A stretch of 64,000 bases of DNA from Tolypothrix brevis GSE-NOS-MK-07-07A (lineage in GTDB: Bacteria; Cyanobacteriota; Cyanobacteriia; Cyanobacteriales; Nostocaceae). The notes beneath the pieces were generated by a model. The model ran no database searches, was not told the origin of the DNA, and saw nothing but the letters and a program-made list of their open reading frames with translations. Shown here in pieces: positions 1-64,000 of the stretch. Location: the NCBI GenBank assembly GCA_019358985.1, contig JAHHIJ010000002.1, positions 124,001 to 188,000 on the forward strand, given 5' to 3'. The first letter of the stretch is position 1. The number at the start of each line of letters is the position of its first letter. A program made the position numbers and the translations under genes.

Positions 1-628
1 AAGAAGAATTCCTACAAGAGCAAATTGTTTTCTAGCTTTGCAAGACGAAAGTCGGAAAAATTAGAAATAATTAGCAATTTCCATAAACCTAGAAAAGTGT
101 CCCAAACAAGTTGTGACGCGGATAGGGAAATGTCACCACTGTAAGCGGTTGCACTAGTCGGTCTTTTAATCCTTAAAAATAAGGATATAGCAAGCATCTT
201 CTAAGTGCAGCCAATGTTACAGATGGTATTTTTTGAGCAGGTATCTCAATAACTTTGCTTGGTACAAATCAAACGTATTAGTATTTACAGACGACAAGTC
301 AAGAGAGAGATAAAAATGTTGGCAAAAATAATTTAATTCTACTTTTGTTAGGTGAATTTGCCCAAGTATGACCGAAGCGCCATCGCGCTTTGGCACAGAC
401 CGAAAAAAGCTTCAAATATTTAGTTTATCTAAAATCATACTTAAGTTATCAAATTAGCTTTCTAAGATAGAGGCAGCAGCTTTCATTAAGGCTGAAGGAT
501 AAAGGATGAAAAAAATAAATTAGTAATAAGAACGTGATAATCCGTTCAAACTCACTTCAAACTTCATCCTCTACACTTTGTCATGAAGCCGAACTCAACC
601 AACCAAAATCGTCAGGAAGGACTAAAAC
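1..628. other. Gene-free region upstream of fbp
   Basis: No convincing gene is seen here. The only short open frame, on the minus strand near the left edge, has no recognisable family features. The stretch should hold the promoter and 5' leader of fbp; a purine-rich GGAAGGA precedes its ATG. A small inverted repeat (AAGCGCC..GGC type) lies near 375-395. Confidence 0.5.
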
Positions 629-1678
629 ATGGCTCCATCGCCAGAATCTCTTGAATTGTCGAACAACGACATCACCGACAAAAGCTTAGATCGTGATTGT
701 ACAACTCTATCCCGTCACGTCCTACAGCAATTTGAGAGCTTTTCGCCCCAGGCACAAGATTTAAGTGCGCTGATGAACCGCATAGCCCTGGCAGGTAAGC
801 TAGTTGCCCGTCGCCTCAGCCATGCTGGTTTAATGGAAGGTGTTCTTGGATTTACAGGGGATGTCAACGTCCAAGGAGAATCCGTCCAAAAGATGGATAT
901 GTACGCTAATGACGTATTTATCTCGGTATTTAAGCAAAGCGGCTTAGTTTGTCGTTTAGCTTCCGAGGAAATGGAAAAACCCTACTACATTCCGGAAAAC
1001 TGCCCGATTGGTCGCTACACACTGTTGTATGATCCCATTGATGGCTCATCTAACACCGATACCAATCTCAGCTTGGGTTCAATCTTCGCGATTCGCCAAC
1101 AAGAAGGAGACGATCTTGATGGTGAGGCGAAAGATTTACTTACCGATGGACGCAAACAAATAGCCGCCGGATACATCCTATATGGTCCGAGTACCATGCT
1201 GGTATATACTATAGGTAAAGGAGTTCATTCTTTTACCCTCGATTCCAGCTTAGGAGAGTTTATTCTCACCGAAGAAAATATCCAAATTCCGGCACACGGT
1301 TCAGTTTACAGCGTAAATGAGGGTAATTTTTGGCAATGGGATGAATCAATTCGCGAATATATTCGCTACGTCCATCGCACTGAAGGCTATACCGCTCGTT
1401 ATAGTGGCGCAATGGTAAGTGATATACACAGAATTTTAGTTCAAGGGGGTGTTTTTCTATACCCAGGTATACTTCCCAAGCCAGAAGGTAAACTGCGCTT
1501 ACTTTATGAATCTGCTCCTTTAGCATTTGTCATAGAGCAAGCAGGTGGTCGTGCTACTACGGGACTCGTAGATATTTTGGACATAGTACCGAAAAAATTG
1601 CACCAGCGCACCCCTTTGATTATTGGCAGCAAAAAAGATGTAGCAAAGGTGGAGTCTTTTATTCAAAACGGTCACTAA
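629..1678 (+). CDS. fbp: Class I fructose-1,6-bisphosphatase
   Basis: The enzyme hydrolyses fructose-1,6-bisphosphate to fructose-6-phosphate in the cytosol. The 349-residue protein has the class I signature: an acidic metal-binding SEEME segment near residues 112-116, the [10 protein letters not shown] motif near 135-144, and a C-terminal [20 protein letters not shown] block. Length is normal for the family. AGGAAGGACT precedes the ATG at a usable distance. It is the first gene of the fbp-tal-zwf-opcA order known from heterocystous cyanobacteria. From family knowledge, cyanobacteria usually also carry a separate bifunctional FBP/SBPase for the Calvin cycle, so this copy probably recycles hexose phosphates in the oxidative pentose phosphate route. 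No damage is seen. Confidence 0.96.
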
Positions 1679-1700
1679 GACAGCTTGACAAAAACCTTAA

Positions 1701-1717
1701 TGGGTGCTTTTGCACCC
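1701..1717 (+). promoter_or_regulatory. Hairpin in the fbp-tal gap
   Basis: A 6-bp GC-rich stem (GGGTGC / GCACCC) with a TTTT loop lies about 25 bp after the fbp stop. No T-run follows, so it is not a classical terminator. It could be a processing or attenuation structure between fbp and tal. Confidence 0.3.
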
Positions 1718-1890
1718 CAATAATTAAAAAAGTGATTAGTTCAGCACGGGTAGCGCTTTTAGTCCCTTGATTATCTCAGATGGTCGATGCAATGCTATAT
1801 TGTCAACGTCAAAATTTAAAGGTCAGTATCAACTGATAAAGGCAGGCTTATAGCAATCGAAGACATAATTAACCGGAGTTAAAGAAATCT

Positions 1891-3039
1891 ATGACCTCAA
1901 CTAACCATTTATTACAGATAAAAGAATATGGTCAAAGTATCTGGATGGATAACTTGACTCGTGACCTGATTGAGTCAGGCGAGTTGAAAGATATGGTGGA
2001 AAATAAAGGTATCTGTGGGATTACCTCGAATCCAGCCATATTTGAAAAAGCGATCGCCGGAAACGTGATTTATGATGCCGATATAGAATCAGGTGTTCGT
2101 GCAAAGTTACCGACATACAAAATTTACGAATCCCTAGTTTTTGCAGATATCCGCAATGCGTGTGATATTTTACGCCCGGTTTATGAAGCCTCAGATAAAT
2201 TAGACGGTTACGTGAGCATAGAAGTACCACCAACCATCGCTCACGATACAGAGGCAACCATCGCTGAAGCTCATCGATATTACCAAGAAATTGGTCGGGA
2301 AAACGTGATGATTAAAATTCCCGGTACAGAAGCAGGTTTGCCAGCAGTCGAACAAGTGATAGCTGCCGGGATCAACGTTAACGTCACTTTGTTATTTTCG
2401 GTTTCTAGCTATGTCAACTCAGCTGGGGCTTACATTCGCGGTTTAGAAGCTAGAGTCAAAGAAGGCAAAGACATTAGTAACATCGCTTGCGTAGCCAGCT
2501 TCTTTCTTAGTCGCATTGATAGCAACATTGACGGCAAGATTAATGGTAAGTTGAAGAAAGGCGTTGATGATATTGCCGTAGAAGCGAAACTTAGAGCAGT
2601 GAAAGGAAAAGTAGCGATCGCAAACGCCAAGATAGCGTACCAAGAGTACAAAAAAATTAGCCAGAGCGATCGTTGGCAAGCTTTAACCGCAAAAGGTGCA
2701 AAAGTTCAACGGCTTCTTTGGGCAAGCACCGGCACCAAAGACCCCAGCTACAGCGACGTGATGTATGTTGATGAGTTAGTAGGTGCCGACACCGTTAACA
2801 CCCTACCACCAGCGACAATAGAAGCTTGCGCTGACCACTGTGATGTTGCAAGTCGTGTTGAGACAGATGTCTTTCAAGCTTATCAACTCATCGAAAGCTT
2901 GAAAGAACCCGATATCAACATTGACATCAACCAAGTTATGGACGAACTACTTGTTGATGGTATTGATAAGTTTGTCAAGCCCTTCCAATCACTGATGGAT
3001 TCCTTAGAAGACAAAATCAAGGTCTTGTCACCAGTTTAG
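1891..3039 (+). CDS. tal: Transaldolase
   Basis: The enzyme transfers a dihydroxyacetone unit between sugar phosphates in the non-oxidative pentose phosphate pathway. The 382-residue protein has the N-terminal IWMDNLTRDLIESG block, the GITSNPAIFEKAI motif near 43-55, and the Schiff-base lysine in VMIKIPGTEAG near residue 141. The length matches the long (about 380-residue) transaldolases found with zwf in cyanobacteria. The start is preceded by CCGGAGTTAAAG. It lies about 210 bp after fbp and 137 bp before zwf on the same strand, so co-transcription is likely. The fold is complete with no odd residues noticed. Confidence 0.95.
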   Translation: MTSTNHLLQIKEYGQSIWMDNLTRDLIESGELKDMVENKGICGITSNPAIFEKAIAGNVIYDADIESGVRAKLPTYKIYESLVFADIRNACDILRPVYEASDKLDGYVSIEVPPTIAHDTEATIAEAHRYYQEIGRENVMIKIPGTEAGLPAVEQVIAAGINVNVTLLFSVSSYVNSAGAYIRGLEARVKEGKDISNIACVASFFLSRIDSNIDGKINGKLKKGVDDIAVEAKLRAVKGKVAIANAKIAYQEYKKISQSDRWQALTAKGAKVQRLLWASTGTKDPSYSDVMYVDELVGADTVNTLPPATIEACADHCDVASRVETDVFQAYQLIESLKEPDINIDINQVMDELLVDGIDKFVKPFQSLMDSLEDKIKVLSPV

Positions 3040-3045
3040 GTATTA

Positions 3046-3136
3046 GGGACTGGGGACTGGGGATTAGGGACTGGAGATGAGGAAATAAAATTATCACCAA
3101 TGCCCCATGCCCCATACCCCATGCCCTATACCCTAA
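3046..3136 (+). repeat. Short tandem repeats between tal and zwf
   Basis: Two degenerate tandem blocks: a G-rich block of GGGACTGGGGATTA-type units and a C-rich block of ATGCCCC/ATACCCC 7-mers. They resemble the short tandemly repeated sequences common between genes of filamentous cyanobacteria. They sit in the tal-zwf spacer and could base-pair in the transcript. Confidence 0.7.
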
Positions 3137-3176
3137 TCACCAATCGAAAATCTTAAACCCACATCTTACAATTATT

Positions 3177-4706
3177 ATGGTTAGTCTGCTAGAAAATCCC
3201 TTGCGCGTAGGTCTGCAACAGCAAGGGATGCCCGAACCCCAAATTATAGTCATCTTTGGTGCTTCTGGAGACCTTACCTGGCGCAAACTCGTACCAGCAC
3301 TTTACAAATTGCGAAAAGAACGGCGCATTGCACCAGAAACTACTATTGTCGGCGTGGCGCGTCGAGATTGGAGCCATGAGTACTTTCGCGAACAAATGCG
3401 AAAGGGCATGGAAGAAGCTCATGGTGGCGTGCATCCAGAAGAACTTTGGCAAGACTTCTCCCAAGGATTATTCTACTGCTCTGGTGACATAGATAACCCA
3501 GAAAGTTACGAGAAACTGAAGAATTTATTAAGCGAGTTAGATGAGAAACGGGGAACACGGGGAAACCGGATGTTTTATCTTTCCGTCGCTCCTAACTTCT
3601 TCCCAGAAGCCATCAAGCAACTGGGCGAAAAATCAATGCTGGACGATCCTTACAAACATCGTCTGGTAATTGAAAAACCCTTTGGTCGAGACTTGGCTTC
3701 TGCCAAGAGCTTGAACCAAGTGGTGCAGAAATATTGTAAAGAAAACCAAGTATACCGCATCGACCACTACTTGGGTAAAGACACAGTTCAAAATCTCCTC
3801 GTATTTCGCTTTGCCAACGCGATTTTTGAACCGTTGTGGAACCGTCGATTTGTTGACCACGTACAGATTACAGTAGCTGAAACCGTGGGAGTAGAAGACC
3901 GAGCGGGATATTATGAAAGCGCCGGCGCATTGCGGGATATGTTGCAAAACCACCTGATGCAACTTTATTGCCTCACCGCAATGGAAGCACCCAACGCGAT
4001 GGATGCCGACAGTCTCCGCACTGAAAAAGTAAAAGTACTCCAAGCTACGCGATTGGCAGACATTCAAAATTTAGGGCGTTCCGCAGTGCGCGGTCAATAT
4101 AGCGCCGGCTGGATGAAAGGAAAACAAGTACCTGGGTATCATGAAGAACCAGGAGTAGCTCCTAAATCCACAACACCCACCTACGTGGCAATGAAATTTC
4201 TGGTTGACAACTGGCGCTGGCAAGGAGTTCCTTTTTACCTGCGTACAGGTAAACGGATGCCGAAAAAAGTTAGTGAAATTTCCATCCACTTCCGCGAAGT
4301 TCCTTCTCGGATGTTTCAATCAGCCGCGCAACAAATGAATGCCAACATTTTGACCATGCGGATTCAGCCCAATGAAGGAATTTCCCTGCGTTTTGAAGTC
4401 AAGATGCCTGGGGCAGATTTCCGCACTCGTTCGGTTGATATGGACTTTAGTTATGGTTCCTTTGGCATCGAAGCAACTTCTGATGCTTACGATCGCCTAT
4501 TTCTCGATTGTATGATGGGCGACCAAACATTATTCACACGCGCCGACGAAGTAGAAGCCGCTTGGCAAGTTGTCACACCAGCCCTTTCTGTTTGGGATGC
4601 ACCGGCTGATCCAGCATCGGTTCCTAAATACGAAGCTGGTACTTGGGAACCAACCGAAGCAGAACTCTTGATTAATCAAGATGGTCGTCGCTGGCGCAGA
4701 CTGTAA
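3177..4706 (+). CDS. zwf: Glucose-6-phosphate dehydrogenase
   Basis: The enzyme oxidises glucose-6-phosphate to 6-phosphogluconolactone and makes NADPH. The 509-residue protein has the N-terminal dinucleotide motif [12 protein letters not shown] near residues 27-38 and the active-site [13 protein letters not shown] near 194-206, with the substrate-binding lysine in HYLGK. C-terminal blocks such as [11 protein letters not shown] are present. Length is normal. From family knowledge, in heterocystous cyanobacteria this enzyme supplies reductant for nitrogen fixation and in the dark, and it is activated allosterically by OpcA, encoded next. The start ATG follows the repeat-rich spacer without a strong Shine-Dalgarno. 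Confidence 0.96.
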
Positions 4707-4800
4707 ACAAAAGTCATTAGTCAAAAGTCATTAGTCATTAGTAAAAAATAAGTGATAAATGACTTTTGACAAAACTCAAAACTCACAACTTAAAACTATT

Positions 4801-6171
4801 ATGGCTTCCCAAGCTCCTACTATTTATTCACTTCAAACTCCAAAGGATATTTCGCTCTCAGACGTTGAAGCGGAACTGAGTCAAATTTGGCAAAGTTACG
4901 GTATCGGCGACGCAAACGGTGCGCTTCCTGCCGCTACTCGTGCCACAACATTTAGTTTAGTGGTGTACGAACCGGAAGAAACTCAATATCTTTTGGCAAC
5001 TTCCGGATATTACAACGGTCCGATTGACGGAATTCTCGGACCACAGATGGAAGCAGCGTTACGTGAAGTTCAGAGAACGCATCAACTGCCAGAAACTGGA
5101 ACCGCAACACCAGAAACTCTCGCCATATTGCGCGAAGAAATTGCTAAACGTCATGGCGACGGAACGGGGGAAATAGGTTCTAAGGCATCCTATGGTTTGG
5201 ATGCGAAAAGCCCCAGAATCGCCGACGAAATTGCCCTCCGCAACCCTTGCCGAATTATTGCTTTGTGTCCAACAACAGGTGAAGACGAAGGGGTAAAAGC
5301 TCAAGTTTCTGCTTATTGCCCAATTCAAAAGCAGTCCTCAAGTACACTGATCTGCTGCGAATACATCACCCTAACCGGCACTGCTGCCGCTTTGGAACGA
5401 GTCGGGGGGATGATTCCGGCATTGTTGATTGGCGGTTTGCCGAAGTTTCTCTGGTGGAAGGCTACACCAGATCCTAACAATGCTTTATTTAAACGACTAG
5501 CGGCAGTATGCAATAATGTTATCGTCGATTCTTGTGAATTTAACGAGCCAGAAAGCGATTTGCTCAGTTTGCAAGAGTTGGTAGAAACCGGTGTGCCTTT
5601 AGCCGACTTGAACTGGCGTCGTCTCTCAGCATGGCAAGAGTTAACCGCTGAAGCTTACGATCCCCCCCTGCGTCGCGCTTCTCTGCGGGAAATTGACCGA
5701 GTAACAATTGATTACGAAAAAGGCAATCCCGCACAAGCGTTAATGTTTTTAGGGTGGCTGGCAAATCGCTTGGAATGGAGTCCAGTTTCTTATGAAAAAG
5801 AAAGCGGAGACTACCAAATCACTAAAATTAGCTTTCTTACACAAGACCAACGCCAAGTACAAGCTGAATTAGCTGGTGTCCCGGTGGCTCATGGAGGAGA
5901 AATTATCGGCGACTTGATTGCTTTGCGCTTGAGTTCGACCAATCCCCAAGCTGACTGCGGTACACTTATCTGTTCGGAAACCGGTGGCTGTATGCGGATG
6001 GAAACCCAAGGTGGTGCCCAATCTTCTGGTTTATTTCAACATGTGACTTCACTTTCTGAACAAAAAGCAGAAGTTTTGCTAAGTCAGCAGGTGCAACGTT
6101 GGGGTCATGAGGCACTTTTTGAAGAAAGTCTTGCGGTTATAGGTAAGTTTCTGAAATTGGGTAATCAATAA
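4801..6171 (+). CDS. opcA: OpcA, G6PDH assembly/activator protein
   Basis: OpcA is the cyanobacterial protein that activates glucose-6-phosphate dehydrogenase. I chose the ATG at 4801 (456 residues, MASQAPTIYSLQ...). The in-frame ATG at 4759 would add 14 residues encoded by the AAAGTCATTAGTC-type repeat and looks artificial. Residues about 55-112 (YLLATSGYYNGPIDGILGPQ) look like a peptidoglycan-binding-type three-helix module (TSGYYNG..DG..GP). The rest matches the OpcA body, with the GGLPKFLWWKATPDP block in the centre. It follows zwf by about 95 bp, consistent with an operon. What the small N-terminal module binds is not evident; a protein-protein role is an inference. Confidence 0.92.
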   Translation: MASQAPTIYSLQTPKDISLSDVEAELSQIWQSYGIGDANGALPAATRATTFSLVVYEPEETQYLLATSGYYNGPIDGILGPQMEAALREVQRTHQLPETGTATPETLAILREEIAKRHGDGTGEIGSKASYGLDAKSPRIADEIALRNPCRIIALCPTTGEDEGVKAQVSAYCPIQKQSSSTLICCEYITLTGTAAALERVGGMIPALLIGGLPKFLWWKATPDPNNALFKRLAAVCNNVIVDSCEFNEPESDLLSLQELVETGVPLADLNWRRLSAWQELTAEAYDPPLRRASLREIDRVTIDYEKGNPAQALMFLGWLANRLEWSPVSYEKESGDYQITKISFLTQDQRQVQAELAGVPVAHGGEIIGDLIALRLSSTNPQADCGTLICSETGGCMRMETQGGAQSSGLFQHVTSLSEQKAEVLLSQQVQRWGHEALFEESLAVIGKFLKLGNQ

Positions 6172-6185
6172 TGTTGTAATGTTGG

Positions 6186-6276
6186 TTGTTAGTAGATGGT
6201 AGTTAGTGGTTAGTGGTTAGTGGATAGTTGATAATGGTAAATCTTAACAACCAACAACCAACAACCAACAACCAAC
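6186..6276 (+). repeat. Tandem GGTTAGTG / CAACCAACAA repeats
   Basis: The spacer between opcA and cobB consists largely of GTTAGTGGTTAGTGG units followed by CAACCAACAACCAACAACC units running to the cobB ATG. The two blocks are partly complementary (GGTTGTT against AACAACC) and could fold. No normal ribosome binding site is visible in front of cobB. Confidence 0.7.
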
Positions 6277-6277
6277 A

Positions 6278-7660
6278 ATGCCTTTAGTTATTGCCGGTGA
6301 ACGTAGTGGGGTGGGTAAGACAACAGTCACGCTCACCCTTTTAGCATCTTTATGCCGTCGTGGTGAAATGGTGCAATCTTTCAAAGTGGGTCCAGATTAT
6401 ATTGACCCAATGTTTCATCAGCATGTAACTAATCGTGCTTGTCGCAATTTAGACCCCGTGCTGACTTCGGAAGCTTACGTTCAAGAATGTTTTGCGCGTC
6501 ACATTCAAGAAGTAGATTTTGCCCTTGTAGAAGGGGTAATGGGTTTATTTGATGGAATTTCGTCAGATTGGTCATTTGTAAAAGACGAATTACCAAAGAC
6601 AGATTTTGCCAGTACTGCTCATGTTGCGCGACTGTTGGATTTGCCTGTAGTATTGGTGATTGATTGTAGTCGATTGTCTGGTTCTGTAGCAGCGATCGCT
6701 TACGGTTATTGCTCTTTTGATCCGAGAATTAAAATTGCTGGGGTGGTATTAAATCGGGTAGGAAGCGATCGCCATTTATCTCTACTCAAAGATTCACTCT
6801 TACCCCTACAATTACCAATTATCGGCGTTTTGCGGCGTGAAGATAACATCACCATTCCCGATCGCCATTTGGGTTTAATACCCACAGCAGAACTTCCTCA
6901 ACTTGATGCAGTTATCGAACGACTTGCCGATTTAGGCGATACTTGCTTTGACTGGGATCGCTTGTTACCATTACTGAAATCAGAACGTCTTCCTTCCCCC
7001 GCTCCCCCGCTCCCCCGCTCCTCCTTTCCTCTTCAAATCGCTGTTGCACGCGATCGCGCTTTTAATTTTTACTATCAAGATAATCTCGACTTGCTGCAAC
7101 AATTGGGTGCAGAACTAATTTTCTGGAGTCCTCTGGAAGATGCTTTACCTAAAAATGTCCAAGGTATGTATTTTGGTGGTGGTTTCCCAGAAGTTTTTGC
7201 CCAGCAACTTGCGGAAAATACTAGCGCTCGTGAAGCAGTTAAAACAGCAATTATTGCCGGAATACCTACAATCGCCGAGTGTGGTGGATTGATGTATTTG
7301 TGTGAGGAAATTGTTGATTTTGAGGGAAAATCTTGGTCGATGGTGGGAGTTTTGCCGACAACATCTGTGATGGGTGGACGTTTAACTTTGGGGTATCGTC
7401 GCGCTGTTGCTTTGCAAGGTAATCTCTTAGTGGATGCAGGTACAACCATTTACGGACATGAGTTTCATCGTTCCCGTTTAATACCAGAACCGAATTTACC
7501 ATTATTTCAAACTTATCGATGTGATTCTGAGGAAACAACTGGAAATGAAGGATGGAATTTACCGATGAATCTTCACGCTTCTTATATTCATATGCACTGG
7601 GGAGCGTGTCCAGAAATTCCGCAGCGGTTTCTCAAAAATTGCTTTATCTATGGAATATAA
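6278..7660 (+). CDS. cobB: Cobyrinate a,c-diamide synthase
   Basis: The enzyme amidates the a and c carboxylates of cobyrinate using glutamine and ATP in cobalamin synthesis. The 460-residue protein has an N-terminal dethiobiotin-synthetase-like P-loop (GERSGVGKTTVTL, residues 7-19), the FKVGPDYIDP block, and a C-terminal class I glutamine amidotransferase domain with the nucleophile Cys in AECGGLMYL near residue 333 and a C-terminal His in HASYIHMHWG. The linker between the domains contains a proline/serine run encoded by CCCCGCTCC repeats (about 6991-7022), a repeat that has entered the coding sequence. No cobalamin riboswitch was recognised upstream. Some cyanobacterial annotations call the same family cbiA. 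Confidence 0.93.
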   Translation: MPLVIAGERSGVGKTTVTLTLLASLCRRGEMVQSFKVGPDYIDPMFHQHVTNRACRNLDPVLTSEAYVQECFARHIQEVDFALVEGVMGLFDGISSDWSFVKDELPKTDFASTAHVARLLDLPVVLVIDCSRLSGSVAAIAYGYCSFDPRIKIAGVVLNRVGSDRHLSLLKDSLLPLQLPIIGVLRREDNITIPDRHLGLIPTAELPQLDAVIERLADLGDTCFDWDRLLPLLKSERLPSPAPPLPRSSFPLQIAVARDRAFNFYYQDNLDLLQQLGAELIFWSPLEDALPKNVQGMYFGGGFPEVFAQQLAENTSAREAVKTAIIAGIPTIAECGGLMYLCEEIVDFEGKSWSMVGVLPTTSVMGGRLTLGYRRAVALQGNLLVDAGTTIYGHEFHRSRLIPEPNLPLFQTYRCDSEETTGNEGWNLPMNLHASYIHMHWGACPEIPQRFLKNCFIYGI

Positions 7661-7722
7661 CTTAAGAAAAGGCGAACAATAAACTAAAGTATAATCGCCC
7701 TCGATAGCTTGTATTTCACATA

Positions 7723-7825
7723 ATATCATGTCAGTTTAATTAACAGTAATAAAAACCTACCTATCGTCGTAGAGACGTTCCGGCGGAACGTCTTTACATT
7801 GTCAGTAATAAACCTGTCATGATAT
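7723..7825. mobile_element. MITE-like element, family A copy 1
   Basis: About 103 bp bounded by near-perfect inverted ends, ATATCATG(T)CAG at 7723-7734 and CTG(T)CATGATAT at 7814-7825. Inside is a 29-bp palindrome (7769-7797, GTAGAGACGTTCC / GGAACGTCTTTAC). Close relatives lie at 14520-14623 and, more degenerate, at 49201-49318. There is no coding capacity. Confidence 0.6.
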
Positions 7826-8020
7826 AACAAGATACAAGCTGAAACAAACAATGGACAGACGATAGATTGTAGTGCCATCATATAGGGTAATATTATCAAC
7901 CTATTAATAACTCGTTTCCAAATCGGAAATGTAACAACCCCCTCTGTAATTCATCAATTAAAGTTGGGGTAATTTTTGATAATTATAAATCAATACCGTT
8001 CATTTATGCCCCAAATCCTC

Positions 8021-8078
8021 GTAGAGACGTAGCAATGCTACGTCTCTACATACCATTTTTTACCCCACATTCCGCACC
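8021..8078. repeat. Palindrome and solo end of another repeat
   Basis: 8021-8049 is a 29-bp near-perfect palindrome (GTAGAGACGTAGC / GCTACGTCTCTAC). Shortly after, 8069-8078 carries ATTCCGCACC, the terminal repeat of the element at 62065-62225, here without a partner end. The remainder of 7826-8116 shows no gene. Confidence 0.6.
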
Positions 8079-8116
8079 TCAATTGTATTAAATTATAAAT
8101 ACCTGAAATAAAAAAC

Positions 8117-8449
8117 ATGAGCAAACTTTTAGGAATTGCACTACTTGTCCTTGGCATTTACTTTTTGGGACAGAACATTATCTTTACCACTCATTACTCT
8201 CCCTATTTATGGCGAGATATTCCCGCTGGTGCTTCAGTTCTAGCAATTATGGGTGGCATTATCAGTCTGTTATTTTTCTCCAGAGAAACCGGCAATATGG
8301 GATGGATTTTACTTGGTGTCGGTGCTGTCTTAGTCTTTTTTAGTGGTGGCATTATTTTAAAACCAACCAGCCTATGGAACTTTTTTATTGCCTTTGCGGC
8401 TTTAGCAGGTGGGTTTCAATTGATAACACAAGGAAGACTTAGATTTTAG
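8117..8449 (+). CDS. Small four-helix membrane protein
   Basis: This 110-residue protein is almost entirely hydrophobic, with four probable membrane segments near residues 3-22, 38-55, 62-80 and 88-105 and short loops. No catalytic or binding motif is visible and I do not recognise the family. It stands alone, downstream of repeats and convergent with the cNMP-binding gene. The start is the only ATG preceding the first hydrophobic segment. It could be a small integral membrane protein of stress or envelope function, but nothing in the sequence shows this. Confidence 0.6.
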   Translation: MSKLLGIALLVLGIYFLGQNIIFTTHYSPYLWRDIPAGASVLAIMGGIISLLFFSRETGNMGWILLGVGAVLVFFSGGIILKPTSLWNFFIAFAALAGGFQLITQGRLRF

Positions 8450-8505
8450 GCGATCACATCTCCAAATTGATCGCGATTCATCTTCAAAAAAAGTTCTATA
8501 AAATA

Positions 8506-8946
8506 CTAATTATTCAAAGCGATCGCATTAATTTTCTGGTTAAGTTGTCGAATGCGACTACTTAGTTCACGAATAATATTTACAGCTATTTCTGGAGTTT
8601 CTTCTATGGCATCATATAGTTGTTCTTGGGTTAGTTCTAAACATTCACAAGTTTCTAAAGTGGTTGCGGAGGCTGAACGAGGCTCAGTATCAAATACTGC
8701 CATTTCCCCAAAGTATTTTCCCTTAGGTACTTCAGCTAGAAGTTTATTACCGATATGAACTTGAACTTTACCGGAAACAACAATATAAAGCGATCGCCCT
8801 TCTTCTCCCTGTTTAAAAATGGCATAATTAGCAGGAAACGAAAGTTCATCCATCACCGAAGCCAGCCGAACAATAAAATCATCCCGTAATTTCTCAAAAA
8901 TTGGGACTTGTCGAACAAATAATAAACGGTCAACGCTAGTTAACAT
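8506..8946 (-). CDS. Cyclic-nucleotide-binding domain protein
   Basis: This 146-residue protein is a single cNMP-binding beta-barrel domain: VPIFEKLRDDFIVRLA at the start, the FKQGEEGRSLYIVVSG turn, and the phosphate-binding cassette region FGEMAVFDTEPRSASA near residues 79-94. It ends with a helix, without the helix-turn-helix of CRP regulators, so it should not bind DNA by itself. The FGE...R-S-A arrangement suggests the ligand pocket is intact. It probably acts as a stand-alone sensor or partner subunit; the partner is unknown. A HIP1 site overlaps the C-terminal end. Confidence 0.85.
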   Translation of the reverse strand: MLTSVDRLLFVRQVPIFEKLRDDFIVRLASVMDELSFPANYAIFKQGEEGRSLYIVVSGKVQVHIGNKLLAEVPKGKYFGEMAVFDTEPRSASATTLETCECLELTQEQLYDAIEETPEIAVNIIRELSSRIRQLNQKINAIALNN

Positions 8947-8949
8947 AAA

Positions 8950-9005
8950 TGTTAGTGGTTGGTTGATAGTGGTTGGTTGATAGTGGATAGTTGATAGTGG
9001 TTAGT
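8950..9005. repeat. GTGGTTGGTTGATA tandem repeats
   Basis: Degenerate tandem copies of GTGGTTGGTTGATAGTGG lie between the cNMP-binding gene and the AcsF-like gene. They are short tandem repeats of the kind seen elsewhere in the window. Confidence 0.6.
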
Positions 9006-9137
9006 CGGTCAACAACTAACTAGGGCTTGCGGATTAAAGCTGAAACCCTTGTATAAATGTAGATCGCTTGGTGCGATAGACGGAAAGTTTCCGTATAATA
9101 AAGTGTCGAGACTAATGTTTAATAGAAGATTTAAAAT

Positions 9138-10187
9138 ATGGAATATGTTGAAAATACACAGTCAAACACTATGGTTTTAGCGAAAGAAACTCTCATCTCT
9201 CCAGGATTCTACACAACTAATATCAGAAAGCTCTCTGATATTGATACTTTAAGCTTTCAAGGAGCCTTTAATACTACTGTAGCCAATCTAAAAAACGACT
9301 ATAACAAAGACAAGTATATACGTGACGGCAGATTTAATCAGTCTTGGGATCACATTCAAGGTGAGGCGCAAGAACTCATAATTAAACTTCTAGAAATGTA
9401 CTTTACTGCTGAGTACTCAGGATTCATTCTGTACAAAGAGTTATCATATCAACTCAAGGAAACAAACAGCATTCTTTCAGATGGGTTCTCCCTGATGTCT
9501 CGTGATGAAGCCCGTCACGCTAGTTTTCTAAATAAAGCTCTCTTAGATTTTCATGTCAAACCTGGCTTAGATTTTCTAAAAAAAGAACATAGAAAATATA
9601 TTTTTCTGCCTTTTTCATGGTTTATCTATTCTACTTACCTGTCTGAAAGAATTTCTAGCTGTTATTATATAACCATTTTCGAGCATTTAAAGGCTTATCC
9701 TGAGCGCTCCATCTATCCTCTTTTTAGCTTTTATAAATCATGGAGTGAAGATGAGAATCGACATGGAGATTTTTTTGGAGCAATTATTAAATCGCAACCA
9801 CAATTTTCTAATGGATTAAGAGCAAAAATAGTCTGCAAGTTTTTTTTGCTTTTGATTTTTAGTATGACATACTTCAAATATAAGAGTAACGATAAACTCC
9901 TTGCATTGCTTGGGCTAGATGCTCGTGAATACTATGTTTCTACAATAAAAAAGGTCAACAACACTATCAGGGAAGATCTGCCCACAATTCTTGATGTTGA
10001 AGAGCCACGTTTTTTTGAAAAATTAGACATTTGCTCATTGCATATTTTAGAAAATAAAAAAATTAATATATCAAATCAAAATATGTTCTTAAAATCGATC
10101 AGAAAAGCTCCGCATTATTTCACCCTTTTCTTGATTATGTTACGTCTATTTTTTATGAAATCAATTGATACGCGAGAGAAGCAGTAG
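9138..10187 (+). CDS. Divergent AcsF-like Mg-protoporphyrin IX monomethyl ester cyclase
   Basis: The 349-residue protein aligns by eye along its length with AcsF/ChlE, the aerobic diiron cyclase that forms ring E of chlorophyll. Ligand-type motifs are present in order: AEYSGFILYKEL near 91, MSRDEARHASFLNKAL near 119-134, the YLSER glutamate, and DENRHGDFF near 204-212. The C-terminus LRLFFMKSID is also AcsF-like. It is divergent, and the coding region looks AT-rich compared with its neighbours, so it is probably a paralogue rather than the main cyclase. Cyanobacteria are known to have a second, low-oxygen cyclase. The usual low-oxygen partners (heme oxygenase 2, hemN) are not beside it; a toxin-antitoxin pair follows. 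A second ATG at residue 13 (MVLAKETL) is an alternative start. Confidence 0.82.
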   Translation: MEYVENTQSNTMVLAKETLISPGFYTTNIRKLSDIDTLSFQGAFNTTVANLKNDYNKDKYIRDGRFNQSWDHIQGEAQELIIKLLEMYFTAEYSGFILYKELSYQLKETNSILSDGFSLMSRDEARHASFLNKALLDFHVKPGLDFLKKEHRKYIFLPFSWFIYSTYLSERISSCYYITIFEHLKAYPERSIYPLFSFYKSWSEDENRHGDFFGAIIKSQPQFSNGLRAKIVCKFFLLLIFSMTYFKYKSNDKLLALLGLDAREYYVSTIKKVNNTIREDLPTILDVEEPRFFEKLDICSLHILENKKINISNQNMFLKSIRKAPHYFTLFLIMLRLFFMKSIDTREKQ

Positions 10188-10298
10188 GCATTTGAGGCTC
10201 AGTTGCCACAAAATCACCTTCACAGATTTTTTATCTTCAATAATGAGAAATCAGATTTTGCTTACAATGTAGGTAGTTGCATAGTTTTAAGGTAAAAG

Positions 10299-10538
10299 AT
10301 GCCGATACTAACCCTTAGTAATGAGCAGGTTGTTGAACTGGTCAAACAGTTATCGTCTGAACAACAAGTAGAGGTGTTTAGGTTTTTACTTCTCCATCAG
10401 TGGGGGAAATGGGAATCATTGTCACGTTACGGAGCCGATAAAGCTAGATTAGTTGCCCAAGAGCGAGGTTTCGACTGGGATGCAATGACTGAGGAAGACC
10501 GCGAAGCTTTAATCGATGATGTGGTGCATGAGGATTAA
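10299..10538 (+). CDS. Putative antitoxin of a PIN toxin-antitoxin pair
   Basis: This 79-residue acidic helical protein (LTLSNEQVVELVKQLSSEQQ at the start, TEEDREALIDDVVHED at the end) is followed directly by a PIN-domain gene. The stop TAA and the next ATG share one base (TAATG), a coupling typical of toxin-antitoxin operons. It resembles the small helical proteins found before PIN-family toxins in cyanobacteria. No DNA-binding fold is obvious. The antitoxin role rests mainly on its position. Confidence 0.7.
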   Translation: MPILTLSNEQVVELVKQLSSEQQVEVFRFLLLHQWGKWESLSRYGADKARLVAQERGFDWDAMTEEDREALIDDVVHED

Positions 10539-10951
10539 TGCGATACGTTGCGGTTTTTGACACTAATATTTTGCTCTCCGCCCTACTTTCTACGAACGGT
10601 AATCCATTTCGATGTCTAGCTTTGGCAAGGATAGGGCAGGTTGAGTCGGTGATCTGTCAAGAAATTTTGGACGAATTTGCTGAGAAGTTGCTCGTGAAAT
10701 TCAAATTTTCTGAAGAGATGACGCAAGCAGCAGTAAAGGAGGTGCGTGAGTTTTCCCGTCTGGTTGAGATTCCTGGAATACTCCAGGTGGTTCTAGATGA
10801 TCCAGATGATGACATGGTTGTAGAAAGTGCAGTGGTTGGTAATGCGACTCACATCGTTACAGGGGACAAGCATCTTTTGTCATTGACAAGCCATCAGAGT
10901 ATTGCGATTGTCAAAGCGGCAGAGTTTGTTGCTTTGTTGGCATCATCCTAG
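10538..10951 (+). CDS. PIN-domain toxin (putative RNase)
   Basis: This 137-residue protein has the PIN arrangement: AVFDTNILLSALLS at the N-terminus with the first acidic residue, a central acidic E in ILDEFAEKL, the DDPDDDMVVESAVVG block near 88-102, and THIVTGDKHLL near 107-117 with a further conserved Asp. It matches the family annotated as putative TA system toxin component, PIN family. PIN proteins are Mg-dependent RNases. Translation is coupled to the upstream antitoxin by a 1-bp overlap. All the expected acidic residues are visible, so it is probably active. Confidence 0.88.
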   Translation: MRYVAVFDTNILLSALLSTNGNPFRCLALARIGQVESVICQEILDEFAEKLLVKFKFSEEMTQAAVKEVREFSRLVEIPGILQVVLDDPDDDMVVESAVVGNATHIVTGDKHLLSLTSHQSIAIVKAAEFVALLASS

Positions 10952-10961
10952 CTAACTACTA

Positions 10962-13900
10962 TCAACCATCAACCATCAACTTTTTAAGTTGAGCGACTAC
11001 AAGAGGGTGTGGATCGTTTTTCAACTGAGGTAAAAGTTCTAGAAGAACGCGGGGTGAAACTACACTTAAATATGCGATCGCAGCTTCTCGCACAAATCCG
11101 GTAGGATGACGCAGGGTTGCCATAATTTCGGGAATTGGCAATGGAATACAAGCAACTTGGGCAAAATGAAAACAGCAAGCCAAGCACCAATCGGAAAGTA
11201 AATTTCCCTGGCTGATCAATCTGCAAGTGCGATCGCTTAATAACATTTGTTGATATTCAGCCATTCCTTTAGACACTATATGCTGTAGTTTTTCTTCAGG
11301 CGATCGCTGATCAAAAATATTCACCAATACAGATTTACTCGGTAAATTAACTGTATGCTCTAAAATTTCTAATCCCCGTGCTAAGTTTACTGCTGACTCA
11401 GACCGAAGATTAAACGCCGCTGCCTGTATATTATCCTGAGAATAAAGCAGTTTCAACAACATCATCAATCGCTCTTTTACATTAATTTCTAATTCTAAAA
11501 GTGCGCGTTTTAGTAACGATAATATAGTAATCTCTCTTGGAGTTATTTGGTGTTTTTCTGTTTTAAAATCTATATAATTTGCGGATATTTCTTTGGGAAT
11601 TTTAAAGTCAATACAAGCGGCGTAAATTTCTCCTAAAAAGCTGATTTCCTGCTCAATTAGCATTTCCACCTTTTTTTGATATAACCCATATACTAAACTG
11701 ATAATTCCTTCTTTTTTATGCCTTGCGAGTAAAGTTTTCAGGATATGATCTCTACTTGTACCACGAAAAATTTCCAATTGTTGCCATAAAATATCCATTG
11801 CTTCTAAAGTGGGAATTTGACCAATAGTGCGCCACGCGTACATTCGCACGAAATCCGGTTTATAAATATTAGTAGCAAGGCTCAACAGCATCGGGAAAGC
11901 TTCATTTTCTAACTGCACTAAAGCAAGCATTGCTGTATTGCGAGTTGATTTATAGCAAAGCCCTGCTAATAACGCTGAATAATATTCTTCTAATTGGTTT
12001 GCCACAATCATTTCTAATACAGCACGACGCACCCGTAAAGACTCATCTTGCAATAAATTAGGAATATGAATTCGCAACGCTTGTAAATAAACTGCTTCTG
12101 TTAATACTTTGACCCCATTCATCCGTTCAAGTTCAAGTTTATGAGTCAGCATTTTTCGCAGAGTATGCATTGCTGCTACTTTTTGCATTGGTGTTCCTTG
12201 ACGTAACAGCAAGGCAGCAGCAGTACCTCGAATAAGTGAATTTTCTTGCGGATGCAAATACTCTTCTAATTTCCCTAAATCTGGATGTTTTTCAGCTAGC
12301 CAAATATAGCGTATGCTCAGAGCAAAAATTTCTGGAGTAAGATTTTCTTGGCGCTGTGCTAATAAAGTGCGGACTTCAGGTAAATAAGCTGCATTTGCAC
12401 CTGCTGCAAGCATCACTTCCAAACTGGACTTTTGTAAATCTGGGGATAACTTGACTAACATGGATGCTAAAATTTCTGCGGCACCTTGAAGGTCAAATTG
12501 AGATAAAAGTTCAATGCAAGAGCGTTTATCTGCTTCTGTGCGTTTTTCTGCTAAAGTTTTTATTACTACCTGCTTGAATAGTGGCAAATCTATATTTGAA
12601 GCATTGATTTGACCTTGTTCTGCACTTGAAACTAACAGTTCAACGTAGCCTTTTTGTAGTAACCAAATTACGCCGAGACAAATCGCACCAGCGATCGCTG
12701 TTAAGAGCAATAATATTAAGTCGTGTGCGTTGATGGGCAAAAACCGCGTACACAGCCACAAAGTAACTAAAATCACTACACCTGCCGTTCCAGCACCAAA
12801 CGCTTCCGCAATCCCACCGGAAAATGTTTGCACACGAGAGCGAATTTTCGCGGGTATTGGTTGAAACAACAATGGTCCGCTACTAGCGACAAAGGTATAG
12901 CGCAAAAGTTCGTCTAGAAACTTGATAATCACTAAACCCCAGAAAAAGTTTTGCCCTTGTATCACCACAAATAAACCGAGTATCGGGATAACTATTGGGA
13001 TCAAAACTATGACGCTTGCTGGTAATGTGGCAACGGCAACAAACACCCCAGAACGTTCGAGCAATCGGCTGGAGATAAACCATTGCATAGTTAACTCACA
13101 CAGTCCGGTAATTCCGCCAAATATCCCTAGAAAGCTGGCGATTTGTTTGTCGTTATAATTTAACTTCAGTTGAGTCAGATACTGAAAATCGATTAAAATC
13201 CCCATGACTTGCAGCAACGCAAAAAACGCAAACAACAGCAATGCATAGCGCTTCACAGGACCTGTAAGACGGCTTTTGGTGGAACGTGATGTTGTCGTCG
13301 GAATTAATCGTTGGGGAGTATTGGGAAAAGCTTGACGGTACTTGTGAGTGAGATACCAGAGAATTAGAGTTCCCAAAACGATGAAGGTAGCAGCGAAGGG
13401 AACGATGACGTTATGCAGTCCGACAAATAGCAGCAGTAAAGGTAAACTAAAACCGCTGAGGACATCAGCAACTAAAATACCACTGCTGACTAATGGGTAG
13501 GTGCGCTTAATCTCGCGAATATTGAATAATTGATTGGCGGTAATTGAGGTATTGAGGTCGTTGATAATGTAAAAAGCATCTACCCACAAGCGCAGTAGAA
13601 ATATGCTAATGACTTGAAAAGGTAAAACTTGCAAACCAAAAGGTAGTAAAATTAGTGGCACGAACATAAAAGGTGCGATCGCCACAATTACCAACCGCAA
13701 GGGAAAAATCTTTTGCAGCCAAGAATAAAAAAAAACCAGTACAGAACCAAGCGCTGCACTAGCAATATAAATCCAAGGCAGTGACTTTGCCCCATATTGA
13801 TCTAAAAAAAGCGCGACTGTACTATCCTCAGACCAACGCAATCCTATAGATGTAATTGTATAAAAAGCAAACATTAAAAATGTGCGATCGCTCTCCTCCG

Positions 13901-13979
13901 GTCGGAGATTCACCCACTTCAGCAATCGGTTAAGAACACCTTTATTTTTCGCAACAAAAGAGAGTTTTTTTAGTTCCAT
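10962..13979 (-). CDS. Nucleotide-transporter-like membrane protein fused to HEAT repeats
   Basis: The 1005-residue protein has two parts. Residues about 25-440 hold some 10-12 hydrophobic segments and resemble the ATP/ADP-translocase-type (Npt/NTT) branch of MFS transporters (N-terminal LRPEESDRTFLMFAFYTI). Residues about 460-1005 are soluble and helical with HEAT-like units, for example LLQDESLRVRRAVLEMIVAN and the C-terminal ATLRHPTGFVREAAIAYL. Proteins of this architecture occur in cyanobacteria, but substrate and role are not known to me. The ATG at 13979 fits the start of the conserved region. The HEAT part may bind a partner or regulate transport; that is inference. Confidence 0.8.
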   Translation of the reverse strand: MELKKLSFVAKNKGVLNRLLKWVNLRPEESDRTFLMFAFYTITSIGLRWSEDSTVALFLDQYGAKSLPWIYIASAALGSVLVFFYSWLQKIFPLRLVIVAIAPFMFVPLILLPFGLQVLPFQVISIFLLRLWVDAFYIINDLNTSITANQLFNIREIKRTYPLVSSGILVADVLSGFSLPLLLLFVGLHNVIVPFAATFIVLGTLILWYLTHKYRQAFPNTPQRLIPTTTSRSTKSRLTGPVKRYALLLFAFFALLQVMGILIDFQYLTQLKLNYNDKQIASFLGIFGGITGLCELTMQWFISSRLLERSGVFVAVATLPASVIVLIPIVIPILGLFVVIQGQNFFWGLVIIKFLDELLRYTFVASSGPLLFQPIPAKIRSRVQTFSGGIAEAFGAGTAGVVILVTLWLCTRFLPINAHDLILLLLTAIAGAICLGVIWLLQKGYVELLVSSAEQGQINASNIDLPLFKQVVIKTLAEKRTEADKRSCIELLSQFDLQGAAEILASMLVKLSPDLQKSSLEVMLAAGANAAYLPEVRTLLAQRQENLTPEIFALSIRYIWLAEKHPDLGKLEEYLHPQENSLIRGTAAALLLRQGTPMQKVAAMHTLRKMLTHKLELERMNGVKVLTEAVYLQALRIHIPNLLQDESLRVRRAVLEMIVANQLEEYYSALLAGLCYKSTRNTAMLALVQLENEAFPMLLSLATNIYKPDFVRMYAWRTIGQIPTLEAMDILWQQLEIFRGTSRDHILKTLLARHKKEGIISLVYGLYQKKVEMLIEQEISFLGEIYAACIDFKIPKEISANYIDFKTEKHQITPREITILSLLKRALLELEINVKERLMMLLKLLYSQDNIQAAAFNLRSESAVNLARGLEILEHTVNLPSKSVLVNIFDQRSPEEKLQHIVSKGMAEYQQMLLSDRTCRLISQGNLLSDWCLACCFHFAQVACIPLPIPEIMATLRHPTGFVREAAIAYLSVVSPRVLLELLPQLKNDPHPLVVAQLKKLMVDG

Positions 13980-14035
13980 GCAAGTTGTATTTTCTAGAGA
14001 CTAGGGATTAGAGACTAAAGACTAGGGATTAGGGA

Positions 14036-14124
14036 GTCTGTCAAGAACTAATTGACGGATAGTTTCGCTGTAGAGACGGCGATTCCCTTGCGTCTCTCTA
14101 ACCGTCAAAATAAATTTGACAGAC
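14036..14124. mobile_element. Small nested inverted-repeat element, family D
   Basis: An 89-bp stretch has perfect 9-bp ends GTCTGTCAA (14036-14044) and TTGACAGAC (14116-14124), with a second inner inverted pair TTGACGG / CCGTCAA. It has the form of a miniature inverted-repeat element and no coding capacity. Confidence 0.5.
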
Positions 14125-14188
14125 CACTAGGGATTAGGGATTAAGGACGCTTGAAACAGATTATTCATACCGAGTTGCACAGCATAGA

Positions 14189-14262
14189 TATAACCTCACC
14201 CCTACCCCTCTCCTTGTTAAGGAGAGGGGAGATAAAGCATAGCTTTGTCGGGGTGAGGTTAT
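14189..14262. repeat. Inverted repeat AACCTCACCCC...GGGGTGAGGTT
   Basis: Terminal arms AACCTCACCCC and GGGGTGAGGTT enclose an inner hairpin CCCCTCTCC / GGAGAGGGG. This is a common dispersed intergenic repeat type in cyanobacteria. Function is unknown. Confidence 0.6.
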
Positions 14263-14290
14263 GATAAGTAGTCGGACAGAATTAATTACA

Positions 14291-14366
14291 CAATGTCCGA
14301 AGCGAGTGGAACGAAGCAATCGCAAGGGTTTGGGATTGCTTCACGACCTTCGCAATGACTGTAAAT
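14291..14366. repeat. Inverted repeat GAAGCGAGTGGAACGAAGCAATC type
   Basis: GAACGAAGCAATC and GGATTGCTTC with CGCAATGAC at the end form a stem-loop of the TGTCATTGCGAG class of dispersed repeats. A related TGTCATTCTGAGTGGAGCG repeat lies at 46556-46745. There is no gene here. Confidence 0.55.
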
Positions 14367-14519
14367 ATTTTTGTCCACCTATACTTATCTGTTTGTCCCT
14401 TGTCCCCTTGTCTCTCAGTAAAAAGTCCCCAGAAATGGCAAAAGTCCTGAGCAACTGAGTATTATCTTTCCCACTCAGCGCTCAAGACTATCGTTTGTTA
14501 ATTTATTTAAACGACCTAT

Positions 14520-14623
14520 GACATCATGTTCGTTTAATTAACAGAATAAAAACCTACCTACCGTCGTAGAGACGTTCCGCCGGAACGTCTCTACATTGTA
14601 AATAATTTACCGGACATGATATG
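14520..14623. mobile_element. MITE-like element, family A copy 2
   Basis: Ends GACATCATGTTCG (14520-14532) and CGGACATGATATG (14611-14623) are inverted relative to each other. Inside, 14566-14594 is a perfect 29-bp palindrome (GTAGAGACGTTCC-GCC-GGAACGTCTCTAC). The inner sequence TTTAATTAACAG..AATAAAAACCTACCTA matches copy 1 at 7723-7825. Confidence 0.6.
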
Positions 14624-14839
14624 AGTCGATTTTATTTTTGTTTTAGAGGTTAACTTAATCGCGAAATAGTTATCTAAAATTAGTCAAAACTCGCTGGACA
14701 AGATAAGTCTAGAATTGATATAGTATCTGCAATGCCGAAAACCAAGGCTCAATTATCCGGTTTGTAAACCGCAGTTCTGTCAGTACTAGCCAGCCTGTTA
14801 AGGTCGAGAAGGAAGTCCACAACTCGTTAAATTGGCGCT

Positions 14840-15000
14840 CATATAGTGGGTGACTCATGGCTAAAAGCTTCAGCTAGAATTGTTTTTTGGATTAGGATGG
14901 GCTACATCCGAATTTACGCCTGTGGACAAGAAGGAGCCGACTCCCTTGGGTGAAGCAGGAAGCAGACCCTTCAAGAGCAATCTTGATTGAATAGTGAGAC
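14840..15000 (+). pseudogene. Relic of an IS200/IS605-type 3' end (tnpB tail)
   Basis: One plus-strand frame ends ..IYACGQEGADSLG* and is followed by GGTGAAGCAGGAAGC and CCCTTCAAGAGC. I recognise this as like the end of TnpB genes and the right end / guide-RNA scaffold of IS200/IS605-type elements in cyanobacteria. No further tnpB sequence is present upstream, so only the tail survives. The remaining bases of 14624-14840 show no gene. The assignment rests on memory of the family rather than a search. Confidence 0.45.
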
Positions 15001-15061
15001 TTGAGAAAGTTTAGCTAAGTTTTGTGTAGCAGAAGACGTTTTCTCTAAAACAATCGGATCG

Positions 15062-15598
15062 TTATTTCTTAGGCGATATGAGCATCATCATATTTCGCCC
15101 TTCTTTTTTGGGCATTTGCTGTACCTCGCCAAATGGCTCTAAGTCAGTAGCCATTCGTTTGAGTAAAGTTTCTGCTAGGTCGCTGTGTTGAATTTCCCGA
15201 CCTCGGAACATCACAGTGGCTTTGACTTTATCACCATCTTTCAAAAACCGCTCTGCTTGCTTGACACGCACGTTGTAGTCATGTTCTTCTATTTTGTAGC
15301 GCATCTTCACTTCTTTGACGTCAGCGGTGTGCTGCTTTTTCCGGGCTTCCCGCGCCTTCTTCTCCTGCTCGAATTTGTATTTCCCATAGTCCATAATCCG
15401 ACAAACCGGCGGGTCAGCCTTGTCACTGAGTAGCACCAGATCAAGTTCTTTTTCTTCTGCTAGTTGCAGTGCTTCCTGAGGAGTGATAATTCCTAGTTGG
15501 GCGCCATCAGTATCAATGACCCGAATTTTCGGGAAGCGAATTCTTTCATTAATTTGGGGCAGATCGCGAGTTCTTTTTTTCTCAATCACAGGCGTCAT
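15062..15598 (-). CDS. infC: Translation initiation factor IF-3
   Basis: IF-3 binds the 30S subunit, prevents premature 50S joining and checks the start codon. The 178-residue protein is full length: N-domain with [14 protein letters not shown] and [12 protein letters not shown], lysine-rich linker [14 protein letters not shown], then a C-domain with [15 protein letters not shown] and [10 protein letters not shown]. The start is ATG at 15598, not the rare AUU-type codon used by some bacteria. The rpmI and rplT genes that often follow infC are absent here; an IS-like relic follows instead. Confidence 0.97.
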
Positions 15599-15957
15599 GT
15601 ATGATTTTTGGGGGCTGTTTGGTTGTAAAGAATTGGACTTGGTGTTGTTTTGTACGCCTCAAGTTGCGATCGCGCTTCTTGAGGACTGAAACTTAAAAAA
15701 TAAGCTATGGTTCTATGGTAACTAATCCATAAAGTAGTTTATTAGTTGTGGTATATGTCATTCTACTCACTGTGAGAGAATTTCTGCCCAATAGTTAATC
15801 TAAATTACACAACACTTATAAACTTTAACTATTGTAACATTTAAAACATATTTATAATAAAAAGTATAGTTTGATACTAAATTATGTTAAATAGACTAAT
15901 AACCCAAGTTGCTAATTATAGATTCAGGCGATCGCTTCGGGTCACTTAAGCAATAAA

Positions 15958-15988
15958 ATTCCCTCCAAAGATAAATTTAGGAGGGAAT
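15958..15988 (-). terminator. Probable intrinsic terminator downstream of the S1-domain gene
   Basis: A perfect 9-bp stem ATTCCCTCC / GGAGGGAAT with a 13-base loop is followed, on the minus strand, by TTTTATTG. It lies about 155 bp beyond the stop of the S1-domain gene. The loop is large and the T-run short. The rest of the 15599-16143 gap shows no gene. Confidence 0.45.
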
Positions 15989-16143
15989 ATGGTTAATGAA
16001 ATGGCATTGCATAATAAAGGGATGAATTGAGATTATCTACTGTGTAATGCCTATACTGTGGGTCTACGAAGATTCCCAAGAACGGAAAGCGTAGAGGTAA
16101 ACAACATCACATTTGCAACGCCTTATCAACCAACAACTATCAA

Positions 16144-17049
16144 CTAGCTTTCTTCAACTTTGTCCGACGCTCGATTAGCACGTGCTTCGGCTGAAGCCAT
16201 TACCTCGTCCATATTCTCCAGAATTTCGCCTGGGAAATTTTCCAAAACTCTGGTAGAAAGAGCAACGCGACCTTTACCTTCATCCAAGTCAATAATTACA
16301 GCTTTAATCAACTGACCAACTTGAAACACTTTTTCCAGATTTTCAATAAATTTTTGGCTCACCTGCTTGATGTGGAGTAAGGCACTAACACCTGACAAAT
16401 CAACAAACACACCAAAAGGCTTGATGCCAGTAACTTTACCTTCGACCAACTGACCATTCGCCAACATACTGAAGCCGGCAGAACGAGTTGCCAAGCGCTG
16501 AGAAAGTATAAGCTTATTATTATTGCGATCAATTTCTAAAAAGCCAGTAGTTAGAGTTTGACCTTTAAGACCTTCTAAATTATCACGCTCAACCAAGTGC
16601 GATCGCGGAATAAATCCCCGCAAACCTAGCAAATCAACAGTAACACCACCTTTATTCACACCCATTACTCGCACTTGTACCGTCTGGCTGTTTTCTTGCA
16701 TTTCCACCAGCCGTTCCCAGATGTGCTTAATTTCCAACTGTTTCCGAGATACGGTAACTTGACCTTCTGCATCTTGTTCTCGGATAATTATAAATTCCAG
16801 TTCTTCTTGTAGCGGCAACACCTCCGACAAATTAGTTATTGCTCTCAAAGAAGCCTCATCGCGGGGGATAAAAGCGGAAGATTTGCCTCCAATATCGACA
16901 TATGCTCCATCATGGTCAAGCTGGAACACTTTACCGTGTACCACCTGTCCCTTTTGAAACTGATAGTCGTGTTTTTCCAGTGCTTGGGCAAAATCGTCCA
17001 TTGTAAACGACGAGTTAGCTTTTTGAGAAAGTTTCGCTTCGGAATTCAT
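16144..17049 (-). CDS. 30S ribosomal protein S1 homologue with three S1 domains
   Basis: The 301-residue protein contains three S1 RNA-binding domains at about residues 34-105, 118-188 and 203-275 (GQVVHGKVFQLDHDGAYVDI; VQVRVMGVNKGGVTVDLLG; GQLVEGKVTGIKPFGVFVDL). I chose ATG at 17049 (MNSEAKLSQ). An in-frame TTG at 17097 would put a perfect hairpin inside the coding region. Cyanobacteria carry short three-domain S1 proteins in two versions; the length and acidic tail suggest the second (rps1b/nbp1-like) version, though I cannot separate the two with certainty. It should bind mRNA on the 30S subunit. Confidence 0.88.
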   Translation of the reverse strand: MNSEAKLSQKANSSFTMDDFAQALEKHDYQFQKGQVVHGKVFQLDHDGAYVDIGGKSSAFIPRDEASLRAITNLSEVLPLQEELEFIIIREQDAEGQVTVSRKQLEIKHIWERLVEMQENSQTVQVRVMGVNKGGVTVDLLGLRGFIPRSHLVERDNLEGLKGQTLTTGFLEIDRNNNKLILSQRLATRSAGFSMLANGQLVEGKVTGIKPFGVFVDLSGVSALLHIKQVSQKFIENLEKVFQVGQLIKAVIIDLDEGKGRVALSTRVLENFPGEILENMDEVMASAEARANRASDKVEES

Positions 17050-17074
17050 GATCTTTGAAGATAAATTGTTATTT

Positions 17075-17102
17075 GCTAATTGCCAAATGCTTGGCAATTA
17101 GC
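17075..17102 (-). promoter_or_regulatory. Perfect 12-bp hairpin in the leader of the S1-domain gene
   Basis: GCTAATTGCCAA (17075-17086) and TTGGCAATTAGC (17091-17102) pair perfectly around a 4-base loop, 26 bases before the chosen ATG. No T-run follows, so it could be an operator or an RNA structure in the 5' leader. Confidence 0.5.
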
Positions 17103-17134
17103 CATTTGTAGTATGAACGGATATTTCTTTCTAC

Positions 17135-17878
17135 CTAGTGGCTTAATTGTGTAAACAGTTGTTTCACCTGCTCCCAAGCATCAGCCGCCGATGAAGGATT
17201 ATAGCTGGCGCGATGGTCACAGAAAAATCCGTGGTCAGCTCCATCGTAGCGAAACACACGATGCTCGATTTTATATTTTTCTAACTCTGCCTCTATTTGA
17301 TCTACCTCCTGTTGAGGAATGCTGGCATCTTCCTTGCCAAAAAAGGCGTATAGTGTGCCTTTAATTTCTGGGGTGAGGGTAAGGGTAGGAGCGCCACCTC
17401 CTGGTGTGCGACTGGTAATGCCTGCGCCGTAAAATGAAGCGGTAGCTTTGATATCTGGTAAAGTGGAAGTGAGATATGCTACATGACCGCCAAAGCAGAA
17501 GCCAATACAGCCAAAACCATCTTTTTTTACTTGGGGGAGACTTTTGAGGTAATTAATCGCTGTTTGAATATCGCTTAATAATTCTGATGCTTTGGTTTGC
17601 ATAGCATAGTTTCTGCCAGTTTCAATAGCTTCTGGGGTATAGCCAGTTTCAAAACCGGGAGCGATACGTTGAAAAATTGCTGGTGCGATCGCTACATATC
17701 CAAGTTTAGCAATACGTTCTGTAACTTCCCGGATATGGGCGTTGACACCAAAAATTTCTTGCAATACTACAATACCTGAGTAGGAACCTGGTTCTTGTGG
17801 TTGTGCCAGATAAGCCTCTATTTGTAAATTGTCAAGGGATAGCTTAACCGTTTTGGTATCGATTACTTGAAGAGTCAT
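17135..17878 (-). CDS. Dienelactone hydrolase family protein
   Basis: The 247-residue alpha/beta hydrolase has VVLQEIFGVNAHIREVTERI near the N-terminus, the Cys nucleophile in GFCFGGHVAYL near residue 127, an acid in FGKEDASIPQQEVD, and the catalytic His in YDGADHGFFCDHR. This Cys-Asp-His set is that of carboxymethylenebutenolidase. The family hydrolyses dienelactones and related esters, but the physiological substrate in cyanobacteria is not clear. It is transcribed in the same direction as, and just upstream of, the S1-domain gene. ATG at 17878 is the natural start. Confidence 0.9.
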   Translation of the reverse strand: MTLQVIDTKTVKLSLDNLQIEAYLAQPQEPGSYSGIVVLQEIFGVNAHIREVTERIAKLGYVAIAPAIFQRIAPGFETGYTPEAIETGRNYAMQTKASELLSDIQTAINYLKSLPQVKKDGFGCIGFCFGGHVAYLTSTLPDIKATASFYGAGITSRTPGGGAPTLTLTPEIKGTLYAFFGKEDASIPQQEVDQIEAELEKYKIEHRVFRYDGADHGFFCDHRASYNPSSAADAWEQVKQLFTQLSH

Positions 17879-18119
17879 AATTATTTTTACTCATGGTTTG
17901 TAATTATCAGATATAACTATGCCAGGATCTTAACTTCATCTCAACTCTTCGCGCCAAGTTTATAGGACAGGGAGCGCACTTCTTTTGGCGACAAGTGAGA
18001 AGGCTTGGACGCTATCAGAAATTTCCACGCCGATGAATTCCATGTATAAATAAAATATTTGACAAGTAGCATATGCCGCTGATCGCATAGGACTACTAGC
18101 ACTATTTGGAGGTTTGGTG

Positions 18120-19106
18120 ATGATTCAATTCCGTATTCAGCCAGACAGTGAAATTCCCGCATCAACCCAGCTGTTTAATCAAATCCGGTTTGCGATCGCT
18201 TCCCGGCAATATCCACCTGGATACAAATTACCAAGCACACGAGCGCTGGCGATGCAGACGGGGTTACATCGCAATACGATCAGCAAAGTTTACCGCCAGT
18301 TAGAAGAAGAGGGATTTGTCGAAAGTCTTGCTGGTTCGGGAATTTACGTCCGTGCCCAAGGTCATGAAGGCGGAAGTCGTCTGAAATCGCCAATTCTCAA
18401 CGAACATCCAGAAGCATACAAAGTTGTCCAACAAGCAATGGATGAACTACTTTCTCAAGGCTGCTCGCTCAATCAAGCTCGTGAGATATTCTTGGCAGAA
18501 ATTGATTGGCGCTTGCGTTGTAGTGCGCGAGTAATAGTGGCAGCTCCATCTCAAGATATTGGCGCTGGGGAGTTAATGATGTATGAATTAGAACAATCCC
18601 TCAAAATGCCCGTACAGTTGGTAGCGATGGAAGAATTAATTAAAGTGTTAGATAAAACATCCTCTGCCACTGTGGTTACAAGTCGGTATTTTATCGCGGA
18701 AGTCGAAGCGATCGCTGCCCCGAAAACTGTGCGAGTTATTCCCCTAGATATCTACGACTACGCCAAAGAAATCAATTTGGTGAGAACCCTACCAAAAGAT
18801 AGCTGTGTGGGCATAGTCAGCCTCAGTTCTGGCATTCTCCGTGCTACAGAAGTGATCATCCACGGCTTTCGGGGAGATGAACTACTGGTGATGACTTCTC
18901 AACCAAAAGATGCCTACAAACTTCAAGCGATCGTTAAACGTGCCGAAGTAATTTTTAGCAGCGATCAAGTTAGTTTTTCCGCAGTCCAAGCCGCAGTCCA
19001 CGCTGCTCAAGAGGACATTATCCGTCCACCAAAACTGATTCGCAGCGAAAATTACATTGGTACTAAATCGATTAACTTGCTCAAAAGAGAGCTAGGTTTG
19101 GGGTAA
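18120..19106 (+). CDS. GntR-family transcriptional regulator
   Basis: The 328-residue protein begins with a GntR winged helix: IPASTQLFNQIRFAIASRQ, then LPSTRALAMQTGLHRNTISK and YRQLEEEGFVESLAGSGIYV (residues about 12-78). The remaining 240 residues form an effector domain I do not recognise; it is not an aminotransferase fold. I chose ATG at 18120 because GGAGG at 18108-18112 is 7 bases upstream; GTG at 18117 and TTG at 18114 are possible but too close. It is divergent from the dienelactone hydrolase gene across about 240 bp. Its targets are unknown. Confidence 0.87.
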   Translation: MIQFRIQPDSEIPASTQLFNQIRFAIASRQYPPGYKLPSTRALAMQTGLHRNTISKVYRQLEEEGFVESLAGSGIYVRAQGHEGGSRLKSPILNEHPEAYKVVQQAMDELLSQGCSLNQAREIFLAEIDWRLRCSARVIVAAPSQDIGAGELMMYELEQSLKMPVQLVAMEELIKVLDKTSSATVVTSRYFIAEVEAIAAPKTVRVIPLDIYDYAKEINLVRTLPKDSCVGIVSLSSGILRATEVIIHGFRGDELLVMTSQPKDAYKLQAIVKRAEVIFSSDQVSFSAVQAAVHAAQEDIIRPPKLIRSENYIGTKSINLLKRELGLG

Positions 19107-19149
19107 TTTCTCGATGGATAGTAGTTATACCATTTCTCTATGAAGATGG

Positions 19150-19262
19150 ATATAATTCAGCCCACGCAGGTAAGCTCTTGTTTGTAGAGCCAGCGGCTTC
19201 CAGCCTGTTCGCGTAGCGTGCGCTCGGCGCAGGGCGACCAGGTGCAACCTCACATAAAATTG
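19150..19262. repeat. Dispersed intergenic repeat
   Basis: The stretch contains TTCGCGTAGCGTGCGCTCGGCGCAG, a repeat fragment often found between cyanobacterial genes, and no coding potential. It separates the convergent GntR and hydrolase genes. Confidence 0.4.
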
Positions 19263-19304
19263 GTATTAGTGGTTAAGCATCAACCATTGACCATCAACCA
19301 TCAA

Positions 19305-20207
19305 CTAATTCAAAAACTCTCGCACCAGCCGTAAATAAGTTGGTGCGTCTTCCAACATCGGAAAATGACCAGTATGGGGAATCATGGCATACTCAACTTT
19401 ATCGTTTAATGCCGCTGCTTGATGCCCCATCTTAGCCGGAATAATCTTGTCATATTCTCCCGCCACCAGCAAGGTAGGAACTGTCACTTTCGCGAATTCA
19501 TCGGGCATTAATTCAGATGCTGTCTTGCTTACAGAAGTAAAAATGGTGCCTAAGGCAGCATCATAATCTGCTTCCAAAAAATCTTCCAAAAAAGCCTGCC
19601 GTTCCGCCGCTGGTATGGGACGATGTAGAAATCGCGCCATAAACATTCGGTCAACAAATGGTATTTTTCCTAACCATTTGGGACGGAATTTAACTACGTA
19701 ACCACCGAATTTATGAAAGGCTGCAAACGCTTTTTCATCGTACTCAAAAATGCCGCTACAAGTCAAAATTGCTCGTTCTACTCGTTCGGGATAGCGGTTG
19801 AGAAACAAAGTAGCAATTGACGCGCCCATTGAATGAGCATTAATATAGACGCGCTGTAGTTGCGACTTATCTAGCAACATTTTCAAGTCGTCAGCATATT
19901 CTTCTAATTCATAGGTTAACTCAGCGATCGCCTCCAATTCTTCTTCTACTGACTGCGACTCAACTGACTCAACCACAGATTCACTTGCACATGTTACAAT
20001 TTGTTGTCCACCAGAACGTCCAAAACCGCGCAAATCGTAGAGTAAACAATCAAATTCATCTGATAAAGCATGAGCGGTGCTTTGCCAATACCTAGCTGAA
20101 CCTGCCCAACCATGAATAAAAACCATCACTGGTTTCACCTGCAAACCAGATAATTTTTTTATCCACTCGTAATAGTGCTCAACACCCCGAACATTAATAT
20201 AAGGCAT
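19305..20207 (-). CDS. Alpha/beta-fold hydrolase
   Basis: The 300-residue protein has a complete alpha/beta hydrolase triad: oxyanion-hole HGWAGSARYW near residues 31-40, nucleophile Ser in NAHSMGASIATLF, acid in AGEYDKIIP and His in PHTGHFPMLEDAP. A glutamate-rich insert (VESQSVEEELEAIAELTYEL) lies before the nucleophile strand. Substrate is unknown. It lies downstream of clpX on the same strand, with a spacer of AAAGTCAAAAGTTAAA repeats, so a common transcript is possible but not shown. Confidence 0.9.
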   Translation of the reverse strand: MPYINVRGVEHYYEWIKKLSGLQVKPVMVFIHGWAGSARYWQSTAHALSDEFDCLLYDLRGFGRSGGQQIVTCASESVVESVESQSVEEELEAIAELTYELEEYADDLKMLLDKSQLQRVYINAHSMGASIATLFLNRYPERVERAILTCSGIFEYDEKAFAAFHKFGGYVVKFRPKWLGKIPFVDRMFMARFLHRPIPAAERQAFLEDFLEADYDAALGTIFTSVSKTASELMPDEFAKVTVPTLLVAGEYDKIIPAKMGHQAAALNDKVEYAMIPHTGHFPMLEDAPTYLRLVREFLN

Positions 20208-20284
20208 TTGTCAAAAGTCAAAAGTTAAAAGTCAAAGGTTAAAAGTCAAAAGCCTTTTACTAATGACTCTTGACTAATGACTCT

Positions 20285-21628
20285 CTATGCTGATTCTGGC
20301 TTGGGTAATGAGGATGGATGCATGAGCAATTCGGCAGTCGATCGCTTTTCTACCATCTCCCGCGTTACTGAGCAGCGAGTTACATCTTTACGAGAGGGTA
20401 ACTCGTACATTACATCCAGCATCAGTTCTTCGATAATACCACGCAGCGCCCTAGCACCTGTTTTGCGGCGATAGGCTTCTTGAGCGATCGCCTTTAAGGC
20501 ATCTGTTTTAAAATCTAGCTGCACGTTATCCATCTTCAGCAGTTTTTGGTACTGTTTCACCAAGGCACTACGCGGTTGTGTCATAATTGCCATCAGTGCT
20601 TCTTCATCCAACGGATCTACTACCGCCACCATTGGTATCCGTCCAATGAATTCGGGAATCATCCCAAATTTTACTAGGTCATCCGGTTCTAGATGGCGCA
20701 GAGTATCTGCCACCCGCTTTTCTTTCGATACACCTTCTCCCGGTTGGACAAAACCCATTGACTTTTTGCCAACTCTCTGATCTACTATTTTTTCCAGACC
20801 GACAAAAGCACCACCACAGATGAACAAGATATTACTTGTGTCAATTTGGATGCAATCTTGATACGGATGCTTGCGTCCTCCTTGGGGTGGTACGTTGGCG
20901 ATCGTTCCTTCTAACATCTTCAGCAAAGCTTGCTGCACGCCTTCGCCAGAAACATCCCGCGTAATCGAGGGATTCTCACTTTTGCGAGCAATTTTGTCTA
21001 TTTCGTCGATGTAGATTATTCCTCTTTGAGCTTCTTCCACATCCAAATCTGCTACCTGCAATAGTCGCAGCAAGATATTTTCTACATCTTCTCCTACATA
21101 CCCAGCTTCCGTCAGCGTTGTGGCATCCGCGACGGCAAAGGGTACATCTAAAATTTTCGCCAAAGTTTGTGCTAACAGGGTTTTACCGCAACCGGTCGGT
21201 CCCATGAGCAAAATGTTGGACTTTTGCAGTTCTACAGCATCATCTGCCCCAGCTTTGCCACTGCCTTTAGACTGAATGATCGCCAACCGTTTGTAATGAT
21301 TGTAAACCGCGACTGACAGTACTTTCTTTGCCTCATCTTGACCGATGACGTGTTCGTCGAGATATTTCTTAATATCTTGTGGCTTGGGTATCTGATTAAA
21401 TGAGATACTGTTAGAGCGAGCGCGACGTTTTTGAGGCGGTTCTGACCGTGGTGCGGCTGGTGGTGTTGCCGCACCATTCGTGTCGAGTAACTCCTCATCT
21501 AGTATTTCATTACACAAGTCAACGCATTCATCGCAAATGTAGACTCCTGGTCCGGCGATTAATTTACGCACCTGCTCTTGAGACTTGCCACAAAATGAAC
21601 ATTTTAAATGGGAGTCGTACTTAGACAT
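20285..21628 (-). CDS. clpX: ClpX ATPase subunit of Clp protease
   Basis: ClpX unfolds substrates and feeds them to ClpP. The 447-residue protein has the N-terminal zinc-binding domain with C10, C13, C32 and C35, Walker A GPTGCGKT (143-150), Walker [12 protein letters not shown], pore loop GYVGEDV, and a C-terminal sensor-2 region with [11 protein letters not shown]. The linker holds an unremarkable basic/proline stretch ([17 protein letters not shown]). Its start is 9 bases from the clpP stop, so the two are co-transcribed. Length is normal for cyanobacteria. Confidence 0.98.
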
Positions 21629-21637
21629 GCCAGCCTC

Positions 21638-22333
21638 TTATTTCACAATGGTGACGTTTTCCCCAGCGGTGGGTAGATTTTGTCTGGAAATGACTTGGTC
21701 GATCAAACCGTAGTTTTTCGCTTCTTCTGCCGACATGAAGAAGTCGCGCTCAGTATCAGCCTCGATTCTTTCAAAGGGTTGACCAGTATGAGTTGCCAAT
21801 AACTGATTCAACTTCGACTTAATGTAAAGAATTTCTCTTGCCTGAATTTCGATGTCAATTGCTTGCCCTTGAGCGCCACCAAGCGGTTGGTGAATCATAA
21901 TCCGAGAATCCGGTAGAGACATGCGTTTACCAGCGGTTCCAGCAGTCAGCAGAAACGCCCCCATGCTTGCAGCTAATCCGAAACAAATAGTTACAACATC
22001 AGGACGAATTTGTTGTATTGTATCATAGATTGCCATTCCTGCGTAGACTGAGCCGCCCGGAGAATTAATATACAGTTGAACGTCTTTTTCTGAGTCTTCG
22101 GCATCCAAAAACAGCAACTGGGCAACAATCGAGTTAGCAACAGTATCGTCGATTGGCGTACCCAGAAAGATAATCCGCTCTCGCAGTAAGCGCGAGAAGA
22201 TATCGAAAGCTCTTTCTCCCATACCAGATTGCTCTACCACCATCGGGACGATGTTGCTAGGGCTGCTTTGAGAGTTAATTTGTCTTATACCCAAACTGTT
22301 GATTGGGTCATTTCCCGACTGCGATATAAACAT
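21638..22333 (-). CDS. clpP: ClpP proteolytic subunit
   Basis: The 231-residue serine protease has S123 ([10 protein letters not shown]), H148 (IMIHQPLGG) and an Asp near 193 (EADTERD). The N-terminus is about 30 residues longer than the usual ClpP start; [14 protein letters not shown] at residue 31 is the alternative. The longer form ending ..[11 protein letters not shown] is like the clpX-linked ClpP of Nostoc relatives, so I kept it. It lies between tig and clpX, a conserved order, and the spacing to clpX supports one operon. Confidence 0.96.
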
Positions 22334-22525
22334 AAAAGAACGTTTGAGAACAAACAGGACAAAGGTTAAAGCAGCTTTTGCTGCTTTTGAGAGCGAATTT
22401 GATTTGTATTTTAGCTATGTGTTAACCATTATGCCTTATGTAAATAGCTCTCGTGTTACACACTATCAAGCTAAGGCGGTAATCTGGGTAGTTATTGATT
22501 TAGGTTTTCTTCAAAATCTCGCACC

Positions 22526-22692
22526 TCGGCAGTCAAAAGTCAAAAGTCAAGAGTCAAGAGTCAGGAGTCAAAAGTCAGGAGTTAGGAGTCAAAAGTCAAA
22601 AGTCAGGAGTGATTTATCCCCTTGTCTCCCTTGTCTCCCTTGTCCCCCTTGTCTCCCTTATCCCCCTTGTCTCCCTTGTCTCCCTTGTCTCC
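22526..22692. repeat. Tandem repeats AAAAGTCAGGAGT and CCCTTGTCTC
   Basis: Two low-complexity blocks: AAAAGTC(A/G)(A/G)GAGT units at 22532-22606 and CCCTTGTCTC units at 22616-22692. The second block runs up to the end of tig. They are short tandem repeats of the window's usual type. Confidence 0.75.
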
Positions 22693-24221
22693 TACTCTCC
22701 CTGTGTTGATTCTGGAGGAGATTCGGTGGTTTGTTCCTCTATCTCAGGTGCTGCTGCTTCTAATTCTGGTGATTCTGTTTCGTCTTGAGGAGCCAAAGAA
22801 CCCTCAGGGACAAGTTCAACTGATTCGGTGGTTTGTTCCTCTATCTCAGGTGCTGCTGCTTCTAATTCTGGTGATTCTGTTTCTTCTTGAGGAGCCAAAG
22901 AACCCTCAGGGACAAGTTCAACTGATGAGTGTTCTATCAACCAATCGAGGATTTTTTCGGTTGAGAGTTCCTGATCGACTACTGCACGGAGTCTTTCGGG
23001 ATCAACATCTTGATCTGCGTACTCTTGCATCAGTTCTGTAACTCTTGCCTCGATTTCTTCTGGTGTGACTTCAATGGACTCACGTTTACCGATTTCTACA
23101 AGTGCAAGCGATCGCTTTAACCGTTCAATTGCTTCATTGCGCGATCGCTCCCGCAACTGAGGAATAATATCTTGGGTAAACAACTTCTTGACATCCAACC
23201 CCTGTTGAGAAAGTCGCATCGCTGTTTGCGTCAGCATCTGATCGACTTCTTGGGAAATCATCGTTTCTGGTAAGTCTACGAATACATGCTTGAGCAATTC
23301 TTCTAATAACGCTTCCTGCTTATTTGTTTTAGTTTTGGTAGCAGCCTCTTTTTCATATCGCTCTTCTAAAGAAGCACGCAATTCGGCTAATGTATCAAAA
23401 TCGCTCATTTCTTGAGCAAAATCATCATTTAATTCCGGTAGCTCTTTTTCTTTAATTTCTTTGAGCGTTACTGTGAATTTGGCTTTTTTCCCGGCTAATT
23501 CTTCGTTTGCATAGGGATCGGGAAACTGAGCGGAAATTTCTTTGGTTTCCCCAGGATTCATCCCTACCATCCCCGTCACAAAACCGGGAATAAACTTATC
23601 TTCCTGCAATTCTACTTGAAAATCTTCTGCTTCACCGCCAGGAATTGGCTCAGGTTCTGCGGTTTCGTCTTCTCCTTTGAAGTACACACCTTTAAAATCC
23701 ACCACAGCCACATCACCGATTTGCGCTGCACGTCCTTCCACGGGAATTAATGTTCCCATTTGCTGACGTTCGCTCTCTAGGACTGCATCCACTCGTTCTG
23801 GATCGGATTTTACTTCCTCAGCTTTAACTTCAAAGTCAGTATACTTAACCAGATTTACTTCTGGTTCTACATCTACACCGGCGGAAAATATCAGAGCTTT
23901 GCCCGGTTCATAATTATTAATCAATTCCTCAAACGACGATCGCAATTGCGGTTGTCCAATCGCCTGGATGTTTTCTTGTTTTACCGCTTTTTCAATGCCA
24001 TCTTGAATTATTTCTTCTAGTGCTGCTGCCTTAATCCTAGCTGTACCGATGCGCTGTAGCAATATGGGGCGAGGCACCTTGCCTTTGCGAAACCCAGGAA
24101 TATTAGCATCTTTAGTGAAGTTCTTAATGACCTTTTCGTAAGTTTGCTTAGTCATTTCTGGTGTAATCTCGATTTCCAGCCCTATTTGGCTAGCGGGAAG
24201 TTTTTCCTGGGTAACTTTCAT
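22692..24221 (-). CDS. tig: Trigger factor with a duplicated acidic tail
   Basis: The ribosome-bound chaperone and prolyl isomerase has 509 residues, longer than the usual 430-480. The N-terminal ribosome-binding signature GFRKGKVPRPIL lies near residues 44-55; an FKBP-type domain follows (VVDFKGVYFKGE, FVTGMVGMNPGETKEI), then a helical C-domain. The extra length is an acidic tail in which a 34-residue unit containing VPEGSLAPQ and ELEAAAPEIEEQ is present twice. The DNA behind it is a tandem 102-bp duplication (22720-22821 and 22822-22923) with a single base difference seen. The tail is probably disordered. It lies upstream of clpP and clpX. Confidence 0.95.
   Translation of the reverse strand: MKVTQEKLPASQIGLEIEITPEMTKQTYEKVIKNFTKDANIPGFRKGKVPRPILLQRIGTARIKAAALEEIIQDGIEKAVKQENIQAIGQPQLRSSFEELINNYEPGKALIFSAGVDVEPEVNLVKYTDFEVKAEEVKSDPERVDAVLESERQQMGTLIPVEGRAAQIGDVAVVDFKGVYFKGEDETAEPEPIPGGEAEDFQVELQEDKFIPGFVTGMVGMNPGETKEISAQFPDPYANEELAGKKAKFTVTLKEIKEKELPELNDDFAQEMSDFDTLAELRASLEERYEKEAATKTKTNKQEALLEELLKHVFVDLPETMISQEVDQMLTQTAMRLSQQGLDVKKLFTQDIIPQLRERSRNEAIERLKRSLALVEIGKRESIEVTPEEIEARVTELMQEYADQDVDPERLRAVVDQELSTEKILDWLIEHSSVELVPEGSLAPQEETESPELEAAAPEIEEQTTESVELVPEGSLAPQDETESPELEAAAPEIEEQTTESPPESTQGE
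22720..22923 (-). repeat. 102-bp tandem duplication in tig
   Basis: Two direct copies of 102 bp (34 codons) lie end to end and differ by one base (GTTTCGTC against GTTTCTTC). The near identity points to a recent, in-frame duplication. Confidence 0.9.
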
Positions 24222-24935
24222 GCTTCGTCTGTGTTGTCTGTTATTTTTACTCCGAGTGGACTAGAGACGCATCAAACTAGAGCGTCTCTACCTGAAAAAT
24301 GGATGCCCTTCACCAGAGATCCAGTTTACTGCTAATGTCAAAGCACTTGACACTTTAGCGCAATAACTTTACCTAAGATTGGGCACGCTTGCATTGGGCA
24401 TTGGGAATAAAAAGAAGTTAGACGTATTTCACTTGGACGATGCCCCATGCCCAAATTGATTTTTCGCTCTGGGGCTTACACCGTGATATCCTGGTTTTCA
24501 ACCAGCAGTTCGTCCACAGCTTTTAGCCTCAAACGCCAGTTGCCTTGAGGTATGGCTCAAAAGCGTCCATTTGCATCATAGTATATCCATCATCCTGGCT
24601 ACCTAGTTTAGAGAGAATGGAAGATTAAAGCGATCGCCATCCGGCTTCTACAGCAACAAGAGTGCAGATATCAAACTTGTTTTCACCCTAAAGATGAAAG
24701 TTTGTTGTATAATGTTTATTTTAAATTGGTAAAACTGAAAACAGTAATTGTTGTAAACTGCAACATTACCAAATATGACCAAGAAAATAAATAATGTATT
24801 AGATTAAAAGATAAGTAAGTGAACTATTCGGATTTATTTTATATCTACTATTAATAATTAAATATGGATCAATATGGATCAATTACAGATTTGAACAAGA
24901 ATAAAAAATACTTATGAAGTCAGGAGGAAGCAAAT
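24222..24935. other. Divergent promoter region between tig and asd
   Basis: No gene is supported. A stem-loop with arms TAGAGACGC and GCGTCTCTA lies at 24262-24290 just upstream of tig, and a CTGGTTttcAACCAG hairpin near 24491. AT-rich DNA from about 24700 probably holds the asd promoter. Confidence 0.5.
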
Positions 24936-25979
24936 TTGTCTAAATCCTATAGTGTAGCCATTTTAGGAGCAACTGGTGCAGTTGGTAAAGAATTACTCCA
25001 ATTGTTAGAAAGTCGTGATTTTCCAGTTTCTAATTTAAAGTTATTAGCGTCCGCTCGTAGTGCAGGGCAAACTCTACCGTTTAAAGGGGAAAATTTACGA
25101 GTAGAAGCAGTAACCGACGCTATGTTTGATAATGTAGATATTGTGTTGGCTAGCGCCGGAGGTTCGATATCCAAAGTTTGGGCTTCAATAGCTGTCGCAG
25201 CCGGTGCGGTGGTAATTGATAATTCCAGCGCTTTCCGGATGAATCCAGAAGTACCTTTGGTAGTTCCAGAGGTAAATCCCCAAACCGCAGCTAACCATAC
25301 TGGCATTATTGCTAACCCAAACTGCACGACAATTTTAATGGCGTTAGCAGTATATCCATTGCATCAAGTTAAGCCAGTACAGCGCATTGTCGCTGCCACT
25401 TATCAGTCTGCTAGTGGTGCGGGTGCCAAAGCAATGGCAGAAGTAACAACCCAAACAAGCGCTATTTTACAAGGACAACCACCAGTCGCAGAAATATTTC
25501 CTTACCCGTTGGCGTTTAATTTATTCCCGCATAACTCCCCATTGAATGATTTGGGATACTGCGAAGAAGAAATGAAAATGGTTAACGAAACCCGAAAAAT
25601 ATTTGGAAATCAAGATATAAGAATTACTGCAACTTGTGTACGGGTTCCCGTACTTCGCGCTCACTCGGAAGCAATTAATTTAGAATTTGCCACACCTTTT
25701 AGTGTGGAATTAGCCAGAGAAATTTTAAGTAATTCCCCTGGTATAAAATTGGTAGAGAATTGGGAAACAAATCATTTTCCCATGCCAATTGAAGCTAGCG
25801 GACAAGATGAGGTTTTAGTCGGGAGAATTCGTCAGGATATCTCTCATCCATGCGGATTAGAACTGTGGCTGTGTGGCGATCAAATTCGTAAAGGTGCAGC
25901 ATTAAATGCAGTGCAAATTGCTGAGTTGTTGGTAGAAAAAAATATACTTAAACCGATGGCAAGTTACGTTTCTAGTTAG
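24936..25979 (+). CDS. asd: Aspartate-semialdehyde dehydrogenase
   Basis: The enzyme reduces aspartyl phosphate to aspartate semialdehyde with NADPH, the branch point to lysine, methionine and threonine. The 347-residue protein has the nucleotide motif ILGATGAVGKELL near residues 9-21, the catalytic Cys in NPNCTTI near 130, and the histidine-containing RVPVLRAHSEAIN block. The start is TTG at 24936: AGGAGGAAG lies 5-13 bases upstream, and the nearby ATG at 24914 is out of frame and stops quickly. dapA follows by about 165 bp, so the two pathway genes are probably transcribed together. Confidence 0.96.
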   Translation: MSKSYSVAILGATGAVGKELLQLLESRDFPVSNLKLLASARSAGQTLPFKGENLRVEAVTDAMFDNVDIVLASAGGSISKVWASIAVAAGAVVIDNSSAFRMNPEVPLVVPEVNPQTAANHTGIIANPNCTTILMALAVYPLHQVKPVQRIVAATYQSASGAGAKAMAEVTTQTSAILQGQPPVAEIFPYPLAFNLFPHNSPLNDLGYCEEEMKMVNETRKIFGNQDIRITATCVRVPVLRAHSEAINLEFATPFSVELAREILSNSPGIKLVENWETNHFPMPIEASGQDEVLVGRIRQDISHPCGLELWLCGDQIRKGAALNAVQIAELLVEKNILKPMASYVSS

Positions 25980-26143
25980 GAAAAAAGGCATTTTTTATAT
26001 CACGAAAATTGCTAACCAAGATACAGAAAAATAAATGGAAATGTGCGAATCACGCTTGAAAGGAATTTGCAGATCGGTTATGACAAGATAAAGCCACCAA
26101 GATACAAAAAAATAGCATCCATTTAATTAGGAGTGAAAAAAGG

Positions 26144-27040
26144 GTGGTTGATTTTGGTAGAGTTTTAACCGCGATGATTACGCCGTTTAAAGCAGACGGC
26201 AGTGTTAATTATGATGTAGCCGCAGAATTGGCAGCACATCTAGCGAAAAATGGTACAGATACACTGGTGGTATGCGGGACAACTGGGGAATCACCAACTT
26301 TAACTTGGGAAGAAGAATATCAGTTATTTGTTGTCGTGTCTGAGGCAGTTGCAGGAAAAGCTAAAGTGATGGCAGGATGTGGTTCTAATTCCACCAAAGA
26401 AGCGATCGCAGCTACTCAAAAAGCCGCTAGAATAGGAATAGATGGATCTTTACAAGTTGTACCTTATTACAACAAACCGCCCCAAGCCGGATTAAAAGCG
26501 CACTTTCAAGCGATAGCTCAAGCCTGTCCAGATTTCCCGATGTTGTTATACAATGTCCCAGGTCGTACTGGTCAAAACCTCAGTGCAAAAACAGTAGCAA
26601 GTTTAGCCGAGGTAAACAACATTGTCGGGATTAAAGAAGCTAGTGGTAATATAGACCAGGCAAGTGAAATTCGCCGCTTGACACCGAAAGAATTTCAGAT
26701 TTACTCTGGAGATGATTCACTAACTTTGCCTTTGTTAGCCATCGGGGCAAAGGGAGTAGTCAGCGTGGCGAGTCATCTGGTAGGAACCCAACTACAGCAG
26801 ATGATCCAAGCCTTTTCAACGGGGAAAACTCAAGTTGCTACTGAGATTCATTTACAACTATTTCCGTTGTTTAAAGCTTTATTTACAACTACAAATCCCA
26901 TTCCACTTAAGAAAGCTTTGCAACTTCAAGGTTGGGAAGTAGGTTCAACTCGTCTACCGCTGTGTGAAGCAGACGCAGAAGTAACTCAAAAATTAAAGTC
27001 GGTTCTTCAGGAACTTAATTTAATTCAAGCACAAACTTGA
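26144..27040 (+). CDS. dapA: 4-hydroxy-tetrahydrodipicolinate synthase
   Basis: The enzyme condenses aspartate semialdehyde with pyruvate in diaminopimelate synthesis. The 298-residue protein has [13 protein letters not shown] near 47-59, the tyrosine of [13 protein letters not shown] near 134, and the Schiff-base lysine of [10 protein letters not shown] near 163. The start is GTG at 26144, preceded by TAGGAG about 10 bases upstream; no in-frame ATG comes before the conserved MITPF. It follows asd and precedes rnj on the same strand. Confidence 0.96.
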
Positions 27041-27302
27041 TGAGAAATAAGCAAATTTTGGCTGACACAATTACTGAAAAAAAGACGTAATTATAACCAG
27101 GTTGTACAGATGAAGCCTGTGTTAAAACTAACGATATAGTATGAAATTTGACCCAATAAAAGTCGATTTTATTGAACAACAGTTCCGTCGTAATTTAAAA
27201 TTCACACTTTTTCACTCGTGACATAAAACACAAATACTGTTGCCTGTAATAGAAGACAGCTTACTTACAACTTATTAACCTTAAACAACAATCCAGGAGA
27301 AA

Positions 27303-29081
27303 ATGCCTAAAAACGAAGCTAACTCCGCCCTAAAAATCATTCCATTGGGCGGCTTACATGAAATTGGAAAAAATACCTGCGTTTTCGAGTATGATGACGA
27401 AATTATCCTATTAGATGCAGGTTTGGCTTTCCCGACAGAGGCAATGCACGGAGTAAACATTGTTCTGCCAGATACAACTTATCTAAGGGAAAATCGCCAC
27501 AAAATTAAAGGGATGATCGTAACCCACGGTCATGAAGACCATATCGGGGGTATCGCTTTTCACCTCAAGCAATTTGATATTCCGGTGATTTATGGTCCGA
27601 GACTAGCACTGGCAATGTTAGAAGGTAAATTAGAAGAAGCTGGTGTACGCGATCGCACTGAATTAAGAACAGTCAGACCCCGTGATGTCGTGCGATTTGG
27701 CAAATCGTTTGTAGTCGAGTATATCCGTAATACTCACTCCATCGCCGATAGTTTTACTGTGGCGATTAATACCCCAGTTGGTGTAGTCATTCACACGGGC
27801 GACTTTAAAATTGACCACACCCCAGTCGATGGTGAGCATTTTGACTTGCAACGACTAGCCGAACACGGTGAAAAAGGCGTACTTTGTTTGATGAGTGACT
27901 CAACCAACTCAGAAATAGCCGGATTTACCCCCTCAGAACGTTCAGTTTATCCCAACTTAGAGCGCATCTTCATGCAAACACCTGGGCGACTGTTCGTGAC
28001 TACCTTCGCTTCCAGCGTGCATCGCATCAACATGACTTTACAACTGGCGCAGAAGTATAACCGAGTTGTAGCGGTTGTTGGGCGTTCAATGCTGAATTTG
28101 ATTGCCCATGCGCGTAATCTGGGTTACATCAAGTGTGAAGATAATCTTTTACAGCCGTTACACGCGGTTCGGAATATACCAGAAGATAAAGTGCTGATTT
28201 TGACTACTGGCTCCCAAGGTGAACCGATGTCAGCAATGACACGGATTGCTAATAAAGAACACCCCCACATCAGAATCAGGCAAGGCGATACAGTAGTATT
28301 CTCAGCTAACCCGATTCCCGGAAATACCATTGCTGTCGTCAACACCATCGATAAGTTGATGATGCAGGGCGCAAATGTAATTTACGGTAGAGATAAAGGA
28401 ATACACGTATCCGGTCACGGCTGTCAAGAAGACCAAAAGCTGATGATGGCATTGACTCGACCTAAATACTTCTTGCCAATTCACGGCGAACATCGGATGC
28501 TGGTGAAGCACTCCCAGACAGCTCAAAGTGTGGGCATTCCGGCAGAGAACATGGTGATTATAAATAATGGCGATGTCATAGAATTAACTGAAAATTCTAT
28601 GAAAATTGCTGGTAAAGTGCCGTCTGGTATAGAACTAGTAGATACTTCTAGTTCTGGCATGGTTAGTTCCAAAGTATTGCAAGAACGGCAACGCATGGCT
28701 TCAGAAGGTATCGTCACCATCGCTGCGGCAATAGATTGGCATGGTAAGCTGATGGCAAAACCAGAAATTCACCTGCGCGGGGTAGTGACAAGTATAGAGC
28801 GATCGCTACTGCAAAAGTGGGTACAACAGCGCATTGAAGAAATCCTCAGCGTGCGTTGGTCTGAATTTAGCAATCCTGGCTTTGAAAACGAGCAATCAGA
28901 GATGGACTGGGGTGGATTGCAAGGCATGTTAGAGCGGGAATTGCAACGATCAATCAGAAAGGAATTGCAATGTCAACCATCTGTAACTTTGTTGATGCAA
29001 ATTCCTGATGAACCTCCGGTGAAAGTTGCCACCGATGGCAGAAGGCGTCGGACTCGCACGACTGCTCAAGTGGCGTCGTAG
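27303..29081 (+). CDS. rnj: Ribonuclease J
   Basis: RNase J is a metallo-beta-lactamase/beta-CASP nuclease with endonuclease and 5'-exonuclease activity in mRNA turnover and rRNA maturation. The 592-residue protein has the HxHxDH zinc motif in THGHEDHIGG near residue 76, the SDSTNSE block, beta-CASP motifs including TTGSQGEPMSAMTRIA, and HVSGHG with PIHGEHRML. The tail ends in a basic RRRRTRT stretch. An AGGAG sits 6 bases before the ATG. The asd-dapA-rnj order is also found in related cyanobacteria. Confidence 0.96.
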   Translation: MPKNEANSALKIIPLGGLHEIGKNTCVFEYDDEIILLDAGLAFPTEAMHGVNIVLPDTTYLRENRHKIKGMIVTHGHEDHIGGIAFHLKQFDIPVIYGPRLALAMLEGKLEEAGVRDRTELRTVRPRDVVRFGKSFVVEYIRNTHSIADSFTVAINTPVGVVIHTGDFKIDHTPVDGEHFDLQRLAEHGEKGVLCLMSDSTNSEIAGFTPSERSVYPNLERIFMQTPGRLFVTTFASSVHRINMTLQLAQKYNRVVAVVGRSMLNLIAHARNLGYIKCEDNLLQPLHAVRNIPEDKVLILTTGSQGEPMSAMTRIANKEHPHIRIRQGDTVVFSANPIPGNTIAVVNTIDKLMMQGANVIYGRDKGIHVSGHGCQEDQKLMMALTRPKYFLPIHGEHRMLVKHSQTAQSVGIPAENMVIINNGDVIELTENSMKIAGKVPSGIELVDTSSSGMVSSKVLQERQRMASEGIVTIAAAIDWHGKLMAKPEIHLRGVVTSIERSLLQKWVQQRIEEILSVRWSEFSNPGFENEQSEMDWGGLQGMLERELQRSIRKELQCQPSVTLLMQIPDEPPVKVATDGRRRRTRTTAQVAS

Positions 29082-29091
29082 GAAGTTAAGA

Positions 29092-29325
29092 GAAAAGCTC
29101 ACGCAAAGACGCAAAGACGAGGCAGCGCGTTGCCGGGGTTTCCCCGGTTGTAGCGACTGCCTTAGCAAAAAAAGCTTTGAGTCTTTGCGTTTTGGTGTGA
29201 GATTTAAAGAAAGATGAAGACTAAGTACAGCTTTGCATAAATTGGTGGTGAGTTGAGGATTGAAATTTAAACGCAGAGGGGCGCAGAGGTAAGCGCAGAG
29301 GCACGCGGAGTATTAAGGGTTGTTA
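29092..29325. repeat. Inverted and tandem repeats after rnj
   Basis: CTCACGCAAAGACGCAAAGAC (29098 on) is partly complementary to GTCTTTGCGTTTTGGTGTGAG (ending near 29203), with a CCGGGG/CCCCGG hairpin inside. A second block at 29270-29310 has GCGCAGAGGTAAGCGCAGAGG units. Both are common dispersed repeats. No gene is seen. Confidence 0.6.
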
Positions 29326-29338
29326 AGGAAGATTGTAG

Positions 29339-29422
29339 ATGACACGTTTGGATAGTTCGCAGCTTGAACGTGATAAGCTACTGGTGACGATGTTAGATAA
29401 AGCCAAAAAACCTGCGGCTTGA
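29339..29422 (+). CDS. Possible 27-residue peptide upstream of the Uma2 gene
   Basis: A short frame encodes a charged peptide (MTRLDSSQLERDKLLVTMLD..., ending KKPAA) and stops 18 bases before the Uma2 ATG. AAGGAAG lies nine bases upstream of its ATG. It could be a leader or a fragment. I do not recognise a family. Confidence 0.25.
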   Translation: MTRLDSSQLERDKLLVTMLDKAKKPAA

Positions 29423-29440
29423 CTTGAGAAGGCGATCGCT

Positions 29441-30001
29441 ATGACGAAAACACCAATCAAAATTGCCACTCTTGAGGATTATCTAAATTTTGATGACGGT
29501 ACGGACAAGCGCTATGAACTTGAGGATGGGGTACTGGTAGAAATGCCTCCGGGTACTGGCAAACATGAGGCGATTATCACCCTACTATTAGTTCGCTTCT
29601 TTTTAGAAATTCAAAAAAGCGGACTGCCTTTACAACCCCGTCCCAACGGTACAGAGGTGCTGACCAACAAACAATCCAGACGACCTGATGTTTGTGTGAT
29701 TACTAACGAGCAGGCACAAAGTATTGAGAGTACCTCAGCTATCCTCAAGACTGCTCCACCGCTAATAGTTGAGGTGGTAAGTCCCGAATCTATTGACCGT
29801 GATTATAACCAAAAAACCTCTGAGTATGCCGCTATTGGGGTTATAGAGTATTGGATTGTTGACCCCCTGGAAAATAAGCTGACGGTGTGTCTGCTAGATC
29901 AGGGTAGTTACAAGCAAACTGTTTTTACCGGAAACCAACAAATTGTTTCTCAAACCTTTCCCCAACTAACCTTGAATACTCAGCAGGTGCTTTCAGCCTA
30001 G
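29441..30001 (+). CDS. Uma2-family (DUF820) putative endonuclease
   Basis: The 186-residue protein has the restriction-endonuclease-like core of the Uma2 family: YELEDGVLVEMPPGTGKHEA near the N-terminus, RPDVCVITNEQ near 85, PPLIVEVVSPESIDRDYNQK near 106-125 with the acidic ExV motif, and VIEYWIVDPLENKLTV. The family is greatly expanded in cyanobacteria; biochemical function is unproven and it is often regarded as mobile-element-associated. It lies in an accessory region beside repeats and a permease fragment. All core acidic residues appear present. Confidence 0.85.
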   Translation: MTKTPIKIATLEDYLNFDDGTDKRYELEDGVLVEMPPGTGKHEAIITLLLVRFFLEIQKSGLPLQPRPNGTEVLTNKQSRRPDVCVITNEQAQSIESTSAILKTAPPLIVEVVSPESIDRDYNQKTSEYAAIGVIEYWIVDPLENKLTVCLLDQGSYKQTVFTGNQQIVSQTFPQLTLNTQQVLSA

Positions 30002-30125
30002 AGTTATTATTATTAATATTTTTCATAACTGTCTCGGTTTAACCTCTTAGCCTGCGTAGGCAGGCTTAGTTCGTATAGCCGCGACTTTAGTCGTAGGATG
30101 CTAATAAACATCTGGTGGAAAAGAT

Positions 30126-30154
30126 GTAGAGACGTAGCACTGCTACGTCTCTAC
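30126..30154. repeat. Dispersed 29-bp palindrome
   Basis: GTAGAGACGTAGC / GCTACGTCTCTAC with a 3-base loop. The following ACAAGGGTTTTAGGCAACGCATA recurs beside the palindrome at 41430-41458. Confidence 0.7.
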
Positions 30155-30412
30155 AAGGGTTTTAGGCAACGCATAGTTCATTTCTTTTGTGGTAATAAAA
30201 TTATCGCACGCTTGAAGCGATACCTGCGGCACACTCCGTGATCGCACATCTGGATAAAGCAACCACAGCAATCCTATCTGAATTATTAAGCCAATCAATG
30301 CAACTGGAATTAATGCCCGCAAAAACTCTAAATAGCTGATACCGGAAAACGAGCCAATCAATATATTTTGCGGATTTCCGCTCAAAATTGCTACCGAATC
30401 AATAACGCTAAT
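30143..30412 (-). pseudogene. Fragment of an ArsB/NhaD-type anion permease
   Basis: The minus-strand frame reads VIDSVAILSGNPQNILIGS then FSGISYLEFLRALIPVALIG and a further hydrophobic helix. The SGNPQN..IGS..GISY pattern is typical of the ArsB/NhaD/CitM permease family, whose members have about 400 residues. Only about 90 codons survive, with no ATG before the conserved block and a tail that runs into palindromic repeat sequence. A frame just upstream (about 30415-30480) is also hydrophobic but out of phase. The remaining DNA up to 30863 shows only GGGAATGGG-type repeats and the promoter of the next gene. Confidence 0.55.
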
Positions 30413-30863
30413 CCTAAGTAAGTTAACCCTAATACGCTATAAATTCCATATTTAACGACAATCACTTTTTTACCGAAGACTGGGAACAACGGATTGGGAA
30501 TTGGGGACTAGGGAATGGGTAATGGTTTTGTCCAATTATCAATGCCCAATTTCCAGTAAAAATACTGGCACAAGCAACCTCCATTAAGTTTTGTAAATGT
30601 TACAATAAAACCTGTCTCAAGGCAGATGTCTTTATTAGAATTTAAACTGTGTCAAGTTATCAACAAGATAGTGCTAGTAGACTTCCAGTTTTGGGAAAAG
30701 TGCGGTTAACTTGACGTAGTAATAAGTAGATTCTGATTCTAGTAGCTACCTAAAGATCAGAATGTGTCTAAGTCAAAACACGATTCTTCCCGGAAAAATT
30801 ATTTACACATTGTAGAGAGTCATCGGACAGTTCCGAAACCTCACAAACACAGAGGAGCGAACC

Positions 30864-31241
30864 ATGAAGGTATTTGATAGTACCACGCCAAAGATTTTTT
30901 TAGCAAGCTGGGTATCGTTAAATCCAGCAAATGCACCTGACACTAATGTAACCGCGCTGTACAGTCGTTCCTCAGAGTCTGACCGTGACATTCTTCAACC
31001 GCTGCGGCTTTGGATAGACAATATTAAAGTAAGCGATCGCATTTTTGCTCACCGCTTGTGCAAATTGATTCCGGCTCAATGTCCTTTTGAGCGCGATGTA
31101 AAATTATTCGGTAAAACCCTGTTTCACATTCCACCGATGTGCAAGCTTAACCCCTTATACGAAGAAGTGGTTGGATTACGGTTTCGAGCGCTGTGCTATC
31201 TAGCCGATGATTGCGGCGAGGATATATCACAGTACTGCTAA
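30864..31241 (+). CDS. Mo-dependent nitrogenase C-terminal-domain protein
   Basis: The 125-residue protein carries the domain annotated as Mo-dependent nitrogenase C-terminal: LQPLRLWIDNIKVSDRIFAH, then RLCKLIPAQCPFERDVKLFG, then IPPMCKLNPLYEEVVGLRFR and the tail CYLADDCGEDISQYC. Several conserved cysteines are present. In cyanobacteria this domain occurs as small stand-alone proteins, and its role is not established despite the name. GAGGAG is 7 bases before the ATG. The first 45 residues are less conserved. A 21-bp minisatellite begins just after the stop. Confidence 0.85.
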   Translation: MKVFDSTTPKIFLASWVSLNPANAPDTNVTALYSRSSESDRDILQPLRLWIDNIKVSDRIFAHRLCKLIPAQCPFERDVKLFGKTLFHIPPMCKLNPLYEEVVGLRFRALCYLADDCGEDISQYC

Positions 31242-31250
31242 AAATAATAA

Positions 31251-31506
31251 AAGCGTTCCACTGGGCGGTAAAGACGTTCCGGCGCGCGGTAAAGACGTTC
31301 CACTGGGCGGTAAAGACGTTCCACTGGGCGGTAAAGACGTTCCGCTGGGCGGTAAAGACGTTCCACTGGGCGGTAAAGACGTTCCACTGGGCGGTAAAGA
31401 CGTTCCACTGGGCGGTAAAGACGTTCCACTGGGCGGTAAAGACGTTCCACTGGGCGGTAAAGACGTTCCACTGGGCGGTAAAGACGTTCCGGCGGAACGT
31501 CTCTAC
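31251..31506. repeat. 21-bp minisatellite, 11 units plus a partial
   Basis: Units GGTAAAGACGTTCCACTGGGC start at 31267 and repeat every 21 bp up to the unit at 31477; a partial copy precedes 31267. Two units vary (GGCGCGC at 31281, GCTGGGC at 31342). The last unit passes into GTAAAGACGTTCCGGCGGAA and CGTCTCTAC (31478-31506), a member of the dispersed 29-bp palindrome family. Because 21 is a multiple of three, long open frames appear on both strands; I regard them as artefacts. Confidence 0.95.
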
Positions 31507-33410
31507 TATTTTTTTTGCCATTTTTGAATCGCTGTTTGAGCTTCTTCGTAAGGAGCTGTTACCTCTGGAACTAAAAGAGCGGTTTCAATTGCGGCTTTAA
31601 ATTCGCCTCTAGCAGCACGCCTTTTGGCGAGAGATAAAATTATTTGACTCCATTTATTCATGGATTTTTGTGCTTCATCGAAGCCTGGTTGACCGGGTGA
31701 TACTTTCTTCGCTACTTCGATCGCCCGATTATAAGTAGATGCTTGTCCGCGCTGGATTAAGCCGTTAGCGGCGTCTAAAACGGTGGTATTACTAACATAC
31801 TGCTTTGCTTCTAGCCGCCACTGAGTAATTGCAGCTTGAGCCTTAGGATAAATCGGCTCGCTTTTGGTGATTAATCGAGCTGCGGCGATCGCACTCCCAT
31901 ATTGTCTTTGTTTGGCACGACCTTCCGCTAAATCTAAAATCATCCGGTTCCAAATCTTAATATTCTCCTGAGCTTGATCGTAAAGCGGTTCACCGGCTTT
32001 GATTTTCCGAGCAGTGACAATCGCCATTCTTAAGTCGCTAGCTTGAGTTTGTCTGAGCGACATTTTCGCCAAATCTAATACAGCTTGGTTTCGCTGTTGT
32101 GACTTAGAAATAAAAGCTGTTTGGGATTTGGGTTGATTTTCTGGTGGAACTGGGGGAATTGTCTCAGAAATAGAGCGGACAGTTGGTGTTTTGACGACAT
32201 TTATGTCACTAGTCGTAGGGGTAGGTGCTTTTGGCAATATTTCCCCAAATCTAAATCCTGGCTTATTGCGGACACAAATTAGCACGATTGAAGTTAGTAC
32301 CATTGTGGTGCCAACACCCCACAATACAAGCTGTTTCCACAATCGAGCATATCTCCTTCTTTTTTGGGGAAAGTTGATTCTACTAGAAGATTGAGAGACG
32401 TAGGATTGAGGTGATTCAGGGATAAATCTTCTACTTCTAGTCATCTGTGGGGAATTCAGAGTAGAAATATCCTCTGACGTTGCTTGACCTCCTCCGAAGC
32501 TGCGTGATATGGAAGTTATACTTGGGGCTTCTCCCCAGGTTAGTGGCTCAAGTGGAACTTGTTGTAACTGAGCCGAAGTTTCTCTGAAAGAATTTTCTTG
32601 GAGCGAGGGAGATGCAACAGCAACAGCAAACATTTCTTCTGTAGGAAAAATTGAGGCTTCGTTAGTGTTGCTGGTTTGAGTTTGGTAAGGTAAGATTTGT
32701 TGCGGTTTTGATGGAATAATAACAACAGGATTTTGTGTTGGACGCCAGTAGTGTCGAGAAAATTCTGGCGTGCGGAGACTCAAATAAGTTTTTAACTCTG
32801 TTAAGCTGCTACCATGACCGGAATGCAAAGCTGCTAACAAGGCTTCGGTAAAGATTCCGTGACCGAGTTCGTTACTTTCGTAAGAAAATTGTTCGCTTTG
32901 ACAAGAAACAATTGTGGCAATTTGGAGTTCTTGCGCTAGGTCTAAAATTTCTTGCCCAACGGGAGTATTTCCTTGAGCGCCAAAAGTGCGGTTAATATCC
33001 AACACTAGGACAAGATTCAAGTTGGCAAATTGCAGACTTTGCATCAGCGATCGCACTTGAATCCCAGTATGAAGCACCTGAGCGGGATTTCCTTCTACTG
33101 GCATCAAATAATCGTTGCCATTGTAGTTGACTCCGTAACCGCTAAAGAACAACCATACATAGTCTTGGGGTTGCCAAAAATTGGCGACTAAATCCTCAAG
33201 CAAAACGAGAATATTTTCTTTGCTGGGATAAGTCGATCTATTGCCAATAGGTGCTGAAGTATCTGTCATTAACAGACACTGTTGCGACGAAAAACCTGCT
33301 TGTGTAACGAAAAAATCTAAGACTGCCTCAGCATCTGCTTGAGCGCAACCTAAAGGCTGAAAGAATTGATATTGATTGATGCCTATAGCGATCGCCCAAT
33401 AATTTGCCAT
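31506..33410 (-). CDS. Pseudo-caspase (orthocaspase-like) with a transmembrane segment and C-terminal repeats
   Basis: Residues 1-245 have the caspase/peptidase C14 fold: MANYWAIAIGINQYQ, VWLFFSGYGVNYNGNDYLMP and LNLVLVLDINRTFG. The position of the catalytic His (SGHG) is Tyr92, and the position of the catalytic Cys (D-x-C-H) is Asn140, so peptidase activity is not expected. A basic stretch and one membrane segment follow near residues 357-380 (LVLWGVGTTMVLTSIVLICV). Residues about 435-634 contain four helical units of about 50 residues with the pattern LA..........AI..A..I..G.P.Y..AQ..I..W. Pseudo-orthocaspases with altered dyads are known in cyanobacteria. The last codons abut the minisatellite. 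Confidence 0.88.
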   Translation of the reverse strand: MANYWAIAIGINQYQFFQPLGCAQADAEAVLDFFVTQAGFSSQQCLLMTDTSAPIGNRSTYPSKENILVLLEDLVANFWQPQDYVWLFFSGYGVNYNGNDYLMPVEGNPAQVLHTGIQVRSLMQSLQFANLNLVLVLDINRTFGAQGNTPVGQEILDLAQELQIATIVSCQSEQFSYESNELGHGIFTEALLAALHSGHGSSLTELKTYLSLRTPEFSRHYWRPTQNPVVIIPSKPQQILPYQTQTSNTNEASIFPTEEMFAVAVASPSLQENSFRETSAQLQQVPLEPLTWGEAPSITSISRSFGGGQATSEDISTLNSPQMTRSRRFIPESPQSYVSQSSSRINFPQKRRRYARLWKQLVLWGVGTTMVLTSIVLICVRNKPGFRFGEILPKAPTPTTSDINVVKTPTVRSISETIPPVPPENQPKSQTAFISKSQQRNQAVLDLAKMSLRQTQASDLRMAIVTARKIKAGEPLYDQAQENIKIWNRMILDLAEGRAKQRQYGSAIAAARLITKSEPIYPKAQAAITQWRLEAKQYVSNTTVLDAANGLIQRGQASTYNRAIEVAKKVSPGQPGFDEAQKSMNKWSQIILSLAKRRAARGEFKAAIETALLVPEVTAPYEEAQTAIQKWQKK

Positions 33411-33605
33411 CGCGCTTTTTCTACTTATTGTTTATTTGCATAAAATTGCGGTTGGCTTTGCTGAAAAAACAAGGCTAACCTATGTCATATAGTTCAGGTG
33501 ATTCTGAATGAGGCTTCTGATTATGTGTAATTTTTATTACATTTTTTATCCGAAAATACCTTCGCTTATTTCAAATTACAGATCATCAGTAAGGAGCATA
33601 AAGCT

Positions 33606-34190
33606 ATGAGCAGAAGTGTTGCTCACCAACTATTATCCATCATTCCCTTTTCAGTTATTAGCCAAATTGCCAAAGAAATCCGGATAGTTCCTTTAATTGT
33701 TTTGCTTGGTACTGCAATTCCGGTGTGGCTTGTGTGTGAAGCGATCGCCCCTACTAGTGTGCAAGCTTATACCGCGAGAGTTGACTTGGCAATTGACACT
33801 TTACCAGAAGAAAACTACGAAACCATCCTCAGGAGAGCGGAAGCGGTAGCTAGGGCAGCGGCTCAACGTAGCTTTGACCAAGATATTTTAGTTACAGACG
33901 TTTCCGTAATTGTAACCGCTCAAAATTATGGCGCGATCGCTCCAGTTTTGGCATTAGAAGTTAGTCGTCCGCAATGGCGAAATCGTCCTGATCCGCATGT
34001 TTGGGCAACTTACTTTAAAACTGCGCGATCGCTCCTATTTTTTGGACGAGATTCCCCAACCGCAAATTCTCCTCCACCAGTTCCTACTACCCCCACGCCA
34101 GCCCCAACTCCCAATTTGAACAAAAGCCCACAACCTATTAATGTTCCGCTAATTACACCTCCTCTAGGGAACCCGGAACCGAAACGTTGA
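33606..34190 (+). CDS. Membrane-anchored protein with a proline-rich tail
   Basis: The 194-residue protein has an N-terminal hydrophobic segment near residues 27-52 (IVPLIVLLGTAIPVWLVCEA), probably a signal anchor, and a middle domain (YTARVDLAIDTLPEENYETI ... VSVIVTAQNYGAIAPVLALE). The C-terminal 45 residues are proline-rich (PPPVPTTPTPAPTP). I do not recognise a named family; similar hypothetical proteins occur in cyanobacteria. The middle domain would lie outside the cytoplasmic membrane. AAGGAGC lies 8 bases upstream of the ATG. It is divergent from the pseudo-caspase gene. Confidence 0.7.
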   Translation: MSRSVAHQLLSIIPFSVISQIAKEIRIVPLIVLLGTAIPVWLVCEAIAPTSVQAYTARVDLAIDTLPEENYETILRRAEAVARAAAQRSFDQDILVTDVSVIVTAQNYGAIAPVLALEVSRPQWRNRPDPHVWATYFKTARSLLFFGRDSPTANSPPPVPTTPTPAPTPNLNKSPQPINVPLITPPLGNPEPKR

Positions 34191-34264
34191 AAATTCGGCA
34201 ATGGGCATTTGAGGAGGGGAAAAGGGGAAAGGGGAAAGAATTATTACCAATGCCCAATGCCCCA

Positions 34265-35242
34265 TTACCTAGTTTTCGGTACAAATCTCAAGTAAGTACC
34301 TCCCAATCCTTCAACAATTGCGCGGGTATTTGCCGTCATCATTTTCTCGTAGGTTTCTCCCTCGCTTCCTGGTTCACCTAAACCATCGGTAAAAAGTTCT
34401 CTTTGGGAAACTTTGACTTTCGCTTGTCTTGCTACAGACTCAATTAAGTTGGGGTTGATTGTCGTTTCGGCAAAAATTGTCGGCACCCTCGCTTGCTTGA
34501 TATTATTTACTAAGCCTTTGACTCGTGCATCTGTGGGTTTTCCTTCGGTACTGATGCCTTCTAGGGTGCCTTTTAATGAAAGACCGTAAGAAGAAGCATA
34601 ATAACCCATTGCATTATGAGTTGTAACTAATTTGCGTTGATTGGCAGGAATAGTTGTAATTGTTGACTTAACCCAACTATCAAGCTGAGTTAGCTCACTT
34701 TTGATTTGTCGGGCATTACTGCTATAAAGCGGTGCGTTTTTTGGTGAGATTTTTTGTAGGTTGCGACTGATGACATCCACCATTGCGATCGCATTCTTGA
34801 CATTATGCCAAACATGAGGATCGTTTATCTTGCTATTTTGCACCTGCTGTGGTTTGGGAACCGCAACTTGACCTACTGCAATTTTCGGTGTACGGTTTTT
34901 ACTAGCTTTAATCAATCTAATCAAACTTGGTTCCAGATTGTAACCGTTGTATAAAATAAGGGAAGCCGTCTGCATCGCTTCCCGGTCTTCCGGGTTTGGT
35001 TGATAAACGTGCGGATCTGCTCCTGGGGGAATCAAGCAGGTCAGATTAACTGAGTTACCCGCTACTTGTCTAGTTAAATCACACAGTACGCTTGTAGTTG
35101 CGACTACTTGAGGCAAATTATTATTTCTACTACTGGTTTGCGTGAAAGCGGTGTTTGTATTTTGATTACAGCCAGCGAATCCAATCGCTAAAGCAAGAAG
35201 GGCAAGTTGCAGGAAGTTACTTGATGGTATTTTTTTTGACAT
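34265..35242 (-). CDS. Metal ABC transporter substrate-binding lipoprotein (ZnuA/TroA-like)
   Basis: The 325-residue protein starts at MSKKIPSSNF (35242); the ATG at 35290 would add 16 residues before a good lipoprotein signal. The lipobox is IGFAGC. Likely metal ligands are His in PGADPHVYQP, His in DPHVWHN, a third His in VTTHNAMGYY and an acidic residue late in the protein (the FAETTINPN region). A third His instead of Glu is more typical of zinc-type than manganese-type (MntC) receptors, and the His-rich loop of many ZnuA proteins is missing. The ATPase and permease genes are not in the window. A CxCxxC exported protein is encoded just upstream on the same strand. Confidence 0.88.
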   Translation of the reverse strand: MSKKIPSSNFLQLALLALAIGFAGCNQNTNTAFTQTSSRNNNLPQVVATTSVLCDLTRQVAGNSVNLTCLIPPGADPHVYQPNPEDREAMQTASLILYNGYNLEPSLIRLIKASKNRTPKIAVGQVAVPKPQQVQNSKINDPHVWHNVKNAIAMVDVISRNLQKISPKNAPLYSSNARQIKSELTQLDSWVKSTITTIPANQRKLVTTHNAMGYYASSYGLSLKGTLEGISTEGKPTDARVKGLVNNIKQARVPTIFAETTINPNLIESVARQAKVKVSQRELFTDGLGEPGSEGETYEKMMTANTRAIVEGLGGTYLRFVPKTR

Positions 35243-35349
35243 CACTGTCAGGCATCTGTTGAAAATTGTAGCAGTTGGATTCACATCCAATTAAAATTAA
35301 ATAGGAGTACAACGTTGTGCTGTACCCCTACTGCATAACTTATAACTTT

Positions 35350-35616
35350 TTAAATGCCTGGAAATGGTAGCTTACCTTGCAATAGCTGAGAATTAGCTTG
35401 AACGCAACTAGCGCAATTACAACCAAGTTGATCTTTAATAGGATTAGATTCTTGAGTGAATTTTGGTGTAAGCGATTGGGAAATTGGTTGTGTAGATACC
35501 AAAGTAACCTGGGCTGTAGGTGCATTGACAATCGACGCTGTGGCTGGTAAGGCAAGCATCAATGCTGATGCTACAACTACAGGAAAGGCGAGCAAAATAA
35601 GTTTGGCGATCTTCAT
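35350..35616 (-). CDS. Small exported protein with a GCNCxxC motif
   Basis: The 88-residue protein has a Sec signal (MKIAKLILLAFPVVVASALM, cleavage near ALPATAS) and a short mature chain ending with LGCNCASCVQAN. The same GC(D/N)CxxC motif ends the exported protein at 42189-42554. No catalytic domain is visible. The cysteine cluster suggests metal or thiol chemistry outside the cytoplasm. It lies about 110 bp upstream of the metal-binding lipoprotein on the same strand, so the two may be co-transcribed. An ACAACGTTGT palindrome lies in the spacer. Confidence 0.65.
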   Translation of the reverse strand: MKIAKLILLAFPVVVASALMLALPATASIVNAPTAQVTLVSTQPISQSLTPKFTQESNPIKDQLGCNCASCVQANSQLLQGKLPFPGI

Positions 35617-35693
35617 AAGTGATAAATTACAGAGGGTCTTGCAGATACAGCATATCCCAACAGATTGTTCACCATCAACTCAAAGATAAAGAC

Positions 35694-36020
35694 TTAAAGC
35701 GACACCACCGTTTCCCCAGCTTGATTTCCCCCATGACGGGGGCGAAGATGCAAGGTGATTTCCGTATCAAGTCGCTTGAGAAAAACAAGCAGCTTGCCCT
35801 CGCTGAACCGTTGAAACTCGCCCTTCATTAGATGAGATACTTCCGGCTGTGGAATGCCGAGGAGGTCACTGATTTCCCGCTGTTTCAAATTACGTTGCTT
35901 TAGAAGCCGAAGTACCTGAATCCCTATCTTGCCACGGGTAAAAAGTTCTTCTGCATTTTCTAAACCAAGGTCAGCAAAAACGTTGCCGCTGCTTTCCTCA
36001 AAAACGGTTTCTTTGGTCAT
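35694..36020 (-). CDS. XRE-family antitoxin (HigA-like)
   Basis: The 108-residue protein has an XRE helix-turn-helix in its middle: LLKQRNLKQREISDLLGIPQ followed by PEVSHLMKGEFQRFSEGKLL (residues about 38-80). The N-terminus and tail are less conserved. Its ATG overlaps the stop of the upstream toxin gene by 4 bp (ATGA), the toxin-first order of HigBA-type pairs. It should neutralise the toxin and repress the shared promoter, where a perfect palindrome is present. Confidence 0.85.
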   Translation of the reverse strand: MTKETVFEESSGNVFADLGLENAEELFTRGKIGIQVLRLLKQRNLKQREISDLLGIPQPEVSHLMKGEFQRFSEGKLLVFLKRLDTEITLHLRPRHGGNQAGETVVSL

Positions 36021-36391
36021 AGTTGTTCTTCTCTTTCTAGCGCGTCTTTATAGCGTTGTTTAATCAGGTCAACGTCAGCCTGTGGGGTTTTGATACCCCC
36101 CTTTGATTTCTTCTGGAAGGCGTGCAGCACATAGACCTTTTCCCCAATCTTGACCGCATAAACCGCCCTGTAAGTGTCGGTATCGTAACGTTTGATAATT
36201 TCATACACGCCACTTCCCACCCCTTTAAAAGGCTTGGCTTCCATTGGTGTTTCCCCTGCCTGCACCAATTGCAGCGCATAGCCTACTGCCTTTTGTACTT
36301 CTGAAGGAAATTCGCGGATATTCTTTCGAGCGTTCCCCATCCAGACAAGAGGGCGTAAAGGAACTTCGGAAATATCCTCACTATCGACCAT
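36017..36391 (-). CDS. Gp49/RelE-like toxin (HigB-like)
   Basis: The 124-residue protein matches the phage Gp49-like/HigB group of RelE-fold RNases: PLVWMGNARKNIREFPSEVQ, AKPFKGVGSGVYEIIKR, YRAVYAVKIGEKVYVLHAFQ and KKSKGGIKTPQADVDLIKQR. I chose ATG at 36391 (MVDSED); the upstream in-frame ATG at 36418 would place a perfect 18-bp palindrome inside the gene. It is the first gene of the pair and overlaps the antitoxin gene by 4 bp. It probably cleaves mRNA on the ribosome. Confidence 0.85.
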   Translation of the reverse strand: MVDSEDISEVPLRPLVWMGNARKNIREFPSEVQKAVGYALQLVQAGETPMEAKPFKGVGSGVYEIIKRYDTDTYRAVYAVKIGEKVYVLHAFQKKSKGGIKTPQADVDLIKQRYKDALEREEQL

Positions 36392-36393
36392 AA

Positions 36394-36411
36394 TATATGA
36401 AATTTCATATA
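36394..36411 (-). promoter_or_regulatory. Perfect 18-bp palindrome before the HigB-like gene
   Basis: TATATGAAATTTCATATA is a perfect 18-bp palindrome that ends 2 bases before the chosen toxin ATG. It is a likely operator for the XRE antitoxin, overlapping the promoter or start region. The rest of 36412-36687 shows no gene. Confidence 0.6.
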
Positions 36412-36687
36412 AAAACAAATTAGCAGAATACCATAATAAGGCAATTGCTTTTTGCAGGTGGTTATCATAAGAATTCTTTTACAGAACGCTCAGTTGCATT
36501 GGGAGTCCGGTAGATACAAGTGTTACAGAGAAGATAATATTCGGCTATATCGTTATATTATGTCTGGCAAATTACGGTTATTTCGTTAAATTTATAGATA
36601 ATTAACATGAAAAGAGAGCAATCCAATTTTGTTAGATTACTCCAAATATTTCGGCTAATAAATAATAGCGCTAATCCCAATTTTTGC

Positions 36688-37749
36688 TTAACTTTGCCCA
36701 AATCCTTGACCCAGGTTAACTTTTGACCATACGAATAATTCGCCATTCTCACCACCAGCAGCAAGTAATTTGCCTTGGGGATGCCAAGCTAGACAAGAAA
36801 AACCTGCTGATGCACCTGTAAGAACTTGTGAGACTTGCTTGGCTTGATTCCACAAACATAGCCAGCCATCACTTGCAACAGAAGCGAGAATAAAGCTATT
36901 GGGTGCAAAAGCGATCGCTTGAATGATGTCCACATGATTTGTTAATATTGTCGCTTCCCATCCCAAAGCTTCATCCTCCAGCTTTTCCCAGGCTACAATA
37001 CCTTCAACGCTGGAAGAAGCTAAAATCGGCGCACCTACTTGGGTGGTAACTTCTGACCATGCTAAATGGCGAATTTTACCAGGAAAGCCGCGCATTACCC
37101 AAGGGTCAGGATTATCCCATTCCAACACGGTGACGCTGCGATCCATGTTTCCAGAAGCCAAAAATTTGCCATCGGGCGACCAAGCCATAGCTACACTGAC
37201 TGTAGGCATTTCCAAAATGTATGGTTCGTCATCCCAATCTTGAGAATTCCATACTTTGACAGCTTGATAACCGCTAACGGCTAAGTATTGTCCATCATTT
37301 CGCCAATCAATAGCCAATACCGAGGAATTCTCAAAATTTAGCGTGACAACTGTTTCCCCTAAGTCTGCATCCCACACTTGGACGTAACGCCCCAAAATAA
37401 AAGCCAACTGATTGTTAGTATGACTCCAAGCCAGCTTGTCAACCCAAGCGGGGGCATTTTCCAAAGTAGTAATTAATTGACTTTGCCGCCAAATTTTCAC
37501 CCTTCCATCTTGTCCCCCAACGGCTAAGAATTGCCCATCTGCGGAAAAGGCTACACAGTTTAGTGATTCACCGTTGCCAGCTTGCAAAGTTGCTAAATTG
37601 CCATCTTGCCAAAGCGCGACTTCCCCAGCAGCGGAGGTTGCAGCTAAAGTTGTATTATTTGGCGACCAGGCGATCGCTGTCACATAATCTGAAAGCATCC
37701 CAGAAAAATGCTGGTCGAATTCTTTGGATTTGGCGGTTAGGGGGTTCAT
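36688..37749 (-). CDS. WD40-repeat protein
   Basis: The 353-residue protein is a complete beta-propeller with seven WD40-like blades across its length, for example YVTAIAWSPNNTTLAATSAA, AVGGQDGRVKIW, LASGNMDRSVTVLEW, LASVASDGWLCLW and AAGGENGELFVW. There is no other domain or signal peptide, so it is probably a cytosolic scaffold. It follows the COG0523 GTPase gene by about 110 bp on the same strand, with GGGGGATGAGGG repeats between them. If they are co-transcribed, it would share the Fur/Zur-like operator upstream of the GTPase and may be a partner in metal handling; that is inference. Confidence 0.88.
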   Translation of the reverse strand: MNPLTAKSKEFDQHFSGMLSDYVTAIAWSPNNTTLAATSAAGEVALWQDGNLATLQAGNGESLNCVAFSADGQFLAVGGQDGRVKIWRQSQLITTLENAPAWVDKLAWSHTNNQLAFILGRYVQVWDADLGETVVTLNFENSSVLAIDWRNDGQYLAVSGYQAVKVWNSQDWDDEPYILEMPTVSVAMAWSPDGKFLASGNMDRSVTVLEWDNPDPWVMRGFPGKIRHLAWSEVTTQVGAPILASSSVEGIVAWEKLEDEALGWEATILTNHVDIIQAIAFAPNSFILASVASDGWLCLWNQAKQVSQVLTGASAGFSCLAWHPQGKLLAAGGENGELFVWSKVNLGQGFGQS

Positions 37750-37754
37750 TTTGG

Positions 37755-37804
37755 GGGAGTGGGGGATGAGGGGAATGAGGGAGATGAGGGGGATGAGGGA
37801 GAAA
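37755..37804. repeat. GGGGGATGAGGGGAATGAGGG tandem repeats
   Basis: Purine-rich degenerate units between the GTPase and WD40 genes. They are short tandem repeats of the window's usual kind. Confidence 0.6.
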
Positions 37805-37860
37805 AAGGGAAAGCTTCTTTATCTTCCCCCACTTCCTACGGGAGCATTACCCACTTTGTT

Positions 37861-38829
37861 TTAAATTAGACAAGCACGAAAATCTTCTTTGAGTTTGGCT
37901 TCGTCGAGATTGCGTCCAATGAAGACAAGTTCGTTTTTGCGGGTTTCGTTTGGTTTCCAGGGGCGATCGCCTTTACCATCAAACAACATATGCACTCCTT
38001 GGAACACAAAGCGATTATCTTCGCCGGCGATATTCAAAATACCTTTCATCCGGAAGATATCTGTTCCTTGGGTACGTAATAACTCTGAGAGCCAATTGTT
38101 TAATTTTTCTCCATCCACTGCACCCTCTTCTACCAAAGCTACAGAATATACGCTTTCATCATGTACGTGAGCATCTTCACCTAAGAAATTCGGGTCAATT
38201 TCCAAAGCGCGATCCAAATCAAAGGCTTTCACACCTAATAAAGCGTCCATTCCTAACTCAGAGTTGCGGGTACGGTGGATTTTGGCGATCGCATTCATCG
38301 ACCGTATCCGCTTTTCTAATTCATCCAACTGTTCTGGTGCTACCAAATCAGTTTTATTCAACAAAATCACATCAGCAAAGGCAATTTGCTCTTGTGCTTC
38401 GTCTGCATCCCAATGTTGCCAAATATGTTTGGCATCGACAACTGTCACCACTGCATCCAAAGACAGCAAGCTTTGCATATCTTCATCAACAAAGAATGTC
38501 TGAATCACCGGTGCGGGGTCTGCTAATCCAGTAGTTTCAATTACTAAATGGTCAAATTTATCACGCCGCTTCATCAAGTTGCCGATGATGCGAATTAAAT
38601 CACCCCGCACTGTACAACAGATACAGCCATTGTTCATTTCAAAAATTTCTTCATCTGCATCAATAATTAATTGATTATCAATGCCTACTTCCCCAAATTC
38701 ATTGACGATGACAGCAACTTTCTTGCCGTGTTCGTAGGTGAGGATGTGATTGAGAAGTGTTGTTTTCCCTGCACCCAGGTAGCCCGTCAAAACGGTTACA
38801 GGCACTGTATTCGGTGTTTCCGTAAACAT
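37861..38829 (-). CDS. COG0523 (CobW/YeiR/ZigA-type) metal GTPase
   Basis: The 322-residue G3E GTPase has Walker A GYLGAGKT (16-23), the metal-binding GCICC motif (C69, C71, C72), ETTGLADPAP with the switch region, and NKTD near 158. The C-terminal CobW_C domain carries LRTQGTDIFRMKGIL and VFQGVHMLFDG. Proteins of this family insert or deliver metals, mostly zinc; some act under zinc limitation. A Fur/Zur-like palindrome lies 22 bp upstream of the start, which favours a role in zinc or iron limitation over cobalamin synthesis. A WD40 gene follows. Confidence 0.92.
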   Translation of the reverse strand: MFTETPNTVPVTVLTGYLGAGKTTLLNHILTYEHGKKVAVIVNEFGEVGIDNQLIIDADEEIFEMNNGCICCTVRGDLIRIIGNLMKRRDKFDHLVIETTGLADPAPVIQTFFVDEDMQSLLSLDAVVTVVDAKHIWQHWDADEAQEQIAFADVILLNKTDLVAPEQLDELEKRIRSMNAIAKIHRTRNSELGMDALLGVKAFDLDRALEIDPNFLGEDAHVHDESVYSVALVEEGAVDGEKLNNWLSELLRTQGTDIFRMKGILNIAGEDNRFVFQGVHMLFDGKGDRPWKPNETRKNELVFIGRNLDEAKLKEDFRACLI

Positions 38830-38850
38830 ACTTTGAATGTCTTTTTCTTA

Positions 38851-38869
38851 TTTAATGATAATCATTATC
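38851..38869 (-). promoter_or_regulatory. Fur/Zur-type operator upstream of the COG0523 GTPase
   Basis: TTTAATGATAATCATTATC contains the perfect 7-1-7 palindrome TAATGAT-A-ATCATTA and agrees with the classical Fur box GATAATGATAATCATTATC at 17 of 19 positions. It lies 22 bp before the GTPase ATG and just beyond the end of the upstream hydrolase gene. Confidence 0.7.
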
Positions 38870-38872
38870 TGC

Positions 38873-39778
38873 CTATGATAGCGCTTTTAAGAAGGGAAAG
38901 ACTTCTTGGAGAACTACTTCTGGGTATTCTTCATGCAGTCCCAGAGATCCGGGAATAACTGCGCTTTTCACACCTGGTAAAGCAGCTAAAGCTTCCATAT
39001 CTGCTTTTGATTTGGGGGGACTAGATTCCCCAATTATCACCATTAGGGGGACAGACAAGCGCTTTGCGATCGCGATAAAATCAGCTTGGCTGTGTACTGC
39101 GTCGAGGTTGCCGGTGACGAAAGCTGCGGGAGCAAATCTTGCTCCTGGCTGTTGAGTGTTGCGCCACTTATGCTGAATGAAGCTAGGTGTGAGTCTAGCA
39201 GAATCGGCGTAAACGTGGCGCCGATACATCAAACTTAAGAAAGATGGCGTAGTGTTGAGCTTGTAGAGAACTTGACCGAGAATAGGCGATCGCACTAATC
39301 CTCTGACCATACCCGCAATCTGCTGACTTGCCCCCATTGTCGGCAAAGGACCACGCCAAGTTGGAGCTAACAACACAACAGCAGAAACAACATCTGGCTG
39401 ATTAACAGCTAATTGCAGCACATAACTGGCAGCATGTCCAGCCCCAATTATGGCAATTGGCGTATTAAAAACAGATTTCACAAAATTTTGCAGAAATTGG
39501 TGATATAATTCAGGTCGGTAATCTAAACTGGCGCGTGACGATTCTCCAAAACCAAGCCAATCTACAGCAACAACTTGAAAATGTGGAGATAAAAGCTTGG
39601 CAAGTTCGCCCATTTCCGATCGCATGGAAACAGTACTGAAAGCTGGAAGCAATAATATCGGCGAACCTGTACCTAAAGTTTCATAAACAACGCGCAATTG
39701 TTGGTTTTCCAAGGAACAGAAATATTCTTGAACTACACCACCAATGCCGACAGGGGAAGATAATAAATCAGTTGACAT
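38873..39778 (-). CDS. Alpha/beta-hydrolase-fold protein with an altered nucleophile elbow
   Basis: The 301-residue protein has the fold (SPILLLPAFSTVSMRSEM, VVAVDWLGFGESSRA, PLMVIIGESSPP, and a late His in GSLGLHEEYPE). The nucleophile elbow, normally GxSxG, reads IIGAGHAAS, so Gly114 stands where the catalytic Ser should be. The acid position after the sixth strand is also atypical. It may be inactive as an esterase, or use other residues. Similar proteins occur in cyanobacteria as alpha/beta hydrolases. It lies upstream of the GTPase gene with a 43-bp gap that holds the Fur/Zur-like operator. Confidence 0.8.
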   Translation of the reverse strand: MSTDLLSSPVGIGGVVQEYFCSLENQQLRVVYETLGTGSPILLLPAFSTVSMRSEMGELAKLLSPHFQVVAVDWLGFGESSRASLDYRPELYHQFLQNFVKSVFNTPIAIIGAGHAASYVLQLAVNQPDVVSAVVLLAPTWRGPLPTMGASQQIAGMVRGLVRSPILGQVLYKLNTTPSFLSLMYRRHVYADSARLTPSFIQHKWRNTQQPGARFAPAAFVTGNLDAVHSQADFIAIAKRLSVPLMVIIGESSPPKSKADMEALAALPGVKSAVIPGSLGLHEEYPEVVLQEVFPFLKALS

Positions 39779-39838
39779 AGACTAAATTTTGGTAATTGGG
39801 CATCTCTATAAATTAAATATGCGTTATCCAGAACCTTT

Positions 39839-39988
39839 GTAGAGACGTAGCAGTGCTACGTCTGTCTACATAGCAGTGCTACGTCTGTCTACATAGCAGT
39901 GCTACGTCTGTCTACGTAGCAGTGCTACTTGAGTGCCGCAGCATAGTCATCAATCACCAAACAAGACGTAGCACTGCTACGTCTCTAC
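39839..39988. repeat. Clustered palindromic repeats GTAGAGACGTAGCAGTGCTACG
   Basis: One complete palindrome is followed by TAGCAGTGCTACGTCTGTCTACA units with a 27-bp period up to about 39928, then a further inverted copy at 39963-39988. This looks like local amplification of the dispersed palindrome family. No gene lies in 39779-40083. Confidence 0.8.
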
Positions 39989-40083
39989 ATTAATTTTCAC
40001 TCCTATGTCTATTGGGCATAGAATATTGGGGGTAAAAGAACTATTTGCCTGATCTCCCCCTTTCCCTCCCATTGCCCCAGTCC

Positions 40084-40524
40084 TTAATTAGACATATTTA
40101 ACTTGCATTCCAGCGCTTTTTTTTGCATGGTTTTGAAAATGTTGTAAAAACCATTAGCACGGGAAGGTGTCAGGCTAACATTTAAACCAGTTTCTTGGAT
40201 AAAATCTGGAGTCAGTTGGACAATTTCCGTAGGTGTTAGTCCATTCAACCCTTCAGCCAAAAGTCCTACTAATCCTTTGGTTAACTGAGAATCAGAATCA
40301 CCTTGAAAAACTACTTTATCATCATCCAGGTTTGCTGTGATATAAACCTGAGAAACGCAACCAGGAACTTTGTTTTCTGGTATTTTATCAATTTCGGGAA
40401 ACTCTTTGAGCTTCTGTCCGTACCAGATTAACTGTTCGTAACGTCGCTTCGGTTCAGAAGCGCGTTGAAAGCGTTGGACTATTTTAGCAAGAGCTGGTGG
40501 CAAGGAGTCTATAGTCGAGGACAT
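40084..40524 (-). CDS. sufE: SufE-family cysteine desulfuration protein
   Basis: SufE accepts persulfide sulfur from SufS and passes it to the SUF scaffold for Fe-S cluster assembly. The 146-residue protein has RYEQLIWYGQKLKEFPEIDK, the conserved acceptor Cys56 in KVPGCVSQVY, then FQGDSDSQLTKGLVGLLAEG and the LTPSRANGFYNIFKTM tail. Length is normal. No other suf genes are adjacent. The ATG at 40524 is the natural start. Confidence 0.95.
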   Translation of the reverse strand: MSSTIDSLPPALAKIVQRFQRASEPKRRYEQLIWYGQKLKEFPEIDKIPENKVPGCVSQVYITANLDDDKVVFQGDSDSQLTKGLVGLLAEGLNGLTPTEIVQLTPDFIQETGLNVSLTPSRANGFYNIFKTMQKKALECKLNMSN

Positions 40525-40888
40525 AACAAAGGCAGGAAATAATCGCTATCACCTTGAGTTTAGATTATTCTTGGGGTCTTGGTTGCCGCTAAATAAGAAT
40601 TCAGCCCTTCGGAATTGAAAAGTCAGAATATATCTAAGTATGTTGTAATACTATACGAATCCGAATTAAATCACCATAAATACATAGAATTATATTAATT
40701 CAAAAGGTAATATTTGTTAAACCATAGAGATTATAAATCGTGGCTACACAAAGCAAAAACTCTATTTTATGAGGTTTGTTTACTAACTACACGTAAATAA
40801 AGGTTGTTTCTGTAGTAGCGATTTATATTCTCGTAGGAATTTTTCCTATTTATAAAAAGTCATAATAGACACCTTTAAGGCAGTATTA
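40525..40888. other. AT-rich gap
   Basis: No gene or strong structure is seen. A short AATTC..GGAATT hairpin lies near 40600. The AT-rich part may hold upstream signals of sufE, which starts at 40524 and reads leftward. Confidence 0.4.
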
Positions 40889-41281
40889 CTAGTTATTTGC
40901 TCCTTTGTGCAGTTTAAAAGTTTGAGCATCCCAAGCCCAAAGCTGATAATCTTCATCTTGGGGTCGTTGGTAAAAGATACGATATCCCGCATCAAGACTT
41001 GCACGCTTGCAAGCAAACAGCAGCTTCATAATCATTTCTTGTGTCTCTACAACGATTTTGCACTCATAATACTTGACATTTGAAATGGTGCGGATTCCTT
41101 TATATGCTAGCTTTTCAGAGTAAAACTCAATATCTTCGTCTTTTTGCCAAACAAAATTAGCGGTTCCCTTGTCGGCTAAAACGAAGGTTCCGATGTTTGG
41201 TGCGAGGTAGACTATGTTGGGCGCTGGACTAGCGGCAAAATTATAGTCTACAATGGCGGTGCTAAAGGTTTTGATAAACAT
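40889..41281 (-). CDS. Conserved hypothetical protein
   Basis: The 130-residue protein has no signal peptide or membrane segment. It contains repeated aromatic/acidic stretches (FVWQKDEDIEFYSEKLAYKG, then CKIVVETQEMIMKLLFACKR) and ends with YQLWAWDAQTFKLHKG. I do not recognise a domain. It has a normal codon pattern and an ATG at 41281 after an AGGAATTC-type sequence, so it is probably real. No neighbour suggests a role. Confidence 0.55.
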   Translation of the reverse strand: MFIKTFSTAIVDYNFAASPAPNIVYLAPNIGTFVLADKGTANFVWQKDEDIEFYSEKLAYKGIRTISNVKYYECKIVVETQEMIMKLLFACKRASLDAGYRIFYQRPQDEDYQLWAWDAQTFKLHKGANN

Positions 41282-41368
41282 AAGAATTCCTAAAATAAGT
41301 TTTCTGTGTCCTCATTTTGGGTAATGCCTAGATTTTGTGATAGTACCCTCAAGAGTACCTTTTTGGAT

Positions 41369-41570
41369 TATCCTTCGTGCAATTCTCTTGTGGGGTGTGG
41401 AAAGCTATTAGACATTTCCAGAGTCATACGTAGAGACGTTCCGACGGAACGTCTCTACAAGGGTTTCGGGCAACGCATAATTAATTTTTACTTTCTATGT
41501 CTATTACGATAACAAGCGTTTGATATATCCTTCGTGCAATTGTCCTGTTGGGGTGTGAAAAGCTATTAGG
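41369..41570. repeat. Direct repeat around a palindrome and its tail
   Basis: ATCCTTCGTGCAATT..GTGGGGTGTGGAAAGCTATTAG at about 41370-41412 recurs as ATCCTTCGTGCAATT..TGGGGTGTGAAAAGCTATTAG at about 41527-41570. Between them lie the 29-bp palindrome 41430-41458 and the tail GGGTTTCGGGCAACGCATAA shared with 30126-30180. The direct repeats are about 43 bp and nearly identical. No gene is seen. Confidence 0.7.
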
Positions 41571-41724
41571 GATGAACAAGCGAGTGAGAAAGAGCAAGAC
41601 ATGGTTATATGAAGTTATGAAAAAATATGTAAATTATTGATGTAAATTCCCAGCTTTCTATTGAATTTAGTTGCGAAAAACTCAGATTATATCTTTATTC
41701 CAGAAAAATTTTGGAGAAAATAAG

Positions 41725-41988
41725 TTGATTACATCCACCTTGCTTGCTACTTTTGCCACAACACCGTTGCAATGGAGTCCAACAGTTGGGATAATTATGA
41801 TTCTCTGCAATGTGATTGCGATCGCTTTCGGGAAATCTAGCATTAGCTATCCCAGCTCTGAACCAGCTTTACCTTCAGATAAGTTTTTTGGTGGTTTTGG
41901 TTTACCTGCGCTATTAGCAACTACTTCCTTTGGTCATCTTTTAGGTGTAGGGGTAATCTTAGGGCTACATTACGTCGGTAGAATCTAA
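41725..41988 (+). CDS. psaK: Photosystem I reaction centre subunit PsaK
   Basis: PsaK is a two-helix membrane subunit at the periphery of photosystem I. The 87-residue protein matches throughout: ITSTLLATFATTPLQWSPTV at the start, GIIMILCNVIAIAFGK (helix 1), YPSSEPALPSDKFFGGFGLP, then LLATTSFGHLLGVGVILGLH and YVGRI. The start is TTG at 41725: GGAG is 8 bases upstream and the chain then begins where PsaK normally does. A longer frame from TTG at 41671 would add 18 residues unlike PsaK. An intrinsic terminator follows. Confidence 0.93.
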   Translation: MITSTLLATFATTPLQWSPTVGIIMILCNVIAIAFGKSSISYPSSEPALPSDKFFGGFGLPALLATTSFGHLLGVGVILGLHYVGRI

Positions 41989-42034
41989 ATTTTTGTTTAA
42001 TGTCGTCTGAATTTGATTATTTTTAGTCAAAATA

Positions 42035-42067
42035 AGAGCCAGAAAAGTTACTCTCTGGCTCTTTTTT
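42035..42067 (+). terminator. Intrinsic terminator of psaK
   Basis: A 9-bp stem AGAGCCAGA / TCTGGCTCT is followed directly by a run of seven T. It lies about 45 bp after the psaK stop. Confidence 0.85.
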
Positions 42068-42188
42068 TAAAGTAATTATTCGTTTATTTCCGGAGAATAA
42101 CTGGCTTTTTATACTCGTGGAATAAGTTTGTAGTAAGGACTTCAGTCCTTGATTTGAGCGAGTACAGCGCTCACTACGAAACCTAATA

Positions 42189-42554
42189 TTAACTTGCCAT
42201 CTGAGTCAAACCGTGAATCTTACGCACAGCATTGATGCAGGGAGGACAATCACAGCCAAATAATTTTATTGCTTCATCGCTTTCTGCATCAGTGAATTCT
42301 AGCTCAGTAATCTCATTTGGTTGAACTGGTGCTACTTTAGTTGCTGGTTTAGCTTGAGTAGCACTACTATTGCTAACTCTTTGACATGCAAAACGAGGAG
42401 TTGCGGTGTGGGGATCTCGCACGCATGAAAGACGGGTTCCTGCTGGATTACCTGTTTGACTTGCATGAGCAGGCTGAGTCATCATGACTATAGACAGTAT
42501 AGAGCTAAACAGTACAGGACTGGAAAGCAAGGTGAGGACAAATTTTTTGTTCAT
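42189..42554 (-). CDS. Exported protein with a C-terminal GCDCxxC motif
   Basis: The 121-residue protein has a Sec signal (FVLTLLSSPVLFSSILSIVM, cleavage near QPAHAS). The mature chain contains two spaced cysteines (LSCVRDPHTATPRFACQRVS), a low-complexity linker and the C-terminal block IKLFGCDCPPCINAVRKIHG. The same GC(D/N)CxxC motif occurs in the protein at 35350-35616, so the two are probably members of one family. I recognise no function; a metal-binding or redox role is inference. The gene is monocistronic. Confidence 0.65.
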   Translation of the reverse strand: MNKKFVLTLLSSPVLFSSILSIVMMTQPAHASQTGNPAGTRLSCVRDPHTATPRFACQRVSNSSATQAKPATKVAPVQPNEITELEFTDAESDEAIKLFGCDCPPCINAVRKIHGLTQMAS

Positions 42555-42812
42555 TTACTTGGAATAATATATTTGTAGCTAGATCGGACATCGGATTAAT
42601 CTTTTCACACAATTTGGTTTTTAATTAGTACGACTTATACAAATTTGCTCAACCAAAATTGTGAAAGCTTGAGATACGTAGACGCTCGTGTTCAAGACTG
42701 GGACTAATTTAGCATTACTCAAGTTTCTTTGCCATGTAAATTAAGTCACAATAGAAAGTGGATTTGAAAAGCGAATCTCTAGAGAACCAAATTCTTCTAC
42801 AATTCGCAAGTG

Positions 42813-43667
42813 ATGTTTACAAGTATTTCTCAAGTTATGGCAAATCAAGCTCGTATTCCAGTTGTTGTCATCGGTGCTGCTGGCAAAATGGGTCGTGAGG
42901 TAATCAAAGCAGTCGCTAGCGCACCTGATATGATCCTAGTGGGTGCAATTGACACAACTGCTGAACATCAAGATAAAGATGCTGGAGAACTAGCGGGTTT
43001 AAGTGAACCGTTGGAAGTACCAATTACCAATCAGTTGGAATCGATGCTGGCGTTTGCGGCACAGGAAAAACAACCAGGGGTAATGATAGACTTTACTCAT
43101 CCTGATTCAGTTTATAACAATGTTCGCAGTGCGATCGCCTACGGTATTCGTCCTGTAGTTGGTACCACCGGCTTAAGTCCCCAAAAAATTCAAGAATTAG
43201 CAGATTTTGCCGAAAAAGCAAGTACCGGATGTCTGATTATTCCTAATTTCTCCATTGGAATGGTATTGCTCCAACAAGCAGCTGTCACAGCATCTCAATA
43301 TTTTGAGCATGTAGAAATTATCGAGTTGCATCACAACCAAAAAGCTGATGCACCAAGCGGTACGGCAATTCAAACAGCGCAGATGCTGGCAGAATTGGGT
43401 AAAAGATTTAACCCCCCTCTTGTGGAAGAAACGGAGAAAATAAAAGGAGCTAGGGGAAGTTTAGCAGATGAAGGTATTAGAATTCATAGCGTGCGCTTGC
43501 CGGGGCTGATTGCCCATCAGGAAGTGATTTTTGGTGCAGCAGGTCAAATTTATACTTTAAGACACGATACAAGCGATCGCGCTTGTTATATGCCAGGTGT
43601 ACTACTGGCTATTCGCAAAGTTTTACAGCTAAAGTCGTTAGTATATGGCTTAGAAAAAATACTCTAA
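42813..43667 (+). CDS. dapB: 4-hydroxy-tetrahydrodipicolinate reductase
   Basis: The enzyme reduces the DapA product in diaminopimelate/lysine synthesis. It has the NAD(P) motif [18 protein letters not shown] near the start, [14 protein letters not shown], the [10 protein letters not shown] block, and the catalytic His-rich [15 protein letters not shown]. The C-terminal [20 protein letters not shown] is typical. The start is uncertain: GTG 42810, ATG 42813 and ATG 42837 are in frame and none has a strong Shine-Dalgarno. Family members usually begin near the last (MANQARIPV). Confidence 0.95.
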
Positions 43668-43724
43668 TTTGTTAGTGGGAATTTAAAGAGGGGAAAAGGG
43701 GAAAGGGCAAAGGGACTCATGAGA

Positions 43725-43773
43725 AATGCCCTATGCCCTATGCCCCATGCCCTATGCCCTATGCCCTATGCCC
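43725..43773. repeat. ATGCCCT heptamer repeats
   Basis: About seven tandem copies of the heptamer ATGCCC(T/C) lie between dapB and the next gene. They are typical short tandem repeats of filamentous cyanobacteria and would give an artificial N-terminal extension if read as coding. Confidence 0.8.
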
Positions 43774-43799
43774 AGCATCAACTATCAAATGACAAAACC

Positions 43800-44606
43800 A
43801 TGTTAGTTCCACTGACTCGCCAAAAATTTGAACAACTCGTTCCTTGGATTGCTAGTTCTCCCCAGTATAAATATTATTGGGGGAAGTTTTCTGATGTTTT
43901 GCAACGGCTATTAATTTCTGTAGTATCTGCGGCTGTTCTTTTGCTTATAAAAGTCCTCTTCGGACTTGATTTTGGGGCAATAATATTTTTGCTAGTATTT
44001 GTGGTATCTCTTTACTGGTTTTGGGGACCAGTATTTTGGGCAAGTGTGCGTAATGCTAAATATCGCAATTATAAATATAGTGGCTTTTTTCGCGGTCGAG
44101 TGTTGGATTGGTGGTTGACAGAAGAGTTGATTGGTAAACAAGAAACAGTCAACAATAGAGGCGAATTGGTGATTGTAGAAAATAGGGAAAAGTGGATTAA
44201 CTTAGAATTAGGCGATGATAGCGGATTTACCGCCGAGTTTAAAGCACCACTACGTCCTTATCATAAAGCGATCGCTCGTGGTCAAATAGCAGAAATGCTC
44301 GTCATGTCCAATCGCGCTGATTTAAGCACAATTGACCAAATCAGCGATATTTATATTCGCAGTTGCAATTTGTGGGTGAGCGATTATCCTTTTTTGCGTC
44401 GCGATTTCTTTAATGAGGTGAGCGATCGTTTACGTGATGATCAAGATAGACCCAGACGCCGGCGAAGAACTGAAAATAACGAATATGAGGCGTTTGATGA
44501 CCAAGACTCTAGACCTACCAGGCGCCGGCGAAGAACTGAAAATCCCGAATATGACTCCCGTGATGACGAAGACTCTAGATCCAGGCGTCGAAGAACTGAA
44601 GAATGA
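43800..44606 (+). CDS. Conserved cyanobacterial membrane protein with an arginine-rich repeat tail
   Basis: The 268-residue protein starts at MLVPLTRQKF (43800); an upstream in-frame start would translate the heptamer repeats. Two hydrophobic helices near residues 35-75 (LLISVVSAAVLLLIKVLFG; IIFLLVFVVSLYWFWGP) precede a soluble domain (YSGFFRGRVLDWWLTEELIG; EMLVMSNRADLSTI). The C-terminal about 55 residues hold three arginine/aspartate units of the type DDQDxRPxRRRRRTEN. The family is sometimes annotated as a phosphate ABC transporter permease, but I see no such domain. The basic tail could bind nucleic acid or acidic partners; that is inference. Confidence 0.7.
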   Translation: MLVPLTRQKFEQLVPWIASSPQYKYYWGKFSDVLQRLLISVVSAAVLLLIKVLFGLDFGAIIFLLVFVVSLYWFWGPVFWASVRNAKYRNYKYSGFFRGRVLDWWLTEELIGKQETVNNRGELVIVENREKWINLELGDDSGFTAEFKAPLRPYHKAIARGQIAEMLVMSNRADLSTIDQISDIYIRSCNLWVSDYPFLRRDFFNEVSDRLRDDQDRPRRRRRTENNEYEAFDDQDSRPTRRRRRTENPEYDSRDDEDSRSRRRRTEE

Positions 44607-44649
44607 AATTATCTTTCATTGAAAGGGAAAGCGGAGGTGTTGGAGTATG

Positions 44650-45030
44650 TCACATATCCTCTTTATCTTCGATCGCCCGTTGCTCATATTCTGTAATGAT
44701 GCTCTGAATGCTATCTGCGGCAATATCGACTTGTTCAGATTTTGCATAAACAGTTAGCAAAATAATTCCCGTTGCTGTCTTGACATAGTAAATCAGACGA
44801 TAGCCACCGCTTTTACCTTTTTGAGTGTCGCTATTTCGGACTCTTAACTTGAAGACCGCATAACCAACCCCAGGTATTTGATCTCCTGGCAACTCTCCCT
44901 GTTCAAGTTGTTCGATAACGGGTTGTATATCATTCCGAATACTGCGATACTTCTTGGCAAGAGTGCGTAGATTTCGGTTGAACGTTGGCGAAGCTTTAAC
45001 TTGAATCAAAGGCTGATCAGTTATTTTCAA
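44650..45030 (-). CDS. RelE/ParE-family toxin
   Basis: The 126-residue protein fits the RelE/ParE fold: ASPTFNRNLRTLAKKYRSIR, GDQIPGVGYAVFKLRVRNSD, then KGKSGGYRLIYYVKTATGII and LLTVYAKSEQVDI. The R-L-I-Y-Y and Y-A-K-S elements match active RelE-type RNases. It follows a small gene with which it overlaps by 14 bp, the antitoxin-first order. The C-terminus is a glutamate-rich helix. Confidence 0.85.
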   Translation of the reverse strand: MKITDQPLIQVKASPTFNRNLRTLAKKYRSIRNDIQPVIEQLEQGELPGDQIPGVGYAVFKLRVRNSDTQKGKSGGYRLIYYVKTATGIILLTVYAKSEQVDIAADSIQSIITEYEQRAIEDKEDM

Positions 45031-45256
45031 GCCCTTGCCAAAGTTGAGCCACCGGGATAGTTTGCCCAGTCATGGCTTCGTGCCAAGCTTGCCGGAAATC
45101 TGCTAAAACTTCTGCTTGAGATTGATCATCCAGAACTTCCTCTTCTGGAATTAGAATAATAACTTCTACGCGGCTATTTTTATCCGTTATGAGAGGATTA
45201 TCTAAGGTCAGTTGTCCTTGCTCATTAATCGTTGCCATGACTTTAAGTGCTTTCAT
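45017..45256 (-). CDS. Putative antitoxin of the RelE/ParE pair
   Basis: The 79-residue protein begins with a short beta-rich domain (ATINEQGQLTLDNPLITDKN, SRVEVIILIPEEE) followed by an acidic helical tail (QAEVLADFRQAWHEAM). This resembles small cyanobacterial antitoxins encoded before RelE-type toxins. Its stop overlaps the toxin start by 14 bp. The regulator role is inferred from the arrangement. Confidence 0.75.
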   Translation of the reverse strand: MKALKVMATINEQGQLTLDNPLITDKNSRVEVIILIPEEEVLDDQSQAEVLADFRQAWHEAMTGQTIPVAQLWQGLENN

Positions 45257-45428
45257 TGTTACTCCAATTCGATGCTGGAGTTACATTTGTACTCCTTAAG
45301 AATCTAGCTCTATGGTACCTCACAGACAAGTGCGTAGGCGTAGCCCGTCCTAGACATCGCTCTTTGTGCGACTGTCTTAAAAGTCAAGCGATCGCATCTT
45401 CTCAAGAGTGCGATCGCACTCTTAATGG

Positions 45429-45520
45429 TTAGACATTAGGCACTAGCGGCAAACGACGAATACGGATACGGCTTGGCTCAACCGTGATAGCTGAACCTTG
45501 TTCTAACTCCTCCAGGTAAC
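45429..45520 (-). pseudogene. Relic of the C-terminal end of a DUF5615-type toxin
   Basis: In the frame shifted from the DUF433 reading, the sequence encodes LEELEQGSAITVEPSRIRIR then RLPLVPNV and a stop. This is like the C-terminus of DUF5615 PIN-like proteins, which are normally encoded directly after DUF433. It overlaps the end of the DUF433 frame, so the middle of the toxin gene is missing. Confidence 0.5.
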
Positions 45521-45696
45521 TCAATGATGCGATCGTCTAGGTAAGAAGATACAAAAATCAGGGCTTGTCTAATATCTTCATCTTCCAGTTCTGGGAATTC
45601 TTGACGCAATTCTTCTTGATCGGGGTAAGTCGCCAGTAATTCTATCACCCGACGAACTGTCAGCCGGAGATTACGAATGCAAGGCTGACCATTCAT
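45478..45696 (-). CDS. DUF433 protein, probably truncated
   Basis: The 72-residue frame has MNGQPCIRNLRLTVRRVIEL and PDQEELRQEFPELEDEDIRQALIF, characteristic of DUF433, a small family often paired with DUF5615 toxins. The conserved region starts at the ATG; related residues (TNPNR) precede it in frame without an ATG, so the N-terminus has lost its normal start. The last residues (GGVRTRFSYHG) are a frameshifted reading of the toxin relic. It is likely a non-functional remnant of a toxin-antitoxin locus. Confidence 0.6.
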   Translation of the reverse strand: MNGQPCIRNLRLTVRRVIELLATYPDQEELRQEFPELEDEDIRQALIFVSSYLDDRIIELPGGVRTRFSYHG

Positions 45697-45825
45697 GCGA
45701 TTTGGATTGGTGGTGGGTAGTTTAGTGCGGTTCGTTTCTACTGGAGTTTAGACTAACGCATGAAAAAATGACTCAGAGGTACTGAGTTAATGAACTACAC
45801 GCATCAAAATATAAAAGTCAAAGAG

Positions 45826-45999
45826 TCAAGCCGACTTGGACTGTTGTTTTTTTGGTCGAGTCATACTTTTTTTGACAATAGGGCAACGGATTTTACGGTG
45901 GCGAGGTTGTCCTGTAGGCCACCCAGGGGACTTTCCACGGGTTTTGGGTGGTTGAGTTGGTGTGCCAATCACCGCGAAAATTGCTCCCATCGACTGAGC
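45826..45999 (-). pseudogene. C-terminal fragment of an IS transposase
   Basis: The minus-strand frame reads AQSMGAIFAVIGTPTQPPKT, then RGKSPGWPTGQPRHRKIRCP, then IVKKSMTRPKKQQSKSA and a stop. The RGKSPGW..G.PR.R.R.P.VKKS tail is characteristic of a cyanobacterial IS transposase family (IS701/IS4-like). Only about 57 codons remain; the upstream side is cut at a TIR-like AGGACTTACGCA at 46001-46012. Confidence 0.6.
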
Positions 46000-46005
46000 T
46001 AGGAC

Positions 46006-46470
46006 TTACGCATTGACAAAGTTGTCAAAAGGTGAAGTGAGTGAAAACAGGGAAATTTTCGGGCGATCGCTAATTTCAATCCCAAATTCAGTTGCCAAAT
46101 GTTTGCTCAACCATTGAGATGTCCAACTACTAAATGCGTAGCCATACTTCCGTGGGCTATGACTCAGCAATTCTTTTAATCTTTGAATATATTGTTCATT
46201 TACAATTTTCGGTCTGCCTATTGATCGTTGCTGCCATTGATCCACTAAACCTGCTTTGGTAATAGTAATCCAATAACGTGCCATTTCCTGAGAGCAACCT
46301 AAAATTTGACAGATTTCGGTTTGCGATTTCCCCATATCTGCCAGCAACATAATTTCTAGACGCCGACGGTATTCTGGTTGCAAATTAGCTTGCAAATTCT
46401 TTAATAAATCCTTGTGCTGAAGAGGTGTTAAAAACTGACTTTCGTTGTCTTGAAAAGAATTTATTGACAT
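46006..46470 (-). pseudogene. Truncated helix-turn-helix protein, IS630-type
   Basis: From ATG 46470 (MSINSFQDNESQF) the 154-residue frame contains a helix-turn-helix domain (RRLEIMLLADMGKSQTEICQ, ILGCSQEMARYWITITKAGL) and a second winged part (SPRKYGYAFSSWTSQWLSKH, LATEFGIEISDR), as in the N-terminal part of IS630-type transposases. After SDR the reading changes into unrelated residues and stops in the AGGACTTACGCA end at 46001-46012. The catalytic DDE part is missing. It is either an internally deleted IS or a gene cut by one. Confidence 0.6.
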
Positions 46471-46555
46471 AGAATTGATTACTAAATCAAAAATCAAAAT
46501 TTTGCCCAAATGCATCTACAATTGTGCTGCTTTAAGTCAAAACTAATACCCAAAT

Positions 46556-46745
46556 GTCATTCTGAGTGGAGCGTTCCCGAAAGCATTGCCCCTTCGGGTT
46601 TTCCAATCGCTACAACGGGAGAAACCCCGCACAGCAAAAGTTTCGCAACGCGCTGACTGATTAACTTGCGTGTTTAGGGGTGTAGTGAAACTCTAAACTC
46701 CGCTTTGTTACTTATCCTTCAGGTTCTGCGAGGCAATACAGCATG
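46556..46745. repeat. TGTCATTCTGAGTGGAGCG...CAGCATGACA repeat
   Basis: The ends TGTCATTCTGAG and CAGCATGACA are inverted relatives of each other, enclosing CGAAAGCATTGCC- and CAACGGGAGAAACCCCGCACAG-type segments. This belongs to a class of dispersed repeats common in Nostocales. No gene was supported in 46471-47366. Confidence 0.5.
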
Positions 46746-46882
46746 ACAAAATAATACTTTCACTCGCATCTTCTAATCTTGACTTTATCCATTCTCCACA
46801 AAACGCGATCGCATCAACTTAAACCAGAAGTCGAATTTAGGCTTTAACTTTTCTGGTTTTGGCAAAACCAATGAATTAGAAC

Positions 46883-47000
46883 AGGACTTACGCAAAAACT
46901 CTCTGCAACTCTTATTCCTTCTCCTTCGGAGATGCCAAGGGCGAAGGCATACTTGGCGTACTTGGCGGTTCGTTTTATCGATCAGGAGTGCGTAAGTCCT
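46883..47000. mobile_element. MITE with perfect 12-bp terminal repeats, family B
   Basis: A 118-bp element has AGGACTTACGCA at 46883-46894 and its exact inverse TGCGTAAGTCCT at 46989-47000. The interior (CTCTGCAACTCTTATTCCTT..., GGCGAAGGCAT) has no coding capacity. The same 12-bp end occurs alone at 46001-46012. Confidence 0.75.
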
Positions 47001-47366
47001 ATAGAAGTAATCACTAATTACCACTGCAAGCTGTATATGAAGTGATTAGCTGGACTTGATAAATTAACCCTGGTGATGCAGTAGACTAATTAGATTTACC
47101 ATGTTTTTATCGGCAGATATTGATAAATCAGAAGTCATCTGTCTCAATTAAATATCAATGATAACTAAATCTTTCCGCATCTATCTAAAGGTAGAAATTT
47201 ATAAAAATAACATTTAGTATTAATTTTTACTGTCGAATCATAAATTATTTGTCGTCGTCACAAATTAATACTTAGGCAACTGATATAATGCGATCGCACT
47301 TCGCATTGGGCATCATTCACTGTGAATGATGTTATGCGGTATTTCTGCGAGAATGGAAATTCATGA

Positions 47367-47624
47367 TTACATGACTTCTTCAGCCAAAAGTTGCCCCTTA
47401 ACCCTTTCATATTCATCCTCAAGCAACCACTCTTGGGCTGCTTGATAGTTGGAGTGAGCGACTACAAGTTTATAGTCAGATGCAGGATTAAAAATACGGC
47501 ACGTACCGTCATGATCGCCCACTAGCATGAGAATTTTGGGTGGAAAAAGAACTGGATCAACCCAGAGTTCTAGAAATTTCCAAGTTTTAGCTTGTTCTAC
47601 GAGGGTTGGTGCGTGGGATAGCAT
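47367..47624 (-). CDS. Small hypothetical protein paired with the next gene
   Basis: The 85-residue protein (LVEQAKTWKFLELWVDPVLF; KILMLVGDHDGTCRIFNPAS; SNYQAAQEWLLEDEYERVKG) has no recognised domain. Its start overlaps the end of the upstream gene by 38 bp, so the two are translated from one transcript. Overlap and size recall toxin-antitoxin or toxin-immunity pairs. Confidence 0.55.
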   Translation of the reverse strand: MLSHAPTLVEQAKTWKFLELWVDPVLFPPKILMLVGDHDGTCRIFNPASDYKLVVAHSNYQAAQEWLLEDEYERVKGQLLAEEVM

Positions 47625-47946
47625 GATACTCTCCTGTGGCTTTTACAATTTTGATTTCACCGTAGTAAAGCGGTGTTTGGCTCCCGTCTACTCTAATTAT
47701 GTAACCGATCGCCTCTGGAAAGTAGAGTCCATATCGTTCGTAATCATCATCTTCATCCTCTATTCCGGTTTGTTCTCCATTTGCAATGATAGCTTGTGTG
47801 ACTTGTTCTAGAGTTTCACGATCATTGAATACGTGCGCTCTGCCTTCTCTTCGGAGCAGTCGTTGAACCTGAAGCGTGTTGGGCAAATGGCGAACAATTA
47901 GGCTTGATCGGGGATCAAGGATGATTTTTCGGTCAATTCCGCTCAT
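47587..47946 (-). CDS. Hypothetical protein, possible polymorphic-toxin-related domain
   Basis: The 119-residue protein (IDRKIILDPRSSLIVRHLPN; LLRREGRAHVFNDRETLEQV; YGLYFPEAIGYIIRVDGSQT; ending YHAIPRTNPRR) resembles, from memory, a domain found at the C-termini of large cyanobacterial exported proteins and as small proteins of unknown function. The charged DEDDDYERYG stretch is notable. The downstream gene overlaps it. It might be the toxic tip of a pair whose immunity partner is the 85-residue protein, but no function can be read from the sequence. Confidence 0.55.
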   Translation of the reverse strand: MSGIDRKIILDPRSSLIVRHLPNTLQVQRLLRREGRAHVFNDRETLEQVTQAIIANGEQTGIEDEDDDYERYGLYFPEAIGYIIRVDGSQTPLYYGEIKIVKATGEYHAIPRTNPRRTS

Positions 47947-48088
47947 AACTTGGCATACAAGTTGATACCAAGCTTCTTCAGAATAGCTTGCTTCTCCCTC
48001 CTGCTCTCTATTTCTTATTCCCTATTAGAAAATTCCCTAATCGCAGAGTATTAATTTAGCATAACAAGTACTGAAGACCCATATTTAT

Positions 48089-48634
48089 TCACTTCAAATC
48101 GAGTAATCCTTCTTCTTTTAACTTAGGATTAAAGCGAATTTGAAGTTGCAATCCACGCGCTTGCAACACTTCTAAAATTTCAGCTTCGACTCGTCGCGCC
48201 ACATTTTTCATAATTTTAACTTGCGTCATCTCATCTATTAATGGATTTTCATAATTTGTTTGTTCTTCAGGTGTCATTACCGCTTTAGCATCAATTGGTT
48301 GCGTCCATTTTTCTTTTTGTTCGGCATTTCCCAAAGGAACACTGTTATTTTCGGCAATCCACGCATTTTCAATGTTTTCTAAAGTGGCGCGGCTAGGTCG
48401 CTCAATGGTTTGAACTTTTACCCAATAGCAATTTTGAGGTTGACGTACTAAATGCTGTTTCAGACTGAGATATACATCGCGAGAATAACCAACAAATTGC
48501 AGTACTTTTTCTTGATTCAAAATTGCATAAACTCCTATTTTACTTTGAAATTGTTCAGGTAATTGACCGTTATCGTCAATGTAAGCAATATATTCGAGAG
48601 TTGCTAAAGAAGAAATGTTTGTTTGGGTTGTCAT
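48089..48634 (-). CDS. GIY-YIG-like nuclease family protein
   Basis: The 181-residue protein has a GIY-YIG-like N-terminal part: KIGVYAILNQEKVLQFVGYS followed by RDVYLSLKQHLVRQP. GVY and FVG stand for the two motifs, with the conserved Arg after them. A later ENAWIAENN segment supplies the Glu. The C-terminal part (VARRVEAEILEVLQARGLQL) is helical. Similar proteins are widespread in cyanobacteria with unknown function. The Tyr of the second motif is Phe, so catalysis is uncertain. Confidence 0.8.
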   Translation of the reverse strand: MTTQTNISSLATLEYIAYIDDNGQLPEQFQSKIGVYAILNQEKVLQFVGYSRDVYLSLKQHLVRQPQNCYWVKVQTIERPSRATLENIENAWIAENNSVPLGNAEQKEKWTQPIDAKAVMTPEEQTNYENPLIDEMTQVKIMKNVARRVEAEILEVLQARGLQLQIRFNPKLKEEGLLDLK

Positions 48635-48674
48635 AAATTTAAATTAAAAATTGCTAATTGTGAGGCAGTCACTA

Positions 48675-48703
48675 GTAAAGACGTAGCAGTGCTACGTCTC
48701 TAC
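48675..48703. repeat. Dispersed 29-bp palindrome
   Basis: GTAAAGACGTAGC / GCTACGTCTCTAC with a 3-base loop and one mismatch; the same family as 8021, 30126 and 39839. Confidence 0.7.
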
Positions 48704-48719
48704 AAAATTCTATTCCCTA

Positions 48720-49043
48720 TTACCTTTTTTTCATGTAAATTGCACAAAGACGACTGGGTTTGAATATTTTGGCATTAAACATGAAGTTTGGCGGGACGTT
48801 AATAATTATGTAGTCGCTATTATCATGATATTTTTCAAATTCGGCTGGCATTCCTTTGGGAGTAGTGAAGCTATAAGGAACTGGTTGAAAAAGCAATTCT
48901 GTAAACTCGACTTTTTCACAGTTGAGTTGTTGACAAACTTGCTTGATAAAAGCAACACTTGTCAACAAGTTGAAAAGGCTTTCTTTAGCTTGTGGTTCGA
49001 GAGTGAAACTGCTATCAAAGTTTTGGACGATTTTAAAAGGCAT
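48720..49043 (-). CDS. Conserved hypothetical protein
   Basis: The 107-residue protein (MPFKIVQNFDSSFTLEPQAK; VAFIKQVCQQLNCEKVEFTE; DYIIINVPPNFMFNAKIFKP; ends YMKKR) has no signal peptide and no recognised domain. The predicted pattern is mixed alpha/beta. It is transcribed in the same direction as the GIY-YIG-like gene but separated from it by a palindromic repeat. Confidence 0.5.
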   Translation of the reverse strand: MPFKIVQNFDSSFTLEPQAKESLFNLLTSVAFIKQVCQQLNCEKVEFTELLFQPVPYSFTTPKGMPAEFEKYHDNSDYIIINVPPNFMFNAKIFKPSRLCAIYMKKR

Positions 49044-49200
49044 TTTTCTTACAGATATATATTAGCGCTAATGGCGATCGCTTCTTTAAAAGTTGGACGC
49101 ACGGAAACCGTGACGCACCCACTTTTCGCTTCTTTCAAATAGCGTATTAGATTGTGTGACTTCTGTCAGCCACTAAATAAGTAGATGAAATTAAACGTAA

Positions 49201-49318
49201 AATACTGTCCTCATTCGTACATCGTAGAGACGTTCCGGCAGAACGTCTTTACATTCGTCGTAGAGACGTTCCGCCGGAACGTCTTTACATTGTAAGTAAC
49301 AAACCTGACACGATATAA
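49201..49318. mobile_element. Degenerate MITE-like element, family A copy 3
   Basis: Two adjacent 29-bp palindromes (49224-49252 and 49260-49288) lie between ends resembling family A: AATACTGTCCTC at the left and CCTGACACGATATAAG at the right. The tail CATTGTAAGTAACAAACCTG matches copy 1 (CATTGTCAGTAATAAACCTG). No coding capacity. Confidence 0.55.
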
Positions 49319-49332
49319 GAAAATCAAAAAAA

Positions 49333-49363
49333 GTGCCAGTGTCTCTGGTTTAGACACTGGCAC
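49333..49363 (-). terminator. Strong intrinsic terminator of the bcs cluster
   Basis: A perfect 12-bp stem GTGCCAGTGTCT / AGACACTGGCAC with a 7-base loop is followed on the minus strand by TTTTTTTGATTT. It begins 19 bases after the bcsA stop. Confidence 0.92.
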
Positions 49364-49381
49364 CCTATGAGAACCGAGATT

Positions 49382-51985
49382 CTACATGACTTGCAAAATT
49401 TGTTTAATTTTGCTGTCTTGTCGCGGCTTCAATTTCTCTGGAAAATTCAACTCAATACCAATCTTGCCATTTGCCTGTTCTTCTACTGAGGAAATTTCGA
49501 CAACAAATTTGCTTTGGTTTCCCTGTTCGTAATTCAAGAGTAAACCAACAAGCGGTTTGAGAGTCCGCATCCTGTGAAATTCTTGTTGTCCAAGGATTTT
49601 GTTAGAAGATAAGGCTTTTGTGCTTTGTAATTCTAGCCGTAAACCTGTTACCCCTAGTTCCGTTGCTACTCCTTCAAATAACTGACCATCCCAGTAAAGT
49701 TGACCGATCGCACGTACCTGCTTGCGTACCTTCCTGCGTGTAGATGGTTGGAGATCGCGCAAAGAGCGAGTCAAAGTAGTAGCGAGGAATCCAAGAGAAG
49801 CGGCTGGCTTGTCTATATCCTGCCGCTTTTGAGAATACCATTCTCGCACGTCAGAATACAAAACTATAGTTAAAGCATCTAGCTGGGCGCGATTGGGATT
49901 GATAAAATCAATTGCCAAAAGCGTTTTTGTGTCATTAACTGGAGTCAAACCAATAACTCGCGCTGTCAGGTTAGCGCGAGCAGCAAAATCTCCCATCACT
50001 TCAATTTGGACTTCATCTGGTAAATTGGGCCAAGATTCCAAAGAAATCAATGCCCCAGTTTCTGAGATATTCACCGTTTCACCCCTGACGGTTAAGCCGT
50101 TACTATAAATCTCCACGCGTAGGTGTCGGTTTAAGCGGTGTGCTGTACGGACTTGCGGTTGTTCAAAGCCAACTAATAAAGCTGATGACAGCAAAATTAA
50201 GTTAAAGCCAGACCACAAAGTATTCACGAATACAGCTTGAGAATCCTCTGGACGTAGCAACAACCAATAAGGAACTGCAAGCAAAGAAGAGACAACAAAT
50301 AAAGTGACTATTAACAAACCGCGCATTGATTGCCAATCAAAGGTACGTTTGCTAATATTTGATCCTTTGTCGGTAACATTAAACGAACCGAGTTTAGGAT
50401 TAAGCAGCGCCAACATCGTCACCCATCCAGTCTGGAAAGCCATTGCAAATTCAAAAATTTCGTTCCAGAAAGAAAAGCGGACGTATTTGTAGATGATGTG
50501 GTTAGTAAAAAGCGAGAGGACAATATGCGGTATGGCGTAAGCCAGAGTTTCATAACCTAAACCCCGGACAGAGTTAACGCCAAATAATAAAAACAGAGTG
50601 GGAGCGATCGCATATACTAATCGTGGATATCCATACAAAAAGTGCGATGTCGCACTAAAATAACAAATCCGCTGGGGAATCGTTAATTTTAACTTGAGGT
50701 TAAACAACGGATTTTCCAATCGCAAAATTTGCGCCATTCCCCTAGCCCAGCGCACTTGTTGACCGACATAGGAAGAAAATGTATCTGGTGCTAAACCCGC
50801 CACCATAATTTTGTCGTAATATACCGATTTGTAACCCCGCGAATGCAAACGCAGTGCAGTGTGACAATCTTCGGTAACTGTTTCTACAGCAATTCCCCCA
50901 ACTTCTAAAGCGTGTTCCTTGCGGATCACAGCAGCAGAACCGCAAAAAAATGCAGCATTCCAAAAATCATTGCCCTTTTGTAGCACCTTGTAGAATAGTT
51001 CATTACCCACCGGAATTTTACCGCCTGTGAGCAAATTACGCTCGAAGGGGTCAGCGTTATAGAACCAGTGCGGAGTTTGGACAAACGACACTTTCGGATC
51101 GAAGAAAAAGCCTACGGTACGCAAAAGAAACTGGCGCGATGGAATGTGATCGCAGTCCAAAATCATGACTAAATCGCCGTCAGTTTTCCCAAAAGCGGTG
51201 TTGATATTTCCAGCTTTAGCGTGGTCGTTATTGTCCCGCGTCATGTGTATGCAGCCTAGTTCTTCGCACATTTGGCGGATTTGCTCACGTCTTGCACGCA
51301 AGGTTTCATGACGAGGATCGCTTTCTTTATATCTTTCTGGGCGACCATCATCAAGAACATAAACCTTTTTTTTCCCAGGAGCGTAATCGCAATTTATAGA
51401 TGCTAATACGGTCTTGCGGACAATTTCAACGTCTTCGTTGAAGGTGGGAATATAAATATCAACTTTAAACCATTTTTCTTCGGGAAGGGCAGCAAGACTA
51501 ATTGGCTGGCGTTCTTTGATTTTTAGGGTTTGAACGTATGCCAAGACCAAAGTTAGAACCGCATATAGTTCTGCGAAATACAACAGTAAGCAAGCGATAC
51601 TGTTAATCCAACCATCAAAATTGAGGGTGTAGCTTGTGCGGTAATATAAATAACGCAGTGTTGTTACTAAACTCAGCCACACCATGAATAAATGATAATA
51701 CTGGCTGGTTTCGGTAGAAGTTTCTTGCTCTTCTACCCGGACGATGAATTGACCAAGTAGTAATAAAAACACAGCTACTACCCCCTGCTGCCAAATTGCT
51801 AGTGGAGTAATAATTAGTGGCAGTGAAAGCAACAAGAGCAGCGCCACCACCCACTTCAACCCTTTTATGCCAATAGGAGCTAAAGCACGTTCAAAAAATC
51901 CTGGTATGGAGTCAACTAAGAAAGTGGTGATTTTACGTCGGCGATCGCCTGGTGAGCGAGGTGGTCTAAATGAGGACGAAGACAT
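49382..51985 (-). CDS. bcsA: Cellulose synthase catalytic subunit with PilZ domain
   Basis: BcsA polymerises UDP-glucose into beta-1,4-glucan and threads it through the inner membrane. The 867-residue protein has N-terminal membrane helices, a GT2 domain with VYVLDDGRPE (about 213), the DCD motif in MILDCDHIPS (about 277), TEDCHTALRLH (about 370) and QQVRWARGMAQIL (about 408), more membrane helices, and a C-terminal PilZ domain with RTAHR (about 613) and NISETG, the c-di-GMP-binding pattern. All catalytic motifs are intact. It is the last gene of the cluster, followed by a terminator. Activity is therefore expected to need c-di-GMP. Confidence 0.96.
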   Translation of the reverse strand: MSSSSFRPPRSPGDRRRKITTFLVDSIPGFFERALAPIGIKGLKWVVALLLLLSLPLIITPLAIWQQGVVAVFLLLLGQFIVRVEEQETSTETSQYYHLFMVWLSLVTTLRYLYYRTSYTLNFDGWINSIACLLLYFAELYAVLTLVLAYVQTLKIKERQPISLAALPEEKWFKVDIYIPTFNEDVEIVRKTVLASINCDYAPGKKKVYVLDDGRPERYKESDPRHETLRARREQIRQMCEELGCIHMTRDNNDHAKAGNINTAFGKTDGDLVMILDCDHIPSRQFLLRTVGFFFDPKVSFVQTPHWFYNADPFERNLLTGGKIPVGNELFYKVLQKGNDFWNAAFFCGSAAVIRKEHALEVGGIAVETVTEDCHTALRLHSRGYKSVYYDKIMVAGLAPDTFSSYVGQQVRWARGMAQILRLENPLFNLKLKLTIPQRICYFSATSHFLYGYPRLVYAIAPTLFLLFGVNSVRGLGYETLAYAIPHIVLSLFTNHIIYKYVRFSFWNEIFEFAMAFQTGWVTMLALLNPKLGSFNVTDKGSNISKRTFDWQSMRGLLIVTLFVVSSLLAVPYWLLLRPEDSQAVFVNTLWSGFNLILLSSALLVGFEQPQVRTAHRLNRHLRVEIYSNGLTVRGETVNISETGALISLESWPNLPDEVQIEVMGDFAARANLTARVIGLTPVNDTKTLLAIDFINPNRAQLDALTIVLYSDVREWYSQKRQDIDKPAASLGFLATTLTRSLRDLQPSTRRKVRKQVRAIGQLYWDGQLFEGVATELGVTGLRLELQSTKALSSNKILGQQEFHRMRTLKPLVGLLLNYEQGNQSKFVVEISSVEEQANGKIGIELNFPEKLKPRQDSKIKQILQVM

Positions 51986-51987
51986 AA

Positions 51988-52190
51988 ATGAAAAAGAGGG
52001 GTAAAGAGGAAAGGGTAAAGGGGTTTTTAAGAGGGGAAAAGGGGAAAGGGGTTTTTAAGAGGGGAAAAGGGTAAAGGGGAAGAGGTAAGAAATATAGAGT
52101 AAGAGTGAATAAATCCGTATTTTATTTCCGTACCTTTCCCATGAACCCCTTTAACCTTTCCCCCTCTTATCCCCGACCCCTTCCCCCTCT
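51988..52190. repeat. Repeat element in the bcsB-bcsA gap
   Basis: A purine block (GAGGGGAAAAGGGGAAAGGGG units) is followed by AAGAAATATAGAGT..GAATAAATCCGT, then TATTTCCGTACCTTTCCC and a pyrimidine block. The outer blocks are complementary and could form a long stem. Relatives lie at 54600-54834 and 56105-56226. Confidence 0.8.
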
Positions 52191-54566
52191 TCAATCAGCA
52201 TCAGCCGTCCGCTTGATATACAACTGAACAATGCCATAAAGTAGAAGCGATACGCCAACAATGCCTACAGGTAGCAACAGCCAGTTATCCTCTATCAAGT
52301 GGGATGCTTTACTGAGGAAATTTGTATTTTCCACACGACGACTCGAAGGGGCACTCTGGAAAAACTCTAATTCATAGGCATCTGGATCGTAGGGACGTGG
52401 GTCTTTTTTATCACTACTAATTAACACCGTATCCTTTTTTAATTGGGAGAACCACGGATCTTGATTGAGGACTTGGCGTACACGTTCCAAGCCGGCTTCT
52501 GTCTGAGCAGTTAAAGCCAAAATTACGCGATCGCCATTCCACGGAGACAAGATTTGTTTAATCATGCCTTGTGCATCTTGCGGGGTTTGAATCGTACCTT
52601 GAGCAGATGCTCGCGAAAACGCCCCTTGCAAGTTAAACCCACTAGATTTACTAAACTCTGGTTGAAAAGGAAGTTTGTCCCGTGTCCCAATTGCCACCAA
52701 ATTATCACTATCCCGGACTGATTTGGATAATGTATCCACCGTGTAAACATCTAATTTGACAGAATTAGCTTGAGTCAACCGTCCTAAGCGTTCGCTAAAC
52801 GCCAGCATAGTCAAAATATCTGTATTAGAGGGATTTGTTGGGACGACAATTGCCGTTTTAGACAAATCTTGAGGTGCTGCAAACGGATAACCAAATCGCA
52901 GCAAATTCAAATCTGGTAATTGTACAGAATTTTCTCGTTTTAAATCAAAGCTAGTATCAGAATGTACAGTGCCTGTAAGTTGTTGATCTGGTGGATAAAT
53001 GCATTTTTCTCTATCAAAAGGTTCTCTCGCACTCATCCGGAAAAACACCTGAAGTTTAGAGTTTGGCTGAACCAAGTTTGGCGGCAAATCTACTTTCAGG
53101 GTTTTGCGAGTTTCTCCCCTATCTGAGTCAAGACGTGCCCCACCGATGAAGTTGTCATCGAGGAATACTTGTAAAGCAGAGGTTCGTGGATTAATCTGCG
53201 GACCATAGCTGTAAACTAAATTCATCGAACTGCCACGCACAAAACGTTCGTCAGGCAAAGCGTGGAAATCAATTTCAATTGCCGGCGCATTTGCACCACG
53301 GACAGTCACATCATTAAAACCCTCACCTGTTACCGGGGTTTTCAAGTCACTCAGTTTAAAGGAATTTGCAGACGGCAAATAACGAGGCCATTCGCGATCG
53401 CCTGGGGTTTCTACCTCCTTGACTTGACGAATTAAAACTACCTGACCGGTGCCCATTTTCCGCAGGTCTGGCTGCGCCAAAAACTGTGCTGCTTTGGCGA
53501 CTCCTTTGGCTCCATTGCCAGTGGCAATTAAAACTGGCGCACCACCTTCTTTCTTACTCGTTGCTAAAATTAACACCCCTGTGTCACTTGCTACGGGGGA
53601 GTTATTGCGATCAATAATTTGATTGCCGACTACCTTCAGGGGCAAATTTAAGGAAGCCAAAACTGGTTGTTCGCTAGGAGTACCAATGATGATTAATCGC
53701 TCATTAGGTTTGACATCCACCACATCAGATGACATCCTGGTCTGGATTGGGCGAAAGTCTGCTAGTCTACCCAATGCTGCTTGCAAACGAGCTGCTGCAC
53801 TCAACCAAGATTGACTCACTTCGCTAGGTTGCAAGTAGACAATTTGGCTAGTCTCTAAGCCGAGTTTGTCAAATAAAGGATAAGGATAGCGGTCAAAGTT
53901 AGGGGGAATCTCCGACCGTTGGTAGTTGAAGGTTAATTTAGAATCTGGCAGAACTTCCGTCCACAAGTCAGGGCTATTAGGATCGGTACATCCTTGGGTG
54001 TTACTCTGCAACGCTGCCACAGTCAGTTCGTTATAGTCTTGAAGTAATTTTGGGTTTATATTCATCAAGACTTGACCGACTTGAGACTGTTTTTTGTTCA
54101 GGGGTACGCTACCAATACTGGTGCCATTGACCAAGACAGTGAAATTAGAGCGATTTGCATACAGTGATGGCGAATGCTGAAAGCGAATTAAGGCTTTTAC
54201 CTTATTCAGGTTCCAGCCACGAGGACGGGTAAAGGCAAGACGAGATTCAGAATAAACTCCTCGCAAGCGCAAGCGGTTGCCTACTATTGGACTGCGATTA
54301 AATTCTAAGTTGTAGGTTTTCAGTTTCTTGTCATCATCAGTTTCTGTGTCAACGTCAGGTTTTGGCTTTTGCCTATCTTGGGCAGTTTTGGGATTGTTTG
54401 TGCTGTCAACTTCAGGTGTAGTTGCTTGTGCTAAGACAATTTGTTGTAAGTTACTTTCGCTCTTAGGTTTGGCGCTTAATGTTAATGAACAAGGCAACAC
54501 CAAAAAGCAAGAAGTAACACAAATTGCTTTTTTACTGATTTGGGAAAGGTTAAACAACTGCTTCAT
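52191..54566 (-). CDS. bcsB: Cellulose synthase periplasmic subunit BcsB
   Basis: BcsB guides the glucan through the periplasm and anchors next to BcsA. The 791-residue protein has an N-terminal signal (AICVTSCFLVLPCSLTLSAK), an acidic/proline spacer, carbohydrate-binding-like and flavodoxin-like domains (FNRSPIVGNRLRLRGVYSES; LIIIGTPSEQPVL; FRMSAREPFDREKCIYPPDQ), and one C-terminal membrane helix (WLLLPVGIVGVSLLLYGIVQ). Length agrees with other BcsB proteins. It lies between the GH8 gene and bcsA, separated from both by related repeat elements. Confidence 0.94.
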   Translation of the reverse strand: MKQLFNLSQISKKAICVTSCFLVLPCSLTLSAKPKSESNLQQIVLAQATTPEVDSTNNPKTAQDRQKPKPDVDTETDDDKKLKTYNLEFNRSPIVGNRLRLRGVYSESRLAFTRPRGWNLNKVKALIRFQHSPSLYANRSNFTVLVNGTSIGSVPLNKKQSQVGQVLMNINPKLLQDYNELTVAALQSNTQGCTDPNSPDLWTEVLPDSKLTFNYQRSEIPPNFDRYPYPLFDKLGLETSQIVYLQPSEVSQSWLSAAARLQAALGRLADFRPIQTRMSSDVVDVKPNERLIIIGTPSEQPVLASLNLPLKVVGNQIIDRNNSPVASDTGVLILATSKKEGGAPVLIATGNGAKGVAKAAQFLAQPDLRKMGTGQVVLIRQVKEVETPGDREWPRYLPSANSFKLSDLKTPVTGEGFNDVTVRGANAPAIEIDFHALPDERFVRGSSMNLVYSYGPQINPRTSALQVFLDDNFIGGARLDSDRGETRKTLKVDLPPNLVQPNSKLQVFFRMSAREPFDREKCIYPPDQQLTGTVHSDTSFDLKRENSVQLPDLNLLRFGYPFAAPQDLSKTAIVVPTNPSNTDILTMLAFSERLGRLTQANSVKLDVYTVDTLSKSVRDSDNLVAIGTRDKLPFQPEFSKSSGFNLQGAFSRASAQGTIQTPQDAQGMIKQILSPWNGDRVILALTAQTEAGLERVRQVLNQDPWFSQLKKDTVLISSDKKDPRPYDPDAYELEFFQSAPSSRRVENTNFLSKASHLIEDNWLLLPVGIVGVSLLLYGIVQLYIKRTADAD

Positions 54567-54599
54567 AAGACAGTGCGATTATTATGGGTTGTTTTAGTG

Positions 54600-54834
54600 T
54601 CTAGGGGGATAAGAGGGGGAAAGGGTAAGGGGTAAGGGGGGAAAGGGTAAGGGGTAAGGGGAAAGGGTAAGAAATATAGAGTTATTTGAATAAATCCGTT
54701 CTTACAAAGGTTGACGGGACCCAAACCGAAGAAAGAGCCAACTTTGCGCTATTTTATTTCCATACCTTTCCCATGAACCCCTTTCCCCCTCTTAAAAACC
54801 CCTTTCCCCCTTACCCCTTAGCCTTTCCCCCTCT
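54600..54834. repeat. Repeat element in the bcsZ-bcsB gap
   Basis: Purine block, AAGAAATATAGAGT..GAATAAATCCGT, TATTTTATTTCCATACCTTT, then a pyrimidine block, as at 51988-52190. Its right part encodes the last about 14 residues of the GH8 protein (EEGERLRGKGERGF). Confidence 0.8.
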
Positions 54835-56102
54835 TCAACTTCTAGAAGATGCTTGGGAATAGAGTCAGGTGACAGCAATCCTAACCAAGCCAAGTTCTGG
54901 GTATAATAAGCTGTGCGATCGCCCCAAACTCCATCTTTGTATTGAGGTATCAATTTTTTCACTAGCAAGTCTTGAGCTAGTTTCGGTTCGACTAACCGCA
55001 TGGCAGCATAAAACATCGCGTATTGGGATGTAGCTTCATAATTTACTAATGCTTTCCCTTGCAAGTCTATGCGTGCCGGCAAACGTGATTGTGTCCGCCA
55101 TAGCTTTTGCAGGTGAGGCGTAGATGTCAGTAGATACCGCCGTGCTTGTGGCGAATTGAACCAAGCCGCATCAAGTGCTACCCGCCACCAAACTCGATAA
55201 GCATCAAAGCTATACAAGGTTTGAAGTGGGCTAGATAATGGCAAGGCTTGGAATTGACCTGTTTTAGTGTCTAGAGCTACCCAATCACTAGGTAATCCCA
55301 CCGCAGAAAGTCCCGTGGAAGAATCCAGCACTTGATAGCTGGTATCTACCAAACTCAACCAGTCATGTTCGCGGTCAATTTGGGCAAATATGCGAAAAGC
55401 ATAGGGGGTCAAATAAGAGGGATTAAGGTAAAGGGTTGATTCATTGGGGACAAATGCCGCAACGGGACCGGGTAGCAAATAGCGCTTGCCCACCATACCT
55501 GGAGCCGTTGAAAGGTTCCACAAATCTTTGAGTTTGATTTTCGCCAGTTCCAGGTACTCAGGACGATTCCAACGCCGTGAGGCAAAAATCAATGCCGTAA
55601 TCGCATCAATATCACCATCACTGGCAAAGTTGTTGTCGATGCTACCCCAACTACCATCATCTTTGCGTCCCCACTTCCAAACCCATAAACTGTCGGTGGC
55701 TTTACCTCCCTCTTGGCGTTGGAGGTTATTTTGCGACCAGTTTAAGGTTAAAGCAAAAGTTGCAGGATCATCGATGAGTACTGCTCGCAGCATGGCATAT
55801 GCTTGACCTTCACTAGTTGAGCGATCGCTCGCTTCATAGTCAATTACCCGTCCATCCCCTTGAATAAATTTTTTTCGGTAACTGTCCCAGCTTTGCGCTA
55901 ATAAGTCCCGGTTCGGGGTGGATTTAGGTAGAGCCGCTAAAAATACTGACATATCTTTGCTACCATCTACCGTTGAAAATTTTGCCGTCTGAGTTCTACT
56001 ATCCGGTGTTTGGGGGTTAACTACTCTTGGGTAATTACTTGCACAGCCGTATAAACTGAATGTGCCGACAATAACTGCCACGATAGAAAATAAATACATC
56101 AA
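54792..56102 (-). CDS. bcsZ: GH8 endoglucanase (BcsZ-type)
   Basis: The enzyme cleaves beta-1,4-glucan and is usually needed for proper cellulose output. The 436-residue protein has a lipoprotein-type signal (VAVIVGTFSLYGC, Cys near residue 20). GH8 motifs follow: the acid Glu in STSEGQAYAML near 94, WKWGRKDDGSWGSIDNN, and the Asp in ASDGDIDAITALIF near 161. Length is slightly above the family norm because the last about 14 residues come from a repeat element that supplies the stop codon. It would act at the outer face of the inner membrane or beyond, depending on sorting. Confidence 0.92.
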   Translation of the reverse strand: MMYLFSIVAVIVGTFSLYGCASNYPRVVNPQTPDSRTQTAKFSTVDGSKDMSVFLAALPKSTPNRDLLAQSWDSYRKKFIQGDGRVIDYEASDRSTSEGQAYAMLRAVLIDDPATFALTLNWSQNNLQRQEGGKATDSLWVWKWGRKDDGSWGSIDNNFASDGDIDAITALIFASRRWNRPEYLELAKIKLKDLWNLSTAPGMVGKRYLLPGPVAAFVPNESTLYLNPSYLTPYAFRIFAQIDREHDWLSLVDTSYQVLDSSTGLSAVGLPSDWVALDTKTGQFQALPLSSPLQTLYSFDAYRVWWRVALDAAWFNSPQARRYLLTSTPHLQKLWRTQSRLPARIDLQGKALVNYEATSQYAMFYAAMRLVEPKLAQDLLVKKLIPQYKDGVWGDRTAYYTQNLAWLGLLSPDSIPKHLLEVEEGERLRGKGERGF

Positions 56103-56104
56103 TT

Positions 56105-56226
56105 ATGAAAAAGAGGGGGAAAGGGTTAAGGGGTAAGGGGTAAGGGGCAAGGAGCAAGAAAAATATGATGAGTGATTTAGATAACTCTTTATTTCCATAC
56201 CTTTTTCCTTTCCCCTTTCCCCCTTT
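56105..56226. repeat. Repeat element downstream of the TPR gene
   Basis: A purine block (GAGGGGGAAAGGG), a shorter middle (AAGAAAAATATGATGAGTG) with TTTATTTCCATACCTTTTTC, and a pyrimidine block. It is the third and most degenerate copy of the element found in the other bcs gaps. Confidence 0.65.
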
Positions 56227-56234
56227 ACCAAAAA

Positions 56235-56395
56235 TTTGGGTCTAAAGCCCCGTCCTTAAAGTACTGGTTTTTGGTACAATAGTAGGAGCAGGCGCTTGGC
56301 TTTGTCTGTTGGACTAGGTGATCTAAGACGGGCTATGCCTGCTGTTGCTGTTTGAATCCAGAATCCCTGAACTTTCAGGTCAGGGAGTATGTCAA
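56235..56395 (+). mobile_element. Relic of an IS200/IS605-type element end inside the bcs cluster
   Basis: The stretch starts GTCTAAAGCCCCGTCCTTAAAG and ends GAATCCCTGAAC..GTCAGGGAGTATGTCAA, with a CCCTGA / TCAGGG hairpin at 56365-56385. The GAATCCC-hairpin-GGGAG..GTCAA form is typical of the right ends of IS200/IS605-type elements in cyanobacteria. A frame GDLRRAMPAVAV* looks like a tnpB tail. No transposase gene is left. It lies between the TPR gene and bcsZ, opposite in strand. Confidence 0.5.
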
Positions 56396-56413
56396 CCCTC
56401 TTTCTTTAGATTG

Positions 56414-58819
56414 CTATCTGCCTCGACGTTGAGGATCTTCCCACGGGGGTTGAAAACCACGCCTTTGCAGAAAGTCTTCTTGAATTTCCTGCATTTGCCG
56501 AGATATATCAGCATCTGTGCTTCCTTGGGTGCGTTGTTGAATTTGCAGTTGTTCTAACTGTGCAAGCGCAGTCAAAGGTTGATCAAAAATCGCATTCAAA
56601 CCAGCAAGAGCGCGGCGTGCCTCTGTATCGTCCGGCTTTTGTGATAGCACCTGATTAAAAATTTGTTGTGCGGAATCATAACGCCCTTGTTGAAAGCGAA
56701 TTCCCCCCAAAGCTGACAAGGCATCAATGTTATCTGGTTGCTGCGCCAAAATATTCTCGTAAGCACTGCTTGCTTGCTTGTAATCGCCGATAGTTCGCGC
56801 TAACTCTCCCTGTATCAAGTAAGAATTAGGAGTGTTGGGAAGCTTGGCAATCAACTGCTTGACTCGCGCTTGGGCAAGCGTAGGATTGCGATCGGCAAGA
56901 ACTTGCACTAAACGCAGTTGCACCGGTAAATAATTGGGGTCAACTTCTGCCAGATAATTGTAAAGAGCTTCACGCCGCGCCTGGGCGGGTAACACTCCCA
57001 CCAAACTGTATAATTCTGGAGGAGTGTTAGTTGCTCTTTGTGTTGCTAACCAATTGTCGAGAACTGCTTCTGCCTCCCCTTGAGAAATCCTACGAGCCTG
57101 ATAAGCGATGCTAGTACGCCCAAGCTGAGTTGTCACATCTTGAGGATTCCGAGTTATTAGTTGGTCATAAACTGCCAAAGCCTCATCAAAACGCTTTTGT
57201 TGGAGTCGCACTCCCCCTAGTCCGCGCAAAGCAGCATCAGTAATATCGTTGTCTGGTTTGCTGATTAGCACAGCTTGGTAACGTTTGGCACTGGCATCTA
57301 AGCTGCCTTCCCGCCGCTCGATTTCTGCGGCTAACAACTGCGGTGCGAGGTTTTTAGTACCTTCGGGAGTGGCGGTGTAAGCAGCTAAAGCTTGCCTTGC
57401 ATTATTTAGGTCATTGCGCTGCACGTACATTTGCGCCACCCGGAAATTCAAAAACGGTGTGCTTACTCCCGACTGCAATATATTTTGGTATATCGGTAAA
57501 AAGTCTGGGTCGGGAGCATCAATATTTACCAAGGCGTTAGCTAGCTGTTGCAGTTCTACGCGGTCTGTGGGCAGAGGTTGCAATGATAAAGCCAAACGCT
57601 GTTTCAGGTCGTTTTTGGCGATAATTCCCAGTTGATTTTCTAAAGCTATCTGCCGTACTATTAGGCTTTTATCGTTGGGATACTGCACAGCTACTTGTCG
57701 ATAAAGTTGGAGTGCTGTTTGCCGTCCTTCGGGGAAGCCAGTAAAAACATCAGCGACTTCTCGCAGTAATGCGGGGGAAGGGTTGGGATTGTTTGCCAGT
57801 GTTTGACGGTACAGATTTAGGACTTGTTGTGTCAGAGTGGGGTTGTTGGTACGCTTGCGAATTTCATTAAGCGATCGCGCTAAAGGCAAAAAGGCATCCT
57901 GTCTACCTTGTAGCGGATCTAATACCGCTAATGCTTGGGTTGTCTGTTCATTGGCAAGATATGCTACAGCTAACTCTTTACGAGTTTCGATCGCTAATTC
58001 GTCTAGCTTTTTTGAGCGCTGCAACTGTGCTTCTAAAACCTTGACTGCACCACCAGGATTACCAGTTTCTCGCAAGGTGCGACCGTAAGCGACTGCTGCA
58101 TATCCGCTAATACTTTTTCCCGATGAACGGTAGCGGTTAAACAACTCCAACGCTTGAGGAAAATTTTCGCTGTAACTATAAGCTTGAGCTGCACCAATTA
58201 CTGCCTCTGATGAGGGGTTGTTTGCCAGGACAATTTTATAGTCGGCAATAGACTCACTTAATCTTTGCTGATAAGCATACAATAAAGCGCGGTAACTACG
58301 AGCATCGAAATCATTGGGATTTCGGTTTAATAAAGTTGTTAAAGCTTGAATCCCTTTAACATTCCATTCTGGGCGATAAGTCGCCATGATACCGACAATT
58401 TTCAGCGCTCCTTGATTGTTGGGATCTTGTGCGAGTACTTGTTGATAGCTATTCCAAGCATCAACAATTTTACCAGCGCGGTTATAGGCGATCGCTAATC
58501 CTAATCTTGCTTGCAATGATTGCGGTTCTTGCTTTAGGGCTTTTTGAAAAGCGGCGATCGCATCATTTACCCATCCCTTTTTTAACAACGCATAACCACG
58601 TCCAACTGCCGATGATGCCTTCTGTGCTTGCGCTGGAGCAATACTTCCAAAAGGTAAAACTATTACCGGGTAAGTGAAAAGCAAAAATGAAGAAGTCAAA
58701 ACACAAAGAGATTTAAAAGGTCGCAACGAAGAGTTGCCAGGGAAGAAGAAGGGACAAGGGAACACCTTCTTTCCCAGTCCCCAGTCCCCAGTCCCTTTAC
58801 CGTGTTTATGTTTACTCAT
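56414..58819 (-). CDS. TPR protein of the cellulose cluster (BcsC-like periplasmic part)
   Basis: The 801-residue protein consists of TPR units over most of residues about 75-790 (for example KKGWVNDAIAAFQKALKQEP; DPNNQGALKIVGIMATYRPE; ALSALGGIRFQQGRYDSAQQ). A signal-type hydrophobic segment (LCVLTSSFLLFTYPVIVLPF, ending APAQAQ) lies near residues 40-67. The N-terminal stretch before it (GKGTGDWGLGKK) is encoded by GGGACTGGGGACTGGG repeat DNA. There is no C-terminal barrel, unlike BcsC of proteobacteria; the barrel is encoded by the gene before it, with a 4-bp ATGA overlap. Probable role: periplasmic scaffold leading glucan to the outer membrane. Confidence 0.85.
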   Translation of the reverse strand: MSKHKHGKGTGDWGLGKKVFPCPFFFPGNSSLRPFKSLCVLTSSFLLFTYPVIVLPFGSIAPAQAQKASSAVGRGYALLKKGWVNDAIAAFQKALKQEPQSLQARLGLAIAYNRAGKIVDAWNSYQQVLAQDPNNQGALKIVGIMATYRPEWNVKGIQALTTLLNRNPNDFDARSYRALLYAYQQRLSESIADYKIVLANNPSSEAVIGAAQAYSYSENFPQALELFNRYRSSGKSISGYAAVAYGRTLRETGNPGGAVKVLEAQLQRSKKLDELAIETRKELAVAYLANEQTTQALAVLDPLQGRQDAFLPLARSLNEIRKRTNNPTLTQQVLNLYRQTLANNPNPSPALLREVADVFTGFPEGRQTALQLYRQVAVQYPNDKSLIVRQIALENQLGIIAKNDLKQRLALSLQPLPTDRVELQQLANALVNIDAPDPDFLPIYQNILQSGVSTPFLNFRVAQMYVQRNDLNNARQALAAYTATPEGTKNLAPQLLAAEIERREGSLDASAKRYQAVLISKPDNDITDAALRGLGGVRLQQKRFDEALAVYDQLITRNPQDVTTQLGRTSIAYQARRISQGEAEAVLDNWLATQRATNTPPELYSLVGVLPAQARREALYNYLAEVDPNYLPVQLRLVQVLADRNPTLAQARVKQLIAKLPNTPNSYLIQGELARTIGDYKQASSAYENILAQQPDNIDALSALGGIRFQQGRYDSAQQIFNQVLSQKPDDTEARRALAGLNAIFDQPLTALAQLEQLQIQQRTQGSTDADISRQMQEIQEDFLQRRGFQPPWEDPQRRGR

Positions 58820-61026
58820 CGAGCAGTTCCTCTGGGAGTCACATCAAAATAAGTTTTTACTCTGATACCGAAAACAGTTTCCTCGAAATTGTCTCGTCCC
58901 TGAACTGTGAAACCTAAGCGCAGATTGGGTAGAAATTTAAAATCATAGTATGCCTCCAATACATCTAGGGCATTTCCTCGCCGCAAGCTATCGTTGGATA
59001 GCCCACGTCCATAGGCTAAACCGAGGCGATCGTCTCTGGTAAACAAATCTAGAAGACTAGCACCGAAAACATAAGTATCTGCACCTCTACCCAAATCTCT
59101 GTTTTCGTATTTGCCATAGCGCCCAAAAAGACCTAATTTGATGTTGGGAATAAAGACCTCAGCGTTTATACCATACGCTTCTTCGCGATCGCCTTGTTGG
59201 ATACCAAAAATTGTGCGATCGCTATTTCTGGCAAGACTAAAGCTTTCTGGGAAGGTATCGCGAATCCCGGCATCGCGATCGGTTGCATAAGTACCCCGAA
59301 TAATCGCGTTACCGTAACGGATGCCGATTTCTCCGGCAAATCCATCTAAAGAAAAATCACTGAGTCTGTCTGACGATGAAAATACTGCCCCTTTCGCTTC
59401 AATATAATCGTTGACACTCCAGTTAACTAACAAACTAGGACGCGAACCAATTCCTGTAGCCGATAGTGCCGGATTTGTTTGAAAAACCGGATTAAAAAAT
59501 TGGCTTGCTCCATCTTTAGCAAAGCTGTTGCGGTCAAAATAAGATGTTAAATCTAACTGACCGACTACAAAACGTAGATTTGGTAATCCTCCAAGGGAAG
59601 TTGCAAAATACAACTCATTCACACTCAAACCCTCTGAGCGAGAGTCATCAAATGTATTGTTTCGACTCGTTAAATCGAAGGTTGCGCCAAACAAAGCTTG
59701 GGGTGACAGTGGATAAATTCCCGAAACTCTTGCCCGTGCTGAGTCATCCCCTCCTTGAGTTACATAGACACCTTCTAGGTATAAAGACGGTTCTCTTAAA
59801 GCCGTACTATTGAGCAGGGGGCGTGGTCGATTATTTGCTAGCTCATTAACCGAGCGTGGTGTAGTTTGTAGTGTTGGAGCAATCAAACTTGGAGGGATTT
59901 CTTGTCTGGGAGTTGTCGGAGTTACTAATGGTGGAGCTGCTTGAGAGTTGAGTATGGTTGTACCTTGAGTTTGGGGAGTGAGTTGTTGGTCAAAACTTGG
60001 TGTCACAGTCGCCGCAACTTGTGGATTTGGAGTGCCTAGAAGTGGCGACAGTGGCGCGATTTGGGGATTTTGTCCCTGATTGAAAGTTGCGATCGTTGTA
60101 CCTTGAGTTTGGGGAGTGAGTTGTTGGTCAAAATTTGGTGTGGTAGTCGGTGAAACTTGTGGACTTGGAGTGCCTACAAGTGGCAACTGTGGCGCGATTT
60201 GGGGATTTTGTACTTGGTTGAAAGTTCCGACTCTTGTACCTTGAGTTTGGGGATTGAGTAGTTGGTCAAAATTTGGTGTGGTAGTCGGCGCAACTTGTGG
60301 ACTTGGAGTGCCTACAAGTGGCGACAGTGGCGCGATTTGGGGATTTTGTACTTGGTTGAAAGTTCCGACTCTTGTACCTTGAGTTTGGGGATTGAGTAGT
60401 TGGTCAAAAGTTGGTGTGGCAGTCGGCGCAACTTGTGGACTCGGAGTGCCTAGAAGTGGCGGCAGTGGAGCGATTTGGGGATTTTGTACCTGGTTGAAAG
60501 TCGATGTCCCTGGTGCCGTGAATTCTTGGATATTTTGAGCGTCTGGTAATGGCAGCAGTGGGTTGGAGCGCGAGTTCTTGAAATCATTATTCTCACCCGC
60601 CGCTAACACTGGTAAATTTCTTTGTCTTTGTTTACCTGGTGTAAGTGCAGTAGAACGAGGTTTTGCTTTTGGGGTTTTTTCAGTAACTTGCTGCTGGATA
60701 AAAGCATTTTCCAGCTGGTTGATCTGATCTATTGGAGTTTGCTGTGATTTGAACACCGGCGCAGGGGAAGTCGCAACCGCTCCTGATGCTTGAGGTGGTT
60801 GCAACCTGGGCTGAGATTCATTAGTAGGTATGGAAGATTGAGGCACTCTTCTGAGTCTTTTTAAACCCACTTGGAAATCGTTAGATGGGTTTACTTGAGC
60901 TAAACAAGCATCATTGAATGCTACCACCCAGAATAAAGAGACTGAGGCAGTGCAAAGCAACAAATGAACCTTGTTTAACTGTCTTGGGAAAGTCAATTTA
61001 TCACAATCGAATACTGTAGGCTTCAT
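58816..61026 (-). CDS. Outer-membrane beta-barrel protein with a 46-residue repeat domain
   Basis: The 736-residue protein has a signal near residues 22-44 (ASVSLFWVVAFNDACLA). A low-complexity Pro/Gln/Thr region follows, with four 46-residue units at about 175-360. Residues about 405-736 form alternating amphipathic strands (SLYLEGVYVTQGGDDSARAR; IIRGTYATDRDAGIRD; LGLFGRYGKYENRD; LRLGFTVQGRDNFEETVFGI), like an OprB-type porin. It overlaps the TPR gene by 4 bp, so the two products are made together. I infer that it supplies the outer-membrane pore that is the C-terminal part of BcsC in other bacteria. It is the first gene of the cluster. A carbohydrate porin without export role is the alternative. 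Confidence 0.75.
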   Translation of the reverse strand: MKPTVFDCDKLTFPRQLNKVHLLLCTASVSLFWVVAFNDACLAQVNPSNDFQVGLKRLRRVPQSSIPTNESQPRLQPPQASGAVATSPAPVFKSQQTPIDQINQLENAFIQQQVTEKTPKAKPRSTALTPGKQRQRNLPVLAAGENNDFKNSRSNPLLPLPDAQNIQEFTAPGTSTFNQVQNPQIAPLPPLLGTPSPQVAPTATPTFDQLLNPQTQGTRVGTFNQVQNPQIAPLSPLVGTPSPQVAPTTTPNFDQLLNPQTQGTRVGTFNQVQNPQIAPQLPLVGTPSPQVSPTTTPNFDQQLTPQTQGTTIATFNQGQNPQIAPLSPLLGTPNPQVAATVTPSFDQQLTPQTQGTTILNSQAAPPLVTPTTPRQEIPPSLIAPTLQTTPRSVNELANNRPRPLLNSTALREPSLYLEGVYVTQGGDDSARARVSGIYPLSPQALFGATFDLTSRNNTFDDSRSEGLSVNELYFATSLGGLPNLRFVVGQLDLTSYFDRNSFAKDGASQFFNPVFQTNPALSATGIGSRPSLLVNWSVNDYIEAKGAVFSSSDRLSDFSLDGFAGEIGIRYGNAIIRGTYATDRDAGIRDTFPESFSLARNSDRTIFGIQQGDREEAYGINAEVFIPNIKLGLFGRYGKYENRDLGRGADTYVFGASLLDLFTRDDRLGLAYGRGLSNDSLRRGNALDVLEAYYDFKFLPNLRLGFTVQGRDNFEETVFGIRVKTYFDVTPRGTAR
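59949..60500 (-). repeat. Four 138-bp in-frame repeats
   Basis: Four consecutive 138-bp units encode 46-residue segments with the pattern TFNQxQNPQIAP ... GTPxPQVxxTxTPxFDQ ... PQTQGT. Copies 1-3 are very similar; copy 4 diverges more. They form the periplasmic linker before the barrel. Confidence 0.9.
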
Positions 61027-61256
61027 TAACTTAGCCGATAAACAACTAAATATGTACGTTCTTCGATGTCACCACTTTATCAAAAATATGCGTAATTGTG
61101 CGTAAGATGGGCGAAAATCAATATATGATTTTCTGATACCTAATTAGTTAGGTTAGCAGAGAAGTGATCCTTTTTCTTTATTGGTCGCAAATTTGGACGT
61201 AATCAAGAAAAGCCTAGATTGTCTATTTTTCTTTCAACCAAATACCCGATTTATCT

Positions 61257-62042
61257 ATGTTCAGTCTTCATTTACCAGCTATTTGGCAAAAAATTAAAAA
61301 TTTGTCTGTGTATAAATCTCTCATGCCTACCTCGTTGATGTTGTTAGTTGTCACTTCTGGCTGTGTTCAAAAAGCACAAAACGAAGTACAGCTAGAAATC
61401 AAAAATCTAGAACCTACACAAAGTAATGGGGTATACACCGTAGTTGGAAACACAAATTTACCAGAGTCTAGTCGAATTACAGTAACGGCAATTCGCTATT
61501 TGCATTCACCAGAAGAACTTGGTGGAGGACCGTTGAATACTGAAGCAAATGTTAACCGCTCAATTTTGGATCGCAAAACTGTTGAAGTAAAGCAATCTAA
61601 ATGGCAAGCAGAACTGAATCTCTGGCAAGTCGCACCTAATGGAAATTTTCAGGAAGTCTGGCAAGCAAATCAAGGGTCAATGAAACTGACTCCAGATAGT
61701 GATGTCACGTTTATGGCTACTTTTGATCCTGAAACTCAGTGGCAAAGGTCACAGAAACCAAAGGTGAAAGAAAGAGATCCAGAACCTCGAAACATCGAAG
61801 GTAAGTTGCTTCGCTTTACTAACTCAGGTGAAAAATATGTGCAAACGAGTCAAATTTTATCTGTATCTTTGCCTGGGGGAAAAACAATACCACCTCGTCC
61901 GCAAGCGGAAAACGTTAATGGTGGCTGGGGAAATCGATATCAGATTCGACCAGAACCGCTAACTTCTGGAGCTACTGTACTTCCAGCAATCAAATTTAGA
62001 CAGACCAATGCTCCCCTATCACCTTCAGAGTTTCTACGTTGA
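61257..62042 (+). CDS. Putative lipoprotein divergent from the cellulose cluster
   Basis: The 261-residue protein has an N-terminal hydrophobic stretch ending in a lipobox-like VVTSGC (Cys near 36). The mature part includes an Ig-like or beta-rich segment (NEVQLEIKNLEPTQSNGVYT; VVGNTNLPESSRITVTAIRY; SDVTFMATFDPETQWQ) and a proline-rich C-terminus. I do not recognise a named family. The gene is transcribed divergently from the barrel gene across about 230 bp, so a shared promoter region is possible and a role in envelope or cellulose export is a guess from position. Confidence 0.65.
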   Translation: MFSLHLPAIWQKIKNLSVYKSLMPTSLMLLVVTSGCVQKAQNEVQLEIKNLEPTQSNGVYTVVGNTNLPESSRITVTAIRYLHSPEELGGGPLNTEANVNRSILDRKTVEVKQSKWQAELNLWQVAPNGNFQEVWQANQGSMKLTPDSDVTFMATFDPETQWQRSQKPKVKERDPEPRNIEGKLLRFTNSGEKYVQTSQILSVSLPGGKTIPPRPQAENVNGGWGNRYQIRPEPLTSGATVLPAIKFRQTNAPLSPSEFLR

Positions 62043-62064
62043 AAAATAGAGCTTAATTAACCAC

Positions 62065-62225
62065 ATTCCGCACCCTAAACTATTACACAAGGAATTTTGG
62101 ACGTTTAAAAATTTGGGAGCAATGCTAGAGCCGGACAATCCCCCTGCCATTTTGTCTAAAATACAGCCCTGAATAGGACATAAAGTCCGAAAAAAAACAG
62201 ATTGTGACAGTGGGAGGTGCGGAAT
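62065..62225. mobile_element. Element with perfect 10-bp terminal repeats, family C
   Basis: ATTCCGCACC at 62065-62074 and GGTGCGGAAT at 62216-62225 are exact inverses and bound 161 bp with no coding capacity. The same end occurs alone at 8069-8078. It sits between two genes that converge on it. Confidence 0.65.
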
Positions 62226-62291
62226 ATGGATAATTCTCAAAAAAAACATAATTATGAAGCAATTTGCTCCCAAGGTGGCTTGCTTCATTAT

Positions 62292-63158
62292 TTACAAAAA
62301 CTGTACCTCTTCAGTGTGTGGCGCATCATAAGAAACTCTAAATTTATCTGGCGTTTTTACCTCGCTATTTGTTTGTTGAGACATGATTCCCAGACTGCTC
62401 TGCATTTCCTGCATCTGCAACATCATTTCTCTAAGTTGTTTTTGCAACATCTCAAAATCTGATGCTGTTGGTGTGCTTTTATCTACAACAACAGGGGTAG
62501 GAATTTCTTGGGTGCTGTTTGTGTTTGTTTGAGCGTAACCCAGGAAAGTTTGAGCAGAAGCAAAGCCAGAAGCCGCAGTCACAGTTCTAGCGGTTGGAGT
62601 TGTTTGTCTAGTTGCAATTCTTCGCACAGTATTTACCGACTGTTCGTATGACGCTGGAGGTTTAGTTACAACAGGTTTAGTTACAACAGGTTGAGTTACA
62701 ACAGGTTGAGTTACAACAGGTTGAGTTACGGTTGCGCTCAAGCTTTTTGAATTTCCTGTTTGCTGAAAAGGCACTTCATCATCCAAAAAACTGGTGAGTC
62801 CAGAAACTTGCAATCGAGACTCAGACAATTTAAATTCTTGAAGTTGTGCTTCCTTTACTTCTAAGTGCTTTTCTAAGCCAGACAATTCTTGCTGGAATTC
62901 CTCTGACTTTCGAGTATGATACTGCCACCCACAGACTGCGATCACGAAAATACCAGTTCCAACACTCATTGCTGTTGCTAGTACTACGTACGGGGTAGCA
63001 ACATCTCGAAGTTTGCCATCAAAAATAGTTTCTTGTTCAAATTTGACAACTGTTTGCTTGTCGCCTAATGTCGCAAGGGGAAATGACATGGCTGAAAAAA
63101 CAGTGACAGCAGAGACTATCGACGGGAGGAAAAATTTTTGCAGTGCAGATAGAGTCAT
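62292..63158 (-). CDS. Membrane protein with coiled coil and VVT(Q/K)P repeats
   Basis: The 288-residue protein has a hydrophobic N-terminus (FFLPSIVSAVTVFSAMSFPL), a membrane helix near residues 55-75 (VVLATAMSVGTGIFVIAVCG), a coiled coil (EEFQQELSGLEKHLEVKEAQ), then a low-complexity region in which VVTQP/VVTKP occurs five times (15-bp units, about 62656-62730). A second coiled-coil stretch lies near the C-terminus (LQKQLREMMLQMQEMQSSLG). No family was recognised. The repeats suggest an extended, disordered linker. It is divergent from the GH5 gene and next to the cellulose cluster. Confidence 0.65.
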   Translation of the reverse strand: MTLSALQKFFLPSIVSAVTVFSAMSFPLATLGDKQTVVKFEQETIFDGKLRDVATPYVVLATAMSVGTGIFVIAVCGWQYHTRKSEEFQQELSGLEKHLEVKEAQLQEFKLSESRLQVSGLTSFLDDEVPFQQTGNSKSLSATVTQPVVTQPVVTQPVVTKPVVTKPPASYEQSVNTVRRIATRQTTPTARTVTAASGFASAQTFLGYAQTNTNSTQEIPTPVVVDKSTPTASDFEMLQKQLREMMLQMQEMQSSLGIMSQQTNSEVKTPDKFRVSYDAPHTEEVQFL

Positions 63159-63512
63159 ATTTAAAAGATGGGTCAGTTGTCAAAAAAAAGACAAACGGTA
63201 AAACGTAAGCAGACTAATTGCCCCTGATATAATTTAAATATTTAAGTAGATGCACTTAATTTTACCACCACAAGAAACTTCTATATCAGAAGTGCTAACT
63301 TAATTAGCACTTTTGATTGTTCACTAAAAGGTGTCAAAAATCAAGTCATCACCCTACAAAAATATTATTACTTGCTGTATCTATTTTTTGACTCAAGAAA
63401 GACTACTTAACTATATATAGATGTAATAATATGTATACTTATCTCACTTTATTGCCCTAAACTCTGTGTAAGTCTTGAATTAATCTAAGCTCAACGCTCA
63501 TAAAATAAGTTT
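63159..63512. other. Divergent promoter region
   Basis: AT-rich DNA between the coiled-coil protein gene and the GH5 gene. No small gene is supported. TTAATTAGCACTTT and an inverted AAGTGC..GCACTT lie near 63289-63313. Confidence 0.4.
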
Positions 63513-64000
63513 ATGAAAAATATGCGTTATGGCTGTGGGAATTTGCCCCAGGTATATTTTTACAAGCAAAATAAAAAGAGTAAGCGCTACACCCGTTTTC
63601 AGAAACGCGGTAAATTGAGATTTGACAAGCAATTACTTGTATTTTTAATAACTTTAATAATTTTCCTGGGGGGGATTTTGACAAAATTGCCCTTATCTAT
63701 CGCCGAAGGTATTGCGTCCTCGCATCTTTGGGTTGGTATCGCTGCTAAAACAATACAACTACCACTTTCAACTCGTGGTGCCAAAATCGTTGATGCTAAA
63801 GGTAAAAGGGTTTTGCTTAAAGGTGTCAATTGGTTTGGTATAGAAACAAACACACACGCACCTCATGGATTGTGGCGGCGAGATTATAAAGAAATGCTAG
63901 CGCAGATTAAACAGCTCGGTTACAACTTCATTCGCTTGCCTTATTCTGTGCAAGCATTGCGAAGTACTGATGTAAGTGGCATTGATTTTAGCATTGGCAG
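63513..64000 (+). CDS. GH5 cellulase, N-terminal part (cut by the window end)
   Basis: About 160 residues of a glycoside hydrolase family 5 enzyme are present; the rest lies beyond 64000. A basic N-terminus (NKKSKRYTRFQKRGKLRF) leads to a membrane or signal segment (LLVFLITLIIFLGGILTKLP), then the GH5 start: LSTRGAKIVDAKGKRVLLKG, VNWFGIETNTHAPHGLW and IKQLGYNFIRLPYSVQAL. The catalytic Glu residues are not yet reached. A cellulase beside a cellulose synthase cluster fits processing or remodelling of the polymer. ATG at 63522 is an alternative start. Confidence 0.85.
   Translation, partial: MKNMRYGCGNLPQVYFYKQNKKSKRYTRFQKRGKLRFDKQLLVFLITLIIFLGGILTKLPLSIAEGIASSHLWVGIAAKTIQLPLSTRGAKIVDAKGKRVLLKGVNWFGIETNTHAPHGLWRRDYKEMLAQIKQLGYNFIRLPYSVQALRSTDVSGIDFSIG

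Follow-up and report, generated by a model that had tools for sequence, protein, structure and literature searches.

A TPR protein and a separate OprB-type barrel as a putative two-protein cellulose exporter in BcsB-bearing cyanobacteria

Results

A Five-Gene Cellulose Locus on the Minus Strand

The window, a stretch of 64,000 nucleotides from Tolypothrix brevis GSE-NOS-MK-07-07A, carries five co-oriented genes on the minus strand, in the order barrel, TPR, GH8, BcsB and BcsA. The leading gene (58816–61026, minus strand; open reading frame, profile and model) encodes a protein of 736 amino acids with a leader, a low-complexity repeat linker and a C-terminal OprB-type barrel. Its hydrophobic N-terminus is evident from the sequence, and a repeat of 138 bp (46 residues) runs through 3.9 copies in the linker (59958–60501, minus strand), in agreement with the signal peptide and repeat linker that the original prediction placed in this gene. 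The second gene (56414–58819, minus strand; open reading frame, profile and model) encodes a TPR protein of 801 amino acids, with a leader and a helical solenoid and with the barrel absent. An overlap of 4 bp had been claimed between them, and ATGA was indeed read at the barrel stop and TPR start (58816–58819, minus strand). Profile matches then gave, in the order originally described, a BcsZ-type GH8 endoglucanase (54792–56102, minus strand; PF01270, E = 4.6e-43), BcsB (52191–54566, minus strand; PF03170, E = 1.6e-110) and BcsA with a PilZ domain (49382–51985, minus strand; TIGR03030, E = 9.6e-212, above the cut-off). The initial observation at this locus is confirmed.

Downstream of bcsA is a small reading frame (48089–48634, minus strand) whose GIY-YIG match falls below the family cut-off. 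At the other edge of the cluster lies a GH5 cellulase with a CBM2 domain (63513–63998, plus strand), which is complete in a related locus (L061:15513–17231) and is kept at the cluster edge in several relatives.

The Barrel Belongs to the OprB Kind

In a structure model of its C-terminal domain, the barrel protein has 16 predicted beta strands (model residues 23–337; 58843–59787, minus strand), with a mean pLDDT of 78.5 and a pTM of 0.75. Conservation is highest in the loop that joins strands 5 and 6 (59446–59550, minus strand), where 19 of 35 residues are invariant compared with 71 of 345 overall (hypergeometric p = 3e-6). In 16-stranded porins the loop at this place is L3, which forms the constriction.

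The barrel had been called OprB-like, a description that held for the family and not for the window copy alone. A Pfam profile scan of the window protein matched no family, while PF04966 (OprB) matched 25 of 34 barrel relatives (E up to 10; best E = 4.1e-12), one of them (L082) scoring 27.7 bits against a cut-off of 22.9. Besides OprB, only NtrZ and DUF3658 were listed for the 34 relatives at E up to 10, so neither BCSC_C (PF05420) nor Alginate_exp was among them. Compared by HMM with both candidate families, as the original prediction had suggested, the barrel family sided with OprB: hhalign gave 97.2% (E = 4.6e-11, 234 columns) against 11 OprB porins of the same genome, and 7.9% across 36 columns against six BCSC_C barrels. 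This BcsC comparison set is small, comprising five of 181 plasmid records plus E. coli, and all six of its barrels do match BCSC_C in a profile control.

Foldseek searches with the barrel model placed OmpF/OmpC-type porins on top. OprB of P. putida came at rank 30, with the highest query TM-score (0.64) among the 50 best matches listed, and BcsC was not among these 50. A sequence-profile search of solved structures returned only chance ferritin matches. Because profile, hhalign and Foldseek results point the same way, we assign the barrel to the OprB kind and do not regard it as a BcsC barrel that has been displaced. Both of the OprB porins of the same genome that were scanned carry an SLH domain; the barrel protein has the low-complexity linker instead.

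The TPR Protein and Its Conserved Tail

The 801-residue protein had been described as having TPRs and no barrel, and TPR families were indeed its best matches. Its AlphaFold2 model is an all-helical, strand-free solenoid with 43 listed helices (mean pLDDT 84.5, pTM 0.60), so that structure predictions of the two proteins alone, which had been proposed as a check, returned a barrel and a solenoid. Foldseek of the TPR model retrieved generic repeat proteins and was uninformative. By prediction, then, the protein has the long periplasmic TPR solenoid of a BcsC.

Past the last long helix, the protein ends in the tail RRGFQPPWE (56438–56464, minus strand). The corresponding motif, [RQK]RGFQPxW, ends the TPR protein in all 76 listed loci with a TPR gene (76/76) and occurs in none of the 1233 other reading frames of the same loci. 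E. coli BcsC has no tail motif of the GFQPxW type; PMC11379886 describes its linker after the TPRs as starting with Trp766, a residue stacked against a putative cellulose ligand. Any likeness between the two would be an analogy of position.

Judged by eye, the leaders of the TPR proteins end in AQAQ-like sites. Upstream of its hydrophobic core, the leader of the window protein is unlike those of its relatives, and a short in-frame tandem GGGGACT-like repeat lies in the first codons of the gene (58770–58800, minus strand). An alignment of the TPR proteins covered 21 of 33.

Search for a Canonical BcsC

BcsC in well-studied bacteria is a single chain in which TPRs and barrel are fused. A separate complete BcsC elsewhere in the genome had been named as the finding that would count against a split exporter, and a profile search of the genome, run to E = 10, found no match to BCSC_C; a hidden second BcsC was rejected on this result. 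Within the host's class, a search to E = 0.001 matched BCSC_C in 7 of 388 genomes, each time partially (64–99 of 336 positions). Four exceed the Pfam cut-off; the barrel, too, is found in two of them (G433 and G461). All seven are provisionally taken for chance resemblance of barrel strands. One published study reports BcsC_C as absent from its strains and BcsB as rare (PMC4594306); another names a BcsC-type outer membrane protein in five strains, including Anabaena PCC 7120, where alr3754 is given as a BcsC-domain protein (PMC4365693).

The Barrel Occurs Together With BcsB Across Cyanobacteria

Across 388 genomes of the host's class, the barrel was found in 111, BcsB in 112 and both in 104. 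Among 291 genomes of the host's order the barrel was found in 31 and BcsB in 34; the 31 barrel genomes are the 31 genomes with strong BcsB matches, and the remaining three have weak ones near 1e-7. The 15 mismatched genomes of the class, judged by E-value, completeness and contig position, come down to weak matches, incomplete genomes or contig ends. Seven have the barrel only: one through a weak match (G348, 4.9e-14), three in genomes 70–77% complete (G527, G542 and G604), and three in genomes complete by estimate (G539, G584 and G594) where the barrel lies 2.3–3.6 kb from the contig start and the downstream genes are off the contig, with GH8 sitting at the contig edge in G584 and G594. The eight BcsB-only cases comprise six weak matches (E = 4e-11 to 1e-17) and two genomes 85–87% complete (G586 and G612).

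The two genes are also neighbors. After removal of nine fragment rows (G333, G423, G542 and G566), 141 listed barrel hits remained, of which at least 113 share their contig with a listed BcsB; BcsB was taken from the matches listed, and some of the other 28 may have one too. Lack of conservation beside bcsA had been named as a second point that would count against the split exporter in a barrel grouping with carbohydrate porins. Despite that kinship, BcsB lies 2.07–5.32 kb downstream of the barrel on the same strand in 110 of the 113 same-contig cases among the matches listed, and about 28 kb away in the other three.

A genome scan confirmed 188 loci, 80 of which were listed, all with cyanobacterial names. 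The gene order, whose comparison across cyanobacterial loci had been proposed, is kept in 61 of the 80, where barrel, TPR, GH8, BcsB and BcsA are intact with no split or missing reading frame. Many of the remaining loci are cut short by a contig end or flank; in three, barrel, TPR, BcsB and BcsA are present with no GH8 between them; and the surroundings of the barrel gave no TPR gene in four (TPR matches below 250 bits were dropped; in an earlier locus set, those weaker than 1e-25 were hidden). The barrel stop forms ATGA in 48/80 listed loci, overlaps by 1 base in 7/80 and does neither in 25/80. A second locus set, which partly repeats the first so that counts were not summed, has the 4-base overlap in 17 of 33 barrel-TPR pairs. 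The ATGA overlap is not peculiar to the window genome.

Barrel and TPR Protein Behave as a Unit

Copy numbers of barrel and BcsB (one, or two and more, fragments counted) were the same in 91 of the 104 genomes (Fisher p = 2e-16, uncorrected for relatedness). Twelve of the 104 have two BcsB and one barrel, including the one-contig genome G313, and one shows the reverse. Of 19 genomes tested, GH8 was found in 18, and in every one of these, including those with two systems, it was single.

In five genomes the second barrel-TPR pair lies apart from the second bcsBA, at a distance of 735 kb in G160 and on different contigs in G084, G042, G225 and G242. Trees were built from 34 barrels, 33 TPR proteins, 27 BcsB and 25 BcsA (locus L099 was left out), and in these the unlinked second pairs fall in clades matching the second BcsB and BcsA. 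There are two exceptions: the TPR protein, BcsB and BcsA of L067 fall on the clade-2 side, and so does the TPR protein of L098, but neither locus has its barrel there. Support for the larger barrel clade is 0.27. Barrel and TPR protein behave as a unit.

Several genomes (loci L081–L084, L086, L087 and L091–L094) have a second BcsA/BcsB set with its own barrel-TPR pair elsewhere; no second GH8 was found in this group.

A Divergent Neighbor as a Possible Third Component

Divergent from the barrel gene is a gene for a protein of 261 amino acids whose hydrophobic leader is followed by a conserved Cys (61257–62042, plus strand). We tentatively suggest, while regarding it as somewhat doubtful, that this is a third exporter part, a lipoprotein that would anchor or gate the pair and be loosely comparable to PelC in Pel export. 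The suggestion draws on 67 homologous reading frames in the 80 listed loci, on a leader Cys shared by 90% or more of 68 aligned sequences, and on homologues that also adjoin barrel-TPR pairs away from bcsBA (L082, L084, L086 and L091). Speaking against it, the gene is divergently transcribed, no homologue was seen in some loci that have the upstream flank (e.g., L066 and L071), and just 16 of the 67 homologues fit the lipobox pattern used; searches of Pfam, NCBIfam and PHROGs gave no family for it, and no solved relative was found. The neighboring protein of 288 amino acids (62292–63158, minus strand) has, by eye, a likely membrane segment and coiled coil; no family scored above its cut-off, and 53 homologous reading frames lie in the 80 listed loci.

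Discussion

A Proposed Route for Cellulose Export

The arrangement is genuine and extends beyond the window: the BcsB-bearing cyanobacteria sampled have what we read as a variant of the synthase-dependent cellulose exporter, made of a putative pore of the OprB type and a separate TPR scaffold. We think it probable (roughly 0.75) that the two genes encode the half of a BcsAB-type cellulose secretion system that acts at the outer membrane, with the job of BcsC divided between the TPR protein and the OprB-type barrel. The original interpretation as a split exporter is supported by gene order, domains, predicted folds, OprB kinship, co-occurrence, and the copy number and phylogeny that match BcsB and BcsA; from these we infer a physical complex and a pore role, and with them pore size, transport direction and the contacts or docking sites. 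Several observations run contrary to it: the sequence relatives of the barrel are uptake-type sugar porins; 12 genomes have two BcsB and one barrel; L067 and L098 differ between the barrel and TPR trees, where the larger barrel clade has its support of 0.27; four listed loci gave no TPR gene; and seven genomes of the class have partial BCSC_C matches.

For E. coli, PMC11379886 describes BcsC as docked on BcsB through its first TPR and proposes that the solenoid conducts the chain toward the barrel. Working in an analogous way, the free TPR protein would span the periplasm as a solenoid between BcsB and the outer membrane, docked on BcsB by its N-terminal end, and would guide the glucan chain. 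The GFQPxW tail may touch the barrel or the chain, at the place where BcsC has its linker, and so form the joint of the pair. The 16-stranded OprB-type barrel would be the chain exit across the outer membrane, and GH8 could clear stray chains as BcsZ does.

Going a step further, this cellulose exporter may have been built independently of BcsC, a proposition we regard as evenly balanced: a porin of the OprB kind, from a lineage otherwise for sugar uptake, would have become a polymer export pore together with a free TPR scaffold and perhaps a lipoprotein as third part, and the conserved L3-type loop would gate the glucan chain.

Alternative Explanations

The kinship of the barrel with OprB, a sugar porin family, would also suit a sugar porin for the cello-oligosaccharides that GH8 releases, with the chain exiting otherwise, for instance through a TolC-type channel as in the XcsAB model. 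It is also favored by the GH8 gene that follows in most listed loci and by the most conserved loop, which lies where porins have their constriction. While the barrel family agrees with this explanation, the pairing and the copy numbers do not. The partner of the barrel, by overlap and phylogeny, is the TPR protein; GH8 stays single in every tested genome in which it was found (18 of 19), even with two barrels, while barrel copies follow BcsB; and some barrel-TPR pairs have no GH8 nearby. We therefore consider the sugar porin unlikely.

That the pair is instead a broken BcsC, split by a frameshift, might be thought of since BcsC holds TPRs and barrel in one chain, and two annotated BcsC fragments of an acidobacterium are considered a pseudogene in PMC9693552. 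Here the barrel comes first and the TPR protein second, the reverse of BcsC, each with a leader of its own; the barrel is from another family than that of BcsC; and many genomes keep this arrangement. On these three grounds a broken BcsC is ruled out for practical purposes.

Implications

In many cyanobacteria, cellulose export seems to be shared between two proteins, one a helical scaffold and the other an outer-membrane channel resembling a sugar porin. The pair offers an answer to the question of export for the BcsB-bearing cyanobacterial systems (of the 388 class genomes, 104 have both barrel and BcsB), a testable idea with two candidate genes named. If it is true, scaffold and pore are separate in cellulose export, each open to study and engineering alone, and a porin-type barrel does the work of a polymer exporter.

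Comparison With Known Systems

The literature searched (titles, short abstracts and selected passages, with subscription papers mostly missing) contained no description of this two-protein exporter. A close comparison is proteobacterial BcsC, which shares with the pair a TPR solenoid and a 16-stranded barrel (predicted here) beside bcsA, bcsB and GH8, and the same place in the pathway. They differ in that BcsC is a single chain, TPRs first, with a BCSC_C barrel, whereas here there are two chains, the barrel gene first, with a barrel of the OprB type. With OprB carbohydrate porins the barrel shares a profile-level sequence family and 16 strands (predicted here), but in the genome it is tied to bcsB and a TPR gene.

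Cellulose systems without BcsC are reported for some alphaproteobacteria (PMC7112194). For Thermosynechococcus, PMC12430437 proposes an XcsAB-TolC model with an HlyD-type XcsB and a TolC-type channel, bcsB being absent. Like the locus described here, that system combines an endoglucanase with a PilZ-bearing cyanobacterial cellulose synthase; unlike it, the window has bcsB.

Alginate export employs AlgK as scaffold and AlgE as barrel, described as separate proteins for one polymer (PMC9734138). The pair resembles AlgK and AlgE in that scaffold and barrel each have a gene of their own, for one polymer whose identity is suggested here by BcsA. Compared with the lipoprotein AlgK and its roughly 9.5–10 TPRs, the TPR protein has 43 predicted helices and, judged by eye, no Cys at the end of its leader. 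AlgE has 18 strands and a family of its own (Alginate_exp), in contrast to the 16 predicted strands and OprB-type sequence of the barrel. As AlgK and AlgE are separate, a scaffold and a pore made as two proteins are known in principle.
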